Source of the DNA: an uncultured Bacteroidota bacterium | GTDB lineage: Bacteria; Bacteroidota; Bacteroidia; Chitinophagales; Chitinophagaceae | NCBI GenBank assembly: GCA_903874055.1 | Contig: CAIQQR010000130.1 | Span: 22,750 to 86,749 of the forward strand | Length of the DNA stretch: 64,000 bases | Reading direction: 5' to 3' | In this document: piece by piece, positions 1 to 64,000 of the stretch | How positions within the stretch are numbered: position 1 is the stretch's first letter | How the letters are laid out: every line of letters begins with the position of its first letter | Notes under the pieces: generated by a model | The model's database searches: none | What the model saw: the letters and a program-made list of their open reading frames with translations, nothing else | What the model was told of the DNA's origin: nothing | Translations under genes and position numbers: made by a program

Positions 1-382
1 CTTTGTTTTGTTCATCGCGATACAAACGCTTGGGTCTTATAGATTCCCATCCAGCTTGATTATTATTGCCAAAATTGTTTTGTGCATTATTGGATGCACC
101 TGCGTGCTCAAATCCATCCTGTGCTTCAAAATCAGCAGGGCGGCCAATGCTTGCAATGATTAATTGAATTATTGATTCATTGATACAAACCTCTCCTTTC
201 TTTAATTTGTCATCACACAATTCTGCAACACGACACTCAATGTCATTGATAATTTCATCGCGGCCTTCTTCATTAGCAAAATAGATACGCAATGATTGGA
301 TATATTCTTTTAATAATTCATAGGCCTGTTCTTCGATTGGTAGAATACGACCTTGAAAATTGATATTGATTACTTTGTTCAT
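1..382 (-). CDS. PspC-domain-type protein, N-terminal part only (runs off the window edge)
   Basis: Reverse-strand ORF from ATG at 382: MNKVININFQGRILPIEEQAYELLKEYIQSLRIYFANEEGRDEIINDIECRVAELCDDKL..., typical N-terminus of Bacteroidota PspC proteins; immediately downstream of padR. Confidence 0.65.
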   Translation of the reverse strand, partial: MNKVININFQGRILPIEEQAYELLKEYIQSLRIYFANEEGRDEIINDIECRVAELCDDKLKKGEVCINESIIQLIIASIGRPADFEAQDGFEHAGASNNAQNNFGNNNQAGWESIRPKRLYRDEQNK

Positions 383-412
383 AAAAAGCTTTTTAATATT
401 TGATGAATGTTA

Positions 413-769
413 CTAAGCAACAATTGCTTCATTGTTATCATTATTGTTCTGTGTAAGTTGATTAACTGCTCCTGTCATTTCCTTCCAGGTTGTTAATAAA
501 ACTTCGTAGGCATGATTACCTTCCTCGGTTAACACAAAATATTTTCTTGGGGGGCCACTTACACTTTCCACCCATCTATAATTTAAAAGGCCTGCATTTT
601 TTAATCTTGTCAATAAAGGATACAAAGTTCCTTCAAGTATATGCAGATTGGCCGCTTTCATTTGCTCGACGATATCACTTGGATACACTTCGCCTTTTTG
701 AATGATGGACAATATGCAAAACTCCAATACGCCCTTGCGCATCTGACTTTGTGTGTTTTGTATATCCAT
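413..769 (-). CDS. PadR family transcriptional regulator
   Basis: ORF with MRKGVLEFCILSIIQKGEVYPSDIVEQMKAANLHILEGTLYPLLTRLKNAGLL, characteristic PadR wHTH; start taken at MDIQNTQ. Confidence 0.92.
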   Translation of the reverse strand: MDIQNTQSQMRKGVLEFCILSIIQKGEVYPSDIVEQMKAANLHILEGTLYPLLTRLKNAGLLNYRWVESVSGPPRKYFVLTEEGNHAYEVLLTTWKEMTGAVNQLTQNNNDNNEAIVA

Positions 770-802
770 GATAATAACTTTAGAACACAAAGCTAAGAGA
801 AC

Positions 803-833
803 ATTTAGTACTATGCATCACATAGTACTAAAT
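803..833. promoter_or_regulatory. Perfect inverted repeat (13-bp arms, 5-nt spacer), probable PadR operator
   Basis: ATTTAGTACTATG-catca-CATAGTACTAAAT directly upstream of padR. Confidence 0.75.
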
Positions 834-956
834 AAAATCATAATTTTTACATAATTAATTGATTTACAATATAATATGATTTTACAATAATTATGAATGG
901 CAAATAAATATGGACAATCGGTGATAAAATTGGGTTTAAAGCCCCCTATTTACGAA

Positions 957-2285
957 CTAAAAAACTACTAATTCGTAAAAATCCTCCTCGTTTAAATACT
1001 TGTTGGCCAAGTCTTGTAATTGTTGAGGCTGAATAGCGCGTACCGTTTTAATGGTATTGTAAAAATACTCCTCGGTTAAGCCATTTAAAATATAAGATTT
1101 CCAACGACCAATAATTTGAAATGGTCCATCAACGTCTCCCAATAAAGAACCTAACATATAGTTTTTGACTAAATTTAATTCATCCATTTCCACTAATTCA
1201 TTTTTTAAAATAGCCATCTCTTTATACACTTCGTCAATAGTAGCTCTGCAAACATCCTTACCAGCATCTGTACTAATTAACCATGCGCTTTGTTGAATAT
1301 GGTTTTGTAAATAACTATGAATGCCATACGTATACCCTTTGTCCTCTCTAATATTACTCATTAAACGAGAGCCAAAAAATCCACCAAAAATATTATTCAA
1401 TACTTGCACTGGTGCAAAATCTGGATGATGTCTATTAGGAAAATGTCTTGCTATTCTAATAGATCCTTGCACGGAACTTGGATCGTTTACCACATTGTAT
1501 TTTTTTTCATCAGCAGCAACAATTGCATGTTCAGGTGTTTCAATAATATGCTTGTTTAAAGGCAATGAACCAATATATTTATTCAATGTAGATTCAATAT
1601 CTGCAGGAAACTTGCCGGCCATAAATACAATACACTTTCCTTCCTTATAATATTTATTGTAAAAAGCAACTAAGTCCTCACGCGTTAATTGATTGTATGC
1701 AGCTTCACTTGAGTACTTTCCATAAGGATGATCAATCCCAAATAAATATTCATCAATAAATCTATTGGCAATAAAATCTCCTTTTTTTAAATTTAAAGTG
1801 AGTTGTTGAATTTGATTCTTCTTGTAAATTTCTAATTCGTTTTCAGGAAACACCGCATCCCCAACCAATTCACTCACTACAGGAATCACTTCTTGAAAAT
1901 GCTTTGTTAAACTATGTAAACTAATGGTGGCCGTTTCATTATAGCAGGATCTATTTAAATAGGCCCCATAAAATTCAAAAGCATCATTTACCTCAAATGC
2001 CGATTTACTGCTAGTACCATTTTTTAATAAATAATTTGTTGCAGGCGCTACCCAATTTTTTGTTTCAAAACTATTGCCTGCAAAAAATACCAATTCCATT
2101 AACATCACTTCTTGTGCGCCTCCTTCAAATGCATAAACTTCTACGCCATTGTCTAAAGTGTATTTTTGACAAGGCTTTAATTGAATATCAAAATCAACTG
2201 CGTCTTTTATATTGGGAGCGATGGTTCTATCTAATGACATAGGATGGTTATTATGCGAATTTATTTTTCTTGAGTGTTTATACAA
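957..2285 (-). CDS. M16 family metallopeptidase (likely non-catalytic partner subunit)
   Basis: M16-type fold motifs; no HxxEH seen; adjacent to catalytic M16 gene. Confidence 0.85.
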   Translation of the reverse strand: MYKHSRKINSHNNHPMSLDRTIAPNIKDAVDFDIQLKPCQKYTLDNGVEVYAFEGGAQEVMLMELVFFAGNSFETKNWVAPATNYLLKNGTSSKSAFEVNDAFEFYGAYLNRSCYNETATISLHSLTKHFQEVIPVVSELVGDAVFPENELEIYKKNQIQQLTLNLKKGDFIANRFIDEYLFGIDHPYGKYSSEAAYNQLTREDLVAFYNKYYKEGKCIVFMAGKFPADIESTLNKYIGSLPLNKHIIETPEHAIVAADEKKYNVVNDPSSVQGSIRIARHFPNRHHPDFAPVQVLNNIFGGFFGSRLMSNIREDKGYTYGIHSYLQNHIQQSAWLISTDAGKDVCRATIDEVYKEMAILKNELVEMDELNLVKNYMLGSLLGDVDGPFQIIGRWKSYILNGLTEEYFYNTIKTVRAIQPQQLQDLANKYLNEEDFYELVVF

Positions 2286-2291
2286 ATGGGA

Positions 2292-3533
2292 TTAAGCAGT
2301 TTTGCTATAGTAGTATAATGTGTTTCTATTGTTGTCTTCAAAGATGGTTTTTGCAGTAGCTTGAATATGTTCAGGAGTCACTGCCTGATACTTTGCAAGC
2401 TCATCATTCATTAAAGCGGCGTCCCCTAATAATTCATAAAATGCAAGGCTTTGCGCGCGATTCATAATACTCATATCTTCAAAACAAATCATACTCTCTG
2501 TTTTATTAATTACTTTTTGCACTTCCTTAGTATCTAAAATTACTTGCTTCATTTTTTCTACTTCTTCCAGCACTGCTTTTTCAGCAACCGACATACTTAT
2601 GCCTTTTACCAATTTGCCTGTAATCACAAATAAGCCTGGATCAATGGTTCCAAAGTGATAACAAGAAATAGAAGAAAACAATTGTCTTACCTTAATAAGT
2701 TGCTCATATAAACGAGAGGATGCACCTCCACCTAAAACTTCGGTCAATAAATCGGTTGCATGATAAGATGCATCAAAACGTCCTCCCATATGCCAAGTCA
2801 TCATCAACATATCCATTGGTACATCAGCACGCACATCCAAGCTTCGATGCTTTTCTTGTTTAGGCTCCTGTGGTAAATTTCTTTCATAAGGTTTGCCTGC
2901 AGGAATGGGGGCAAACCATTTCTCCGCCAATACTTTTATGTCTTCTGTTTTTATATTTCCAGTAACTACCAAAATGGCATTATTGGGACGATAAAATTGA
3001 AAGAAAAAATCTTTTACTTCTTCCATCTTTGCTTGCTCCACATGAGCAAGGGAAGCGCCAATGGTCATCCAGCGATAGGGATGTTTAGTATAAGCAAGGG
3101 TGCGCATTTTATGCCAAGCATCCCCATAAGGCTTATTAATATAGTGCTCCTTAAACTCTTCACACACTACTTTTCGTTGTACTTCCAAACTTTTAGGACT
3201 AAACGCTAGGGATAACATTCTATCACTCTCCAACCAAAAAGCAGTTTCAATATTTTCAGCAGGAAGCTGACAATAATAATTGGTAAGATCATTGGTAGTG
3301 TAGGCATTGTTCTCCCCACCAGCTCTTTGCAAAGGCTCATCATATTCAGGAATATTAATACTCCCCCCAAACATTAAATGTTCAAATAAGTGAGCGAACC
3401 CCGTTTTTTCAGGGTTTTCATCTTTAGCACCTACATTGTACAATATATTCACTACGGCCATGGGTGTTGTAGTATCCTGATGGACCAACACTTTAAGGCC
3501 ATTATCTAATTGAAATCGGTCAAATTGTATCAT
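2292..3533 (-). CDS. M16 family zinc metallopeptidase (catalytic)
   Basis: HLFEHLMFGGS (HxxEH inverted zinc motif) near N-terminus. Confidence 0.93.
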   Translation of the reverse strand: MIQFDRFQLDNGLKVLVHQDTTTPMAVVNILYNVGAKDENPEKTGFAHLFEHLMFGGSINIPEYDEPLQRAGGENNAYTTNDLTNYYCQLPAENIETAFWLESDRMLSLAFSPKSLEVQRKVVCEEFKEHYINKPYGDAWHKMRTLAYTKHPYRWMTIGASLAHVEQAKMEEVKDFFFQFYRPNNAILVVTGNIKTEDIKVLAEKWFAPIPAGKPYERNLPQEPKQEKHRSLDVRADVPMDMLMMTWHMGGRFDASYHATDLLTEVLGGGASSRLYEQLIKVRQLFSSISCYHFGTIDPGLFVITGKLVKGISMSVAEKAVLEEVEKMKQVILDTKEVQKVINKTESMICFEDMSIMNRAQSLAFYELLGDAALMNDELAKYQAVTPEHIQATAKTIFEDNNRNTLYYYSKTA

Positions 3534-3650
3534 AATAAAGGGTAAAATTACTCCTTTTAAACAAGAGTCAATTTGCGAATATAGATAAAATAAATAGGGC
3601 TATGAAGCAAACCCTTTACCCCTTAACTTTGTTACACTTAAAACGAGCAT

Positions 3651-4775
3651 ATGCAATTAGAAGAATTATATAAGAAAGCCCTGAATTTTGAGTACTTAAC
3701 CAAGGAAGAAGGTATGTTTTTGTTTGAACATGCGCCCTTAAATGAGATTAGCTATGTTGCTAATGAATTGAGAAAAAAGCAGGTGCCGCATGGTAAAGTA
3801 ACTTGGCAGATTGACCGAAATGTAAATACCACCAATGTATGTATTGCAAACTGTAAGTTTTGTAATTTTTATAGAATTCCTGGTCACCCTGAAGCCTATA
3901 TCACCGATATGGATACCTATCGTGTAAAAATTAAAGAAACCTTAGCTTGGGGTGGAGATCAATTATTATTACAAGGAGGACATCACCCTGAATTAGGATT
4001 GCAATTTTATGTAGATATTTTTAGTCAAATTAAAAATGAATTCCCAACCATTAAGTTGCACACTTTGGGACCCCCAGAGATTGCGCATATCGCAAAGTTG
4101 GAAGGCATGACCCATACCGAAGTATTAAAAGCATTGCAAGCTGCAGGCATGGATTCCTTACCAGGAGCAGGAGCTGAGATATTAGTTGATCGAGTGCGTA
4201 AATTAGTTTCTAATGGAAAATGTGGAGCAGATGAGTGGTTAGAAGTAATGGCTGCTGCACACCAATTAAATATAACTACAAGTGCTACGATGATGTTTGG
4301 TCACGTGGAAACTTTGGAGGAAAGATTTATTCACTTAGTACGCATTCGTGAAACACAGGATAGAAAACCAGCTAATGCAAAAGGTTTCTTAGCATTTATT
4401 CCATGGACTTTCCAAGATGTAGATACTCTTTTAACTAAAATTAGAGGAGTACATAATTTAACCACTACCGAGGAGTATATTAGAATGATTGCAATTAGCC
4501 GCATCATGTTACCTAATATCAAAAACATTCAAGCTAGTTGGTTAACTGTTGGAAAGGCAACAGCACAGGTTTGTTTAGAAGCAGGCGCTAATGATTTTGG
4601 AAGTATTATGTTGGAAGAAAACGTGGTAAGCGCCGCTGGTGCTCCTCATCGTTTTACCTATAAAACAATCCAAGAAGCAATTAAAGAAGCAGGATTTGAA
4701 CCACAATTGCGCAACCAACAATACGAATGGCGCGAACTTCCAGCTGATATCCAAGAACAAATTGTAAATTATTAA
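3651..4775 (+). CDS. mqnC: Cyclic dehypoxanthinyl futalosine synthase (radical SAM)
   Basis: CIANCKFCNFYR radical-SAM cluster motif, GGDQLLLQGGHHPELGL, LPGAGAEIL. Confidence 0.88.
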   Translation: MQLEELYKKALNFEYLTKEEGMFLFEHAPLNEISYVANELRKKQVPHGKVTWQIDRNVNTTNVCIANCKFCNFYRIPGHPEAYITDMDTYRVKIKETLAWGGDQLLLQGGHHPELGLQFYVDIFSQIKNEFPTIKLHTLGPPEIAHIAKLEGMTHTEVLKALQAAGMDSLPGAGAEILVDRVRKLVSNGKCGADEWLEVMAAAHQLNITTSATMMFGHVETLEERFIHLVRIRETQDRKPANAKGFLAFIPWTFQDVDTLLTKIRGVHNLTTTEEYIRMIAISRIMLPNIKNIQASWLTVGKATAQVCLEAGANDFGSIMLEENVVSAAGAPHRFTYKTIQEAIKEAGFEPQLRNQQYEWRELPADIQEQIVNY

Positions 4776-4845
4776 CAGTCCTTTGTAACTTTTTGGGTTC
4801 CCCCTTCGTTATACCTTTACATAACAGCAAAACGAAGGAAGAAAG

Positions 4846-5337
4846 ATGACTGATAAAGATTTCAATAATTGCGTAGATGCATACTCAGATGGGGTCTATC
4901 GCTTTATTATCAAAAATATTGGTCATGAAGCAGATGCACAGGATATTGTACAAACAGCATTTGAGAAGTTATGGGTAAATCGTACAAAAGTTGAAACAGA
5001 TAAGTCAAAATCTTATTTGTTTACAGTTGCTTATCATCAAATGATTGATCATATTCGCAAGGATAAGCGAAACAATACCACGGATAATTTTGACGAAGTA
5101 AAAATCAGTATACACCAGGAAGGTGATACCGAATTAAAACAAATTCTACTTAAAGCAATCAATGAACTAAACCCTACCCAAAGAAGTTTGGTTTTACTTA
5201 AAGATTATGAAGGATATAGTTACCAAGAAATTGGGGAAATCATGGATTTATCTGAAAGTAAAGTAAAAGTATATTTACATAGAGCACGTTTACTATTGAA
5301 AGAAAAATTAGTTCACCTTGAAAAAATGCGTGCGTAA
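4846..5337 (+). CDS. ECF-type RNA polymerase sigma factor
   Basis: Sigma-70 region 2 and region 4 (YSYQEIGEIMDLSESKVKVYLHRAR). Confidence 0.93.
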   Translation: MTDKDFNNCVDAYSDGVYRFIIKNIGHEADAQDIVQTAFEKLWVNRTKVETDKSKSYLFTVAYHQMIDHIRKDKRNNTTDNFDEVKISIHQEGDTELKQILLKAINELNPTQRSLVLLKDYEGYSYQEIGEIMDLSESKVKVYLHRARLLLKEKLVHLEKMRA

Positions 5338-6230
5338 TGAAAATAAATACCACCAATTACGAGGAGTGCTTTTTGTTGTATATCGACAATGAACTTTCTG
5401 ATGAACAAAAAGTAGCAGTTGAAAATTTCATGGAAGAAAATCCGGTATATAAAAAAGAATTTACCTTAATACAACAATCCGTTCTTGCCCCTGAAAATAT
5501 TTTATTTGAGGATAAAGTTTTTTTGTATCGACTAGAAGAATTGGAAGCGAGTTTACCTATCTCCATTAAGCAAGGCTTATACCGAGAGGAAGCAAAATTG
5601 ATGGAAGGGTTTTTCAACAGAAAATTAATACGCAGTATTGCGGCTGTAGCTGCTTTATTTTTATTAATTATTGGTTATAATTTAATACCAACTATTCCTG
5701 TAAAACAAAATAACCTTAAGGGGCTCTCAAACAATGAGCGCGTCGTAAAAAATGATGCACAATCTTATTTAAGTAACACTGCTAATAGTGGCCATAAGCA
5801 AGTTGAGCACATGGAAGATTATAAAAAAAAGCAGAATGCTAACGTAATAATACAAGACAATGACAGTAGCACTCACCGATTAAATACATTAATATCCATC
5901 TCTACAGAGAAAAATAATTACGCTCAACAAGCAGGCATTATTCAATCTATAGCTACTTCATCCAATCATTTTGTAACGAACGATAATGCAATAAAAACAG
6001 TGCCAATTATAAATAACACGGTTGCTATTGCCACAGTTAACGAAAAAATAGTCAGCAGCGAAGTAAGTGTTTTGGCCGAATCTAAAGAAGAATTTGAAAA
6101 TATAAATACTGACAACCCAGATAGAATTATTTACATCGCGAATATGGAAATTGACGGCGATAAATTAAGAGGCTTCACCAGACGTATTGGTGCATTTATA
6201 AAAAGAAATAAAACAGAAAAAGAAAAATAA
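5337..6230 (+). CDS. Predicted anti-sigma factor, single TM
   Basis: Overlaps sigma stop by 1 nt (TAATG); N-terminal zf-HC2-like region YIDNELSDEQKVAVENFM; hydrophobic segment IAAVAALFLLIIGYNLI. Confidence 0.7.
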   Translation: MKINTTNYEECFLLYIDNELSDEQKVAVENFMEENPVYKKEFTLIQQSVLAPENILFEDKVFLYRLEELEASLPISIKQGLYREEAKLMEGFFNRKLIRSIAAVAALFLLIIGYNLIPTIPVKQNNLKGLSNNERVVKNDAQSYLSNTANSGHKQVEHMEDYKKKQNANVIIQDNDSSTHRLNTLISISTEKNNYAQQAGIIQSIATSSNHFVTNDNAIKTVPIINNTVAIATVNEKIVSSEVSVLAESKEEFENINTDNPDRIIYIANMEIDGDKLRGFTRRIGAFIKRNKTEKEK

Positions 6231-6235
6231 ATAAT

Positions 6236-7240
6236 ATGAAAAAGATAATTGTAGTCTTAGGGGTTTTAATTGCGAGCAATGCAATTGCTCAAAATGATAG
6301 TGCAGTTGCTAAAAAAGCGGATACCATTCGCGTTGGAAATATGGTGATTGTAAATGGTAAAATGGATAAATCTGATAAACGAAATAACGATGATGTTAGT
6401 ATTAATATAGGTAATGACACTTTAGTATCGATAATTGATGATACTGTAAAAGTGGGAAGAATACGCATTATTAATAAACAAGAAGGCACTTCAGGCTACG
6501 GTCAAAAGGATTTAGCTTCCTTACTTCAAGGTGATTTTAAAAAGACAAAAATTACGATTGAAAAAGCGCCAAAAAAATTGCAAAACATAAGTACTAATTG
6601 GTGGATTTTTGATTTAGGTTTTGCCAATTTAGTAGACAATACTGCTCCATTAATGTACTCCCCTGCCTTCTTACCATATCAATCTATGTTGCCTGCTGCA
6701 CCAAGTTCAGCAAACTTAAAGTTGAATAATGCTAAATCAAGCAATGTAAATATTTGGATTGTACAACAAAAAATAAATTTATCACAACACCAATGGAATT
6801 TAAAATATGGCATTGGTATTGAGATGTATAATTTCAGATTTGAACAACCCATTAGTTTTAGCAATACCCCTGGTAACTATGTATATTTTGATAACGTAAA
6901 TTTTAGTAAGAATAAATTATTTGTAGAATATTTGACAGTGCCGGTACAATTAAATTTTCAATCTAACCCTGAAAATAAAAAAAGTTTTTACGCAAGTTTA
7001 GGGCTTAGTGCGGGTTATTTAGTTCAATCACATACTAAACAAATAAGTGAAGAGCGAGGTAAAAGAAAAGTGAATGGGAATTTTGATTTAAACAATACCA
7101 AATTAGCCACCATTGGCGAATTAGGAGTTGGCGGGATTCGATTATATGGGTCTTACAGTTTAACTAACTTATTTGATAAAAAATTGACCAGTTTTGATAT
7201 GGCCCCCTTCGCCATTGGGATAAGATTTAGTAAGTTCTAA
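6236..7240 (+). CDS. Secreted outer-membrane beta-barrel-like protein
   Basis: Signal peptide MKKIIVVLGVLIASNAIAQ; C-terminal aromatic ending IGIRFSKF. Confidence 0.65.
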   Translation: MKKIIVVLGVLIASNAIAQNDSAVAKKADTIRVGNMVIVNGKMDKSDKRNNDDVSINIGNDTLVSIIDDTVKVGRIRIINKQEGTSGYGQKDLASLLQGDFKKTKITIEKAPKKLQNISTNWWIFDLGFANLVDNTAPLMYSPAFLPYQSMLPAAPSSANLKLNNAKSSNVNIWIVQQKINLSQHQWNLKYGIGIEMYNFRFEQPISFSNTPGNYVYFDNVNFSKNKLFVEYLTVPVQLNFQSNPENKKSFYASLGLSAGYLVQSHTKQISEERGKRKVNGNFDLNNTKLATIGELGVGGIRLYGSYSLTNLFDKKLTSFDMAPFAIGIRFSKF

Positions 7241-7285
7241 TGAAATTTTTTAACTACTTGTTAACTACTTGATAGATGCGCTATT

Positions 7286-7315
7286 AAAAAAGCCCTTCGA
7301 TGGAAGGGCTTTTTT
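7286..7315. terminator. Bidirectional intrinsic terminator
   Basis: AAAAAAGCCCTTC-gatg-GAAGGGCTTTTTT between convergent genes. Confidence 0.9.
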
Positions 7316-7334
7316 AATTCTATGAAATGAAATA

Positions 7335-8606
7335 TTAAATTAAATTTTCGTTTCCAAAATAAGGTTGCAATACTTTAGGCAAAGCAATGCCAGCCTCGGT
7401 TTGATAGTTTTCAACGATGGCTGCAAAAATTCTTGGCAAGGCCAATGAACTTCCATTTAAAGAGTGTGCGAATTGAATTTTTCCATCTGCATCTTTAAAT
7501 CGACACTTCATTCTGTAAGTTTGATACGCTTGGAAATTACTTACACTACTTACTTCTAACCATCTTTCCTGCGCAGCGCTATATACTTCAAAATCATAAG
7601 TAATAGCAGATGCAAATCCCATGTCTCCACCACATAATCTTAGGATACGATATTGTAAGCCTAGACTGATTAATAATTTTTCAACATGCGCTACCATCTC
7701 GTCTAATACAAGGTCGCTTTTATCTGGATGTACTATTTGAATGATTTCTACCTTCTCAAATTGATGCACTCTGTTCAACCCGCGAACATCTTTCCCAAAA
7801 CTTCCCGCCTCTCTTCTAAAACATGGAGAGTAGGCAGTCATTTGAATTGGCAAATCTGCTTCCTTTAAAACAGTATCACGAAACACATTAGTAACAGGCA
7901 CTTCGGCAGTAGGGATTAAATAAAAATCATCCTCGGTAGCATGGTACATTTGACCCTCTTTGTCTGGTAATTGACCAGTAGCAAATGCCGAAGCTGCATT
8001 CACCATAAAAGGAGGAAGATATTCAGTATATCCGGCAGCTGTATTAAAATCTAAAAAATATTGAGTCAATACTCTTTGGAATTTAGCGCCTTTGCCAATA
8101 TATAAAGGGAAGCCGCTTCCTGTTATTTTAGCCCCGGTTTCAAAATCTACTAAATTGTATTTTTTAATTAAATCCCAATGCGCTTCTGCTCCATTTGGAA
8201 GTGTTGGCGTGCTTCCACCTTGTCTTACTACTTCATTTTCTTCGGGTGTTTTTCCCAGTGGTACTAAATCATGAGGCAGGTTAGGGAACTGCACAATTAA
8301 TAATTGGAGATTGGCTTCTACTTCGGCCATCTTTTCTTTTAAAGGTTCCAATTGTTTTTTCCAATCCGCAACCTCATTTTTCAAAGCCTCGGCTTTATCC
8401 TTTTCACCCTTAGCCATGAACCCACCAATTTCCTTGGAAGCCGCATTTACTTTGGATTGAAGTTCATCAAAAGCTGCTTGTAATTGCTTTCTTTGATCAT
8501 CTACTGCAATCACTTCGTCCACTAAATCAACATTAGCAAAGTGCTTGATTGCCAATTTCTTTTTTGCCAAATCGGTATTTTGACGCAAGAAGTTTACCTG
8601 TAACAT
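7335..8606 (-). CDS. serS: Seryl-tRNA synthetase
   Basis: Class II aaRS motifs FRREAGSFGKDVRGLNRVHQFEKVE and HSLNGSSLALPRIFAAIVENYQ; start at MLQVNFLRQN. Confidence 0.97.
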   Translation of the reverse strand: MLQVNFLRQNTDLAKKKLAIKHFANVDLVDEVIAVDDQRKQLQAAFDELQSKVNAASKEIGGFMAKGEKDKAEALKNEVADWKKQLEPLKEKMAEVEANLQLLIVQFPNLPHDLVPLGKTPEENEVVRQGGSTPTLPNGAEAHWDLIKKYNLVDFETGAKITGSGFPLYIGKGAKFQRVLTQYFLDFNTAAGYTEYLPPFMVNAASAFATGQLPDKEGQMYHATEDDFYLIPTAEVPVTNVFRDTVLKEADLPIQMTAYSPCFRREAGSFGKDVRGLNRVHQFEKVEIIQIVHPDKSDLVLDEMVAHVEKLLISLGLQYRILRLCGGDMGFASAITYDFEVYSAAQERWLEVSSVSNFQAYQTYRMKCRFKDADGKIQFAHSLNGSSLALPRIFAAIVENYQTEAGIALPKVLQPYFGNENLI

Positions 8607-8690
8607 AAATGCAAATTTTGGCAAAGATAATCAAACCATCCTACTACGCCTATATATCCCCTACCTTTGCTGAAAATTTGACATAATAAA

Positions 8691-9038
8691 ATGGCCAATA
8701 TACAAGACGATTTACAGACAAGATGGTGGAATTTGGAGAAGAAATTGATGGACCAATTTGGGAAAAAGCCTGATACCGAAGCGGTTTTATTCCTCATTGG
8801 ATTACAAGAGACTGGTTTTATAAGAGAAAAAATAACCAAAGAGCAAAAACAGGACCTAATGCATATTGCTATTTGTAGCATTCTGTCTCCAAGTGGTTAT
8901 TATTTGCTGGAAGGAAAGGATGATGAGGGCTGGCCTCATTTTAAACAACTAAAACAACTTCCTGTGATGAATTTGATGGAGCAAGAGGTTCTCCTAAAAG
9001 AGCATATTTTGCTGTATTTTGATAATATTAGGTATTAG
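8691..9038 (+). CDS. Conserved hypothetical protein
   Basis: 115-aa ORF between serS and gcvH; no family assigned. Confidence 0.7.
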   Translation: MANIQDDLQTRWWNLEKKLMDQFGKKPDTEAVLFLIGLQETGFIREKITKEQKQDLMHIAICSILSPSGYYLLEGKDDEGWPHFKQLKQLPVMNLMEQEVLLKEHILLYFDNIRY

Positions 9039-9093
9039 CAGATTGGTTTTTTAGCGTTTTTAATGGATATTTGCAATAATAAAAACAGCACCT

Positions 9094-9471
9094 ATGCAAT
9101 TCCCTGCCGAATTACGTTACACAAAAGATCATGAGTGGATTAAATTAGATGGTACAACTGCTACCATTGGTATTACTGATTTTGCACAAAGCGAGTTAGG
9201 AGATATCGTTTATTTAGACATTAACACTGTTGGAAAAAGTTTAGCAGCAGAAGCTGTATTTGGAACTGTAGAAGCAGTTAAAACGGTGAGTGATTTATTT
9301 TTGCCAATGGCAGGAACCATCTTGGAAGTAAACCCAGCACTTACCTCAAATCCTGAATTAGTGAATTCAGATCCATACGGCGCAGGTTGGATGGTGAAGG
9401 TAACTGTTAACAATGCAGCTGATTTTGAAGGATTAATGAATAGCGAAGCATACGCAAGCTTAGTACACTAA
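9094..9471 (+). CDS. gcvH: Glycine cleavage system H protein
   Basis: [19 protein letters not shown], lipoyl-lysine region [17 protein letters not shown]. Confidence 0.97.
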
Positions 9472-9476
9472 TTTAA

Positions 9477-9872
9477 ATGTCAATAAAAACATTTATTTGG
9501 GTTGTAGCAGAAATTGTAATTGTATTCATTTTATTGAGTTTACCAGGAAACAGTTTTCATACACAATCCAAATGGTTTGGCAATTTCCCTATAGACAAAC
9601 TAGTGCACGTTTGCTTGTTTGGATCATTGTCCTTTTCGTTTTTCTTTCATTTTGAAAGAACCAATTACAGACAATTAAAAACAGTAAGGGCAAAAGCAAT
9701 TGTGTTAATTTTTTGTATTGTTTACGGAATAGGTATGGAATTTTATCAAAAATATTTTGTTCCAACCAGAGGCTTTGAAGTAAATGATATGGTTGCAGAT
9801 GCAGTGGGAGCAATACTTGCTTTGCCTTTATTCAACTGGCTTAATAAAAAAATCCTTAGGAAGCATTCATAA
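9477..9872 (+). CDS. VanZ family membrane protein
   Basis: Multi-TM, DKLVHVCLFGSLSF, YGIGMEFYQKYF, RGFEVNDMVADAVGAI. Confidence 0.85.
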   Translation: MSIKTFIWVVAEIVIVFILLSLPGNSFHTQSKWFGNFPIDKLVHVCLFGSLSFSFFFHFERTNYRQLKTVRAKAIVLIFCIVYGIGMEFYQKYFVPTRGFEVNDMVADAVGAILALPLFNWLNKKILRKHS

Positions 9873-9875
9873 TTA

Positions 9876-10337
9876 ATGGGAATAGAAAAAGATATACAAC
9901 AACCAAATTTTAGAAATGAATACCAAAAAATGGGTATTAACTTGTTGTATACAGCCAATTGGTTGAATGAGAATATTGGCAAATTTTTAGAACAGGAGGA
10001 AATCACTCAGCAACAATATAATATCTTAAGAATTTTGCGTGGAAGCGAAGTACCATTGAGCACCTTGCAAATTAGAGAACGCATGTTAGACAAAATGAGT
10101 GATACAAGTAGAATTGTTGATCGTTTAATTATTAAAGAATTAGTTGCAAAATCTACCTGCCCTACCGATAAAAGACTGGTGGACATAACGCTTACTATTA
10201 AAGGTTATGCGTTGGTTGAAAAATTAGATCAACTAAATGATCAAATTGATGGACTATTAAAAGGTGTCACAGAAAACGAAGCTAAAACCATCAATGAAAT
10301 TTTGGATAAGCTTCGCTCCAGTGTCGAAAAAAAATAA
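9876..10337 (+). CDS. MarR family transcriptional regulator
   Basis: wHTH with ITQQQYNILRILRG, MLDKMSDTSRIVDRLIIKELV. Confidence 0.9.
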   Translation: MGIEKDIQQPNFRNEYQKMGINLLYTANWLNENIGKFLEQEEITQQQYNILRILRGSEVPLSTLQIRERMLDKMSDTSRIVDRLIIKELVAKSTCPTDKRLVDITLTIKGYALVEKLDQLNDQIDGLLKGVTENEAKTINEILDKLRSSVEKK

Positions 10338-10356
10338 ATAAAATAATTAAAGTATA

Positions 10357-11820
10357 ATGCGTTTTATCTTAAGCTTGCTTGGACTAATATGTTATTTAAA
10401 TTTAACAGCCCAACCTTCGTTAACGAATAAAAATGTTTTTGAATTTAGAGGAGTATGGGTGGCTACTGTTGTTAATATTGATTGGCCAAGCAAAGCAGGG
10501 CTAAGCAATGATTTACAAAAAAAAGAGTTTATTGATTTACTTGAAATGCACCAAAAGAATGGCATGAACGCTATTATCATGCAAGTGCGACCTGCAGGAG
10601 ATGCGCTTTACCCTTCCACCTTGGAACCTTGGAGCGAATATTTGACAGGTAAACAAGGATTACCTCCTTCCCCTTTTTATGATCCGCTTATGTTTATGAT
10701 TACGGAAACACATAAACGAGGCATGGAATTTCATGCTTGGATAAATCCTTATCGAGCTGTTTTTAATACCAAGAAATCAAGTGTTGCACCTAATCATCTT
10801 ACTAAAACGCACCCAAACTGGTTTGTTGAATACGATAACAAAAAAATATTTAACCCAGGGCTTCCAGAAGTATGGCAACATACCAACCGAGTAGTAAGAG
10901 ACCTTATTTCAAGATATGATATAGATGCAGTTCATTTAGACGATTATTTTTATCCTTATAAAGTACCAGGAAAAGAATTTAATGACGAAGCCACTTATAA
11001 AAAATATAATCGTGGATTAAATAAAGATGATTGGAGAAGAAGTAATTGTGATACCATCATCAAACAAATATCTGCAACCATTCATAATATTAAACCTGGA
11101 GTACAATTTGGAATTAGTCCATTTGGAGTTTGGAGAAATAAATCAAAAGACCCGAGTGGAAGTAATACAAAAGCAGGAGTAACTAATTACGATGATTTAT
11201 ATGCTGATATTATGTTATGGTTACAAAAAGGATGGATTGATTATGTGATTCCACAATTGTATTGGGAACACGGTCACCCTCTTGCGGACTATGATGAATT
11301 GGTAAATTGGTGGAATCAACATAATTACAATCGTAACTTGTATATTGGTCATGGAGTTTATCGAGCAGGCAGTAGCCCTGCTTGGAGAAATGGATCAGAG
11401 ATTCCCTATCAGATTAAGCAATTAAGAACTTTAAAAAATACTAGAGGTAGCGCTTATTTTAGCAGCGTAAACTTTAAAAACAATCCAAACCATTGGAGTG
11501 ATAGTTTGCAAAATCATTATTACAAAAAACCAGCTTTGCAGCCTACTATGCCATGGTTAGTACAATATGAAGTTACTACCCCTATTGTAAATAAAAAATC
11601 TGAAAAAAACTATCAGATCGAAAATATCGATAATAAAAAAGTTAAGCAATTAGCCATTTTAAGTCTTAGTAATAAAGAGTATGCAGTTGAAGCCATCATT
11701 CCTGGTGATACAAAGTTTGTTAACTTAAATGCATTGGGTATAGAAAAGCAAGCAAATACCCAATATTGGTTAGTCGCAGTTGGAATGCAAAATCAATTAA
11801 GCAAACTAGTTGCTTTATAA
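10357..11820 (+). CDS. Glycosyl hydrolase-like 10 (GHL10/DUF187) secreted protein
   Basis: FRGVWVATVVNIDWPSK, AIIMQVRPAGDALYPS, DAVHLDDYFYPY; signal peptide. Confidence 0.9.
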   Translation: MRFILSLLGLICYLNLTAQPSLTNKNVFEFRGVWVATVVNIDWPSKAGLSNDLQKKEFIDLLEMHQKNGMNAIIMQVRPAGDALYPSTLEPWSEYLTGKQGLPPSPFYDPLMFMITETHKRGMEFHAWINPYRAVFNTKKSSVAPNHLTKTHPNWFVEYDNKKIFNPGLPEVWQHTNRVVRDLISRYDIDAVHLDDYFYPYKVPGKEFNDEATYKKYNRGLNKDDWRRSNCDTIIKQISATIHNIKPGVQFGISPFGVWRNKSKDPSGSNTKAGVTNYDDLYADIMLWLQKGWIDYVIPQLYWEHGHPLADYDELVNWWNQHNYNRNLYIGHGVYRAGSSPAWRNGSEIPYQIKQLRTLKNTRGSAYFSSVNFKNNPNHWSDSLQNHYYKKPALQPTMPWLVQYEVTTPIVNKKSEKNYQIENIDNKKVKQLAILSLSNKEYAVEAIIPGDTKFVNLNALGIEKQANTQYWLVAVGMQNQLSKLVAL

Positions 11821-11845
11821 GAATAATTAGAAATTAAATTTATTG

Positions 11846-13819
11846 CTAATTATCAAATACCCTTCTCAAAGGCAGGTTCTCATTCGCTTTAATAATTAAT
11901 GGCACATGCTCTACAATGGTCATGTCATTATCCAATCCGAATGCTTTTTGATCGCTTTGTGAAAAATGTTTGATATTAAAGTAAGTATCCATAATAAAGT
12001 CTTCTCTTATGGAAAGTTCATTTTCGATACTAAAGAAGCTTTCGATAATTACATACGTGATATCTGCATGGAAATCTTTACTTTTTAAAGATTCATATTT
12101 ACTGTAGATACCTAATTCATGTGTCTCATTTAACTCTTGCATTACCTTCTTAAATAACACATTCACTCTTGGTTGAATTCTGAAACCTAATTTAAAATCA
12201 ACACGCATTACTTTATCATCCACCAATTCTCTAACTGAATATTCCATTCCATAAGGTGAGTCTGTACGATCAATATGAATGAACCAATAAATATCTGCGC
12301 GCTTAGGTTTACGATTCAAAATGGAATCAATAATTCGGTGCTCCATTTCACGATGATTATTTGCCTTGGTCAAATACACTAAATGAGTAGCATATTTGGG
12401 AATATCCTTATCTGCACTTAATTCAACCATAGCGTCTAAATGATCTTTGATTTTGACAAAGTCTAAATAACGATTGGCAATTTTTCGCGCGCGATGCCAA
12501 ATCATCATTACAAAAATCATACTTAATGAAAACACAAATGTGATATAGCTTTCTTTTACTTTAATAATATTGGCAATGAAAAATGAAATCTCTACTACGC
12601 TAAATATTAAAATGATAATAGCAACAACCGATTGACTCCATCTTTTCACATTCAACATATAAAAATTCATCAAAATGGTGGTCATGATCATAGTAATGAT
12701 AATGGAGAAACCGTAAGCTGCTTCCATATGTTCACTCTTTCTAAAAAAGAATAACATAGTAATACAACCCGCCCATAATAATAAATTTAAACTTGGGATA
12801 TAGATTTGCCCTTTTTGATCTGTAGGAAATTTAATGGTTACACGTGGCCAAAAGTTTAAGCTGATTGCTTCAGAGATTAAGGTAAATGAACCACTAATCA
12901 AGGCTTGGCTAGCAATAATGGCAGCAACTGTAGCAATACAAATACCAGCCAATAAAAACCAATGTGGCATTAATTCATAAAAAGGATTCAACCCTTCCAT
13001 TGGTTGACCGATATGAGCAATTAACCAAGCACCTTGACCCATATAATTAATTACTAGCGCTGTTTTGACGAACATCCAACTTACTTGAATGTTTTGACGA
13101 CCACAGTGGCCTAAATCACTGTACAATGCCTCCGCTCCCGTAGTGCAAAGGAAAACTGCTCCTAATAACCAAAAGCCATTTGGGTAATGCACCAACAAGT
13201 CATACGCATAATAAGGGTTCAAGGATTTTAAAATTTCAGCATGATGTATTACCTGCAAAAATCCTAATATCAAAATCATGGAAAACCAAATCAACATAAT
13301 AGGACCAAATGCAAATCCTACGATTTTAGTGCCAAAACGTTGAAAGAAAAACAATAATGAAATGATGGCCATTACAATACCCACCGTTAAATTGTTACCG
13401 GGTACGATAATATTTTCCAATCCACGAACACCACCCAAACCTTCCACCGCAGATGCAACAGAAATTGGTGGCGTAATCATACCATCGGCCAAAAGCATTG
13501 CTGCACCAATGATTGCGGGCACATAAACCCATTTTACATATCTTCTTATTAAAGCAAAAAGAGAGAATATTCCTCCCTCTCCTCTATTGTCTGCTCTTAA
13601 TGTTAAGAAAACATATTTAAAAGTAGTTTGTAAAGTTAAAGTCCAAAACACACAAGAGATAGCGCCATACACCAATTGTTCTGTAATTACTTTATGATTG
13701 ATAATGGATTTGAAAACATATAAAGGAGAAGTTCCGATATCTCCATAAATAATTCCTAATGTAACGATTAATCCTGCTACAGAAAGTTTGTGGGCATGCC
13801 CACTAGTTGTATGTGCCAT
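11846..13819 (-). CDS. kup: KUP/HAK/KT family potassium transporter
   Basis: GIIYGDIGTSPLYVFKSI, LRADNRGEGGIFSLFAL, multi-TM. Confidence 0.96.
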   Translation of the reverse strand: MAHTTSGHAHKLSVAGLIVTLGIIYGDIGTSPLYVFKSIINHKVITEQLVYGAISCVFWTLTLQTTFKYVFLTLRADNRGEGGIFSLFALIRRYVKWVYVPAIIGAAMLLADGMITPPISVASAVEGLGGVRGLENIIVPGNNLTVGIVMAIISLLFFFQRFGTKIVGFAFGPIMLIWFSMILILGFLQVIHHAEILKSLNPYYAYDLLVHYPNGFWLLGAVFLCTTGAEALYSDLGHCGRQNIQVSWMFVKTALVINYMGQGAWLIAHIGQPMEGLNPFYELMPHWFLLAGICIATVAAIIASQALISGSFTLISEAISLNFWPRVTIKFPTDQKGQIYIPSLNLLLWAGCITMLFFFRKSEHMEAAYGFSIIITMIMTTILMNFYMLNVKRWSQSVVAIIILIFSVVEISFFIANIIKVKESYITFVFSLSMIFVMMIWHRARKIANRYLDFVKIKDHLDAMVELSADKDIPKYATHLVYLTKANNHREMEHRIIDSILNRKPKRADIYWFIHIDRTDSPYGMEYSVRELVDDKVMRVDFKLGFRIQPRVNVLFKKVMQELNETHELGIYSKYESLKSKDFHADITYVIIESFFSIENELSIREDFIMDTYFNIKHFSQSDQKAFGLDNDMTIVEHVPLIIKANENLPLRRVFDN

Positions 13820-13877
13820 GAAGGTTTTTGATTGGAAGACAAAGTTTATAAAAATTATATAAACAAAGTGTCTACTT

Positions 13878-13914
13878 GGTAAATATTTTATAAGTTTTTT
13901 ATAAAATATTTACC
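13878..13914. repeat. Perfect inverted repeat (16-bp arms, 5-nt spacer) upstream of kup
   Basis: GGTAAATATTTTATAA-gtttt-TTATAAAATATTTACC. Confidence 0.85.
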
Positions 13915-13933
13915 CTACTCATTTTCCCAAAAA

Positions 13934-14407
13934 CTAAGGCTTGTAAGTACCAAACATCTTTTCTACTGCTTGGAATCGAAAATCAAAAATTCCCTGAAGT
14001 TGTTTTTTGACTAAAATTACTTGAGCAATGTCCCCTAAAAAACCCAATGAAATTTTATAATGTACAATATCCTCCATACAAACTCCACCCGGAATTGCCT
14101 TAAAATGGTGTTGATGATGCCAAAGGCTATAAGGTCCAAATCTTTGTTCATCTACAAAATACTTCCCGTCTTCCACATGAGTAATTTCTGTCATCCAATA
14201 CATTGGGATGCCCAATAAAGGACTCACCGTATATTCAATAATCTGCCCTGCATACATTTTTTCACCATGATGCTTACTAATAATATTAAACCCCATGTGT
14301 TGAGGAGTGATTTTTGCAAGGTTTGCTGGACTACTAAAAAAATCCCAGGCTTGATCCAAGCTAATGGGTAAATTTTGAACGGTGTGGAGGCTATATACTT
14401 TTGACAT
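13934..14407 (-). CDS. SRPBCC family (polyketide cyclase/START-like) protein
   Basis: SLDQAWDFFSSPANLAKITPQHMGF; start taken near MSKVYSL. Confidence 0.85.
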   Translation of the reverse strand: MSKVYSLHTVQNLPISLDQAWDFFSSPANLAKITPQHMGFNIISKHHGEKMYAGQIIEYTVSPLLGIPMYWMTEITHVEDGKYFVDEQRFGPYSLWHHQHHFKAIPGGVCMEDIVHYKISLGFLGDIAQVILVKKQLQGIFDFRFQAVEKMFGTYKP

Positions 14408-14492
14408 ATCCATATAACAACGAATTTGCAATTAAGTTGTGCCTAAATCTAAGAAAGTGGGGAATTGAAATAATCTGACTAAGTTTGCAAAT

Positions 14493-15911
14493 ATGATGAG
14501 AAGCCTCTTAAGACTCCCTAATTTGTGCAAAGTTATATTTGCTCTTTACATGATTCAAGCATTGGTATCATGTGCAAATATTGTTCCTCCAAGTGGCGGT
14601 CCTAGAGATAGCATTCCTCCTTATCGAATTTTCGCAAGACCTAAAGATTCTGCAACAAATATTCAACCAAAAGAAATCATTATTGCATTTAATGAATATA
14701 TAGCTACTACCAATATTCAAGAGAATTTAGTGGTAAATCCTTCTATTAAAAATACTCCATTAATTGAATCTAAATTAAATACTGTTCGTATTCGATTAAG
14801 TGATTCCTTAAGTGCCAATACCACTTATCGAATACAATTTGGTACAGCAATAAGAGATGTGAATGAAGGAAATATTGCTCAGGATTTTTCCTACGTTTTT
14901 AGCACAGGAAATCAAATTGATTCAGGAAAATTACAAGGTACCGTTAAATTGGCTGAAACAGGAAGGGTGGACAGTACTTTGATTGTTGTTTTGCAACCCA
15001 AAGAAAATGATTCAGCAATTTTTAAAAACAAACCTTTATACTATGCTAAATTAAATAGCAAAGGGAAATTTGCTTTTGATTTTTTACCTTTCAAACAGTT
15101 TAATATTTTTGTTATTCCTAATGACTACAATAAAAAGTACGACGACAGTACAAAGTACTTTGCATTTGGAGAAACACCCGTTACTGTAGCTAGAAATCAA
15201 GACTCCATTAGGTTATATGCTTTTCAAGCCTATCCAAAAGGTGAAAAGAAAAGAACTACAAATAACAAACAAGCAAAAAGAAATGCACCCATTTTAAAAT
15301 TCTTAAGAAATTTAGATGGTAAGGAACAAGATTTATTACACCCTTTACAATTTGTTTTTGATTTGCCTGTACATTTAAATGATAGCTTCCCAATTTTACT
15401 TACAGATACCTTTAATAAACCTGTCAACCACTTTATTGTAAGAATTGATTCAGCTAATGCAAATACAGTCTCTATTGAATATCCTTGGGTGGCAAGCACA
15501 CCATTTCATTTGATTGTACCACAACATGCAGTGAACGATAGCTTACAAAATTTCCTTACTAAAGCAGATACTTTATCCTTTATAACCAAACCCAACACGG
15601 CTTATGGATCCTGTTTAATAAGAATCAACGGATATGAAAATTTTAAAAATCCAATGCTACTATTTACACAGGAAGACAAAGTGAAATTCAAATTTAACAT
15701 ACAACAAAACTTATTGAATATTGCGCAATTACCCCCTGGCGAATTTCAATTAAAAATTTTGGAGGATGCTAATAATAATGGAAGCTGGGATACTGGAAAA
15801 TATGGATTTGGTAATGCTCCCAAACAACCAGAAAAAGTTTGGATACTCCCCTATAAATTGAATATTAGAGCAGATTGGGAAAATGAATTGAATATTACTA
15901 TTAATAAGTAA
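14493..15911 (+). CDS. Ig-like domain-containing lipoprotein
   Basis: Lipobox-like ALVSCANIVPPSGGPRDSIPP, then IIIAFNEYIATTNIQENLVVNPS (SbsA Ig-like). Confidence 0.85.
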   Translation: MMRSLLRLPNLCKVIFALYMIQALVSCANIVPPSGGPRDSIPPYRIFARPKDSATNIQPKEIIIAFNEYIATTNIQENLVVNPSIKNTPLIESKLNTVRIRLSDSLSANTTYRIQFGTAIRDVNEGNIAQDFSYVFSTGNQIDSGKLQGTVKLAETGRVDSTLIVVLQPKENDSAIFKNKPLYYAKLNSKGKFAFDFLPFKQFNIFVIPNDYNKKYDDSTKYFAFGETPVTVARNQDSIRLYAFQAYPKGEKKRTTNNKQAKRNAPILKFLRNLDGKEQDLLHPLQFVFDLPVHLNDSFPILLTDTFNKPVNHFIVRIDSANANTVSIEYPWVASTPFHLIVPQHAVNDSLQNFLTKADTLSFITKPNTAYGSCLIRINGYENFKNPMLLFTQEDKVKFKFNIQQNLLNIAQLPPGEFQLKILEDANNNGSWDTGKYGFGNAPKQPEKVWILPYKLNIRADWENELNITINK

Positions 15912-15928
15912 TTTTACACTTTCACAAC

Positions 15929-16546
15929 ATGATGCAATTACCTTCCTCCCTATTAGAAAATGCAGTAGCAGAATTTGCCAAACTACCTGGTATTGGTAAA
16001 AAGACTGCTTTGCGTTTGGTATTGCATTTATTAAAACAAGAAAAAGGAGTGACTACTCTTTTTGGGGATACGTTACAAAAAATGCGGAATGAAATTCAGT
16101 TCTGTCAAAAATGTTATAATATTAGTGATGGTACCATTTGTTCTATTTGTGCTAATTCAGGAAGACAAAAAGATACTATTTGTGTAGTTGAAAATATTAG
16201 AGATGTAATTGCCATTGAAAACACCCAACAATACCATGGAACTTATCATGTATTAGGGGGTATCATTTCACCTTTGGATGGCATTGGCCCCGAACAGTTG
16301 ACCATTGAATCCCTTGTTGAAAGAGTACATAAAGACAAAGTAACTGAACTTGTTTTTGCATTAAACCCTACTATTCAAGGAGATACAACTATCTACTATA
16401 TTCAAAAAAAGTTGGCTTCACTTAATTGTAGGATCACGACCATTGCTCGTGGCATTGCTTTTGGAGGGGAATTAGAATATGCCGACGAAATGACCCTTGG
16501 AAAAAGTATTTCTAATCGTCAACCCATTGGTCAATATATAAAATAG
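15929..16546 (+). CDS. recR: Recombination protein RecR
   Basis: LPGIGKKTALRLVLHLL, CxxC zinc finger, TOPRIM region YHVLGGIISPLDGIGPEQL. Confidence 0.97.
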   Translation: MMQLPSSLLENAVAEFAKLPGIGKKTALRLVLHLLKQEKGVTTLFGDTLQKMRNEIQFCQKCYNISDGTICSICANSGRQKDTICVVENIRDVIAIENTQQYHGTYHVLGGIISPLDGIGPEQLTIESLVERVHKDKVTELVFALNPTIQGDTTIYYIQKKLASLNCRITTIARGIAFGGELEYADEMTLGKSISNRQPIGQYIK

Positions 16547-16608
16547 GTTATTTCAATAATTAATTCTAATTTCGATGTTCAAACATTGAATAAGTAAACT
16601 TTTACTTT

Positions 16609-17154
16609 ATGAAAAAAAAATTTGGATTCATCATCCTTGCGATGGTAAGCAGCATAGTTACAAATGCACAAGTTTCAGCACAAAAAATTTGGGAAACCAA
16701 AACTGCACAGGTTCGCTTTATTGCAGTAGACGATAAAGATATTGATGCAGTCAATAAGGAGGCAGTGAGTCGCTTAGAACCCAATGGCAAGTTGAGTTTC
16801 ACCATGCTAATGAAAGGATTTCACTTTGATATGGGCAAAATGGAAGAGCATTTTAATGAAGAATATGTAGAGAGCAATAAATTTCCACGCGCCTTTTTTA
16901 ACGGACAAATTACCAATATTAAAACAGTAGAATTTAAAAAGGATGGCAAATATCCTGTAACCATTACAGGTGCCATGCAGGTACACGGTGTAAATAAAGC
17001 CATTCAAGCAAATGGTATTGTTGAAGTAAAAAATGGCATCATCTCCGCTAATTCAAAGTTTACTGTTTCTTTGAAAGACTTTGGTATAGGTGGTATCTTA
17101 ATTAAAATGGTGGCTAATAAGATTGATGTGGAAGTAAACGCCACTTATCAGTAA
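16609..17154 (+). CDS. YceI family periplasmic protein
   Basis: Signal peptide plus YceI-type pattern; FFNGQITNI, VTGAMQVHGV region. Confidence 0.88.
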   Translation: MKKKFGFIILAMVSSIVTNAQVSAQKIWETKTAQVRFIAVDDKDIDAVNKEAVSRLEPNGKLSFTMLMKGFHFDMGKMEEHFNEEYVESNKFPRAFFNGQITNIKTVEFKKDGKYPVTITGAMQVHGVNKAIQANGIVEVKNGIISANSKFTVSLKDFGIGGILIKMVANKIDVEVNATYQ

Positions 17155-17176
17155 ACAAACTTTGAGCCTTTATTAA

Positions 17177-17208
17177 TTTGGCTACAAGCTAATAGTATCC
17201 TAATTTTG
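17177..17208 (+). promoter_or_regulatory. Bacteroidota sigma-A-type promoter for metH operon
   Basis: TTTG (17177-17180) - 20 nt - TAATTTTG (17201-17208), matching -33 TTTG / -7 TAnnTTTG. Confidence 0.65.
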
Positions 17209-17213
17209 CCACG

Positions 17214-17309
17214 CATTGCAGGTGGATTTGTTTATTGTTCAACCTGCCCATCCGTGAGGAAAAATGGAACTAATAAACGATATCCATATCGCTCCCCAAA
17301 TTATTAGTT
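17214..17309 (+). ncRNA. Candidate SAM-II-like riboswitch in metH leader
   Basis: P1 GCAGGT(17218-17223)/ACCTGC(17242-17247); pseudoknot P2 GTTTATTGTTC(17230-17240)/GAAC-T-AATAAAC(17267-17278) with one bulged U; alternative stem AACTAATAA(17268-17276)/TTATTAGTT(17301-17309). Confidence 0.72.
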
Positions 17310-17348
17310 GAATTTAGCTCCTTTTGGATGTTGCATAAAAAAATATTT

Positions 17349-18362
17349 ATGTCAATACAAGAGACGCTTAAAAAAAGAATTTTAGTAATTGATGGTGCCA
17401 TGGGTACCATGATTCAGCGCCATAAACTTACCGAAGAAGATTATAGAGGTGCTCGATTTGCAAATTGGCATTGTGATGTTAAAGGCAACAATGACTTATT
17501 GTGCATTACACAACCTGCTATCATTACTGGCATTCATTTGCAATATTTAGAAGCGGGTGCTGATATTATTGAAACCAATACTTTTAGTAGTACTTCCATT
17601 GCAATGGCCGATTACGACATGCAGGAATTTGCTTATGAATTAAATATTGCTGCAGCAAAATGTGTACGCGATGCCATTGATCAATACAAATCAAAACATC
17701 CTAATACCTCCGAAAAATATATTGCAGGTTCCATTGGGCCTTTAAATAAAACATTGAGTTTATCTCCGGATGTAAACAATCCAGGATTTCGTGCGGTTAC
17801 TTTTGACGAAGTGGTTGAAGCATATACCGAACAAATTAAAGGATTGGTTGATGGAGGTGTAGATGTTTTATTAGTAGAAACTATTTTTGATACTTTAAAT
17901 GCGAAGGCAGCGATATTTGCGATAAAGGAATACTTTAGAAAAATAGGTAAACCAGCACTACCTATCATGATTAGCGGTACCATTACCGATGCCTCTGGTA
18001 GAACTTTAAGTGGACAAACCTTAGAAGCTTTTTACACTTCGGTAGCACATGCAAAACCATTAAGCGTAGGCTTAAACTGCGCATTAGGTGCACAGGAAAT
18101 GCGATCACATATCGAAGAGCTTTCACAGATTGCTTCTTGCTATACTTCGGCATACCCCAATGCAGGTTTACCAAATGCAATGGGTCAATATGACGAATCG
18201 CCTCACCAAACCGGACATTTTATTGAAGAGTGGGCAAAGAATCAATTTGTAAATATTGTGGGTGGATGTTGTGGAACTACACCAGACCATATTAAACAAA
18301 TGGCAGACAATGTAAGAAACCTAACACCAAGACCTTTACCAATTGTGGATACGAATATTTAA
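17349..18362 (+). CDS. metH: Homocysteine S-methyltransferase module of cobalamin-dependent methionine synthase
   Basis: LVIDGAMGTMIQRHKL, GLNCALGAQEM, GGCCGTTPDHI zinc-site motifs. Confidence 0.95.
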   Translation: MSIQETLKKRILVIDGAMGTMIQRHKLTEEDYRGARFANWHCDVKGNNDLLCITQPAIITGIHLQYLEAGADIIETNTFSSTSIAMADYDMQEFAYELNIAAAKCVRDAIDQYKSKHPNTSEKYIAGSIGPLNKTLSLSPDVNNPGFRAVTFDEVVEAYTEQIKGLVDGGVDVLLVETIFDTLNAKAAIFAIKEYFRKIGKPALPIMISGTITDASGRTLSGQTLEAFYTSVAHAKPLSVGLNCALGAQEMRSHIEELSQIASCYTSAYPNAGLPNAMGQYDESPHQTGHFIEEWAKNQFVNIVGGCCGTTPDHIKQMADNVRNLTPRPLPIVDTNI

Positions 18363-18407
18363 TGACATTGAATAAAATTCATTGGAATTAAAACAACAGA
18401 GAAAATT

Positions 18408-21140
18408 ATGAGTGAGCAAATACATATTAAGCCTTATCTAAGATTAGCTGGATTAGAACCTTTAGTGATTCGTCCAGAAACTAATTTTGTAAACGTAGGA
18501 GAAAGAACCAATGTAACTGGTTCCAAAAAATTCGCGCGTTTAATTAAGGAAAATAAATACGAAGAGGCATTATCGGTTGCACGTCAACAAGTAGAAAGTG
18601 GTGCACAAATTATTGATGTAAACATGGATGATGCTTTATTAGAAGGCGTCAAAGCAATGACAACTTATTTGAACTTACTTCAAAGTGAGCCAGATATTGC
18701 ACGTATTCCTGTAATGATTGATAGCTCGAAGTTTGAAATTATTGAAGCAGGCTTAAAATGTGTGCAAGGAAAATGTATTGTGAACTCTATTTCCATGAAG
18801 GAAGGAGAAGCCAAGTTTATCGAACAGGCACATATTTGTAAAGCTTATGGTGCTGCGGTAATTGTAATGGCTTTTGATGAAGTAGGACAAGCAGATACCA
18901 AAGAAAGGAAAATAGAAATTTGTGAGCGTGCTTATAAAATATTAGTGGAGCAGGTTGGATTTGATCCACAGGATATCATTTTTGACCCCAACATTTTTGC
19001 TGTTGCAACAGGTATTGAAGAACATAATAATTATGCGGTAGATTTTATTGAAGCTACACGAGTAATTAAACAAAAAATGCCATTAGCAAAAGTGAGTGGT
19101 GGTGTTTCGAATGTTTCTTTTTCTTTTAGAGGAAATGAAGCAGTGCGTGAAGCAATACATGCTGTGTTTTTATACCATGCTATTAAGGCTGGTATGGATA
19201 TGGGTATTGTAAATGCAGGACAATTGGCAGTGTATGATGAAATTGATCCTGTACTAAGAAATTTATGTGAGGATGTTATTTTGAATAAAAACAATGATAA
19301 CAACCAAGCCACTGAAGCATTAATTCAATTTGCAGACAATATAAAAGCTAGCGGAGAAAATGCAGGACAATCCTCCGAGGAAGCAAACAAATTAAAATTA
19401 GCATGGAGAAACGATACGGTGGAGAAGCGTTTAGCGCATTCTTTAATTAATGGTATTACTGATTTTATTGAAGAAGATACCGAGGAAGCAAGACAAAAAT
19501 ACAGTGCGCCATTGGAAGTGATTGAAGGCCCTTTAATGGCAGGCATGAATATTGTAGGTGATTTATTTGGTGCGGGCAAGATGTTTTTACCACAGGTGGT
19601 GAAAAGCGCAAGGGTAATGAAAAAAAGTGTAGCGGTATTGACACCATATATTGAAGCAGAAAAGGAAAGATTAAAAAATGCATCTGCTAATCCTAATGGG
19701 CAAACCAAGGGACCTGCTAAAATATTATTAGCTACCGTAAAAGGAGACGTACACGATATTGGTAAAAACATTGTGGGCGTTGTATTGGGTTGTAATGGCT
19801 ATGAAATTATTGATATTGGAGTAATGGTGCCAGCAGATAAAATTTTATCTGAAGCAGTGAAACAGGATGTAGATATTATTGGACTAAGCGGATTAATTAC
19901 ACCTTCCTTAGATGAAATGGTATATATCGCTAAAGAAATGAAGCGACGTGGAATGAATATCCCATTAATGATTGGTGGTGCGACCACTTCACGTATGCAT
20001 ACTGCCGTAAAAATTGCACCTGAATATGGTGATGGTGTAATACATGTTTTAGATGCATCTCGCAGCGTTACTGTTGCAGGCGCTCTTTTAAACAAAGAAC
20101 AAAAAGTAGGCTTCTTAAGTAATTTAGAAAAAGAATATACTCAGCTTAAATCAGATTTTGATAATAAGAAAACCGTAAAGCAATCCACTCCTTATGCAGA
20201 AGCTTTACAAAATAAAATGTCCATTGATTGGTCTAGTTTTAATGCAACTACGCCTAGTTTTACTGGGAATCAGGGTATAGAAATTAATGACTTATCGGTA
20301 TTGGTGGATTATATTGACTGGAAGCCCTTCTTTATTGCATGGGAATTGCATGGTAATTTCCCTGCAATCTTAACTGATGAAAAAGTAGGCGAAGTCGCTA
20401 GTAAATTATATGCCGACGCCAATGCTTTGTTAACTACCATTATCAAAGAAAAATGGCTGACTGCAAAAGGTGCAGTAGGTTTCTGGGAGGCAAGTTCAAT
20501 GGGTGACGATGTTATCATAAATCATGTTGGCGAAAAAACAGAATTGCATTTCTTAAGACAACAAGCTAAAAAAGCAGCAGGTCAACCTAACTTTTCATTA
20601 GCTGATTTTATTTGTCCATCAACAGAAAATAAAAAAGATTATCTAGGTGCATTTGCAGTAACTATCCATGGAATTGAAAAGCATATCAAAGCATTTGAAG
20701 ATAATCAAGATGATTACAACAAAATTATCTTACAAGCTTTAGCGGACCGTTTAGCAGAAGCATTTGCAGAATATTTACACGCGAAAACACGAAGAGAAAT
20801 TTGGGGCTATGCAAAAGATGAGCAATTAGGTAATGATGAATTGATTAAAGAAAACTATGTGGGCATTCGTCCTGCACCTGGCTACCCTGCCTGTCCAGAT
20901 CATACTGAAAAATACACTTTGTTTAATTTGTTAGACGCTGAAAAGCATACTGGCATTACCTTAACTGAAAGCTTGGCCATGTATCCAGCATCAAGTGTAT
21001 GTGGCTGGTATTTTGCAAATCCACAAAGTCAGTATTTTGGTTTAGGTAAAATTCAACAAGACCAAGTAGAGGATTATGCAAAACGTAAGCAACAAACTTT
21101 AGAGTATATTACCAGATGGCTGCAACCAGTTATTGAATAG
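18408..21140 (+). CDS. metH: Methionine synthase: pterin-binding, B12-binding and activation modules
   Basis: [42 protein letters not shown] (DxHxxG), [16 protein letters not shown] activation domain. Confidence 0.97.
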
Positions 21141-21168
21141 ACAAACTAACTATATTTAAAAGAGGGGT

Positions 21169-21906
21169 TTATACTTTTTCAAATAACCACCACAAGCGTT
21201 TTCTTGGTTTAACTTTATAATTTGTATTGACATATTTTGCAATATGTTCAACAGCTTCATCTTCGTTGTCTGTAAACAACATAAATTTTTTATCTTCTTC
21301 GGAAATAGTACCTTCTGCAATCATTTTTTCTACCCATTTATTAAACGGTGCATAATACTCTTTCCCCATTACAACAATTGGAAAATCATTAATTACTTTG
21401 GTTTGAGCTAAAGTAAGGGTTTCAAAAAATTCATCCATGGTACCAAAACCACCCGGCATAATAATAAAACCATAAGAGTATTTAACCATCAACACTTTTC
21501 TTATAAAAAAATAGTTAAACGTAATTGAAACGTTTGTGTAGGGATTGGGGGTTTGTTCAAAAGGTAATTTAATATTACATCCTACCGACTTTCCACCTGC
21601 TTCAAATGCGCCTCTATTGGCTGCTTCCATTACACCTGGGCCACCTCCTGTCATAGTGGTTAAACCTAATGCTGCAATTCTTTTTCCAACCTCTCTTGAT
21701 TTAATATAATAGGGATGATGCTCTTTAAATCGCGCAGATCCAAAGACAGTTATACAAGGACCAATAAAATGTAATGTTCTAAATCCTTTTATGAATTGAA
21801 TAAAAATTTTAAAAGCGAAGCCTAATTCATTCATTCTTGGCTTTGGGCCATCTAAGTGATAGTATTCATTGGTAGAAGGGATAATTCTTTTTGAATTTTG
21901 TTTCAT
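21169..21906 (-). CDS. TIGR00730/LOG family Rossmann-fold protein
   Basis: TMTGGGPGVMEAANRGAFEAGGKSVG, MPGGFGTMDEFFE (PGGxGTxxE). Confidence 0.92.
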   Translation of the reverse strand: MKQNSKRIIPSTNEYYHLDGPKPRMNELGFAFKIFIQFIKGFRTLHFIGPCITVFGSARFKEHHPYYIKSREVGKRIAALGLTTMTGGGPGVMEAANRGAFEAGGKSVGCNIKLPFEQTPNPYTNVSITFNYFFIRKVLMVKYSYGFIIMPGGFGTMDEFFETLTLAQTKVINDFPIVVMGKEYYAPFNKWVEKMIAEGTISEEDKKFMLFTDNEDEAVEHIAKYVNTNYKVKPRKRLWWLFEKV

Positions 21907-22007
21907 CTTTTGTAGTAAATCTTTGATTAATTATGTACATGAAGTTAAAATAAATAATCACCATATAATCATTAAATTAATTAAATTTGAACTACTTATT
22001 TTCATCA

Positions 22008-23387
22008 ATGCAATCAATACTGAAAATTTCTATTTTATTAAGTCTTGTTTTTATCTATAACAAAAATTATAGTCAAGAAAAAGTAGTATTGGAGCAAATT
22101 CAAGTTTATTCAACCATACAACCAAATGCTAACTATTGGCAATTACCAAAGGACATTAGCTTAATTGAACAAAACTTGGATAGTGGTATTTTCAAAGAAT
22201 TTATGCTAGATCGTACCAGGCAATTTAAACCAATTATTAAGACTTTAACCAAGCAAAGCCAGGTTGGGAAAATTGAAATTAATTGGGAAAATACCAGAAG
22301 TATTCCTTACCACGCCTATTTGGAATTATATGAATTGGACCTTGCCTCGCTAAACCTTAAAAAAGAAATTCAAATTAGTCAACAGAAAAAAGACAGCATT
22401 CAATCTGTTTGGGCAATTTCAGTATCCATTTTCAATTTGCAGCACGAAAAAATATTTCAAAAATCTATTTTGTTAGGGCTTATGCCAATACAAAATGTGG
22501 GTATTGGACTTGTTGCTGAATTTTTACCAACTACCCCAAACAACATATATCAAGCCATATCAAAAAGTGTGGGTTTTATTAATAATGAAATAGAAAACTT
22601 TGATTTGATTGATGCTAAAACACCAGAAGCATTTTTTACAGACAACTATTGGATGCCTCTAATTCACAATCAACCTAGAGTAAGTTTTGATACAAGTAAA
22701 CAATTTATAAATTTTGCAAGCAAAAAGGGGTTACAATTATTGAGAATTCCTCCAGCCAATTTGATAAAACTTGACTTCAAAAATAAAACACCAAATTACC
22801 TATTTAAAAATATCATTACTGATATAAAGAATACCCGTAAAAATGTAAATAGCAACGAATATTATCAAGTAACACAGGCGCTAAGAGATGTTCATGAAAA
22901 CAAAGATTATTCAATTTTAGCTTATTTAGAATTCGATCCTGACCATAATATCGATGAAAGAAACAATGGTACTCAGGCTTTGAATTTTTTAGACGGCTTA
23001 GGTAATTATATATTTAGCGGCAATGACACGATTGGAAAATTTCAGATAAAAGAAATGGAAGTAGAAAATACAAAATTCTATTACCCAAATAAAGTTTATA
23101 ACGGCTATGATTCTTCCAAACAATATAATGTGCAAGCCTATAATAAACCTATGCAAATAACACATTCAAAGGTGATAACCGGGAAATTATACAACCATAA
23201 ATTCAAGATACTATTTGACAACGATCAATCCTTGAAAACAATTCTAGTGGATGACAAAGAGGTAATGATAATTGATGGGTTCAATAAACCAAGACAAATG
23301 GTTGTCTTACCCAATAGTCTTGATGAGTCGTTTAGAAACTTACTTATCTTAATTGCATACGGTGAGTTATTTCAAAGCCCAAATTAA
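22008..23387 (+). CDS. Hypothetical secreted protein
   Basis: Long ORF with N-terminal signal-like segment; no family recognised. Confidence 0.6.
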   Translation: MQSILKISILLSLVFIYNKNYSQEKVVLEQIQVYSTIQPNANYWQLPKDISLIEQNLDSGIFKEFMLDRTRQFKPIIKTLTKQSQVGKIEINWENTRSIPYHAYLELYELDLASLNLKKEIQISQQKKDSIQSVWAISVSIFNLQHEKIFQKSILLGLMPIQNVGIGLVAEFLPTTPNNIYQAISKSVGFINNEIENFDLIDAKTPEAFFTDNYWMPLIHNQPRVSFDTSKQFINFASKKGLQLLRIPPANLIKLDFKNKTPNYLFKNIITDIKNTRKNVNSNEYYQVTQALRDVHENKDYSILAYLEFDPDHNIDERNNGTQALNFLDGLGNYIFSGNDTIGKFQIKEMEVENTKFYYPNKVYNGYDSSKQYNVQAYNKPMQITHSKVITGKLYNHKFKILFDNDQSLKTILVDDKEVMIIDGFNKPRQMVVLPNSLDESFRNLLILIAYGELFQSPN

Positions 23388-23401
23388 TATATATTTATAC
23401 C

Positions 23402-24169
23402 ATGCGTATTGTTAGTTATAATGTAAATGGCATTCGTGCAGCCATCAAAAAAGGGTTGATTGAATGGCTTAAAGCATATCCAATTGATATTTTATGTGTG
23501 CAAGAGACTAAAGCAACACCAAATGATATTGATGTATCCTTATTTACAGAATTGGGTTATCATATTGCTTGGTACCCTGCTCAAAAAAAGGGATACAGTG
23601 GGGTGGCTGTGTTTAGTAAGAAAAAGCCTACTCAAATTATATATGGCACTGGTCATGAAATGAGCGACTTTGAAGGACGTGTTATAAGAGTGGACATTGG
23701 AGATATTACTATAATTAATGCCTACTTCCCCTCTGGCACAAGTGGAGATGAAAGACAAACTTATAAATACCAATGGCTGAAAGAATTTTATGCATGGGTA
23801 GAAGCACTAAAAAAAGAAAGGCCAAAAATTATTATTGCGGGAGATTACAATATTGCACATACCGATATTGATATACACGATCCAAAAGGAAATAAAAAAT
23901 CATCTGGGTTTTTACCTGAAGAAAAAGCATGGATGGATCAATTTGTTGCTGCAGGATGGATTGACAGTTTTAGACATATTAACCCTACAGCAGTGGGTGC
24001 ATATAGCTGGTGGAGTCAACGTTTCCCATCGGTGAGGCTTAATAATAAAGGATGGAGAATTGATTATTTATGTACTAGTTCCGCACTTGAAAAATCAATT
24101 TTAGGTGCCGAAATTTTACCCATGGTAAAGCATAGTGATCACTGTCCAATAGTTGTAGAAATTAAATAA
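23402..24169 (+). CDS. xth: Exodeoxyribonuclease III
   Basis: MRIVSYNVNGIRAAIKKG, ILCVQETKA, AGDYNIAHTDIDIHDP, HSDHCPIVVEI. Confidence 0.95.
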   Translation: MRIVSYNVNGIRAAIKKGLIEWLKAYPIDILCVQETKATPNDIDVSLFTELGYHIAWYPAQKKGYSGVAVFSKKKPTQIIYGTGHEMSDFEGRVIRVDIGDITIINAYFPSGTSGDERQTYKYQWLKEFYAWVEALKKERPKIIIAGDYNIAHTDIDIHDPKGNKKSSGFLPEEKAWMDQFVAAGWIDSFRHINPTAVGAYSWWSQRFPSVRLNNKGWRIDYLCTSSALEKSILGAEILPMVKHSDHCPIVVEIK

Positions 24170-24195
24170 GCTTTTCATAAAAAACGTTTTTATTT

Positions 24196-24498
24196 ATGCA
24201 TGTAATTAATATAAGTTTTCAAATTGCACCCACACTACAAGCACAATGGTTGGAATGGATGAAAAGTAAATTCATACCAATGATAGTAGCTACGCAATGT
24301 TTTGATGAGCACAAATTGTATGAATTAATGGTAGACGAGGATCAAGCGCCAACCTATACACTGCAACTATTTGCAGCAAATCAGGATTTACTAGTTCAAT
24401 TTAAAGAAACACTATCCCCAGCCATCATGGATGAGCTTTCAAGTACCTGGGGAGATCAATGTTTTCACTTTATTACCAATATGAGCATTGTGAATTGA
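24196..24498 (+). CDS. DUF4286 family protein
   Basis: HVINISFQIAPTLQAQWLEWMKSKFIPMI. Confidence 0.75.
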   Translation: MHVINISFQIAPTLQAQWLEWMKSKFIPMIVATQCFDEHKLYELMVDEDQAPTYTLQLFAANQDLLVQFKETLSPAIMDELSSTWGDQCFHFITNMSIVN

Positions 24499-24526
24499 TT
24501 GTGGATAGTTTATACGGCTACAATTC

Positions 24527-24542
24527 AATATAGGCCTATATT
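24527..24542. repeat. 16-bp perfect palindrome in the HU gene upstream region
   Basis: AATATAGGCCTATATT. Confidence 0.8.
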
Positions 24543-24759
24543 TCAGCTCATTTATTGTCTAAAAACCAATGATACAAAGGGTTACATCCATTTTTATAAA
24601 AAAATGATTTTAAACATTTAAGGGTATTTTGTCATAAAAACCTTGCTATTTAAAGGTTTTGGTGGAAAAATAAGTTTAAAAATAATTGGCAAAATATTTT
24701 TTCGTTTCACAAAAGCTAATAAATTTGTCTTATCGTTTAAAACTATAAAAAACACATCT

Positions 24760-25029
24760 ATGAACAAAGCAGAATTAATCGCGCACATCGCGGATCACGC
24801 AGAACTTACAAAAACATCAGCTAATGCAGCTTTAGATGCATTTATCGATGCAGTAACTAAATCTTTAAAGAAAGGTGGTAAAGTAACTTTAGTTGGTTTC
24901 GGTACTTTCTCAGTATCTAAGCGTGCAGCTAGAACTGGTCGTAACCCAAAAACTGGTGCTACTATCAAAATCAAAGCTAAAAAAGTGGCTAAATTTAAAG
25001 CTGGTAAAGAATTAAGCGGAAAATTATAA
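24760..25029 (+). CDS. HU family DNA-binding protein
   Basis: [53 protein letters not shown]; start moved to MNKAEL. Confidence 0.97.
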
Positions 25030-25046
25030 TTGAAATTTATTTCAAT

Positions 25047-25076
25047 AAAAACCCCCTAATATCAGGGGGTTTTTTT
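25047..25076 (+). terminator. Intrinsic terminator after HU gene
   Basis: AAAAACCCCCT-aatatc-AGGGGGTTTTTTT. Confidence 0.9.
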
Positions 25077-25113
25077 ATTTTTGCTGTCCAATCACTAAAT
25101 AAAACACAATATC

Positions 25114-25227
25114 ATGGGTAGAGGAGATAAAAAAACAGCTAAAGGAAAAAGATTTTTAGGTTCTTATGGCAAAAGCAGACCACATAAGACAACTAGAGGC
25201 AGAAAAGCTACAAAAGCAAGCGCATAA
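25114..25227 (+). CDS. Small ribosomal protein bTHX (37 aa)
   Basis: MGRGDKKTAKGKRFLGSYGKSRPHKTTRGRKATKASA; absent from the supplied ORF track (below size cutoff). Confidence 0.9.
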   Translation: MGRGDKKTAKGKRFLGSYGKSRPHKTTRGRKATKASA

Positions 25228-25253
25228 GCCATTCTAGCTAATTTATAAGATTC

Positions 25254-25285
25254 CCCGAACTTACCCCGTATGTTCGGGTTTTTTT
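25254..25285 (+). terminator. Intrinsic terminator after bTHX gene
   Basis: CCCGAAC-ttaccccgtat-GTTCGGG then T-run. Confidence 0.85.
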
Positions 25286-25303
25286 ATAGTAATTTTGCAA
25301 ATC

Positions 25304-25510
25304 ATGAAGCGTTTACTTATTATTATTGCATTACAGGTCATTACAGCCGCTACTTTTGCGCAGTGCGCTATTTGTACCAAAACAGCGAGCCAAATGGGTG
25401 AAGACGCTGGTAAGGGCTTTAATTTCGGGGTTATTTATCTTGCAGCCATGCCTTTTGCCATTATTGGCTATATCGCTTTTAGATGGTGGAAAAGCGACAA
25501 CCAAGCCTAA
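25304..25510 (+). CDS. Small secreted/membrane protein, conserved-looking
   Basis: MKRLLIIIALQVITAATFAQCAICTKTASQMGEDAGKGFNFGVIYLAAMPFAIIGYIAFRWWK: signal peptide, CxxC, one TM. Confidence 0.7.
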   Translation: MKRLLIIIALQVITAATFAQCAICTKTASQMGEDAGKGFNFGVIYLAAMPFAIIGYIAFRWWKSDNQA

Positions 25511-25530
25511 GCTAACTGGGTTGAATTGAA

Positions 25531-26706
25531 TTATTCTTCCAACTGTATTTTTAAAAATTGTCTGGTAAAAATTTGAACCGCAATCACTACCCAAATAATA
25601 AAACAACCCAATGCTTTTAATGCATAAGGCATCATAATATGGGTTCTTACCCAGGGCGTAAAAATATCAGAATAAGAGAAGCTGGAGAAAAAGATTGCTA
25701 CAATAAATAATATATTATTCCATTTGGTTTTCTCTTGTAAAACATACCATAAACAAATAGCAGGTACCCCAATAATATAAGTAGGTGATTCGGTGCCTGT
25801 GTTAAATACAATGATAAATAGTAAAACTGAACATAAAATATACAATCTATAAATAGGATTGCTAAAATATTTGTAAAAAAGATATTGTGCTCCAAATACT
25901 ATTAAAGCTGGCAAAATAATAAACCACTTATTGAGTGCCGGCAAATTAAAAATACGTTTGATCATCCCTTGCAAAGTAATGTCCACCATATTGTGATACA
26001 TGGAAACTGTAATATCAAAATTAGATTTTAAAGACAAGGCAGCCACCCAATCTTTATAGCACTGTATTAAAAATACAGGACTCGTAAAAATTAAAGGACA
26101 CAATAAAAGCAAGAACAACCAAAAAATAAATGATACTAAGAAGCGCTTTTTATTTGAACTGAAAAAGAAAAATGCAAGTCCAGTAATACTATACAATTTT
26201 ACAAAAAAGCCCAATAGCATCATAAGAGATGATCTGGATTCTTTCTGCTTAATGATATAAACAAATGATAAAATAATGGTTGCTGCCATAATCCCATTGC
26301 TCTGCAAATTAGAACTTGCATTCATCATTTCATTTGCAGATAATAATAAAATGAAATTTTGTTTTTTATTATTTATGGGTAATTGCCTTATTGCATAGTA
26401 TAAAATTCCGGCATCAAAAATGCCCCAAGCAAACATCGAAAAAGCTACAGGCAATAATGTAAAAGGCACTACTAATGCAGCAAAACTTGGACTGTAATAA
26501 TAATGATCCCAATATTGATTTACATATTCAAGGTATAAATTAGTTTCATTTTGTAAATGAAAAAAGGATTGTCTAAAAATGAGGAAATTATTATAAGCAT
26601 GGCTGTTATAGGCATTCACTAATGCTAATACTACTAGCCCAAACCAAATGCTTGCAACAATTTTATTATTGTTAATTAATTGATTACCTATTGACTTAAT
26701 GTTCAT
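25531..26706 (-). CDS. GT87/DUF2029 family polytopic membrane glycosyltransferase
   Basis: Multi-TM ORF with YYYSPSFAALVVPFTLLP, NLQSNGIMAATIIL. Confidence 0.75.
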   Translation of the reverse strand: MNIKSIGNQLINNNKIVASIWFGLVVLALVNAYNSHAYNNFLIFRQSFFHLQNETNLYLEYVNQYWDHYYYSPSFAALVVPFTLLPVAFSMFAWGIFDAGILYYAIRQLPINNKKQNFILLLSANEMMNASSNLQSNGIMAATIILSFVYIIKQKESRSSLMMLLGFFVKLYSITGLAFFFFSSNKKRFLVSFIFWLFLLLLCPLIFTSPVFLIQCYKDWVAALSLKSNFDITVSMYHNMVDITLQGMIKRIFNLPALNKWFIILPALIVFGAQYLFYKYFSNPIYRLYILCSVLLFIIVFNTGTESPTYIIGVPAICLWYVLQEKTKWNNILFIVAIFFSSFSYSDIFTPWVRTHIMMPYALKALGCFIIWVVIAVQIFTRQFLKIQLEE

Positions 26707-27430
26707 GGTATTTTTTTATTACATCTACTAACTCCTCAACACCAAAACCAGTATTGGCAATAGTTTCAACAATATCCGTTTTAACCCCTACCCGCTCAGA
26801 TAATGCTTGCCTTAAATGATTTACAAATTTTTGTGCTTCGGGTCTATCCGATTTATTCACTACAAAAATATTGGCTACTTCAAATAATCCTGATTTCATC
26901 ATTTGTATGTCATCCCCCGCTTCAGGCACCAACACTAAAATAGTTGGTGAAGCAACTTGAACTACTTGCACTTCAGATTGTCCTACTCCTACTGTTTCTA
27001 AGATCACATAATCAAATCCAACCGATTTAATTAAATCAACAATCCATTCAATTTGTTTTATCAAACCTCCCAAATGTCCTCTACTTGCTAAGGATCTGAT
27101 ATACACCATGGGATGTAAATACCATTCTCTCATTCTTACCCTGTCTCCTAGCAAGGCTCCATTATGCAATATCGAACTTGGATCCACAGATAATACCGCT
27201 ACTTTTTTCCCTTCATTCACCAACTGTCCAATAAGGGATGTAATTAATGTACTTTTTCCTGCACCAGGCGGACCCGTAATACCAATAACTGGAATATTAT
27301 TAGGATGTAATGCAGCTACAAAATCGGCACTCCCTTCTTGTTGATTTTCTAAGAAAGAAATACATTTTGAAAGATTAAGAAAATTGGACTCTTTAACCTC
27401 CTCAATGATGGATGAAATTGCAAATTGCAT
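26696..27430 (-). CDS. meaB: Methylmalonyl-CoA mutase-associated GTPase MeaB
   Basis: GITGPPGAGKSTLITSLIG, VDPSS, GDRVRM, ILETVGVGQSEV, VVNKSDR. Confidence 0.93.
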   Translation of the reverse strand: MQFAISSIIEEVKESNFLNLSKCISFLENQQEGSADFVAALHPNNIPVIGITGPPGAGKSTLITSLIGQLVNEGKKVAVLSVDPSSILHNGALLGDRVRMREWYLHPMVYIRSLASRGHLGGLIKQIEWIVDLIKSVGFDYVILETVGVGQSEVQVVQVASPTILVLVPEAGDDIQMMKSGLFEVANIFVVNKSDRPEAQKFVNHLRQALSERVGVKTDIVETIANTGFGVEELVDVIKKYHEH

Positions 27431-28305
27431 TAAGGACGAATTATATTATGGTTCCTAAAATCAAAAGGTCTTATGCCTGTCCACTTTTCAAAATAGTAAA
27501 GTACTCTGTTTTTAAAACTAAAGTTCTTTTTTGAAATATCTAAATCAATCATCCAATTTTTTCTTTTTATACGATCTAACATCACATTTGGATGTGTGCC
27601 AGTAAATTTTTCCAAAGAATCGAAACCTGAAAAATCATAATAATCTGGGCTTGAAATTATTGCGGACATCTTGGTATCATCATTCCAAAATGTAGCACTC
27701 TCTTTTTGCTTTTTACGCATTTGCTCAGGACTCTTTACCCATCCATAATGATAAATACTTGCCTCAATTGAAGCAACGGGCAATTTAGACTTCGCAATTC
27801 TAAATCCTTGCGCATCCTTGTAAGCACTTATTGCTTTATTATTTCTAATAATTCTAGTTTCATGGGCATACCACTTTCGGCTATCCCCAACATAATCATA
27901 AGTACCAAAAAAATGCTTGTACTTAAATAACAAACCCTGCACTGCATTATCATCCGCATATTCGTTGCAGGCTGCTAAAATGGCTGGGTGATATTTTTCA
28001 TGTACTACTTCGTCACCTTGTATATAAAAAGCCCAAGTAAAGGAATCATCAATCAATTCAAATGCTTTATTGGTTTCAACCGCTAACACGGTTCCTCCTT
28101 TTCTCAAATTTTTATCCCAAACCGAATGATGTATTTTAATTTTTGGGTCTCCAATTGATTCAATTAAAGCAATTGTTTCATCGGTAGAATCTCCAATTAA
28201 CACAATCATTTCATCCACCACTGGCAAAATAGATTTAATTGCTTCCACTATTGGAAAATCATTTATCACCGCGTTTTTTATAATCGTAAATCCTGCAATC
28301 TTCAT
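27430..28305 (-). CDS. Glycosyltransferase family 2-like protein
   Basis: FTIIKNAVINDFPIVEAIKSILPVVDEMIVLIGDSTDETIALI. Confidence 0.8.
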   Translation of the reverse strand: MKIAGFTIIKNAVINDFPIVEAIKSILPVVDEMIVLIGDSTDETIALIESIGDPKIKIHHSVWDKNLRKGGTVLAVETNKAFELIDDSFTWAFYIQGDEVVHEKYHPAILAACNEYADDNAVQGLLFKYKHFFGTYDYVGDSRKWYAHETRIIRNNKAISAYKDAQGFRIAKSKLPVASIEASIYHYGWVKSPEQMRKKQKESATFWNDDTKMSAIISSPDYYDFSGFDSLEKFTGTHPNVMLDRIKRKNWMIDLDISKKNFSFKNRVLYYFEKWTGIRPFDFRNHNIIRP

Positions 28306-28410
28306 ATCCTTTTCAATTGTTCATCAAATAACCGAAATCTTTTGCAACTTGCCTATAGTTTTAGGTAAACTTTGCTCCAAAGGGGCTAATTTTGAACTAC
28401 AAGTAAGTAT

Positions 28411-29136
28411 ATGTCAACAAGTATTTGTTTTGATTTCGGAAATACAAGATTAAAGGCAGGCATTTTTAAAGCTGGTGAATTATTAGAAGTGGCAGTTTTG
28501 CAAAATGGTGATACTGCTGAAATAAGTTCCATTTTGGACAAATGGGCGCCCGAAAAAACCATTTTATCCTCCGTAATTCATCATAATAGCCAAATTGAAG
28601 AGTTACTTGCTGCTCAAACTCAATTTCACCTTCTAGGGCCCAATACCAAAATTAACTTTACAACCCCGGTTGGCAAGCCAGAAACCATTGGCGCCGATCG
28701 TTTAGCCTTGGTTTCGGCAGCTGTTGACCTCTATCCCAACCAACATAACCTAATTATATCGCTAGGTACCTGCATTACCTACAATTTTGTGAACAATGCA
28801 CATGAATTTTTAGGAGGTAGCATTTCTCCAGGCACTCAAATGCGTTTTAGGGCCATGCATGAGCAAACAGCCCTTTTACCCCTCATCACACCTTCTTCTG
28901 AGTTCACATTGGTAGGCTATGACACCAAAACCAACCTCTTAAGTGGGGTAATTTTGGGGATTGCAGCCGAAATTGACGGAATAATTGCTGCATATGAGGC
29001 AAAATATGCCAACTTTAACGTGCTGTTAACCGGTGGAGATATTTGTTATTTTGTACCTCACTTAAAAAAGAGGATATTTGCCGACCCAAATTTAATATTT
29101 AAAGGACTTTATGCTATTTGCGAAAAAAATAATTAG
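28411..29136 (+). CDS. coaX: Type III pantothenate kinase
   Basis: CFDFGNTRLKAGIF, GADRLALVSAA, LGGSISPGTQMRFRAMHEQTALLP. Confidence 0.93.
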   Translation: MSTSICFDFGNTRLKAGIFKAGELLEVAVLQNGDTAEISSILDKWAPEKTILSSVIHHNSQIEELLAAQTQFHLLGPNTKINFTTPVGKPETIGADRLALVSAAVDLYPNQHNLIISLGTCITYNFVNNAHEFLGGSISPGTQMRFRAMHEQTALLPLITPSSEFTLVGYDTKTNLLSGVILGIAAEIDGIIAAYEAKYANFNVLLTGGDICYFVPHLKKRIFADPNLIFKGLYAICEKNN

Positions 29137-30493
29137 ACCCCTACTCTTGATCGTTTTTGTTAGTTCAATAACCAGGATAAATGCACAAATCAACTCCCCG
29201 TTTTCAAGATATGGATTGGGAAACGAAGTTTTCAATAGTCAAAACACCACCAGCCAAGGCATGGGTGGTTTTACAGCTGCCTACACAAACAGCATGAATG
29301 GAAATTTTGGACAGAGTGTGAATTTTAACAACCCAGCATCCTATGGTAGTCTTTACATGACTACTTTCGATTTAGGAATGGATTATACAAGTAATACTTT
29401 AAAAGGAAATAATCCAGTATCAAGATTCAACTCGGCTTATTTTGTTCCAAATTATTTATCCATCGGTATGCCAATTGATAAGGCTAAAAAAATTGGGATG
29501 GCTTTTGGATTAAGACCGCTTACACAAATTAACTATTCATTAGATGAATTAAAAGTGTTACCTACAGGTGATTCTTTATACAATAACTATATTGGACAGG
29601 GAGGATTAAACCAAGCCTACATTGGTTTTGGTAAGTCATGGAAAAATATTAGCATTGGTTTTAACACAGGTTATAATTTTGGAAAAAAGAAGATTGAAAA
29701 CATTAAGTCATTTCAATACAATGCCGATTCAACGCATTTTTATCAATCACAAGCAAGTACAAATACCTTGTTTGGTGGATTATTTTTTCAATTGGGTGTG
29801 TTAGGTGAATTTAATTTAAAAACAGTAGGTCATAAAGTTGCCTCTGATAAAACAGAATATAGTTTGAGCTATGGCGGTACATTCACTTTAGATCAAAGTT
29901 TAAATGGGAAGCAAGACATTTTAAGACAAACAGGTACTTTTACAACTGATGCTGAAACTCCAATTGATACTGTTTCTTTATCTGCAAATAATTTTGGGGC
30001 CATCAAAATTCCTTCTTCATTAACTGCAGGTATCGCATTTCACAAAAAAGAAGTAAGCAATAACGGAACTTTTGACCAATTGGTAGTTGGTATTGAGTTT
30101 GACAAGTCCAACTGGAAAGATAAATATAGCTTTTACGGTCAGCCAGACTTGGTTTCAAATGCGTATATGACAAGAGTAGGTTTTCAATATACTCCTAATG
30201 CATTAGATTTTGAGAATTACTGGTCAACTGTTACTTATCGCGCAGGTTTTAATTTTGGAAAAGATTACATAAATATTGATCAAAAAGGATTAGATGTTTC
30301 TGCCATTTCTTTAGGATTTGGCTTACCCATTAGAAAGTATCGCTCCTATGATTACCAATTTTCAGTACTTAATTTAGCAATGCAATTTGGGAAAAGAGGA
30401 AGTAATTCAAATAGCTATCAAGAAAGTTTTTTCCAATTCACTGTAGGCTATAGCTTAAGTGATATTTGGTTTAATAAACGAAAATATGATTAG
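29111..30493 (+). CDS. Outer membrane beta-barrel (FadL/OmpP1-like) protein
   Basis: NSPFSRYGLGN N-terminal motif of Bacteroidota OM proteins; beta-rich; overlaps coaX end. Confidence 0.75.
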   Translation: MLFAKKIIRPLLLIVFVSSITRINAQINSPFSRYGLGNEVFNSQNTTSQGMGGFTAAYTNSMNGNFGQSVNFNNPASYGSLYMTTFDLGMDYTSNTLKGNNPVSRFNSAYFVPNYLSIGMPIDKAKKIGMAFGLRPLTQINYSLDELKVLPTGDSLYNNYIGQGGLNQAYIGFGKSWKNISIGFNTGYNFGKKKIENIKSFQYNADSTHFYQSQASTNTLFGGLFFQLGVLGEFNLKTVGHKVASDKTEYSLSYGGTFTLDQSLNGKQDILRQTGTFTTDAETPIDTVSLSANNFGAIKIPSSLTAGIAFHKKEVSNNGTFDQLVVGIEFDKSNWKDKYSFYGQPDLVSNAYMTRVGFQYTPNALDFENYWSTVTYRAGFNFGKDYINIDQKGLDVSAISLGFGLPIRKYRSYDYQFSVLNLAMQFGKRGSNSNSYQESFFQFTVGYSLSDIWFNKRKYD

Positions 30494-31073
30494 TAGAATC
30501 ATTAGTATAAAACTTATCACGGCAGTTACTTTTTTAAGTAGCTGCTTTTTTATAGTATCATGTGAAAATAATATCAATGATGTAAAAGCATTAAGCGCCA
30601 ATACAGGTGGGATTGATATTGGAAAGGACGTTGCTATATACATGAGTGAGGGAGGGAAAATGAATGCGAAATTAACTGCACCCATCATGAAAAAATATCT
30701 TCAGGATAGTGGCAAAATGATTGAATTTCCCAACTCAATTAAAGTGGATTTTTACAAAGACAGTACTAAAATAGAGAGCAAGCTGCGCGCTAATTATGCA
30801 AACTATATTCAAGAGCAAAATAAGTTTTTCTTAAAAGGAGATGTAGTCATTTTTAATGTAAAGGGTGACACATTATGGTGTAAGGAAATGTATTGGGATC
30901 AAGCAATTAGTAAATTTCATACCGACAAAGAAGTAGTCATTAAACAACATAACCCTATTTCAAAAATATATGGATTAGGTTTTGAAGCTAATCAAGATTT
31001 AACCGACATTAAGATTATAAAGCCCCAATCCAACAGCTTTGCCATTATTTCGGATAGCAGCGGTATTAATTAA
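30486..31073 (+). CDS. lptC: LPS export ABC transporter periplasmic protein LptC
   Basis: Lipobox-like FFIVSCENN, MSEGGKMNAKLTAPIMKKY, WDQAISKFHTDKEVVIKQ. Confidence 0.82.
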   Translation: MISRIISIKLITAVTFLSSCFFIVSCENNINDVKALSANTGGIDIGKDVAIYMSEGGKMNAKLTAPIMKKYLQDSGKMIEFPNSIKVDFYKDSTKIESKLRANYANYIQEQNKFFLKGDVVIFNVKGDTLWCKEMYWDQAISKFHTDKEVVIKQHNPISKIYGLGFEANQDLTDIKIIKPQSNSFAIISDSSGIN

Positions 31074-31099
31074 TCCTAATTTATGAATATCTTTAAGCT

Positions 31100-32335
31100 A
31101 TGATTTTCGCCATAATTGCCTCACTTATTTTAATTGGATTCTTTTCGGGATATGAAATTGGATTTGTTAGCGCCAATCGATTAAGCCTAGAATTGAAAAA
31201 AAAGAACGGAAATAAATCAGGACTTATCATCGCGCGCTTTTTGCAAGCCCCTACTGAATTTATTGGTACCTGTTTAGTAGGATTAAACATATCATTGGTT
31301 GTTTTTGGAATTCAATTTGAAGAACTATTAAAAGAGCATCTATGGAATCGATATCAATTAGATAGTTATAGCATTTTATTGGGCAATACTGTTTTGTCAA
31401 CATTAGTCATATTAATAATTGGAGAACTAGTTCCTAAAGCAATATTTAAAGCAAGAGCAAGTTCGATGATTTCTAAATTTGCAGTATTAGCAAATGTTTT
31501 TCATATTATATTTCGCCCGTTTACCAAAGTACTTGTAAGTATCGCACAATGGGTAGTTCGCTTTTTGTTCCAAGTGAAATTCGTAAATAAAAAAGAGGCT
31601 TTTTCTAAAATTGATTTGGCGCATTTTATTCAACAAAATATTGAGCATCCAGCGCAACAGGAATTAAATACAGATTTATTTGAAAACGCTTTGAGTTTAC
31701 CGGAAATTAAAATAAGAGAATGTCTTGTACCAAGAACTGAAATTATTGGAGTAGAATTAAATACATCTATTGACGAGCTGACTGCTTTATTTGTTGAAAC
31801 TAAATTGAGTAAACTCATTGTATATGATGATACATTGGATACCATTGTTGGTTATGTACATCAATTAGACCTATTTCAAAAGCCATCAAATATTGCTGCC
31901 GTCATTCATCCTATTTTACTGGTTCCTGAAAGCATGAGTGCGGCTGACTTAATAAATTTATTCTCTAAAAAAAGAAAGAGTATTGCTTGGGTAGTAGATG
32001 AATTTGGTGGAACAGCGGGTATTGTAACCATGGAGGACGTTTTAGAGGAATTATTTGGAGAAATTGATGATGAATATGACGAACAAGAGTTTGTTGAAAA
32101 AAAGATTTCAGACAAAGAATTTGTATTTAGTGGTCGTCTAGAATTAGACTACTTGACCGAAAAATACGGGGTAGATTTTGGGGCCGAAAATTCCGAAACC
32201 CTAAGCGGCTACTTAATTCATTTTCACGAAACTATTCCAAAGGTTAAAACGGTGATTCATTTGGATCATTTTGACGCTGAAATACTTGCTGTTAGTGACA
32301 CGAGAATTGAAAAAGTGAAAGTGAAAATGCACTAA
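31100..32335 (+). CDS. Hemolysin/CorC (CNNM-CBS) family protein
   Basis: DUF21 TM region, CBS domains, VDEFGGTAGIVTMEDVLEELFGEIDDEYD. Confidence 0.93.
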   Translation: MIFAIIASLILIGFFSGYEIGFVSANRLSLELKKKNGNKSGLIIARFLQAPTEFIGTCLVGLNISLVVFGIQFEELLKEHLWNRYQLDSYSILLGNTVLSTLVILIIGELVPKAIFKARASSMISKFAVLANVFHIIFRPFTKVLVSIAQWVVRFLFQVKFVNKKEAFSKIDLAHFIQQNIEHPAQQELNTDLFENALSLPEIKIRECLVPRTEIIGVELNTSIDELTALFVETKLSKLIVYDDTLDTIVGYVHQLDLFQKPSNIAAVIHPILLVPESMSAADLINLFSKKRKSIAWVVDEFGGTAGIVTMEDVLEELFGEIDDEYDEQEFVEKKISDKEFVFSGRLELDYLTEKYGVDFGAENSETLSGYLIHFHETIPKVKTVIHLDHFDAEILAVSDTRIEKVKVKMH

Positions 32336-32402
32336 AACCCTTAACTTTAAAGTCAACAAAAAATTAGTATTCCCATTATTTATTTTAATAAAACAATTCA
32401 TT

Positions 32403-32855
32403 ATGTCATTTGTATTTGATAGTTCAAAGCCTATTGCAATGGGATCCGACCATGCTGGTGTAGATTATAAAAAAGAAGTAAAGCAATGGTTGGAAGAAAA
32501 AGGATATACAGTAAAAGATTTTGGCACCTACAATACCGATTCTGTTGACTATCCCGACTTTGCACACCCAACTGCAAGTAGTGTTGAAACGGGTGAGGCA
32601 AGTTTTGGAATTTTATTTTGTGGAAGCGCAAATGGCGTTGCGATGACTGCAAATAAACACGAGGGCATTAGAGCAGGCTTATGTTGGCTTACCGAAGTTG
32701 CTGAATTAACTCGTTTACACAATGATGCTAATATGATTTGTATTCCTGCTCGTTTTGTAAGCTTAGATGCAGCTAAAGAAATGATCGAAAAATTTATGAC
32801 TACCGCATTTGAAGGTGGTAGACATCAAAACAGAGTCAATAAAATTGCTTGTTAA
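32403..32855 (+). CDS. rpiB: Ribose-5-phosphate isomerase B
   Basis: AMGSDHAGVDYKKEVKQWLE, GILFCGSANGVAMTANKHEGIRAGLC. Confidence 0.95.
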   Translation: MSFVFDSSKPIAMGSDHAGVDYKKEVKQWLEEKGYTVKDFGTYNTDSVDYPDFAHPTASSVETGEASFGILFCGSANGVAMTANKHEGIRAGLCWLTEVAELTRLHNDANMICIPARFVSLDAAKEMIEKFMTTAFEGGRHQNRVNKIAC

Positions 32856-32899
32856 AAATTTAGAAAAATAATTAATCACCCTTTTTTCAAATCAACTCA

Positions 32900-34444
32900 A
32901 TGAAAAAAATAATCTGGATCTTATTGCCATTCATTAGTACAATGGCAGTTGCACAAAAAGGCGAAGCACTAACTAAGTTTAGTAGCGTTATAACAGCCGA
33001 AGCTTTAAAAGCTAAATTATCTGTTATTGCAAGTGCCGAAATGGAAGGAAGAGAAACAGCTAGCCCTGGTCAAAAAAGAGCTGCAGCTTATATCGAATCA
33101 GAATTTAAAAGAATGGGATTGCTTCCAGGAAACGGAAATAGCTATCAGCAAACCTATCCTGTATTTCAGGATAACTTGACTGAAAAGAGTTTATCTGTAA
33201 ATGGTAAATCATTTCAATGGGATAATGATTTCTCCTTTTCACTACAAACTATTACTACTGGAAAATGGGATTATAAAGATGTTGTTTTCGCAGGATATGG
33301 TATCGTAGACGATAGTAAAGGTGTTAATGATTATGCGAACCTTGATGTTAAAGGTAAGTTAGTAGTAGTATTAGAAGGTTCAACTACTGGTGTTCCTACC
33401 ATGGGTCAAGGTGGCAATAGAGCATTTAATGCGAATCCTGCTTCCCCAATGTCTAAAATGCGTGCTGCAGTTGCTAAAGGTGCTGCTGGCTTATTAACGG
33501 TTACAGCTAACTTTCCACGTAAAGTGCCTGCTGAAACAAAAGGAAATATGTATTTAAAAAAGAATGATGCTGCCGGCTTCTTAATGGCTAGCATTTCATC
33601 TTCAATTGCGAATGCTATCTTAGGAAAAACTGTTACCAATATTAATGATTTAGCTGCTGCAAACAAAGGCAATTATACTGCTGCGGTTTCATTAGTTGCA
33701 ACCAAGACCACCGAGAATTTAGAAAGTAGCAACGTGATTGCTTATTTACCAGGTACTGATAAAAAAGAAGAATATTTATTTTTAACTGGTCACTATGATC
33801 ATTTAGGAAAAAGAGGAAATGTAATTTGGTATGGTGCAGATGACGATGGTTCTGGTACAGTGGGTGTAATGCAAATGGCTGAAGCATTTTCTGCTGCTGC
33901 AAAAGCAGGTAACAAACCAAGAAGAACAATTGTATTTATGACAGTAAGTGGTGAAGAGAAAGGATTATGGGGTTCACAATATTATTCAGAACATCCTTTA
34001 TTTCCATTGGAAAAAACAACTGCTGATTTAAATACCGACATGATTGGTCGTGTTGACACTGAGCGTACATCAGGAGATAGCCTAAATTATGTTTATGTAA
34101 TTGGACATGATAAATTAAGTTCTGATTTGCCCGTTATTAATGAAGCGGCTAACAAAAAATCAAGCAATATTACTTTGGATTATAAGTATGATGATCCAAA
34201 TGATAAAAACATGATTTACTACCGAAGCGACCATTATAACTTTGCTAGAAAAGGGGTCCCTATTTTATTTTTCTACGATGGAATGTTATTGGCTGATTAT
34301 CACCAACCATCTGATACCATTGAGAAAATCAATTTTGACTTAATGCAAAAGAGAACTAAAATGGTTTATTTCACTGCATGTGAAATTGCGAATAGGGATG
34401 AAATGTTAAAGAGAGATATTCCTTTAAATATGCCATCTAGATAG
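32900..34444 (+). CDS. M28 family metallopeptidase with PA-like domain
   Basis: GHYDHLG, GADDDGSGTVGVMQMAEA, SGEEKGLWGS, signal peptide. Confidence 0.93.
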   Translation: MKKIIWILLPFISTMAVAQKGEALTKFSSVITAEALKAKLSVIASAEMEGRETASPGQKRAAAYIESEFKRMGLLPGNGNSYQQTYPVFQDNLTEKSLSVNGKSFQWDNDFSFSLQTITTGKWDYKDVVFAGYGIVDDSKGVNDYANLDVKGKLVVVLEGSTTGVPTMGQGGNRAFNANPASPMSKMRAAVAKGAAGLLTVTANFPRKVPAETKGNMYLKKNDAAGFLMASISSSIANAILGKTVTNINDLAAANKGNYTAAVSLVATKTTENLESSNVIAYLPGTDKKEEYLFLTGHYDHLGKRGNVIWYGADDDGSGTVGVMQMAEAFSAAAKAGNKPRRTIVFMTVSGEEKGLWGSQYYSEHPLFPLEKTTADLNTDMIGRVDTERTSGDSLNYVYVIGHDKLSSDLPVINEAANKKSSNITLDYKYDDPNDKNMIYYRSDHYNFARKGVPILFFYDGMLLADYHQPSDTIEKINFDLMQKRTKMVYFTACEIANRDEMLKRDIPLNMPSR

Positions 34445-34464
34445 ACCAAAAGGTGTATAAAAAA

Positions 34465-34493
34465 TCGATGCCGCCGTTTATGGGTGGCATCGA
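34465..34493 (-). terminator. Hairpin with T-run on minus strand
   Basis: TCGATGCC-gccgtttatgggt-GGCATCGA flanked by A-runs on plus strand. Confidence 0.6.
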
Positions 34494-34513
34494 AAAAATC
34501 ATAAGACTAAAAT

Positions 34514-34547
34514 AAAAACCCCCTTACATTTTCTTAAGGGGGTTTTT
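34514..34547. terminator. Bidirectional intrinsic terminator
   Basis: AAAAACCCCCTTA-cattttct-TAAGGGGGTTTTT between convergent genes. Confidence 0.9.
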
Positions 34548-34551
34548 ATTG

Positions 34552-35526
34552 CTACTGACCTAATATGTATGCGAAGATCAATGGTACTACAATGGTAGCA
34601 TCACTTTCCACAATAAACTTAGGAGTATGGATATCTAATTTACCCCAGGTAATTTTTTCATTTGGAACTGCTCCAGAATATGAACCATAGGAAGTTGTGC
34701 TATCACTTACTTGACAGAAATAACTCCAAAAAGGAACGTCATGCCATTCTAAGTCCTGGTACATCATTGGAACCACGCAAATTGGGAAGTCACCAGCAAT
34801 ACCACCACCCACTTGGAAAAATCCTACTCCTTTACCACCACTATTTGCACGGTACCACTCCGTCAACATCACCATATATTCAATACCATTTTTTACGGTA
34901 CTCGCTTTTAATTCATTCTTAATTACATAGCTCGCGAAAATATTTCCGGTAGTGCTATCCTCCCAACCTGGAACAATAATTGGAATATTCTTTTTAGCAG
35001 CCGCAACAATCCAGCTGTCTTTTGGATCAATTTCATAAAACTCTTCCAACACACCACTTAACACCACTTTGAATAAAAATTCATGTGGGAAATATCTTTC
35101 ACCAGCAGCCTCAGCATCCTTCCAAACTTTTTCTAATGGCTTTTGTAAACGACGGAATGCTTCTTCTTCAGGAATACAAGTATCTGTTACACGATTATAA
35201 TGGTTCTCTAATAAATCCCACTCATCTTGTGGAGTTAAATCACGATAGTTAGGTACTCTTTTATATTTACTATGTGCAACTAGATTCATTACATCTTCTT
35301 CCAAATTAGCACCGGTACAGCTAATTATAGCAATTTTATCTTGACGAATCATTTCGGCCAAGCTAATACCAAGTTCGGCAGTACTCATAGCACCTGCTAA
35401 ACTTACTAGCATTTTACCTCCATCTAATAAATGGGTTTCATATCCTTTAGCAGCATCTACTAAAGCAGCAGCATTAAAATGCCTATACTGGTGTTCAATA
35501 AATTGGGAAACAGGTCCTTTGCTCAT
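34552..35526 (-). CDS. Deoxyhypusine synthase-like protein
   Basis: LLDGGKMLVSLAGAMSTAELG, SCTGANLEEDVMNLVAH, SYSGAVPNEKITWGKL; start at MSKGPVSQF. Confidence 0.9.
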   Translation of the reverse strand: MSKGPVSQFIEHQYRHFNAAALVDAAKGYETHLLDGGKMLVSLAGAMSTAELGISLAEMIRQDKIAIISCTGANLEEDVMNLVAHSKYKRVPNYRDLTPQDEWDLLENHYNRVTDTCIPEEEAFRRLQKPLEKVWKDAEAAGERYFPHEFLFKVVLSGVLEEFYEIDPKDSWIVAAAKKNIPIIVPGWEDSTTGNIFASYVIKNELKASTVKNGIEYMVMLTEWYRANSGGKGVGFFQVGGGIAGDFPICVVPMMYQDLEWHDVPFWSYFCQVSDSTTSYGSYSGAVPNEKITWGKLDIHTPKFIVESDATIVVPLIFAYILGQ

Positions 35527-35618
35527 TATTTTTCGATTTGATGCAAAAGTAATTTTTTTTAGGCATAAATAGTAACTTGTGTAACGAATCAAGTTTCAGG
35601 ATTAAAATCATATCAACA

Positions 35619-36278
35619 ATGAAAAAGTCAACTCCCAACCTGTTAACGGCCCTAGTGATATTGGCAGTCCCTTTTGCCTATGCTGCTTATATTTATCCAA
35701 CCTTACCACAAACCATTCCAACCCACTTTAATATGAAGGGAGAAGCAGACGGTTTTGGAGAAAGAAGTACTGTTTTTCTAGGTCCTGGCATTTTATCAGG
35801 TGTAGGATTATTTACGTTTTTCTTGCTTTCCAATATTAAGAATTTCGATCCAAAAAAATTCAAAAAAGAGGACGAAGGGATGTTTAAAAAATTAGCCCTT
35901 TTTTTAGTGGGTTTTTTAAGTTTGCTAGGGCTCCTTATTACCTATACTGCTACTTCGCCAAAATTTAATATTACCAATTTATTATTACCATTATTGGGAA
36001 TTTCATTTGCTATTATGGGTTGGTATATGCCTAAAATCCATCAAAATTATTTTGCTGGATTTAAACTACCATGGACATTAGAAAATGTAGACAACTGGAA
36101 TGAAACGCATAAAGTGGCGGGTAAAATTTGGATATACGGAGGCATTGTTCAAGCAATTGGCACTTTAATATTACCTAGCGTTGCCGCATTTATTGTATTT
36201 ATTGCTAGCACATTCATTATGGTGATTATCCCCACTGTATTTTCATATCGTATGTTTAAAAGAGGGAACCAACTTTAA
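35619..36278 (+). CDS. SdpI/DUF1648 family membrane protein
   Basis: LPQTIPTHFNMKGEADGFGERS (DUF1648), FAGFKLPWTLENVDNWNETHKVAGKIW (SdpI). Confidence 0.9.
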   Translation: MKKSTPNLLTALVILAVPFAYAAYIYPTLPQTIPTHFNMKGEADGFGERSTVFLGPGILSGVGLFTFFLLSNIKNFDPKKFKKEDEGMFKKLALFLVGFLSLLGLLITYTATSPKFNITNLLLPLLGISFAIMGWYMPKIHQNYFAGFKLPWTLENVDNWNETHKVAGKIWIYGGIVQAIGTLILPSVAAFIVFIASTFIMVIIPTVFSYRMFKRGNQL

Positions 36279-36289
36279 AAATTTTCTGC

Positions 36290-37441
36290 ATGAGCAATAA
36301 TAAAAATTTAGGGACTAAGTATATTCATGCTGGTGCGCATCCTGATCCAAGTACAGGAGCCATCATGACCCCAATATTTCAAACTTCTACTTTTGTTCAG
36401 TCTGCTCCTGGTGTACACCAAGGATACGAATACGCTAGAAGCCAGAACCCTACACGCTTTGCATTGGAGGAAGCTTTTGCAGTAATTGAAAATGGAAAAT
36501 ATGGGTTGGCTTTTGCAAGTGGAGTTGCTGCAACAGATGCAGTGATGCGTCTGCTAGTGCCAGGAGATGAAGTCATTGCAGCACATGATATGTATGGAGG
36601 CACTTATCGTTTATTTTCAAAAGTGTACGAGAAAATGAATATTACATTTCGTTATGTAGACACTTCTAATGCTGAGCATGTTGCCAATGCCATTACACCT
36701 AAAACAAAACTCATTTGGATTGAGACGCCAACCAATCCTTTAATGAATATCACAGATATCGCTGCAGTGGCAGCCATTGGGAAAATGCACAATTGCATAG
36801 TATGTGTTGATAATACTTTTGCTTCCCCCTATTTACAAAATCCTTTGGATGATGGTGCAACTATTGTGATGCACTCTGCTACCAAATATTTAGGTGGGCA
36901 TAGTGATGTGATACAAGGTTGTTTAGTAATGAATGATTCCGAATTAAGAGATCAATTGTATTTTATACAAAAAAGCACTGGAGCTGTCCCTGGTCCTCAG
37001 GATTGTTTTTTGGTATTAAGAGGCATTAAAACATTGCATGTAAGAATGCAAAGGCATTGTGAAAATGGGATTAAAGTGGCAGCTTATTTACGCCAACACC
37101 CAAAAGTGTCAAAAGTATATTGGTGTGGATTTGAGGATCATCCGAATCACGCTGTTGCTAAAAAACAAATGCGTGGTTTTGGAGGAATGATGAGCTTTAC
37201 TTTAAAAGATGACAGCATTGAAGCAGCAACGAAAGTTTTATCAAGTACAAAAATATTTTCATTGGCTGAAAGTTTAGGTGGTGTTGAATCCTTAATTAAC
37301 CATCCTGCAAGTATGACCCATGCTTCCATCCCAAGAGATATTAGAATTGCCAATGGATTAACTGATGGATTAATTCGATTGAGTGTTGGTATTGAAGATG
37401 TGGATGATATTATTGCAGACCTAGCACAAGCCATTGGATAA
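36290..37441 (+). CDS. Cystathionine gamma-synthase/lyase family PLP enzyme
   Basis: TPIFQTSTFVQ, YEYARSQNPTRFALE, HSATKYLGGHSDVIQG, LGGVESLINHPASMTHASIP. Confidence 0.93.
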   Translation: MSNNKNLGTKYIHAGAHPDPSTGAIMTPIFQTSTFVQSAPGVHQGYEYARSQNPTRFALEEAFAVIENGKYGLAFASGVAATDAVMRLLVPGDEVIAAHDMYGGTYRLFSKVYEKMNITFRYVDTSNAEHVANAITPKTKLIWIETPTNPLMNITDIAAVAAIGKMHNCIVCVDNTFASPYLQNPLDDGATIVMHSATKYLGGHSDVIQGCLVMNDSELRDQLYFIQKSTGAVPGPQDCFLVLRGIKTLHVRMQRHCENGIKVAAYLRQHPKVSKVYWCGFEDHPNHAVAKKQMRGFGGMMSFTLKDDSIEAATKVLSSTKIFSLAESLGGVESLINHPASMTHASIPRDIRIANGLTDGLIRLSVGIEDVDDIIADLAQAIG

Positions 37442-37486
37442 GCACGAAATAAAGAAAAAAGGAAAAGAAAAAGGAAAATTAATCAA

Positions 37487-38272
37487 GTGAGTAAGCAAGC
37501 CGAGATTCAAAAAATATTAAACCAAAAAGTTAAGCAATACAATCGGCTTGAATTTATAGAAAAGGATCCCATTTGTATTCCACATCATTACAAAAAGCAG
37601 CAGGATATTGAGATTGCTGCTTTTTTTGCAGCCATATTTGCATGGGGCAATCGTTCCACCATCATAAATAAGAGTAAAGATTTATTGGCCCGTATGGACC
37701 ATGCACCTTATGATTTTTGTATGAGCCATTCCCCAAAAGATTTAAAAAAAATAATCGGATTCGTGCATCGCACTTTCAATGATACTGACGCTCTGTATTG
37801 TATTGAATTTTTTAAGTACCATTTTTCAAAAAATCCAAGCTTAGAATCTGCATTTTTTCAAAATCAAATTACCAAGGTAAGTATAAAAAATGTCCAAGCT
37901 GCACTAACACATTTTCAATCCTATTTTATGTCTTTGGAAGATGCACCAAGGCGCACTCAAAAACATGTCTCAAGTCCTGTATCTGGTTCAACTTGCAAAA
38001 GATTAAACATGTTTTTAAGATGGATGGTACGCAAGGACCAGCAAGGAGTTGATTTTGGAATTTGGAATACGATCAAGCCATCTGAATTAATCATGCCAAT
38101 AGATGTACATGTGGCAAGGGTTTCAAGAACTTTGGGAATTTTAAAAAGACTTCAAACCGATTGGCTCACCGCATTGGAATTAACCGAATATTGCCGAACT
38201 TTAGATAGAACAGATCCAGTTAAATATGACTTTGCTTTATTTAGTTTGGGTGTTACTGAAAAATTTATGTAA
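37487..38272 (+). CDS. TIGR02757/DUF2400 family protein (GTG start)
   Basis: KRLNMFLRWMVRKDQQGVDFGIWNTIKPSELIMPIDVHVARVSRTLGIL. Confidence 0.88.
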   Translation: MSKQAEIQKILNQKVKQYNRLEFIEKDPICIPHHYKKQQDIEIAAFFAAIFAWGNRSTIINKSKDLLARMDHAPYDFCMSHSPKDLKKIIGFVHRTFNDTDALYCIEFFKYHFSKNPSLESAFFQNQITKVSIKNVQAALTHFQSYFMSLEDAPRRTQKHVSSPVSGSTCKRLNMFLRWMVRKDQQGVDFGIWNTIKPSELIMPIDVHVARVSRTLGILKRLQTDWLTALELTEYCRTLDRTDPVKYDFALFSLGVTEKFM

Positions 38273-38298
38273 GCTTTTGCAAATGAATATAATATTTT

Positions 38299-38577
38299 AT
38301 GGAAATTAATTTACAATCGCTCGAAAAATTAGACAGGCCCAGTTTGGATAATGCCATCAATGAATTGATCAAAAATGATTTTTCAAAGTTGGTTCAAATA
38401 CTTTATCGCATTGATGTATCAGAAGCTAAGCTAAAAAATATTTTAAATAGCAATCCAAATGAAGATGCTGGAAAATTAATAGCACAGGTAATTTTAGATC
38501 GTTTAGCAGCTACTAAAAAAGCGAGGGAAAGTTTTAATACCACTCCAAGGATTGATGATAACGAAGAAAGATTATAA
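38299..38577 (+). CDS. Conserved hypothetical protein
   Basis: 92-aa ORF INELIKNDFSKLVQILYRIDVSEAKLKNIL. Confidence 0.75.
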   Translation: MEINLQSLEKLDRPSLDNAINELIKNDFSKLVQILYRIDVSEAKLKNILNSNPNEDAGKLIAQVILDRLAATKKARESFNTTPRIDDNEERL

Positions 38578-38582
38578 GAAAA

Positions 38583-39281
38583 TTACAAATCCCCTAATTG
38601 CGGACGCATCACAATATCTTCCACCACCGCTTGTGCACTTAATTGTGTTGCAGCATAAATCATTTTTGCTATATCATTTGCTTCCATAATTCGTTTTGGA
38701 TCTACACCCGAGCCTGCCCAACTATTGGTAAATACTGCACCAGGGCAAACAGCAGTCACTTTAATTCCACTATCTTTTAACTCCAATCTTAGATTTTTAG
38801 AAAATCCTAATAATGCAAATTTACTTATGCTATAAGCCCCTCCATTTTCATAGGCAGCTAAAGATGCGATAGAACAAATATTAAAAATATGACCAGCACC
38901 CGTTGCAAACATGGCAGGTAGTAAATCACGCGTTAAATGATACGCTGAAAATAAATTAGTGTTTAATTGTTGCTCTAATTGGCCATCTGCTTCATCTTGT
39001 AATTTGCCTGGCACAAAATTTCCAGCATTGTTCACTAAGATATGAGGAGTTGTTTTTCCCAGACACCATTTTGAAAAATTGGCAACCTCCGATTTTAAAG
39101 ATAAGTCGGCAGGAAAAGAATCAATCACTACTAACGGATATTGTTGTTGTAAAGATGCAGCTGCTTCTTGTAATGAACTTGCAGTTTTACTTGTTAAATA
39201 TAAATTATGGCCATTGGCAGCAAAAATTTCTGCAATTGCATACCCAATTCCCTTTGAAGCGCCGGTAATGATGATATTCAT
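38583..39281 (-). CDS. SDR family NAD(P)-dependent oxidoreductase
   Basis: IITGASKGIGYAIAEIF, LVNNAGNF, YSISKFALLGF; start at MNIIITGAS. Confidence 0.92.
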   Translation of the reverse strand: MNIIITGASKGIGYAIAEIFAANGHNLYLTSKTASSLQEAAASLQQQYPLVVIDSFPADLSLKSEVANFSKWCLGKTTPHILVNNAGNFVPGKLQDEADGQLEQQLNTNLFSAYHLTRDLLPAMFATGAGHIFNICSIASLAAYENGGAYSISKFALLGFSKNLRLELKDSGIKVTAVCPGAVFTNSWAGSGVDPKRIMEANDIAKMIYAATQLSAQAVVEDIVMRPQLGDL

Positions 39282-39360
39282 AAAAATCAATAATAATATG
39301 CAATAAAGATAGGAAGCAATATTGTATTTTCGCTCAATATCAATTAGCATCAACATCAAT

Positions 39361-40056
39361 ATGCCTTACCAACACCTCTTTTTTGATTTAGATCATACCA
39401 TTTGGGATTTTGAAATGAATTCAAAAGAAACATTATGGGACTTACACCAAAAGTTTCATTTAGCTGAAAAAGGCATTGATAATTTTGATACTTTTTACGA
39501 TCATTATAGTGTTCATAATCACAGATTATGGGATCGATACACCAAGGGATTTATCAAACAAGAAGAGCTAAGGTGGAAGCGTATTTATTTAAGTTTATTA
39601 GATTTTAAAATCGCAGATGAAACCTTGTCAAGAGCAATGTCTGTTGATTATTTAGACATTCTACCTAATAAAACAAATCTATTCCCTTATACTATTGAAA
39701 TTCTTGACTACTTAAAGGCAAAGGGTTATCAAATGCATTTAATCACCAATGGATTTGAATCAGTTCAATTTAAAAAGATTGAAAATTCTAAGATAGCAAA
39801 CTACTTTATTGAAGTAATCACTTCGGAAGCTAGTAATAGCCTTAAACCGCACAAAGAAATTTTTGAATACGCATTAGATAAAGCAAAAGCAACCATTGAT
39901 GAAAGTATCATGATTGGTGACAATGAAGCTGCAGACATTCAAGGTGCCATTAATATTGGAATGGACTCGGTATTCGTAAACCACATCAATGCTGTGCCAA
40001 CGGTTCCAGCCACTTACACTATTACGCATTTAAAAGAATTGGAAAACATTTTATAG
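39361..40056 (+). CDS. YjjG-family HAD nucleotidase
   Basis: FFDLDHTIWDFEMNSKETL, LITNGFESVQFKKIENS, MIGDNEAADIQGA. Confidence 0.9.
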   Translation: MPYQHLFFDLDHTIWDFEMNSKETLWDLHQKFHLAEKGIDNFDTFYDHYSVHNHRLWDRYTKGFIKQEELRWKRIYLSLLDFKIADETLSRAMSVDYLDILPNKTNLFPYTIEILDYLKAKGYQMHLITNGFESVQFKKIENSKIANYFIEVITSEASNSLKPHKEIFEYALDKAKATIDESIMIGDNEAADIQGAINIGMDSVFVNHINAVPTVPATYTITHLKELENIL

Positions 40057-40078
40057 AATAACCTAATTATATTCCATT

Positions 40079-40735
40079 TTACCAATTTGCTAAAACTGTA
40101 ATTCCTCCTTTTACTACATCTCCAATTTTACAATTAATTTTCGCATCTAATGGAAGTAATAAATCCACTCTACTTCCAAATTTAATAAACCCGTATTCAG
40201 CAGTTTGATCAAATTGTGTTCCTACTGAAGCATAATTACAAATTCGACGCGCTAATGCACCCGCAATTTGTTTTAATAAAATACTTCCCTTTTCATTTTC
40301 AATCACGACCGACCAACGCTCATTGTCGGTAGAAGATTTTGGGTGCCATGCAACTAAAAATTTACCAGGATGATATTGATTGTAAATAATATTTCCGGCA
40401 ATAGGTGTTCGATTCACATGTACATTGGCAGGACTCATAAATACACTCACTTGAATTCTTCTTTCTTTATAGTATTCATCGGGCGCTACTTCTTCAATTA
40501 CCACTACTTTACCATCAGCTGGTGAAACAATTGCTGAAGCATCCTTTGTCCAATTTCGGCTAGGCATTCTAAAAAAAGAAACGATAAAAAGAAATAGCCC
40601 TAATGTAACCACAAATACTACCCAAGCTGCAATAGCACTTATAGGAAACAGATAAGAGAAGTTAGCGATATTTAATGCGCCCACTACTAATGCTGTTAAT
40701 GCGATGGTGGCAGTACCTTCCTTGTGTATTGTCAT
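40079..40735 (-). CDS. psd: Phosphatidylserine decarboxylase
   Basis: IVSPADGKVVVIEEV, SPANVHVNRTPI, FGSRVDLLLP (LGSS-like autocleavage region). Confidence 0.92.
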   Translation of the reverse strand: MTIHKEGTATIALTALVVGALNIANFSYLFPISAIAAWVVFVVTLGLFLFIVSFFRMPSRNWTKDASAIVSPADGKVVVIEEVAPDEYYKERRIQVSVFMSPANVHVNRTPIAGNIIYNQYHPGKFLVAWHPKSSTDNERWSVVIENEKGSILLKQIAGALARRICNYASVGTQFDQTAEYGFIKFGSRVDLLLPLDAKINCKIGDVVKGGITVLANW

Positions 40736-40766
40736 ACTATAAATTTAAAACGCAAAGGTAATCTAT

Positions 40767-41630
40767 CTAATAGAAAATCTGAAGTAATAACCAAACAAAT
40801 GGAGTGGCTAATAAAATGGAGTCAAATCGGTCTAAAAAACCACCATGACCTGGCATCATTGAACCACTATCCTTTACCCCAGCCAATCTTTTTAATTTAC
40901 TTTCCATCAAATCGCCATAATTACCTGCAATAGCTGCAATTAAAGAAACCATAAATACAAAACTTGTACTTAAATCAGGTAAATAAAATTGTGTCACTTT
41001 TGTAACCAGCATTACTGCTAATAGCACACCGCCAATAGTGCCTTCCCATGTTTTATTCGGAGAAATAGTGGATAAAGGATGTCTTCCAATTACAGAGCCT
41101 ACTAAATAAGCCATGGTATCATTCACCCAAACGGAAACAATAATTAAAAGTGGGATATACAAATTGGCATTTTGATAATAAGTAGAGGTAGGCAAACTTC
41201 TTATTTGATAAAATAGAGACAATCCCATTGGTATATAAATTAATCCTACCATACTAATTGCCATGTTTTGTAAACTAAATTTCTTGAAGAACAAATCTGC
41301 CAACACCATAATCAAGGCAATGCCTGGCACCACATATAATCCAACAATTTTAAAAATATGCACATCTAAAATGATAATTCTTTTAGAAAGTGTAAACATT
41401 AAAGCAGCACCTAATAAAAGCAATCCCCATTTATGAATTGCAGATTTATTTTTATAGTCAGGAGAAATGAGTTCTAATAATTTTTGAAATTCATATAAGC
41501 ACCCTGTTGCAATAATAACAAATAAGGAAAAAAATGACCAATTATTCCAAATTAATCCAGCTACCATCACAATAACAAAAGCAATTGCAGATAAGGCTCT
41601 TACTCTAAAAACAGAAAAATTAAATGACAT
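40767..41630 (-). CDS. cdsA: Phosphatidate cytidylyltransferase
   Basis: SPNKTWEGTIGGVLLAV, KRLAGVKDSGSMMPGHGGFLDRFDS. Confidence 0.95.
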   Translation of the reverse strand: MSFNFSVFRVRALSAIAFVIVMVAGLIWNNWSFFSLFVIIATGCLYEFQKLLELISPDYKNKSAIHKWGLLLLGAALMFTLSKRIIILDVHIFKIVGLYVVPGIALIMVLADLFFKKFSLQNMAISMVGLIYIPMGLSLFYQIRSLPTSTYYQNANLYIPLLIIVSVWVNDTMAYLVGSVIGRHPLSTISPNKTWEGTIGGVLLAVMLVTKVTQFYLPDLSTSFVFMVSLIAAIAGNYGDLMESKLKRLAGVKDSGSMMPGHGGFLDRFDSILLATPFVWLLLQIFY

Positions 41631-41659
41631 AATTAATTTAAATTTTATTCAATATACAA

Positions 41660-41878
41660 CTAAGCTTCCAATGTGTCTAATTCTAATGATTTCAATATTT
41701 CGGTAGCAACTGCCACAAACTCAGCAGGAACATACACTTCGGCCTCTCCTAAAAAAACATACGCCGAATCTTTACGATCTAGCAATTTTGCAGGAACCTC
41801 ATGTTGATTTAAAACATCAACAATCATAGAGGCTAGTGCCAACTGACTACTCGCGTATATTTTTTTCCAGTCCTTCAT
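41660..41878 (-). CDS. DUF2007-type small protein
   Basis: WKKIYASSQLALASMIVDVLNQHEVPAKLLDRKDSAYVFLGEAEVYVP. Confidence 0.8.
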   Translation of the reverse strand: MKDWKKIYASSQLALASMIVDVLNQHEVPAKLLDRKDSAYVFLGEAEVYVPAEFVAVATEILKSLELDTLEA

Positions 41879-42770
41879 AGTTTGCCTCTTTTTTAATTTG
41901 TTTTAATAAATAAATCACAAGACCAATAGCAAAAATTCCCCAGTACATGGGTATGCTTTCGTCCATTGCCTTTTCCACTTGCGCTTGATTGCCTCTTACT
42001 GTATATAAAGTAATAATTGCAATTGCATTATTTATAAAATGCATTAACATGGACAACCAGATAGAACCTGAATACTCAAATATAAATCCTAGCAAAATAC
42101 CTAATAACATTCTTGATAAAAATCCAAAATAAGAAAAGTGAAAGGCACTAAATATAATTGCTGTAATCACAATAGATATTACTGCATGACCAGACCAATT
42201 TTTGATTGTTTTTTGTAAAGCACCTCTAAAAAATAATTCCTCCACTAATGCTGGTATCAATGCAACAGCAACAATATTAAAAAGTAAGTCACCAATTGAA
42301 TTCATTTTAGTCATCGCCAACATTGCTTGCTTATAGGTATTTTCTAAACCGGTTGCCCAAGCTTTAAAGTTGGTAGGTACTGGAATTTTTTCAGTTAAGC
42401 TAGCTGCTGAACCGCTTAATAAAAGGCCCACAAATGAAAGTAATAAAACCAAATACACTAATCTAATTGACTTTATACATTTAAAGCCCATGTTTTTAGC
42501 AATGCGTCCATTGGTGAAGAATGCTACAGCGAAACTTGGCACTAAAAAAGCAATTAAAGAGGCAAAAGCATTTGCAAATAGGGCAATATGTGCATTTTTC
42601 GCATCCAATAAGGCTAGTTGAGTTTCGGCAAAGCTTATGTGTAAATAACCCGCTACAATTGAAAAAGTAATAAGGCCACCAATGATTAAACTTATTGCCG
42701 TAATGCCCAATAAAAGGAAAAATAGGACAGGTGGACTCATATGGTATATACTTCTATCTTCAGATCTCAT
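41847..42770 (-). CDS. CPBP family intramembrane (Abi/CAAX-like) protease
   Basis: PALVEELFFRGALQKTI (EExxxR), FSAFHFSYFGFLSRMLLGILLG, MHFINNA. Confidence 0.9.
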   Translation of the reverse strand: MRSEDRSIYHMSPPVLFFLLLGITAISLIIGGLITFSIVAGYLHISFAETQLALLDAKNAHIALFANAFASLIAFLVPSFAVAFFTNGRIAKNMGFKCIKSIRLVYLVLLLSFVGLLLSGSAASLTEKIPVPTNFKAWATGLENTYKQAMLAMTKMNSIGDLLFNIVAVALIPALVEELFFRGALQKTIKNWSGHAVISIVITAIIFSAFHFSYFGFLSRMLLGILLGFIFEYSGSIWLSMLMHFINNAIAIITLYTVRGNQAQVEKAMDESIPMYWGIFAIGLVIYLLKQIKKEANYEGLEKNIRE

Positions 42771-42832
42771 CTAAATAAAATTTATTGGTACATTTGCACC
42801 AGCATCAATTAGATGCAAGATAATGAATTCAT

Positions 42833-43873
42833 ATGGTTTCTATAGGCAATATACAATTACCCGATTTTCCATTATTACTCGCTCCTATGGAGGATGTAAG
42901 TGATCCCCCATTTAGAGCAGTGTGCAAAGACAATGGGGCCGATTTAATGTACACGGAATTTATTAGTAGTGAAGGACTTATTAGAGATGCTATTAAAAGC
43001 AAACAAAAATTAGATATCTACGATTATGAACGCCCAATTGGCATTCAAATATTTGGTGGTGATGAGGAAGCATTGGCGCTTTGTACAAAAATTGTAGATA
43101 CGGTTAACCCCGATTTAATTGATATCAATTTTGGATGTCCTGTTAAAAAAGTGGCCATGAAAGGGGCTGGGGCTGGTGTTTTAAAAGATTTAGATTTAAT
43201 GGTACGTTTAACAGAAGCCGTAGTAAAGAGTACCAATTTGCCAGTGACCGTTAAAACAAGATTGGGCTGGGATGACAATAGTAAAAATATTAGAGAGGTT
43301 GCAGTTCGCTTACAAGATGTAGGCATAAAAGCCTTAGCAATTCATGGGCGTACACGTATGCAAATGTATAAGGGCGAAGCAGATTGGACTTTGATTGGGG
43401 AGGTAAAAAATGATCCGCGTATTACGATTCCAATTTTTGGGAACGGTGATATTAATTCTCCCGAAAAAGCAGTGGAGTATAAAAATAAGTATGGGGTAGA
43501 TGGAATTATGATTGGTCGAGCTGCTATTGGATATCCTTGGATTTTTAGAGAAATAAAACACTTTATTGAAACAGGTACCAAGCGTGCAGATCCTACTATT
43601 GAAGAGCGCGTAGAAGTGGCAAGAAAACATTTGCAAAAATCATTAGCGTGGAAAGGTCCTATTGCGGGAATTAATGAAATGAGAAGACACTATGCAAACT
43701 ATTTAAAAGGACTTCCTAGCATAAAAGATTATCGTGCCAAATTAGTACGCATCACAGACCCTGTTGAAATTGAAGCAGTGTTAGATGAAATTAAAGAACA
43801 ATACAAAGGTATGGTGATTGAGTCTGGTAAAATTGTTTTGGAAAATTACCACGAGCATTGCCCAATTAATTAA
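42833..43873 (+). CDS. dusB: tRNA-dihydrouridine synthase
   Basis: LLAPMEDVSDPPFRAVCK, DINFGCPVKKVAMKGAGAGVL, IHGRTRMQMYKGEADW. Confidence 0.94.
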   Translation: MVSIGNIQLPDFPLLLAPMEDVSDPPFRAVCKDNGADLMYTEFISSEGLIRDAIKSKQKLDIYDYERPIGIQIFGGDEEALALCTKIVDTVNPDLIDINFGCPVKKVAMKGAGAGVLKDLDLMVRLTEAVVKSTNLPVTVKTRLGWDDNSKNIREVAVRLQDVGIKALAIHGRTRMQMYKGEADWTLIGEVKNDPRITIPIFGNGDINSPEKAVEYKNKYGVDGIMIGRAAIGYPWIFREIKHFIETGTKRADPTIEERVEVARKHLQKSLAWKGPIAGINEMRRHYANYLKGLPSIKDYRAKLVRITDPVEIEAVLDEIKEQYKGMVIESGKIVLENYHEHCPIN

Positions 43874-43876
43874 TTT

Positions 43877-44554
43877 TTATTTTGAATCAATAGCAGCAAT
43901 TACTTCAGGCGCTAAAGGATCCACTATCATTGGGAAATAATGCGTAAGTATCCCATTTTCATTTACTAAATATTTACAAAAATTCCACGCAGGTTCTTGA
44001 TGACACCATCCATTAATGGTCATATCCGACAACCATTTATGCACATCATTTTGATTATGCCCTTTAATAACACTTGATTTTTCCATTAATGGAAAACTAA
44101 CTCCATAATTTTTTTTACAAAAATTCACAATGTTTTGATTGTCCCCTGCTTCCTGTTCTTTAAAATCATTGGATGGAAAGCCAAGTATGACTAATTTGTC
44201 TCTATACTGAATAGACAATTTCTCCAAGGCTTCATATTGTGCAGTAAATCCACAATTACTTGCTGTGTTAACAATCAACACTTTTTTCCCTTTTAAGTTT
44301 TCAAAATTAAAATCATTGCCATTAATATCTTTCATATGTAAAGTGTAAAAAGATACTAGTGGTGCCACATTTTCTTTATTGGATTGGATTTGTTTTTTTC
44401 CAGCAGCTTTACTCGACCACATTATTGCAGGGTACATTGTTTTTAAAATAGATTGCCTGTACGACATGCCCGTTTTTTTCATAAGCAATGTGGCAGTAAC
44501 CAAAACACCTAGGGCGATGGCAATTTTTATCATGATTGTTTTTTTATTTTTCAA
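43877..44554 (-). CDS. Glutathione peroxidase family protein
   Basis: VLIVNTASNCGFTAQYEALEKL, GFPSNDFKEQEAGDN, WNFCKYLV. Confidence 0.93.
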   Translation of the reverse strand: MKNKKTIMIKIAIALGVLVTATLLMKKTGMSYRQSILKTMYPAIMWSSKAAGKKQIQSNKENVAPLVSFYTLHMKDINGNDFNFENLKGKKVLIVNTASNCGFTAQYEALEKLSIQYRDKLVILGFPSNDFKEQEAGDNQNIVNFCKKNYGVSFPLMEKSSVIKGHNQNDVHKWLSDMTINGWCHQEPAWNFCKYLVNENGILTHYFPMIVDPLAPEVIAAIDSK

Positions 44555-44588
44555 ACCAGATCCAATATTTATATTTTGAGCGCCTGTA

Positions 44589-45956
44589 TTATCCTATTAA
44601 TCTTTTTAACAACCAGCTTTTACCTTTATATGGTGGGTATTTGAAACTAGGATCAATAAAAGTAGGCGTTTTTAATACCGACTTGGTATGCGTAAAGGTA
44701 TTAAAACTAGATTTTCCATGATAAGCACCTGTACCACTAAAGCCTCTTCCTCCAAAAGGTAAATTGTGGTTAGTGATATGCATGGTTGCATTATTAATAC
44801 AAGCACCACCCGAAGGAACATTGGTTAACCAATAAGCTTCGTCTGCTTTATTTTCAGTAAATACATAAAATGCTAAAGGATTTGGATTTTTCTGAATTAC
44901 AGCCAACGCTTCTTCATTTGATTGATACGTTATAATAGGAAGGATTGGACCAAAAATTTCGTCTTTCATGATATTCGCATTTTCATGAATGCCGGTCATA
45001 ATAGTGGGTTCAATAAACAAGGTTGCTTTGTCCGATTTACCACCATATAAAATCTCTCCTTCAGATAAATAGGATGCTAAACGCGTCCATTGTCTTTCAT
45101 TAATAATTTTACCATAATGTTCGGACGCAGCAGCATCCTCGCCATAAAATTGTTGAATTGCTTTTATTAATTCTTTTACGAACGCTTCTTTTAGTTCAGT
45201 TGGTACTAATACATAATCGGGAGCGATACACATTTGTCCAGCATTTGAGAATTTTGGACTCGCTAAACGTCGTGCTGCCACTCTTAAATTGGCATCAGAA
45301 GTAATCACAGCAGGGCTTTTACCACCTAACTCTAAAGTTACGGGCACTAATTGTTCAGCAGCATTCTTGTAAATAATTTTACCTACAGCTGTACTTCCTG
45401 TATAAAAAATATGATCAAATCTATTTTCAGTTAACAATGGAGGTAACACCGTTGCACCCTCTCCTTCTAAATACAAAATATAATTATTAGGAAATAAAGC
45501 ATCAATAATTTTGCCCATCACTTTTGCAGTTGCTGGCGCAAATTCACTCGGTTTTAATACTGCACAATTACCTCCTGCGATGGCACCAATTAATGGCGTA
45601 AATAATAACTGGAAAGGATAATTCCATGGAGCAATAATACATACTACACCCAATGGTTCTTGAACAGTATAACTCGTAGAAGGTTGATTCACCAAATTAG
45701 TTGCAACTGTATTAGGCTGCATCCAAGATTTTAAATGCTCAATGGTATCATTCAGTTCACTCAGGAAAAAGCCAATTTCTGTAGCCCATGCGTCCTCGTC
45801 TGTTTTTTTCAAATCAGCATAAAGTGCCTGATAAAGTTCTTTTTCGGACTCCAATACCACTTTTTTAAGCCTTTTAAGCTGATTTAACCTAAAATCATAG
45901 GATTGAGTAGCTCCAGATAAAAAATAAGCGCGTAGATTTTCGATAGATACTTGCAT
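44589..45956 (-). CDS. Aldehyde dehydrogenase family protein
   Basis: IIAPWNYPFQLLFTPLIGAIAGGNCAVLKPSE, LELGGKSPAVI, FSNAGQMCIAPDYV. Confidence 0.94.
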   Translation of the reverse strand: MQVSIENLRAYFLSGATQSYDFRLNQLKRLKKVVLESEKELYQALYADLKKTDEDAWATEIGFFLSELNDTIEHLKSWMQPNTVATNLVNQPSTSYTVQEPLGVVCIIAPWNYPFQLLFTPLIGAIAGGNCAVLKPSEFAPATAKVMGKIIDALFPNNYILYLEGEGATVLPPLLTENRFDHIFYTGSTAVGKIIYKNAAEQLVPVTLELGGKSPAVITSDANLRVAARRLASPKFSNAGQMCIAPDYVLVPTELKEAFVKELIKAIQQFYGEDAAASEHYGKIINERQWTRLASYLSEGEILYGGKSDKATLFIEPTIMTGIHENANIMKDEIFGPILPIITYQSNEEALAVIQKNPNPLAFYVFTENKADEAYWLTNVPSGGACINNATMHITNHNLPFGGRGFSGTGAYHGKSSFNTFTHTKSVLKTPTFIDPSFKYPPYKGKSWLLKRLIG

Positions 45957-46111
45957 AAAAAACAGAATTATAAACTACAATTTAAGCTTTAATAACGAAA
46001 GGAATGAGGGATTTGTTCACTCATCAAAATAATTCTCTTTTTTCGAGAATTTTTAATAATTTAACGGGACGATTATTTAAACCGATTGTAAACCACACAA
46101 CAAAGATTGCT

Positions 46112-47566
46112 ATGTCGAAAAAAAAATCAGATAACTCGAGAAGGGATTTCATACGAAATTCAGCTTTAGCACTTGGCGGATTTTATATTATGCCAAGACA
46201 CGTATTAGGCGGTAAAGGATTTACTGCTCCAAGTGATAAATTACAAATTGCTGGAATTGGTGCTGGCGGAAAAGGAGAAGGAGATTTGTTCTCATTTTAT
46301 AATAGTGGAAAAGCAGATATCGCCTTTTTATGTGATGTGGATGAACGTCAAACAGCATTAAGCCGCAAGCGTTATCCTAAAGCAAAAGTATATAAGGATT
46401 ATAGAGAGATGTTAGAAAAAGAACATAAGTATATTGATGCTTGTTCGGTTTCTACTCCAGACCATATGCACGCAGTACAAGCAATGGCAGCTATGCAATT
46501 GCACAAACATGTTTATGTTCAAAAGCCAATGGCACATGACATTTATGAAGCAAGAATGATGACTAAGGCTGCTCATGATTATAATGTAGTCACTCAAATG
46601 GGTAACCAAGGTTCATCAGGTGATGGTGTGCGTATGCTACAAGATTGGTACAATGCTGGATTAATTGGAGATGTACATACTATTTATTGTTATACTGATA
46701 GACCGGTTTGGCCACAAGGTGTCATTCGCCCTGCGACTGCAAATGAAATTCCAAAAGAATTAGACTTTAATTTGTGGTTAGGAACTGCACCTGAAAAAAG
46801 TTATTTCACCGACTTATTACCATTTAACTGGAGAGGTTGGTGGGATTACGGAACCGGTGCATTAGGTGATATGGCTTGTCATATTATGGCGCCTGCATTT
46901 GCTGTTTTAGGATTAGGATATCCAGTGGCTGCTGAATGTAGTGTTGCTACACGTTATACTGCTCCATGGCAAAGAGTTTACTCACCAGATAGTCCGCCAG
47001 CATCTTCTCATATCATTTTAACTTTCAAAGGTCAAAATGGTAAGCCAGATATTAAATTACATTGGATGGATGGTGGTATTCAACCGGAGCGTCCAGCAGA
47101 ATTAGGACCTAATGAAGTAATGGGCGATGGTGGTAATGGCGTTATTTTTGAAGGTACTAAAGGAAAAATGATGGCGGGTACATATGGTGTTAATCCTCAA
47201 TTATTACCTACTAACTTAACTGCTCAAACCAAAGTTCCTCAAACAGTTGATCGTGTGAAAGGCGGTGCTGAAGGACACTACTCTGCATGGGTTGAAGCAT
47301 GTATCGCAGGTACAGGTAGCAAGGAAGCAAAAACTTTAAGTTCTCATTTTGATATTGCAGGTCCATTAACTGAATCTGTTTTAATGGGTAACCTAGCTAT
47401 CAGAAGTTACGACTATAAAGGAACAGACAAGAAAGGATTAACCACTTATCCTGGCCGCAATATTCAATTAACTTGGGATGGACCAAATATGAAAATTACC
47501 AACTTTGAACCAGCAAATCAGTTTGTTAAGCGAACTTATCGTGCAGGTTGGAGCTTGGGCGTTTAA
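46112..47566 (+). CDS. Gfo/Idh/MocA family oxidoreductase with Tat-type leader
   Basis: NSRRDFIRNSALALGGFYIMPRHVLG leader; DVDERQ, VQKPMAHDIYEARMMTKAA. Confidence 0.93.
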   Translation: MSKKKSDNSRRDFIRNSALALGGFYIMPRHVLGGKGFTAPSDKLQIAGIGAGGKGEGDLFSFYNSGKADIAFLCDVDERQTALSRKRYPKAKVYKDYREMLEKEHKYIDACSVSTPDHMHAVQAMAAMQLHKHVYVQKPMAHDIYEARMMTKAAHDYNVVTQMGNQGSSGDGVRMLQDWYNAGLIGDVHTIYCYTDRPVWPQGVIRPATANEIPKELDFNLWLGTAPEKSYFTDLLPFNWRGWWDYGTGALGDMACHIMAPAFAVLGLGYPVAAECSVATRYTAPWQRVYSPDSPPASSHIILTFKGQNGKPDIKLHWMDGGIQPERPAELGPNEVMGDGGNGVIFEGTKGKMMAGTYGVNPQLLPTNLTAQTKVPQTVDRVKGGAEGHYSAWVEACIAGTGSKEAKTLSSHFDIAGPLTESVLMGNLAIRSYDYKGTDKKGLTTYPGRNIQLTWDGPNMKITNFEPANQFVKRTYRAGWSLGV

Positions 47567-47588
47567 TATTAATCCTCAAATACATTTC

Positions 47589-47622
47589 AAAATCCTCTCG
47601 AAGTTTCGAGAGGATTTTTTTT
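47589..47622 (+). terminator. Intrinsic terminator
   Basis: AAAATCCTCTCGA...TCGAGAGGATTTTTTTT. Confidence 0.9.
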
Positions 47623-47690
47623 GTTTAACTTCGAAAGGTAAATTGCTACTAAAGCTAAAAGAGCAAAACACTAATTTAAAAATAAGCGTA

Positions 47691-48869
47691 ATGAGTAATA
47701 ATGTAAGTGATCTATTTTTATTAAGAAAAGATATCCATTTTTTAAACTTTGGTTCATTTGGTGCAACGCCAAAACCTATTTTTGATGACTATCAAAATTG
47801 GCAAAAAGTATTAGAAGCCGAACCCGTTCAATTCATTGCGTTTGATGGAGTAGCCTACTTAGAGGAGTCTCGTGCTGCTTTAGCCAAATTTGTACATGTT
47901 GATGATAAAGATGACTTAGTATATATTACCAACCCAAGCTTTGCAATAAATATTATTGCAAAGTCATTTCCTTTAGAAGCAGGGGATGAAATTTTAGCTA
48001 CAGATATTGAGTACGGGGCTTGTGACAGAACATGGGATTATTATTGCGCACAAAAGAAAGCAATTTACAAGCGACAAAAAATTAGTTTACCCATTACAAC
48101 TAAGGAACAATTTATTGAAGACTTTTTTAAAGGACTTACTCCCAAAACAAAAGCAATTTTTATTAGTCATATCACAAGTGCAACAGCACTCATATTTCCA
48201 GTAAAAGAAATTTGTGAAATAGCTAAGTCAAAAGGTTTAATCACTATTGTGGATGGAGCACATGCGCCAGCACATATTGATTTAAAAATAAATGAATTGG
48301 CAGTTGATTTTTATGTAGCTGCATGTCACAAATGGATGATGGCGCCAAAAGGAGCCAGCTTTTTATATGCGCACAAAAGTGTACAACATATCTGCGAACC
48401 GTTGGTAGTAAGTTGGGGCTATAAAGCTTTAAAGCCCTCCCACTCTACTTTTTTAGATTATCACCAAATGATTGGTACAAGAGACTTTTCAGCATTTTTA
48501 TCAGTACCAAAAAGTATCGAATTCATGAAGGAAAATAATTGGACTGAAGTGGCTAAACAATGTCGCGAAACCGTACTTTCCAATGCTCCTTTATTTTACG
48601 AATTATTAGGCACTCAACCAATCAGCCCATTAAATAATGAATGGATTGGTCAAATGATCAGTATTCCAATGCATACAAAGGAGCCAGAAGTGTTACAAAG
48701 AAAGCTATTTAAAGAATTTAACATTGAAATTCCTATCATGCGTCAAGGAGATGATATTTATATGCGCTACTCAATAAATGCTTTTAATACAAAGCAAGAT
48801 TTGGAAGCATTGCACAATGCATTAACAACCATAATAAAAACGACGGATTTAATACAAGTGAAAAAATAA
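47691..48869 (+). CDS. Aminotransferase class V (isopenicillin-N epimerase-like)
   Basis: LNFGSFGATPKPIFDDYQ, IVDGAHAPAHIDL, ACHKWMMAPKGASFLY; start at MSNNVS. Confidence 0.92.
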   Translation: MSNNVSDLFLLRKDIHFLNFGSFGATPKPIFDDYQNWQKVLEAEPVQFIAFDGVAYLEESRAALAKFVHVDDKDDLVYITNPSFAINIIAKSFPLEAGDEILATDIEYGACDRTWDYYCAQKKAIYKRQKISLPITTKEQFIEDFFKGLTPKTKAIFISHITSATALIFPVKEICEIAKSKGLITIVDGAHAPAHIDLKINELAVDFYVAACHKWMMAPKGASFLYAHKSVQHICEPLVVSWGYKALKPSHSTFLDYHQMIGTRDFSAFLSVPKSIEFMKENNWTEVAKQCRETVLSNAPLFYELLGTQPISPLNNEWIGQMISIPMHTKEPEVLQRKLFKEFNIEIPIMRQGDDIYMRYSINAFNTKQDLEALHNALTTIIKTTDLIQVKK

Positions 48870-48902
48870 AAAAAGGCGCTCAATATTTGAGCGCCTTTTT
48901 TT
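48870..48902. terminator. Bidirectional intrinsic terminator
   Basis: AAAAAGGCGCTCAA-tat-TTGAGCGCCTTTTT between convergent genes. Confidence 0.92.
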
Positions 48903-48917
48903 ATAGCGTAAAGCGAA

Positions 48918-49778
48918 TTACCATTTCAATGTTTTCAAATAAGTTGCATCTGCTTTAGCTGCATCTAATTCGGTTGTACCTGTATACGCTTCTTGTTCAA
49001 CAATCATATGTTGAACACCACGTTTAGCTACTTTTGGTAAAAGCGATTTATAATCAATCGTTCCTTTTCCAATAATACAAGACTCATGTCCTTCCGGCGT
49101 ATTTGTTTTTACTAAATCTTTTACGTGCACTAGTTTAAAACGATTTGGATGTTTGTCCATATAGGCAATAGGATCCACCCCTGCTGCAACTGTCCAATAC
49201 ATATCCATTTCAAAATCAACTGTTGCAGGGTTGGTATTGTTCATCATTAAATCCTGAGGTACTACCCCGTCCATTGCTTTAAAAGAATAGTCGTGATTAT
49301 GATAAGCAAAACGAATACCATGCTTTTTAGCAATGTCTCCGCATGCATTAAATTCGTCTGCAAACTTTTTAAAATTATCTAAAGATTTTTGTGGGCCCTT
49401 GTATGGACAAATTAAATATTTCATTCCAATCTCAGCAGCTTCTGCAGCTTTACGATCAAAATTGTTAGTATTGTCGCAATGTGCAGATACTAAATTCATT
49501 CCCAACTCGTCCATATGTTTTTTGAACTCAGTATTTTTCATACCCCAAAAAATTCCTTTCTCTCCTTCAAAGCTTTCAATTTTTTTATAACCAGATTGAG
49601 ACAAATGTTTTAATACTGCTATAGGATCCTTAGCTAAAGCCTCTTTTACTGTCCATAACTGAATACCAAAAGAATTTGTAGCAGGCGCCAATGCCATTAA
49701 TTCATTTTTGAATGGAATTAATAAACCTAACCCAACAAAAGTAGAGTTGTGGATAAATGATCTTCTTGAATGATTCAT
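48918..49778 (-). CDS. Sugar phosphate isomerase/epimerase (AP-endonuclease-2-type TIM barrel), Tat-type leader
   Basis: NHSRRSFIHNSTFVGLGLL; FAYHNHDYSF, DFEMDMYWTVAAGVDP. Confidence 0.92.
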   Translation of the reverse strand: MNHSRRSFIHNSTFVGLGLLIPFKNELMALAPATNSFGIQLWTVKEALAKDPIAVLKHLSQSGYKKIESFEGEKGIFWGMKNTEFKKHMDELGMNLVSAHCDNTNNFDRKAAEAAEIGMKYLICPYKGPQKSLDNFKKFADEFNACGDIAKKHGIRFAYHNHDYSFKAMDGVVPQDLMMNNTNPATVDFEMDMYWTVAAGVDPIAYMDKHPNRFKLVHVKDLVKTNTPEGHESCIIGKGTIDYKSLLPKVAKRGVQHMIVEQEAYTGTTELDAAKADATYLKTLKW

Positions 49779-49816
49779 AATATAGTTTTTGCAATCGTTT
49801 GAATAAAATAAAAAAT

Positions 49817-49851
49817 AAAAGGCGAGACACTTTTTACAGCACTCGCCTTTT
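49817..49851 (-). terminator. Terminator-like hairpin after GMC/subunit-3 genes
   Basis: AAAAGGCGAG...CTCGCCTTTT. Confidence 0.7.
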
Positions 49852-49866
49852 ACATTTAAGGTTTAA

Positions 49867-50433
49867 TTAGCTAGTTGCCCAAGCCTTGTCTCCTTTTTTA
49901 TATGGATAAGATCCTACAAATTTTCCTGGTACTGCAACATAACGTAATGCTTTTGTTGCACCCACTTCTGAAGTAAAGAATCCAGACAATGTCAATTGTT
50001 TAAACATTGTGAAGTAATGCTTAGGATCTTCAGGTTTAGCTGTTTTTTGATACTCCTTCGCTTCTTTATCTAAAGACACTAACAATGCTTTACGTTGTTC
50101 TGGAGTAGACTCCATGAAGCCTTTGCTATTTAATTTCTTAGACGCTTCGTCTAATTTTTTAATACCCTCAATGAAAATAGTTTGGTCTTTTGCTTCATAA
50201 CAATCATTCACCATTACTTTCATAAACTCACCCACTTTTGCATCTTTTGCACCAGGAGTAGCCGTTTTTGGAATAATCGTTTCAGCAACTTCATCTAAAA
50301 ATGCAACATCATCTTTAGAAAGTGAAATGCCTTTAGTATTGGTTTTGCAACCAGATAAAAAAGCTTCAGCGCCCAATACCGCACCACCAGTTAAGATGGC
50401 AACTCTTGATAAGGCTTCTCTTCGATTCATCAT
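49867..50433 (-). CDS. Gluconate 2-dehydrogenase subunit 3 family protein
   Basis: MNRREALSRVAILTGGAVLG leader; LDEVAETIIPKTATPGAKDAKVGEFM. Confidence 0.93.
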   Translation of the reverse strand: MMNRREALSRVAILTGGAVLGAEAFLSGCKTNTKGISLSKDDVAFLDEVAETIIPKTATPGAKDAKVGEFMKVMVNDCYEAKDQTIFIEGIKKLDEASKKLNSKGFMESTPEQRKALLVSLDKEAKEYQKTAKPEDPKHYFTMFKQLTLSGFFTSEVGATKALRYVAVPGKFVGSYPYKKGDKAWATS

Positions 50434-50461
50434 AAAATTATTTTTTAAAAAATTAATTAAA

Positions 50462-52141
50462 TTATAAGTTTCCTTTCTTTAATTCACTTACAGCAAAATC
50501 AACAGCACGTGCTGTGAAAGCCATATAAGTTAAAGAAGGGTTTACACAAGATGCACTTGCCATAAATGCTCCATCAGTAACAAATACGTTTGGTGCGTCC
50601 CAAACTTGGTTGTTACCATTTAACACCGAAGTTTTTGGATCTTTACCCATACGTGCTGTACCCATTTCATGAATACCACGTCCTGGAGTTCCATCACCTT
50701 CGTGTGCTTGTACATTTTTAACACCTGCTTTTTCTAGCATTTCTTGTGCATCCGCTAAAATGTCTTTACGCATTTTATGTTCGTTTTCTTTTAACTCACA
50801 ATCAATGTTCAATACATTTAAGCCCCACTTATCTTTAACTGTTTTATCTAATGTTACTTTGTTAGTTGGATCAGGTAACATTTCACCAAATCCACCCATA
50901 CCAATTGTCCAAACACCTGGCTCAGTCAATGCTTCCTTAAAGTCAGCACCAATACTAAATTCAGCAACCTCATGCTGCCAGCCTTGTCTTGTACCACCAC
51001 CTTGGTAACCAAATCCACGTAAATAATCACGTTTATCTTTACCAACATTACGGAATCTTGGAATGTAGAAGCCGTTTGCACGACGACCAAATGTATATTG
51101 ATCTTCGTAACCTTCTACCAAACCACCAGCACCAATACCTAAATGGTGATCCATTAAGTTTTTACCTAAAGCATTTGAACTACTTCCTAAACCACCTTCC
51201 CAAACATCAGTCGCTGAATTCATCAACAACCAGGTACTGTTTAAAGTAGAAGCGTTTACAAAAATAATTTTCGCTTTGTATTCAATTGTTTTATTTGTTT
51301 CAGCATCTAAAACAGTTACCCCTGTTGCACGTTTTTTATCTTTATCGTATTTAATTTCAGTTACAATACTCCAAGGTCTTAAAGTTAAATTACCTGTAGC
51401 CATTGCTGCTGGTAAAGTAGAAGACTGCGTACTAAAGTATCCACCAAATGGACAGCCTAACCAACATTTATTACGGAACTGACAACCAGGACGGCCACCA
51501 TGAGGTACCGTAATATTTGCAGTACGTCCTATAATTAAATGACGCTCCCCTTTAAATTCTTTTTTGATTCTTTCTGCTACATCTTTCTCCACACAGGTTA
51601 AATCCATTGGAGGCAAGAATTGACCATCAGGTAAAACTGCCAAACCATCGCGGTTACCTGAGATACCTGCAAATTTTTCTACATAATCATACCAAGGTTC
51701 AATGTCCTTGTAACGCACTGGCCAATCCACACCAACCCCTTCTTTTCCGTTGGCTTCAAAATCCAAGTCAGACCAACGATATGATTGACGACCCCACATT
51801 AAAGAACGACCACCTACATGGTATCCTCTAAACCAGTCAAAACGTTTTGTTTCAGTATATGGACTTTCTTTATCAACACACCAATAATCAAGGTTGGTTT
51901 CATTTAAAGGATAGTCTCTTTTTAATACTGGATAATCCTGAATCATTTGTTGAGTTCTACCACCACGATGCGGATGATCCCACGCCTCTTTATTAGCATT
52001 TACATAATCCTTGATGTGTTCGATATTTCTACCACGCTCAAGCATCAATACTTTTAATCCTTTCTCGGTAAGTTCTTTTGCTGCCCAACCGCCGCTGATA
52101 CCCGATCCTACGACAATTGCGTCATACTGTTGTTCCGCCAT
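50462..52141 (-). CDS. GMC family oxidoreductase (sugar dehydrogenase large subunit)
   Basis: AIVVGSGISGGWAAKELTEKGLKVLMLERG FAD motif; GIHEMGTARMG, DGAFMASASCVNPSLTYMAF. Confidence 0.95.
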   Translation of the reverse strand: MAEQQYDAIVVGSGISGGWAAKELTEKGLKVLMLERGRNIEHIKDYVNANKEAWDHPHRGGRTQQMIQDYPVLKRDYPLNETNLDYWCVDKESPYTETKRFDWFRGYHVGGRSLMWGRQSYRWSDLDFEANGKEGVGVDWPVRYKDIEPWYDYVEKFAGISGNRDGLAVLPDGQFLPPMDLTCVEKDVAERIKKEFKGERHLIIGRTANITVPHGGRPGCQFRNKCWLGCPFGGYFSTQSSTLPAAMATGNLTLRPWSIVTEIKYDKDKKRATGVTVLDAETNKTIEYKAKIIFVNASTLNSTWLLMNSATDVWEGGLGSSSNALGKNLMDHHLGIGAGGLVEGYEDQYTFGRRANGFYIPRFRNVGKDKRDYLRGFGYQGGGTRQGWQHEVAEFSIGADFKEALTEPGVWTIGMGGFGEMLPDPTNKVTLDKTVKDKWGLNVLNIDCELKENEHKMRKDILADAQEMLEKAGVKNVQAHEGDGTPGRGIHEMGTARMGKDPKTSVLNGNNQVWDAPNVFVTDGAFMASASCVNPSLTYMAFTARAVDFAVSELKKGNL

Positions 52142-52187
52142 TTTTTAAATTTTAAGTTTGTATTGAAATTGTTTGAATTGTTATTTT

Positions 52188-53084
52188 TTAAACATCACAA
52201 ATTTTTATTGCTGTTTTTAAAGAAGCTATATGATCGGCATCCTTTGGCATAAATTCTTGTGCAACATATCCTTTATAACCAGTTGCAACTATCGCACGCA
52301 TGATCGCTGGATAATATAATTCTTGACGCTCATCAATTTCGTGTCGGCCTGGAACCCCCGCTGTATGGTAGTGTCCAAAGTATTGATGGTTGTCTTGAAT
52401 AGAACGAATAATATCTCCTTCGTCAATTTGCATATGATAAATATCAAAGAGAATTTTAAAGTTAGGAGACCCTAATTGCTTGCATAATTCAATACCCCAA
52501 GCAGACTTATCGCCCATATAATCCTTGTGATCAATTCTTGAATTGAATAATTCAATTTGAATGGTTACCCCTAATTTTTCAGCCAATGGCATAATTTGCT
52601 TTAAACCGGTCACACAGTTTTTTAATCCAGTCTCATCATCCATTCCATTTCTGTTTCCTGCAAAACAAATTAAATTTTTATACCCAGCTTCTGCCACTAA
52701 TTGAATGCCATCTAAATAATCTTTAATTAACCAATCATGGTTTTTTAAATCGTTCCAACCCTTTGTCAGGCTTGTTTCTCCTGCGGTATAGCACATGGAA
52801 ACGTCTAATCCATATTTCTTTGCAGTAGGCCATTCATTAGGTTTTAATAAATCAATCGCACCAAATCCTATTTCATTCACCACTTTACATAAATTTTCAA
52901 GTGGCATATCGCTATAACACCATCTACAAACGGAATGATTAATGTTTCCCTTTAATTTATCGGCTGTGTATTTTTCATTTACCGATGCCAAAACCGAAGT
53001 AGGTAATACCGCTCCAGCGGCAAGCGCAGCGGAGCCCGTTAAAACTTGTTTTAATAAGTTTCTTCTGTTTACATTTGAAGCCAT
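52188..53084 (-). CDS. Hydroxypyruvate isomerase-like TIM-barrel protein, Tat-type leader
   Basis: VNRRNLLKQVLTGSAALAAGA; ILFDIYHMQIDEGDII. Confidence 0.92.
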   Translation of the reverse strand: MASNVNRRNLLKQVLTGSAALAAGAVLPTSVLASVNEKYTADKLKGNINHSVCRWCYSDMPLENLCKVVNEIGFGAIDLLKPNEWPTAKKYGLDVSMCYTAGETSLTKGWNDLKNHDWLIKDYLDGIQLVAEAGYKNLICFAGNRNGMDDETGLKNCVTGLKQIMPLAEKLGVTIQIELFNSRIDHKDYMGDKSAWGIELCKQLGSPNFKILFDIYHMQIDEGDIIRSIQDNHQYFGHYHTAGVPGRHEIDERQELYYPAIMRAIVATGYKGYVAQEFMPKDADHIASLKTAIKICDV

Positions 53085-53274
53085 GGCAATAAATCGTTGG
53101 TTTATACGCAATCAATGATTTGATAAATGTAAATTTTATTTGGAATCTTTTAAAATATTTTTGATGAAAAAATGGGGTTTTTTGAGAAAATAGAGGGAAA
53201 TTGCTAATGTGTTCTTTTGAAAGTGTTATCATGACACAATAAAACGATTGTTAAGTTTAAAAACTACTTAAAAA

Positions 53275-54432
53275 ATGAATAGAAAATTGCGCATGGGCAT
53301 GGTCGGTGGTGGCCAAGATGCCTTTATTGGTGCCATTCACCGCTTAGCTGCCAACATGGACGGATTAGTTGAATTGTGTTGTGGGGCATTAAGTATTAAC
53401 CCTGAAATTGCTGTGGCTTCGGGTAAAGCATTGTTCTTGCCAACATCAAGAACCTATCTTACTTATGAAGAAATGATAAAAGCAGAAGCTGCTTTACCAG
53501 CTAATGAGCGCATGGATTTTGTAACCATTGTTACTCCCAATTTTGCGCATTTTGCTCCTGCGATGATGGCATTGGATTATGGATTCCATGTAGTAATTGA
53601 AAAACCAATTACTTTTTCCTTGGACGAAGCAAAACAATTAAAAAAGAAATTAGACGAAACAGGTTTAACCCTTTGCTTGACACATACTTATTCGGGATAT
53701 CCAATGGTGAAACAAGCCAAAGCAATGATTGCAAATGGTGAACTAGGAAAGATCCGTAAAGTATGGGTGGAATACCCACAAGGCTGGCTAAGCAAGCTTT
53801 CCGAGCGTGAGGGCAATGCGCAAGCAGCTTGGAGAACGGATCCAAAAAAATCAGGTAAGAGCTCAGTGATGGGCGATATTGGAACGCATGCAGCACATTT
53901 ATCCGAATACATTACAGGTTCAAAGATTACTGAAATTTGTGCCGAATTAAATACTTTGGTGGAAGGTCGTGTAATGGATGATGACGGTGCAGTGATGTTA
54001 AAATTTGACAATGGTGCTAAAGGTGTTTTAATGGCATCACAGGTTGCAGCTGGTGAAGAAAATGCTTTAAAAATTAGAGTGTATGGTGAAAAAGGAGGCG
54101 TTGAATGGTTTCAACATGAACCCAATTCTTTAATCGTAAAATGGTTGGAAGCTCCAGCACAAATATTAAGAGCAGGAAGTGCACACTTATATAAAGCAGC
54201 AAGTCATAATTGTCGTACACCTGCAGGTCACCCTGAAGGATACTTGGAAGCATTTGCAAATATTTATCGAAATTTTGCATTGACCCTAGGTTGTAAAATA
54301 GATGGCACCACTCCTACCTCTGAAATGCTTGATTTCCCAGGCATTGAAGACGGATTAAGAGGAATGGCATTTATAGATAATGTTGTTGCGTCCGCACATT
54401 CAGATAAAAAATGGACTCCTTACGTTTTGTAA
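53275..54432 (+). CDS. Gfo/Idh/MocA family oxidoreductase
   Basis: RMGMVGGGQDAFIGAIHRLA, VVIEKPITFSLDEAKQLK. Confidence 0.95.
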   Translation: MNRKLRMGMVGGGQDAFIGAIHRLAANMDGLVELCCGALSINPEIAVASGKALFLPTSRTYLTYEEMIKAEAALPANERMDFVTIVTPNFAHFAPAMMALDYGFHVVIEKPITFSLDEAKQLKKKLDETGLTLCLTHTYSGYPMVKQAKAMIANGELGKIRKVWVEYPQGWLSKLSEREGNAQAAWRTDPKKSGKSSVMGDIGTHAAHLSEYITGSKITEICAELNTLVEGRVMDDDGAVMLKFDNGAKGVLMASQVAAGEENALKIRVYGEKGGVEWFQHEPNSLIVKWLEAPAQILRAGSAHLYKAASHNCRTPAGHPEGYLEAFANIYRNFALTLGCKIDGTTPTSEMLDFPGIEDGLRGMAFIDNVVASAHSDKKWTPYVL

Positions 54433-54479
54433 GTGTATTCAAAAATGAAGTAAGTCAATTACGCTATTAAATTAAAAAA

Positions 54480-55535
54480 ATGACAACAGTAAAAGGACCA
54501 GGCATATTTTTAGCTCAATTTATGGGCGATGTGGCACCATTTAATACGCTAGAAAGTATTTGTAAATGGGCTGCTGGTTTGGGTTTCAAAGGAGTGCAAA
54601 TTCCAAGTTGGGATGGACGCTGTATTGATTTACAAAAAGCAGCAGAAAGCAAAACTTATGCCGATGAAATTAAAGGTATTGTAAATGCAGCCGGTTTAGA
54701 AATCACAGAACTATCCACCCATTTACAAGGACAATTGGTTGCCGTACACCCAGCATACGATGCACAGTTTGATGGATTCGCTCCAGTGGAAGTGCGTGGT
54801 AATGCAAAAGCGAGAACAGAATGGGCGGTACAACAATTAAAATATGCTGCAAAAGCCTCACAAAATTTAGGCTTAAATGCTTCAGCTACTTTTAGCGGTG
54901 CTTTGTTATGGCATACGGTTTATCCTTGGCCACAACGCCCTGCAGGCCTAGTGGAAACAGGATTTACAGAATTGGCAAAAAGATGGACCCCTATCTTAAA
55001 TGAATATGATAAAGTAGGTGTTGACTTATGTTATGAAATTCATCCTGGTGAAGATTTACATGATGGCGTTTCTTATGAAATGTTTTTAGATAAAGTAAAT
55101 CAACATCCAAGAGCTTGTTTATTATATGATCCATCCCACTTTGTTTTACAATGCATGGATTATTTAGGATACATTGACGCATTTCATGAGCGTATTAAAA
55201 TGTTCCATGTAAAAGATGCTGAGTTTAACCCTTCTGCAAAACAGGGAGTTTACGGAGGCTATCAAAATTGGATTGACCGTGCTGGAAGATTTAGATCTTT
55301 AGGTGATGGTCAAGTAGATTTTAAAAGTATCTTTAGCAAGCTTGCTGCATACAATTACAAAGGATGGGCTGTTATGGAATGGGAATGTTGTTTAAAACAT
55401 CCTGAGGTAGGTGCTGCAGAAGGAGCAATATTTATTCAAAAAAATATTATTAAAGTAACTGAAAAAGCTTTTGATGACTTTGCAAGTACAGGATCTGACG
55501 AAGCATTCAATAAAAAAATATTAGGAATTCAATAA
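54480..55535 (+). CDS. Sugar phosphate isomerase/epimerase (TIM barrel)
   Basis: LGFKGVQIPSWDGRCIDL, DLCYEIHPGEDLHDG, LLYDPSHFVLQ. Confidence 0.93.
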   Translation: MTTVKGPGIFLAQFMGDVAPFNTLESICKWAAGLGFKGVQIPSWDGRCIDLQKAAESKTYADEIKGIVNAAGLEITELSTHLQGQLVAVHPAYDAQFDGFAPVEVRGNAKARTEWAVQQLKYAAKASQNLGLNASATFSGALLWHTVYPWPQRPAGLVETGFTELAKRWTPILNEYDKVGVDLCYEIHPGEDLHDGVSYEMFLDKVNQHPRACLLYDPSHFVLQCMDYLGYIDAFHERIKMFHVKDAEFNPSAKQGVYGGYQNWIDRAGRFRSLGDGQVDFKSIFSKLAAYNYKGWAVMEWECCLKHPEVGAAEGAIFIQKNIIKVTEKAFDDFASTGSDEAFNKKILGIQ

Positions 55536-55563
55536 TCAAATCATAAACTATAAAAATTAAAGT

Positions 55564-55953
55564 ATGAAAAAGGTTCTAGGTACAATTGTGGTAGTAGTTG
55601 CTATTATGGCATGTGGTGGAAATAAGGAAAACAAAACAGCAGATGGTGCTGCTACAGCTAGCACGTCAACGAGTTCATTATCTGATAATCCTGACTATCA
55701 AAAAGGAGTAGCATTAGTGGGCAAGAGTGATTGTTTAACTTGTCATAAAGTAAATGAAAAAAATATTGGACCTGCATATAAAGATGTTGCAGCGAAATAT
55801 GAAAATACAGATGCGAATGTAAAAATGCTTGCTGAAAAAATTATCAAAGGCGGAAGCGGCAACTGGGGTGCCATTCCAATGACTCCGCATCCTGCATTAT
55901 CCCAAGAAGATGCAGAGGCTTTGGCTAAATATGTTTTATTATTAAAAAAATAG
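55564..55953 (+). CDS. Monoheme c-type cytochrome (lipoprotein-like leader)
   Basis: VVVAIMACGGNKE; CLTCHKVNEKNIGPAYKDVAAKY; distal Met in AIPMTPH. Confidence 0.93.
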   Translation: MKKVLGTIVVVVAIMACGGNKENKTADGAATASTSTSSLSDNPDYQKGVALVGKSDCLTCHKVNEKNIGPAYKDVAAKYENTDANVKMLAEKIIKGGSGNWGAIPMTPHPALSQEDAEALAKYVLLLKK

Positions 55954-55976
55954 ATTTTTAAAACCAACGATTGCTT

Positions 55977-56666
55977 ATGAAAAAAATTGCACTTGCATTA
56001 CTTACTATGCTTGCTTTTGCGCAAGTAAATGCACAAGAAAAATGGACTTCCTTATTGGATGGAAAGACCACCAATGGCTGGCATAGTTACGGTGAAAAAA
56101 CGGCAGGTGTAGCTTGGAAAATAGCAGACGGCGCCATTACATTTGATCCATCTGCTAAAACAAATGGCAAAGGTGGTGGTGATTTAGTAACGGATGAAAG
56201 TTATAGCGATTTTCATTTGCAATTAGAATGGAAGATTTCTAAAAATGGTAATAGTGGTATTTTGTTTTTTGTTCAAGATGACCCAAAAAAATATGATTAT
56301 ACATTTTACACAGGACCTGAATTCCAAGTGTTAGATAATGATGGTCATCCTGATGCAAAAATTATCAGTCACCGTGCTGGAAATCTTTATGATTTAATTG
56401 TTGGAAACGAAGGGCATGTTAAGCCTTATGGCGAATGGAACAAAGTAGATATTATTGCGAACAAAGGTGTTTTGGAATTAGTAATGAATGATGTAACTGT
56501 TATCAAAACACACTTAGGTGATGATAGCTGGAAAGAATTAATCAGAAGATCAAAATTTGGAAGAGGTGATATGCCAGATTTCGGAAAAACATTTTCTGGG
56601 CATATCGCTTTACAGGACCATGGCAACGAAGTGTCCTATAGAAATATAAAAATTCAAAAATTATAG
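55977..56666 (+). CDS. DUF1080 / 3-keto-disaccharide hydrolase family protein
   Basis: SLLDGKTTNGWHSYGEK, DFHLQLEWKISKNGNSGILFFVQDD, HIALQDHGNEVSYRNIKIQKL. Confidence 0.94.
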   Translation: MKKIALALLTMLAFAQVNAQEKWTSLLDGKTTNGWHSYGEKTAGVAWKIADGAITFDPSAKTNGKGGGDLVTDESYSDFHLQLEWKISKNGNSGILFFVQDDPKKYDYTFYTGPEFQVLDNDGHPDAKIISHRAGNLYDLIVGNEGHVKPYGEWNKVDIIANKGVLELVMNDVTVIKTHLGDDSWKELIRRSKFGRGDMPDFGKTFSGHIALQDHGNEVSYRNIKIQKL

Positions 56667-57124
56667 TGGCAAGTATCGATTCTATTTCGAATACACATGA
56701 ACAATTTATGCGTCAGGCCCTCGTGCAAGCACAGAGGGCCTTTGACGTTGATGAAGTACCTGTGGGTGCAGTAGTTGTGATGCATGGTAAAATTGTAGCT
56801 AAGGCATACAATCAGGTACAATTACTAAAAGACGTTACAGCACATGCCGAAATTTTAGCCATTACTACTGCCTGTGAAAGTTTGCAAATGAAGTATTTGC
56901 CCGAAGCCACTTTGTATGTAACACTCGAGCCCTGCTTAATGTGTGCAGGTGCTTTGTATTGGAATAAGATAGGCCATATTGTTTTTGGTGCTTATGATGA
57001 AAAAAATAGTTATCGCCGCGTAACAGAAAAAAATCCCTTCCACCCGGCTACCACCATTACAGGTGGAATATTACAAGAGGAATGTGCATCACTTATGCAG
57101 GCATTTTTTAAAGCAAAGCGTTAG
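56666..57124 (+). CDS. Nucleoside (tRNA adenosine-34-like) deaminase, GTG start
   Basis: DEVPVGAVVV, TAHAEILAI, TLEPCLMCAGAL (HAE/PCxxC). Confidence 0.93.
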   Translation: MASIDSISNTHEQFMRQALVQAQRAFDVDEVPVGAVVVMHGKIVAKAYNQVQLLKDVTAHAEILAITTACESLQMKYLPEATLYVTLEPCLMCAGALYWNKIGHIVFGAYDEKNSYRRVTEKNPFHPATTITGGILQEECASLMQAFFKAKR

Positions 57125-57134
57125 TTTCAATGAA

Positions 57135-57216
57135 AAATAGTTGAAAATATACTAATCTCTAGGCCTCCGCAGCAGGAACTGGAGTCGGCTACGAGATTGC
57201 ATATTTTCAACTATTT
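57135..57216. repeat. Composite hairpin: 16-bp perfect AT-rich outer arms around a GC-rich structured core
   Basis: AAATAGTTGAAAATAT(57135-57150)...ATATTTTCAACTATTT(57201-57216); inner AATCTC(57154-57159)/GAGATT(57193-57198); core TAGGCCTCC...GGAGTCGGCTA. Confidence 0.85.
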
Positions 57217-57342
57217 ACTTACTTTTCCATTACTTCCAATATTTAACTTTCTAAATAGGAAAAAAATGGTTGCGATTCGGTTAAATCAAGTGAAAGGGGT
57301 GTAATTTTGAACCTCATTCAAGAAACAATAAAATAAATAAAT

Positions 57343-57948
57343 ATGTCATTTACTTTACCTGCGTTACCCTACGCACACGAAGCATTAGAACCTCATTTTG
57401 ATACTTTAACCATGCAAATTCACCATGGTAAGCATCACCAAGCATATGTTGACAATTTAAACAAAGCAGTTGCTGGCACACCAAACGAAGGCAAAAGCTT
57501 GGAAGAATTGGTTGCTGTTGCTGGAACTATTAGCCCTGCTGTTAGAAACAACGGTGGTGGTCACTGGAATCACTCTTTTTTCTGGGCTAGCTTAGCGCCA
57601 AATACAGGTGGCACTCCAACAGGTGCTTTGTCTGACGCAATTACTGCAGCTTTTGGAAGCTTCGACGCCTTCAAAGAAAAATTTGCTGCAGCAGGTATGA
57701 CTCGTTTTGGAAGTGGATGGGCTTGGTTAATCGTAAAAGATGGCAAGTTAGAAGTTAGCTCAACACCCAACCAAGACAACCCTTTAATGGATGTAGCTGA
57801 AGTAAAAGGAACTCCATTATTAGGTGCCGATGTTTGGGAACATGCTTACTATTTAAAATACCAAAACAGAAGAGCTGATTATTTAGCTGCATTTTGGCAT
57901 GTTGTGAATTGGACTGTTGTTGCTGAAAGATTTGCTGCTGCGAAATAA
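57343..57948 (+). CDS. sod: Superoxide dismutase (Fe/Mn)
   Basis: [47 protein letters not shown]. Confidence 0.97.
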
Positions 57949-57969
57949 TAATACAACTATATAAAATTC

Positions 57970-58000
57970 AAAACCGTCTCTGAAAAGGGGCGGTTTTTTT
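57970..58000 (+). terminator. Intrinsic terminator after sod
   Basis: AAAACCGTCTC-tgaaaa-GGGGCGGTTTTTTT. Confidence 0.85.
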
Positions 58001-58017
58001 ATGTGTTTACTTTTCAA

Positions 58018-58251
58018 TTAAGGAACGGGATCATATCCATGGCCTCCACCCGGATGACATTTACTTAAACGTTTGGCTCCTAGAAAGATGCCTTTTATGG
58101 GGCCAAATTTTTTGATAGCCTCTAATGTATACTGAGAACATGTAGGCGTGTATCTACATTTACTACCGCCCAAATAAGGAGAGAGTGCATATTGATAAAA
58201 GCGAATCAATAAGATAAATGGAAAGGCAATTATTTTGTTAAACATTTTCAT
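58018..58251 (-). CDS. yidD: Membrane protein insertion efficiency factor YidD
   Basis: [35 protein letters not shown]. Confidence 0.96.
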
Positions 58252-58727
58252 TTATCCTGTAGTTTATCTTCCGTTGTAGTCTTATTGATCAAATTTAATT
58301 TTTCAGAAAGTCTTTCTAAAAGTTGCTTTATTTTTTCTTGAATTTGCGACTGCGTTAATACAGTTGCATCAGTGTACAAGAAAAATAAATTAACACGCTT
58401 GCCCTGTAATTTAGCCGTAGCAAGGAATGCAGGCTTTTCTAAGCGATACCCTTCACGTAATAATCTTTTGACTCTATTGCGCATTACCGCTTTTCGAAAT
58501 GTTCTACTTGGTGCTCCTACTCCTGCTTGAAGTTGCCCTTTTAATGTAATTGCTTCAATATTAAAAGGAGGACTAGGTACTAACACACTTAATGCTTCTG
58601 CTAATTCAATCGTATAAATTAATTTGATTGGAAATGCATTCATAGATTGACCTTTCGCAAACAAGTGTTGTGTTTGTTTACGACTTTTAAGTTTATCTAT
58701 TTTTTGATATGTAAATAAATTAGGCAA
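58248..58727 (-). CDS. rnpA: Ribonuclease P protein component
   Basis: [20 protein letters not shown]; position next to yidD/rpmH. Confidence 0.9.
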
Positions 58728-58754
58728 TTGTTGTATTTAAAAGCAGGCATTAAA

Positions 58755-58782
58755 AAAGTCCTCTCGAAAACGAGAGGACTTT
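58755..58782 (-). terminator. Terminator between rpmH and rnpA
   Basis: AAAGTCCTCTCG-aaaa-CGAGAGGACTTT, T-run on the minus strand. Confidence 0.8.
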
Positions 58783-58814
58783 AAAAATATCAATTTCTAT
58801 GGATTGAGATTAAA

Positions 58815-58970
58815 TTATTTTAATCCTTTCTCGCTAGATACAGTTAATTTCTTGCGTCCTTTCTTACGGCGGCTTGCTAATACTTTACGACCATTAGCTG
58901 ATTCCATACGCTTACGGAAACCATGAACTGATTTACGACGACGTTTATGAGGTTGGAAGGTTCTTTTCAT
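58815..58970 (-). CDS. rpmH: 50S ribosomal protein L34 (51 aa)
   Basis: [51 protein letters not shown]; below ORF-track cutoff. Confidence 0.97.
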
Positions 58971-59078
58971 CTTTTTTGTTTTACTTACTTAGTTCGCTAA
59001 TATTGTTTCCACGTTTAATAGCAGTCACCATACCACTACCTGTGAAAGGACGGCAAAAATAGGGTATTTTTTGAAATC

Positions 59079-59900
59079 TTAAGCTAAATCTGTGTGTTTT
59101 GCTTCAATTTTTTGTCCAAAAAAGGAACTTGCCTGTTTTTCAAAGGTTTGGGCATTGTCGGTGGTGTAAAATTGCAGCTGTCCATTTTGACTACATTGAC
59201 TAGCCATTTCTGGGTGATTATCAAGGTATTGCGCCAAACTTTCTGACACAATATGCCCCTGAGAAATTAGTTTAACCCCAGTAGGCAAATTAGCTTTGAT
59301 TTTAGCCTCCAATAAAGGATAATGCGTACATGCTAATAAAATACTATCAATGTCCATAGATTGGCTAAAAAGTTGGTCTAAATACTCCTTTACAAAGTAA
59401 TCAGCCCCGGGTTGATCATACTCCCCATTTTCAATTAGTGGAACCCACATTGGGCATGCTTGCTGATGCACCTGGACATTGGGAAAAAACTTAGCCATTT
59501 CCATAATATAGCTATCACTTTGAACCGTTCCTACGGTTGCCATAATGCCAACATGACCCGTTGTAGAATAATTACCCAATACCTCCGAGGAAGGTCTGAT
59601 AACACCTAAAACACGTTTATCTGGAGCAATTTTAGGTAAATCTAATTGCTGAATATTTCGAAGGGCTTTTGCTGATGCAGTATTGCAAGCTAAAATAACC
59701 AAGGAACAACCTTGATCAAAAAACCATTGTACAGCTTCTAAAGTATATTCATATACTGTTTCAAATGATCTAGTGCCATAGGGCGCTCTTGCATTGTCAC
59801 CTAGATAGATATAGTCATATTGAGGCAATTGTTTTTTCAATTCCTTTAAAATAGTTAACCCACCGTAACCACTATCAAAAACGCCTATTGGTGCTGACAT
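59079..59900 (-). CDS. murI: Glutamate racemase
   Basis: IGVFDSGYGGLTILKEL, LGDNARAPYGTRS, LACNTASAKALR, LACTHYPLLE; start at MSAPIG. Confidence 0.96.
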   Translation of the reverse strand: MSAPIGVFDSGYGGLTILKELKKQLPQYDYIYLGDNARAPYGTRSFETVYEYTLEAVQWFFDQGCSLVILACNTASAKALRNIQQLDLPKIAPDKRVLGVIRPSSEVLGNYSTTGHVGIMATVGTVQSDSYIMEMAKFFPNVQVHQQACPMWVPLIENGEYDQPGADYFVKEYLDQLFSQSMDIDSILLACTHYPLLEAKIKANLPTGVKLISQGHIVSESLAQYLDNHPEMASQCSQNGQLQFYTTDNAQTFEKQASSFFGQKIEAKHTDLA

Positions 59901-59922
59901 ATATTTAAAACTTGTTGTAAAA

Positions 59923-59957
59923 CTAAGAACCTCGTTGCATAACAACGAGGTTCTTAG
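59923..59957 (-). terminator. Terminator-like hairpin between ompH and murI
   Basis: CTAAGAACCTCGTTG-cataa-CAACGAGGTTCTTAG, 15-bp perfect arms. Confidence 0.85.
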
Positions 59958-59978
59958 ATAATATATTTTTAAATACTA

Positions 59979-60605
59979 TTATTTTTTTGCTGGAGCCTTA
60001 GCTGGAGCAGCGGCTGCTTTAGCTGGTGCACCACCTGTAGCTACTCTAAATGCTTCTTCAATTTCTTTTGGTAAAGGAAGATTCAATTTTTTAGCAACTC
60101 TGATTGCTAAGTTATGCTCCAATGGTGGTTGGTAGTAAGGAGAAGTTACTGCAGCTGGATTTAATACCCAAGTGTACTTATTCTCATCAATTACTTGCTT
60201 TAAAGCTTCGAATATTTTTTGTCTGTAAGGCAATAACAATTGGTCTTGCTTTGCTTGTTGCGCTTCTTGTTGATATTGTTGCCAGTTAAAATACTTAACT
60301 TTTAATTTGTTCAACTCAGCAGTTGCTAACTCTAATGCTTTTGGTCTTTTAGACAAATCTGCAGAATCTTTTCTGAAAATGCTGTCTTGTAATTGCAATT
60401 GCTTAATTGTGTATTTGTACTCATCTTGTAAAGTATCAGTAACATAAGATTGCATTAAAGAATCCACCTTTTGAATACCTGGAAATAAACCAAGTACACT
60501 TTGCTCATCAAAATATCCGATTTTAATTGGAGCTTGTGCAGATGCACTGTTTGTGAAAGTTGCTGCCACTAACAAAATGGCTGCGAATAAAAAACCTTTT
60601 TTCAT
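59979..60605 (-). CDS. OmpH/Skp family periplasmic chaperone
   Basis: Signal peptide, KIGYFDEQSVL, coiled-coil middle, downstream of bamA. Confidence 0.9.
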   Translation of the reverse strand: MKKGFLFAAILLVAATFTNSASAQAPIKIGYFDEQSVLGLFPGIQKVDSLMQSYVTDTLQDEYKYTIKQLQLQDSIFRKDSADLSKRPKALELATAELNKLKVKYFNWQQYQQEAQQAKQDQLLLPYRQKIFEALKQVIDENKYTWVLNPAAVTSPYYQPPLEHNLAIRVAKKLNLPLPKEIEEAFRVATGGAPAKAAAAPAKAPAKK

Positions 60606-60631
60606 ACTCTATTTTTTGTGTTTGTGTTATA

Positions 60632-61153
60632 CTAATTGATACCTAATTGTCTTAAAATCTCGTCGCTTTTATCCAATTTCGGGTCAGCAAATATAATGGT
60701 TATTTCTTCACTTTTATCTAAAATGAAGTCATAAGACCTTGATACTGCCATTTTTTGTACTGCATTATATACTTTATCCTGGATTGGTTTTACTAATTTT
60801 TGACGTTCCTTAAATAAATCCCCCTCATAACCAAAACGCTTCTTTTGCAAATCTCTGAGTTCTTTTTCTTTAAAAAAAAGTTCTTCTTCTCTCTTTTTCT
60901 TTAACTCCTCAGAAAGCATAAACTGTTCAGCTTCATAATTTTTATACATTTTATCAAGTGCCATTTGCTTGCCGTCAATTTCTAGCTGCCATTGATCACC
61001 CAATTCCTTTAATTTTTTATCTGCTTCCTTGTATTCAGGAATTTTCTCCAAAATGTATTTAGTATTGATTACCGCATATTTGGTTTGCGCATTGGCAAAT
61101 AGTCCAAAAAACATGCAAAATGCTAAGAGAAAATAAAATTTATTCGATTTCAT
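60632..61153 (-). CDS. OmpH/Skp family periplasmic chaperone
   Basis: Signal peptide, KYAVINTKYILEKIPEYKEADKKL, charged coiled coil. Confidence 0.93.
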   Translation of the reverse strand: MKSNKFYFLLAFCMFFGLFANAQTKYAVINTKYILEKIPEYKEADKKLKELGDQWQLEIDGKQMALDKMYKNYEAEQFMLSEELKKKREEELFFKEKELRDLQKKRFGYEGDLFKERQKLVKPIQDKVYNAVQKMAVSRSYDFILDKSEEITIIFADPKLDKSDEILRQLGIN

Positions 61154-61168
61154 AAAATAAAAATTTTT

Positions 61169-63925
61169 CTATTCTGGTTCGTATCCTAACATGAAGGTAA
61201 ATCTACCCGCATCTTTAAGTGAATTGGTTCCATTTAATCTATCAATACCAACACCATAATCGAATCCTAACAATCCAAACATAGGTAAGTAAAAACGCAT
61301 ACCTATCCCCACAGAACGACGTAATTCAAATGGATTATAATCTTTCATGCTATACCATCCATTGGCTGCTTCAAAAAATCCTAATGCATAAATGGTGCTA
61401 CTTGCAGCCAAGCTTAATGGATATCTTACTTCCATTGCATACTTGTTGAATATAGTAAAGTGTTGTGTTGCAGTTTGTTGGTCAGGATTCACTTTTGGAT
61501 TAGAGCTTTGGTAAACCGGATAACCTCTTTGTGCAATAATGTCATACCCTAATAATGCAAACTGATTACTTAATCCGGCATCTCCTAATTGGAAACGTTC
61601 AAAAGGTGAAATACTTAAGTCGGTATTATACCTTCCAACAAATCCATACTTTGCTGCAAAACGTAAAACAAATTGTTTGTTATGATCTTCGCCGGCTGGC
61701 TTACCCAAAGGAATATACCACTCACCATTAAAACGCCATTTATGGTATTCTAATAATTCAAATTTATTTTCTCCCGTATTAATACTTGGATCAATTAATG
61801 AATAAGGTGGTGTAAACTGACCGCTTAACAAAAAGGTAGAACCTGTTCTTGGGAACAATGGTTGATCCACTGATGTTCTTTGTAAAGCCAATTTGATATT
61901 GATATTATTTACATTACCATTTTTAAAATTTGGTAAATTGTATGGATCAATTGGATAATTCTTTAAAGTGTAACGTGTAAAGTTTAAACCATAACTAAAA
62001 GAGAAATAGTCATCTGGCCATGCCAATTGTTTACCAAAAGTAACCGTTGCTCCGGTAGTGGAAATGTATTGGTTGTCTGCAGCATTGATATTATAAAGAC
62101 CAGTGGCAGCATCAATAGTTTGTCCATATTTAGTATTAAAAATACTAACCGTTAAAGAATTTCTTTTCACGCCTCCAAACCAAGGTTCAGTAAATGAAGT
62201 ATTGATTGAACGGAATGCTTTACCATTACTTTGAACACGCACACTTAACTTTTGTCCATCTCCCATTGGCAATGGATCCCATGCTGATTTCTTAAATAAG
62301 TTCTTTGAAGAGAAGTTATTAAACGTAACTCCTAAAGTTCCTGTTAACCCAATATATCCTCCCCAACCAGCACTCAACTCTAATTGATCGCTTGATTTTT
62401 CTTCTACACTATAGTTAATATCAACCGTTCCATCTTCAGGATTCGGAACCGGTTCTGGTTTAATCTTTTCTTGATCAAAAAAGTTTAACTGCGCAATTTC
62501 ACGTTGAGAACGAATTAATAAAGTACGACTAAATTTGTCGCCTGGAATGGTTCTAATTTCTCTTCGAATAACAAAGTCCTTTGTTTTTTCGTTTCCAGTA
62601 ATACGCACTGTTTTAATCGTTGCTTGCGGACCTTCTCTTAATCTAATTTCATAATCAATGGTGTCATTATAAACTGCTGTTTCAATTGGATCAACAGCAA
62701 AAAACAAATAACCATCATCTTGGTATAAACCACTAATATCTCCGCCCTCTGCAGTTTGTGTTTTACCTAATTTATTATATAAAACTTCTCTATTATAGGT
62801 AGCTCCTTTTTTAATATTCAAAATGGTAGACAATAATGAATCAGGATATTTGGTATTACCTCTCCAAGTAATATTACCAAAATAATATTTGTGGCCTTCT
62901 TTCACCTGCATATCAATATTCAAGTTGCCGGCTGGATTATGGTATACTGTATCTTTTTCAATAACAGCATCTCTAAAACCTAATGAGTTATAATAGTTCA
63001 ATAAATTATCCTTACTCTCATCATATTTTTTTGGATCATATTTTGAAGAAGAGAAAGTAATTCTTGCATAAGGGTTTAAAATCTTTTTTGTCTTAGTGAA
63101 AGTTAAATAACCGTGCTCTTTAACATACTCTTCTAAAGTATAAGGATTCGTTTTTACAATGACTGGTTTGTCATTGATAGGATACAATGTTAATCTTGAT
63201 TTTTCGTGAATCTCTTTAAGGCTTTTCTTTAATTTACCTTCCTCGATATTATTCCCTCCAAAGTTGATATTGTTAATTCTTACTTTCGGTCCTTTATCAA
63301 CCACGAAGTCTAACAATAAATTATTTTTTCTAGTGGCATCTTTTCTTTCCTTGATGGTCACTTTTACATCCTGAAATCCTTTTTCTGCGTAGTACTTTTT
63401 GATTCCTTCTACTGCAGTAATTTTCATATTTTCAGTTACCACCCTGTTTGGCAATAAACCTGTTTTACCAGATAATTCATCATGGTCAGATTTACGAATA
63501 CCTATAAAATTAAATTTGGATAACCTTGGTCTTTCTACCACATTAATTTCAACATCAATAAAGTTGTCTTGCACATCGGTTAAATAAACACTCACATCGC
63601 TAAAGTAATTTTGATCCATTAATTTATGGATTACTTTAGCAAAGTTGTCGCCACCTGGAATGGTAACTTCATCACCGACATTAAGGGTTGATAATGATAA
63701 TAAAAGGGCTTCATCAAAATTTTGATTACCAACCACTTTAATATTTCTGATCTTATATTTTGTAGGATTCTTTTGATTAAAGATTCCCATTAATTTCACA
63801 TTAATTTGAGACACCGAGTCGCGCGCAGGAGTCACCTGTGCAAAGCCGGTATTTGTCAATAAAACAATGAAAAAGATACCTATAATAAATTGGAGAGATT
63901 TTTGCATCTGCTTGGGGCTAAACAT
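61169..63925 (-). CDS. bamA: Outer membrane protein assembly factor BamA
   Basis: POTRA repeats, C-terminal barrel with RGYP and FGLLGFDYGVGIDR...FMLGYEPE. Confidence 0.95.
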   Translation of the reverse strand: MFSPKQMQKSLQFIIGIFFIVLLTNTGFAQVTPARDSVSQINVKLMGIFNQKNPTKYKIRNIKVVGNQNFDEALLLSLSTLNVGDEVTIPGGDNFAKVIHKLMDQNYFSDVSVYLTDVQDNFIDVEINVVERPRLSKFNFIGIRKSDHDELSGKTGLLPNRVVTENMKITAVEGIKKYYAEKGFQDVKVTIKERKDATRKNNLLLDFVVDKGPKVRINNINFGGNNIEEGKLKKSLKEIHEKSRLTLYPINDKPVIVKTNPYTLEEYVKEHGYLTFTKTKKILNPYARITFSSSKYDPKKYDESKDNLLNYYNSLGFRDAVIEKDTVYHNPAGNLNIDMQVKEGHKYYFGNITWRGNTKYPDSLLSTILNIKKGATYNREVLYNKLGKTQTAEGGDISGLYQDDGYLFFAVDPIETAVYNDTIDYEIRLREGPQATIKTVRITGNEKTKDFVIRREIRTIPGDKFSRTLLIRSQREIAQLNFFDQEKIKPEPVPNPEDGTVDINYSVEEKSSDQLELSAGWGGYIGLTGTLGVTFNNFSSKNLFKKSAWDPLPMGDGQKLSVRVQSNGKAFRSINTSFTEPWFGGVKRNSLTVSIFNTKYGQTIDAATGLYNINAADNQYISTTGATVTFGKQLAWPDDYFSFSYGLNFTRYTLKNYPIDPYNLPNFKNGNVNNINIKLALQRTSVDQPLFPRTGSTFLLSGQFTPPYSLIDPSINTGENKFELLEYHKWRFNGEWYIPLGKPAGEDHNKQFVLRFAAKYGFVGRYNTDLSISPFERFQLGDAGLSNQFALLGYDIIAQRGYPVYQSSNPKVNPDQQTATQHFTIFNKYAMEVRYPLSLAASSTIYALGFFEAANGWYSMKDYNPFELRRSVGIGMRFYLPMFGLLGFDYGVGIDRLNGTNSLKDAGRFTFMLGYEPE

Positions 63926-64000
63926 TTAGGTTTTAAAAGTGTCGCAAATTACTCGTAATATTTCAAAGTCTTTGTTAAAAAACAAAATAAAATATATTAT

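Follow-up and report, generated by a model that had tools for sequence, protein, structure and literature searches.

The window analyzed in this study is a 64,000-nucleotide stretch of DNA from a 2.13 Mb genome, in which a first-pass annotation made from the letters alone had described the leader of the methionine synthase gene, metH, as a SAM-II-like pseudoknot riboswitch with a competing stem. The locus raises the question of whether this leader carries a riboswitch, whether that riboswitch belongs to a described family, and how a bound ligand would act on the gene. All the features named in that annotation (promoter, P1, an 11-bp P2, the bulged U17271 and the competing stem) were present in the sequence. 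All features described below lie on the plus strand and are numbered from the first letter of the window.

Locus, promoter and distribution of the element

A Bacteroidota-type promoter occupies 17177-17208, with TTTG at 17177-17180, a 20-nt spacer and TAATTTTG at 17201-17208, as had been annotated. From its position, the 5' end of the RNA is expected at approximately 17213-17217, a few bases 5' of P1. Homologues were gathered from the metH leaders of genomes of the same genus and of other families. GTDB genomes were also scanned for an exact sequence pattern, and 33 of the collected leaders served to build a covariance model (R1) for further searching. Some 3-kb loci from the model search (L112-L114, L117 and L119) came on the opposite strand to the match and need reverse-complementing to be read. 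Among 123 homologous leaders, TAnnTTTG was present in 100, nearly always 2-11 nt 5' of P1, compared with a background of 0.00075 per position within the window. Most of the leaders that lacked it showed TAnnTTCG or TAnnTTTA at the same place, and 72 of the 100 also had TTG at the -33 spacing. This conserved spacing supports a transcript start adjoining P1.

The regulated gene begins at ATG 17349 (MSIQ...). The alternative start at ATG 17328 is unlikely, as close relatives carry a stop codon just 5' of MSI. The first open frame (17349-18362, 337 aa) encodes the homocysteine S-methyltransferase domain and matched PF02574 and MetH models; the second (18408-21140, 910 aa) carries the pterin-binding, B12-binding and activation domains (PF00809, PF02607, PF02310 and PF02965). 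Methionine synthase (17349-21140) is split here into two adjacent genes, 45 nt apart, with the homocysteine-binding part first and the remainder second; in other genera of the order, it is either split or a single open frame of approximately 1230 aa. The assignment of metH as the target gene was borne out in the relatives, where every real match from the pattern scan with a readable downstream gene lay 5' of metH, at distances ranging from a few bases in Chitinophaga and its relatives to approximately 290 nt.

Of the 200 Chitinophagaceae genomes sampled, 151 gave a covariance-model match to the element; these represent 78 of 104 genera and have one copy per genome, with one exception seen. In the class-wide sample, eight of the ten positive genomes were Chitinophagaceae, and the element was nearly absent elsewhere in the class; of the two other positives, one precedes metH (L116) and one is doubtful (L119). 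True matches bearing a family-level name were mostly Chitinophagaceae, and a search of viral contigs yielded one metH relative and nothing more.

Pseudoknot architecture and the putative ligand site

P1 is formed by GCAGGU (17218-17223) and ACCUGC (17242-17247). In 33 aligned sequences, all seven P1 pairs changed on both sides. Matched arms paired far better than permuted arms (z = -17.7; like the other permutation z-scores given here, this value is raised by the relatedness of the sequences and serves as support rather than as a probability). The P1 covariation expected among homologous metH leaders was therefore found. P1 is followed by L1, the third strand GGAUUU (17224-17229), which together with G17230 gives the GAUUUG of the RF01726 consensus; these letters were kept in 182 of 183 unique pattern matches. 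The 5' strand of P2, GUUUAUUGUUC (17230-17240), is nearly invariant and pairs with GAACUAAUAAAC (17267-17278) in 11 base pairs interrupted by the single bulged U17271. We refer to this 3' strand, which also contains A17272 and U17274, as the switching strand S2. P2 was 100% paired in the 33-sequence set, where ten of its eleven pairs were invariant, a conservation too high for covariation to test most of them. Two independent double changes were nevertheless present, one from C-G to U-A (L057) and one near the top of P2 from U31-A277 to A-U (L267 and L271), so that the proposed P2 covariation is seen at these pairs and the rest of the helix is almost invariant. The pairing of both P1 and P2 failed when the partner strand was slid by 1-3 columns in the same set.

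L3 (17248-17266) is 19 nt long and contains a small hairpin, P3, of the form CC-GUGA-GG (17252-17253/17258-17259). The enlarged, hairpin-bearing L3 of the first-pass annotation thus exists in the window, but both its length (approximately 10-70 nt) and its hairpin vary widely among relatives, and its annotated AAAAAUG ending is not conserved: the relatives end in GGAGAAAA, AAAUC, CUAA and so on. The two halves of L3 covaried in relatives (z = -10.3 in Sediminibacterium clade B and -2.5 in clade A). Taken as a whole, the architecture is SAM-II-like, with the GAUUUG third strand, the UUG/CUAA core and a bulged U in the equivalent place.

The sequence conservation of GATTTGTTTATTGTT and AACTAATAAAC is very high, as would be expected if the leader were bound by a protein, whether an RNA- or a DNA-binding regulator, and not by a metabolite. 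However, the P1 covariation, the variable L3, the two folds available to one strand and the match to the SAM-II core are traits of an aptamer, and we consider the protein reading very improbable.

All 4227 Rfam families were scanned, and the element gave no match at the curated cut-off (gathering score). When stretches of 261 and 76 bases were searched at E<=10, no SAM family (RF00521, RF01726, SAM-V or others) appeared, and no Rfam SAM match exceeded the cut-off in 11 leaders from relatives. As a positive control, RF01726 was run on 247 genomes of the class and found SAM-II long-loop members in 33, with 29 over the cut-off and none among the Chitinophagaceae genomes of that sample. Weak RF01726 matches within the genus were set aside: none was over the cut-off, and the best (L089) has a mismatched P1. 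The element is SAM-II-like by architecture, yet it does not qualify as a member of RF00521 or RF01726, and the suggestion that it might be the described long-loop variant did not hold, as the long-loop members read precede metK and keep an A where the element has a U. The name SAM-II fits the fold, and membership in a SAM-binding family has the standing of a candidate. No description of the element was found in Rfam models or the searchable literature, and a search of the main texts of openly available papers found no riboswitch linked to metH in Chitinophaga or Chitinophagaceae.

The RF01726 members (L306-L325), which come from other Bacteroidia families, precede metK at 18 of 20 loci, those where the gene could be read. 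It appears that metK and metH are the riboswitch-controlled genes in different Bacteroidia families.

The structure of SAM-V shows the adenine of SAM paired to U47, its sulfonium opposite the U20:A48.U9 triple, and its amino and carboxyl groups bound by A50, which in turn pairs with A18 (PMC6061858). The bases around the sulfonium and the adenine give SAM its advantage over SAH, and removal of the A50 hydrogen bonds or base substitution at A50 badly weakens SAM binding in SAM-V (PMC6061858); SAM-II does not accept SAM once either of its amino-acid groups is missing (PMC1273637). We aligned the GAUUUG, UUG and CUAA blocks to the RF01726 consensus and members, and this alignment, which is not a structure, placed U17271 at U47, U17236 at U20, U17228 at U9 (U11 in SAM-II), A17272 at A48, A17234 at A18 and U17274 at A50. 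The equivalents of U9, U20, U47, A48 and A49 were kept. In contrast, the A50 position (A47 in SAM-II), which follows CUAA, was a U in all 181 true unique aptamers (the 183 unique pattern matches minus two inside L3; part of this set was fetched with a pattern already demanding CTAATAAAC), and the model-based and metH-based sets, which did not demand CTAATAAAC, agreed on this U. The A18 position (A17234) was an invariant A facing U17274 in all 181 sequences, whereas the RF01726 members read had A at the A50 position in 20 of 20, facing C in 14 and A in six. An alternative register in which U17274 would be the bulge facing the ligand was rejected: A17234 lies opposite U17274, and nothing lies opposite U17271. 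Because the adenine and sulfonium sites are kept and a U occupies the A50 position, recognition of the adenine and the sulfonium looks intact from these alignments and recognition of the amino-acid part looks changed.

The invariant change from A to U may mean that the same fold senses another methionine-cycle compound, for example SAH or decarboxylated SAM. The base replaced is the one that contacts both amino-acid groups of SAM (PMC6061858), its replacement separates all 181 element sequences from the 20 long-loop members, and SAM-I variants that bind spermidine provide a precedent (PMC10853860). On the other side, the sulfonium bases (U17228, U17236 and A17272) and the adenine base (U17271) are kept, and metH as the target fits SAM; we regard a different ligand as unlikely.

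The competing strand and the output step

The 3' strand of P2 has a second possible partner. S3, UUAUUAGUU (17301-17309), pairs with S2 at 17268-17276 and thereby excludes P2 (z = -2.2 in the window and to -8 in clade B). This mutually exclusive stem, already noted in the first-pass annotation, proved to be conserved in the family. The distance from S2 to the beginning of S3 is approximately 19-37 nt in most leaders, and the complementarity of S2 to downstream RNA averaged -9.2 kcal/mol in 112 leaders vs. -4.7 kcal/mol after shuffling. Calculated with the same method for the window, P2 (-7.0 kcal/mol) and S2:S3 (-7.6 kcal/mol) were nearly equal in predicted energy, which is what a two-state switch requires. 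The hairpin enclosed by this stem had been drawn as CGAUAU-CC-AUAUCG, which would need a 2-nt loop; the fold instead gave CGAUA-UCCA-UAUCG (17278-17291, with arms 17278-17282/17287-17291), located inside the competing arm and sharing C17278 with S2. This inner stem covaried family-wide (z = -7.4 without clade A and -3.3 in clade A), and the pairs flanking S2:S3 also covaried (z = -3.6 and -3.0). Permuted-arm tests were used here because the inner stem stayed out of register when the S2-S3 region was aligned by sequence. RNAalifold on whole leaders found hardly any consensus, owing to the pseudoknotted P2 and the variable loop lengths. Only in the window's clade, S5, UCCUUUUGGAUG (17319-17330), pairs with S0 (17249-17260, part of L3) around the S2:S3 hairpin (S0:S5 z = -3.7), and this pairing is contained in the minimum-energy fold. 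One subclade has lost S3 and keeps S5. Sequence comparison establishes the architecture, the promoter, the target gene, the pairing of P1 and the conservation of S2:S3 as the alternative to P2.

Several other features were observed in this region. The S2-S3 loop (17291-17297 in the window, and the same place in relatives) is C-rich almost everywhere (CUCCCC, CCCCCC, CUCC...UUUCCC) and might serve Rho or another factor. In many leaders outside Sediminibacterium, a short repeat-like sequence, GTTGYGTCRCNCNCTT, lies between S3 and metH and also elsewhere in the loci; it was found in 25 of the 325 fetched loci (for example, L121:4511-4526, L148:2580-2595, L183:5093-5108 and L180:3161-3176) and was absent from the window's genome. 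A GGATTTG in the S2-S3 loop of Ferruginibacter-type leaders was considered as a second copy of the aptamer and rejected; it can pair with an upstream CAACUCC in the inner stem.

Across Chitinophagaceae, S2 and S3 stood in three arrangements relative to the metH start. In Chitinophaga-type leaders, S2 sits shortly before the AUG (approximately 9-16 nt in Chitinophaga), and S3 is missing. In Sediminibacterium clade B, the start region serves as a partner of S3 (S3:S4; 12 of 26 leaders at p<=0.05, z = -2.7), as in L040, where AUUGGUUC/GAACCAAU ends a few bases 5' of the AUG; the predicted accessibility of the start region dropped upon P2 formation in 22 of 27 clade B leaders. In the window's clade, the predicted accessibility hardly changed (0.34 vs. 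0.31). As a general output, the pairing of S3 with the start region was rejected, with 0 of 17 leaders in the window's clade and one of 47 in the rest of the family (z = -1.3), and the pairing tests gave no support for a link between S3 and the start codon in the window or in other leaders outside clade B and the Chitinophaga type.

We also examined S2:S3 plus a T-run as an intrinsic terminator and rejected it as the output step, as the T-run is confined to some lineages and mostly stands several bases away from the stem. In many Ferruginibacter/Segetibacter-type leaders (L121, L139, L148, L183 and L198), the S2:S3 hairpin is followed at a distance of a few bases by 6-8 consecutive T, possibly a transcription-level version of the switch. 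The ligand could conceivably turn metH on, with S2:S3 as the OFF structure (an attenuator or a start block) and P2 formation releasing the gene. The T-run that follows S3 in many leaders outside Sediminibacterium is consistent with such a sign, as is the long S0/S2:S3/S5 hairpin of the window's clade, which stops approximately 18 nt before the AUG. However, most Sediminibacterium leaders lack the T-run, Chitinophaga lacks S3 and its P2 would itself cover the region before the AUG, and in clade B the formation of P2 lowers the predicted accessibility of the start; we consider an ON switch distinctly improbable.

We favor, with slightly better than even confidence, a new subclass of the SAM-II/SAM-V fold, with SAM as the likely ligand and with metH repressed through the movement of S2 between P2 and S2:S3. 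The metH mRNA would open with a ligand-sensing pseudoknot composed of P1, the GAUUUG third strand in the P2 groove and an adenine pocket at U17271. With ligand bound, S2 (17267-17278) would be held in P2, and metH would be repressed. With ligand absent, S2 would pair with S3 and, in the window's clade, L3 would also pair with S5; S2:S3 and L3:S5 together would form one long hairpin incompatible with the aptamer. In Chitinophaga, P2 would mask the start directly, and in Sediminibacterium clade B, the released S3 would pair with the start region. We infer SAM as the ligand, the OFF sign and the output step. The OFF sign follows from the Chitinophaga and clade B arrangements and from the logic of SAM feedback on methionine genes, which is known for SAM-II (PMC1273637). 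The U at the amino-acid contact, the missing Rfam match, the lack of support for S3:S4 outside clade B, the almost constant start accessibility predicted in the window's clade, the loss of S3 in one subclade and the near-invariance of P2 count against this reading.

A bolder classification would place the element in a separate riboswitch class built on the SAM-II/SAM-V scaffold, with a ligand altered by the A-to-U change and with B12-dependent methionine synthase controlled throughout Chitinophagaceae by S2/S3 exchange. No description of such a strand exchange for SAM-II was found in the literature searched; we give a separate class a low probability.

Comparison with known SAM riboswitches

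We describe the element as a real, family-wide and unlisted riboswitch candidate that combines the SAM-II/SAM-V fold with an invariant contact change and a competing-strand platform. A riboswitch candidate present in approximately three quarters of the sampled genomes of Chitinophagaceae, a large family with many sequenced members, and missing from Rfam leaves the regulation of methionine synthase in these genomes unannotated. The invariant change at a known contact to SAM offers a natural test of the features that a SAM-II-type RNA requires for binding it, informative whichever way it turns out. Additionally, a single family contains leaders in which the same regulatory strand lies close to the start, lies far from it or is re-paired, so that the evolution of an expression platform could be traced among related species.

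The SAM-II long-loop family (RF01726), which is listed for Bacteroidetes (Weinberg et al. 2010, PMC2864571), resembles the element in its H-type pseudoknot, GAUUUG, UUG/CUAA core with bulged U, presence in Bacteroidia and downstream methionine-cycle gene. The long-loop members read precede metK, have a GCA/UGC P2b and place A or C opposite the A at the amino-acid contact, whereas the element precedes metH, has a GUUC/GAAC P2b with A facing U, extends P2 by GUUU/AAAC and possesses the S3 competitor. SAM-II itself (SAM_alpha, RF00521; Corbino et al. 2005, PMC1273637) shares P1 with a pseudoknotted P2, a promoter a few nucleotides 5' of P1 and association with methionine genes; it differs in that its model did not match and in the contact A, which is replaced by U in the element. 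Many SAM-II members carry intrinsic terminators (PMC1273637), and the element has the S2:S3 hairpin instead.

SAM-V (PMC6061858) has a similar P1 and P2, a small P3 in L3, the same adenine and sulfonium bases, and a control strand that is likewise the 3' side of P2; the likeness in P3 is backed by the covariation of the L3 halves in Sediminibacterium clade B. In contrast, the A50:A18 pair of SAM-V is a U-A pair in the element, which also has a longer P2 and usually lies far from the start codon. The SAM-V motif usually has the start codon no more than ten nucleotides away (PMC2704228); this distance is 70 nt in the window, and the element is close to the start only in Chitinophaga-type leaders and a few others. 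Control over such a distance has a parallel in S. meliloti, in which the SAM-II-type pseudoknot of metA controls a start codon approximately 70 nt downstream (PMC9373788). The S. meliloti pseudoknot uses a distant Shine-Dalgarno sequence within P2, whereas in the element a competing strand re-pairs S2.
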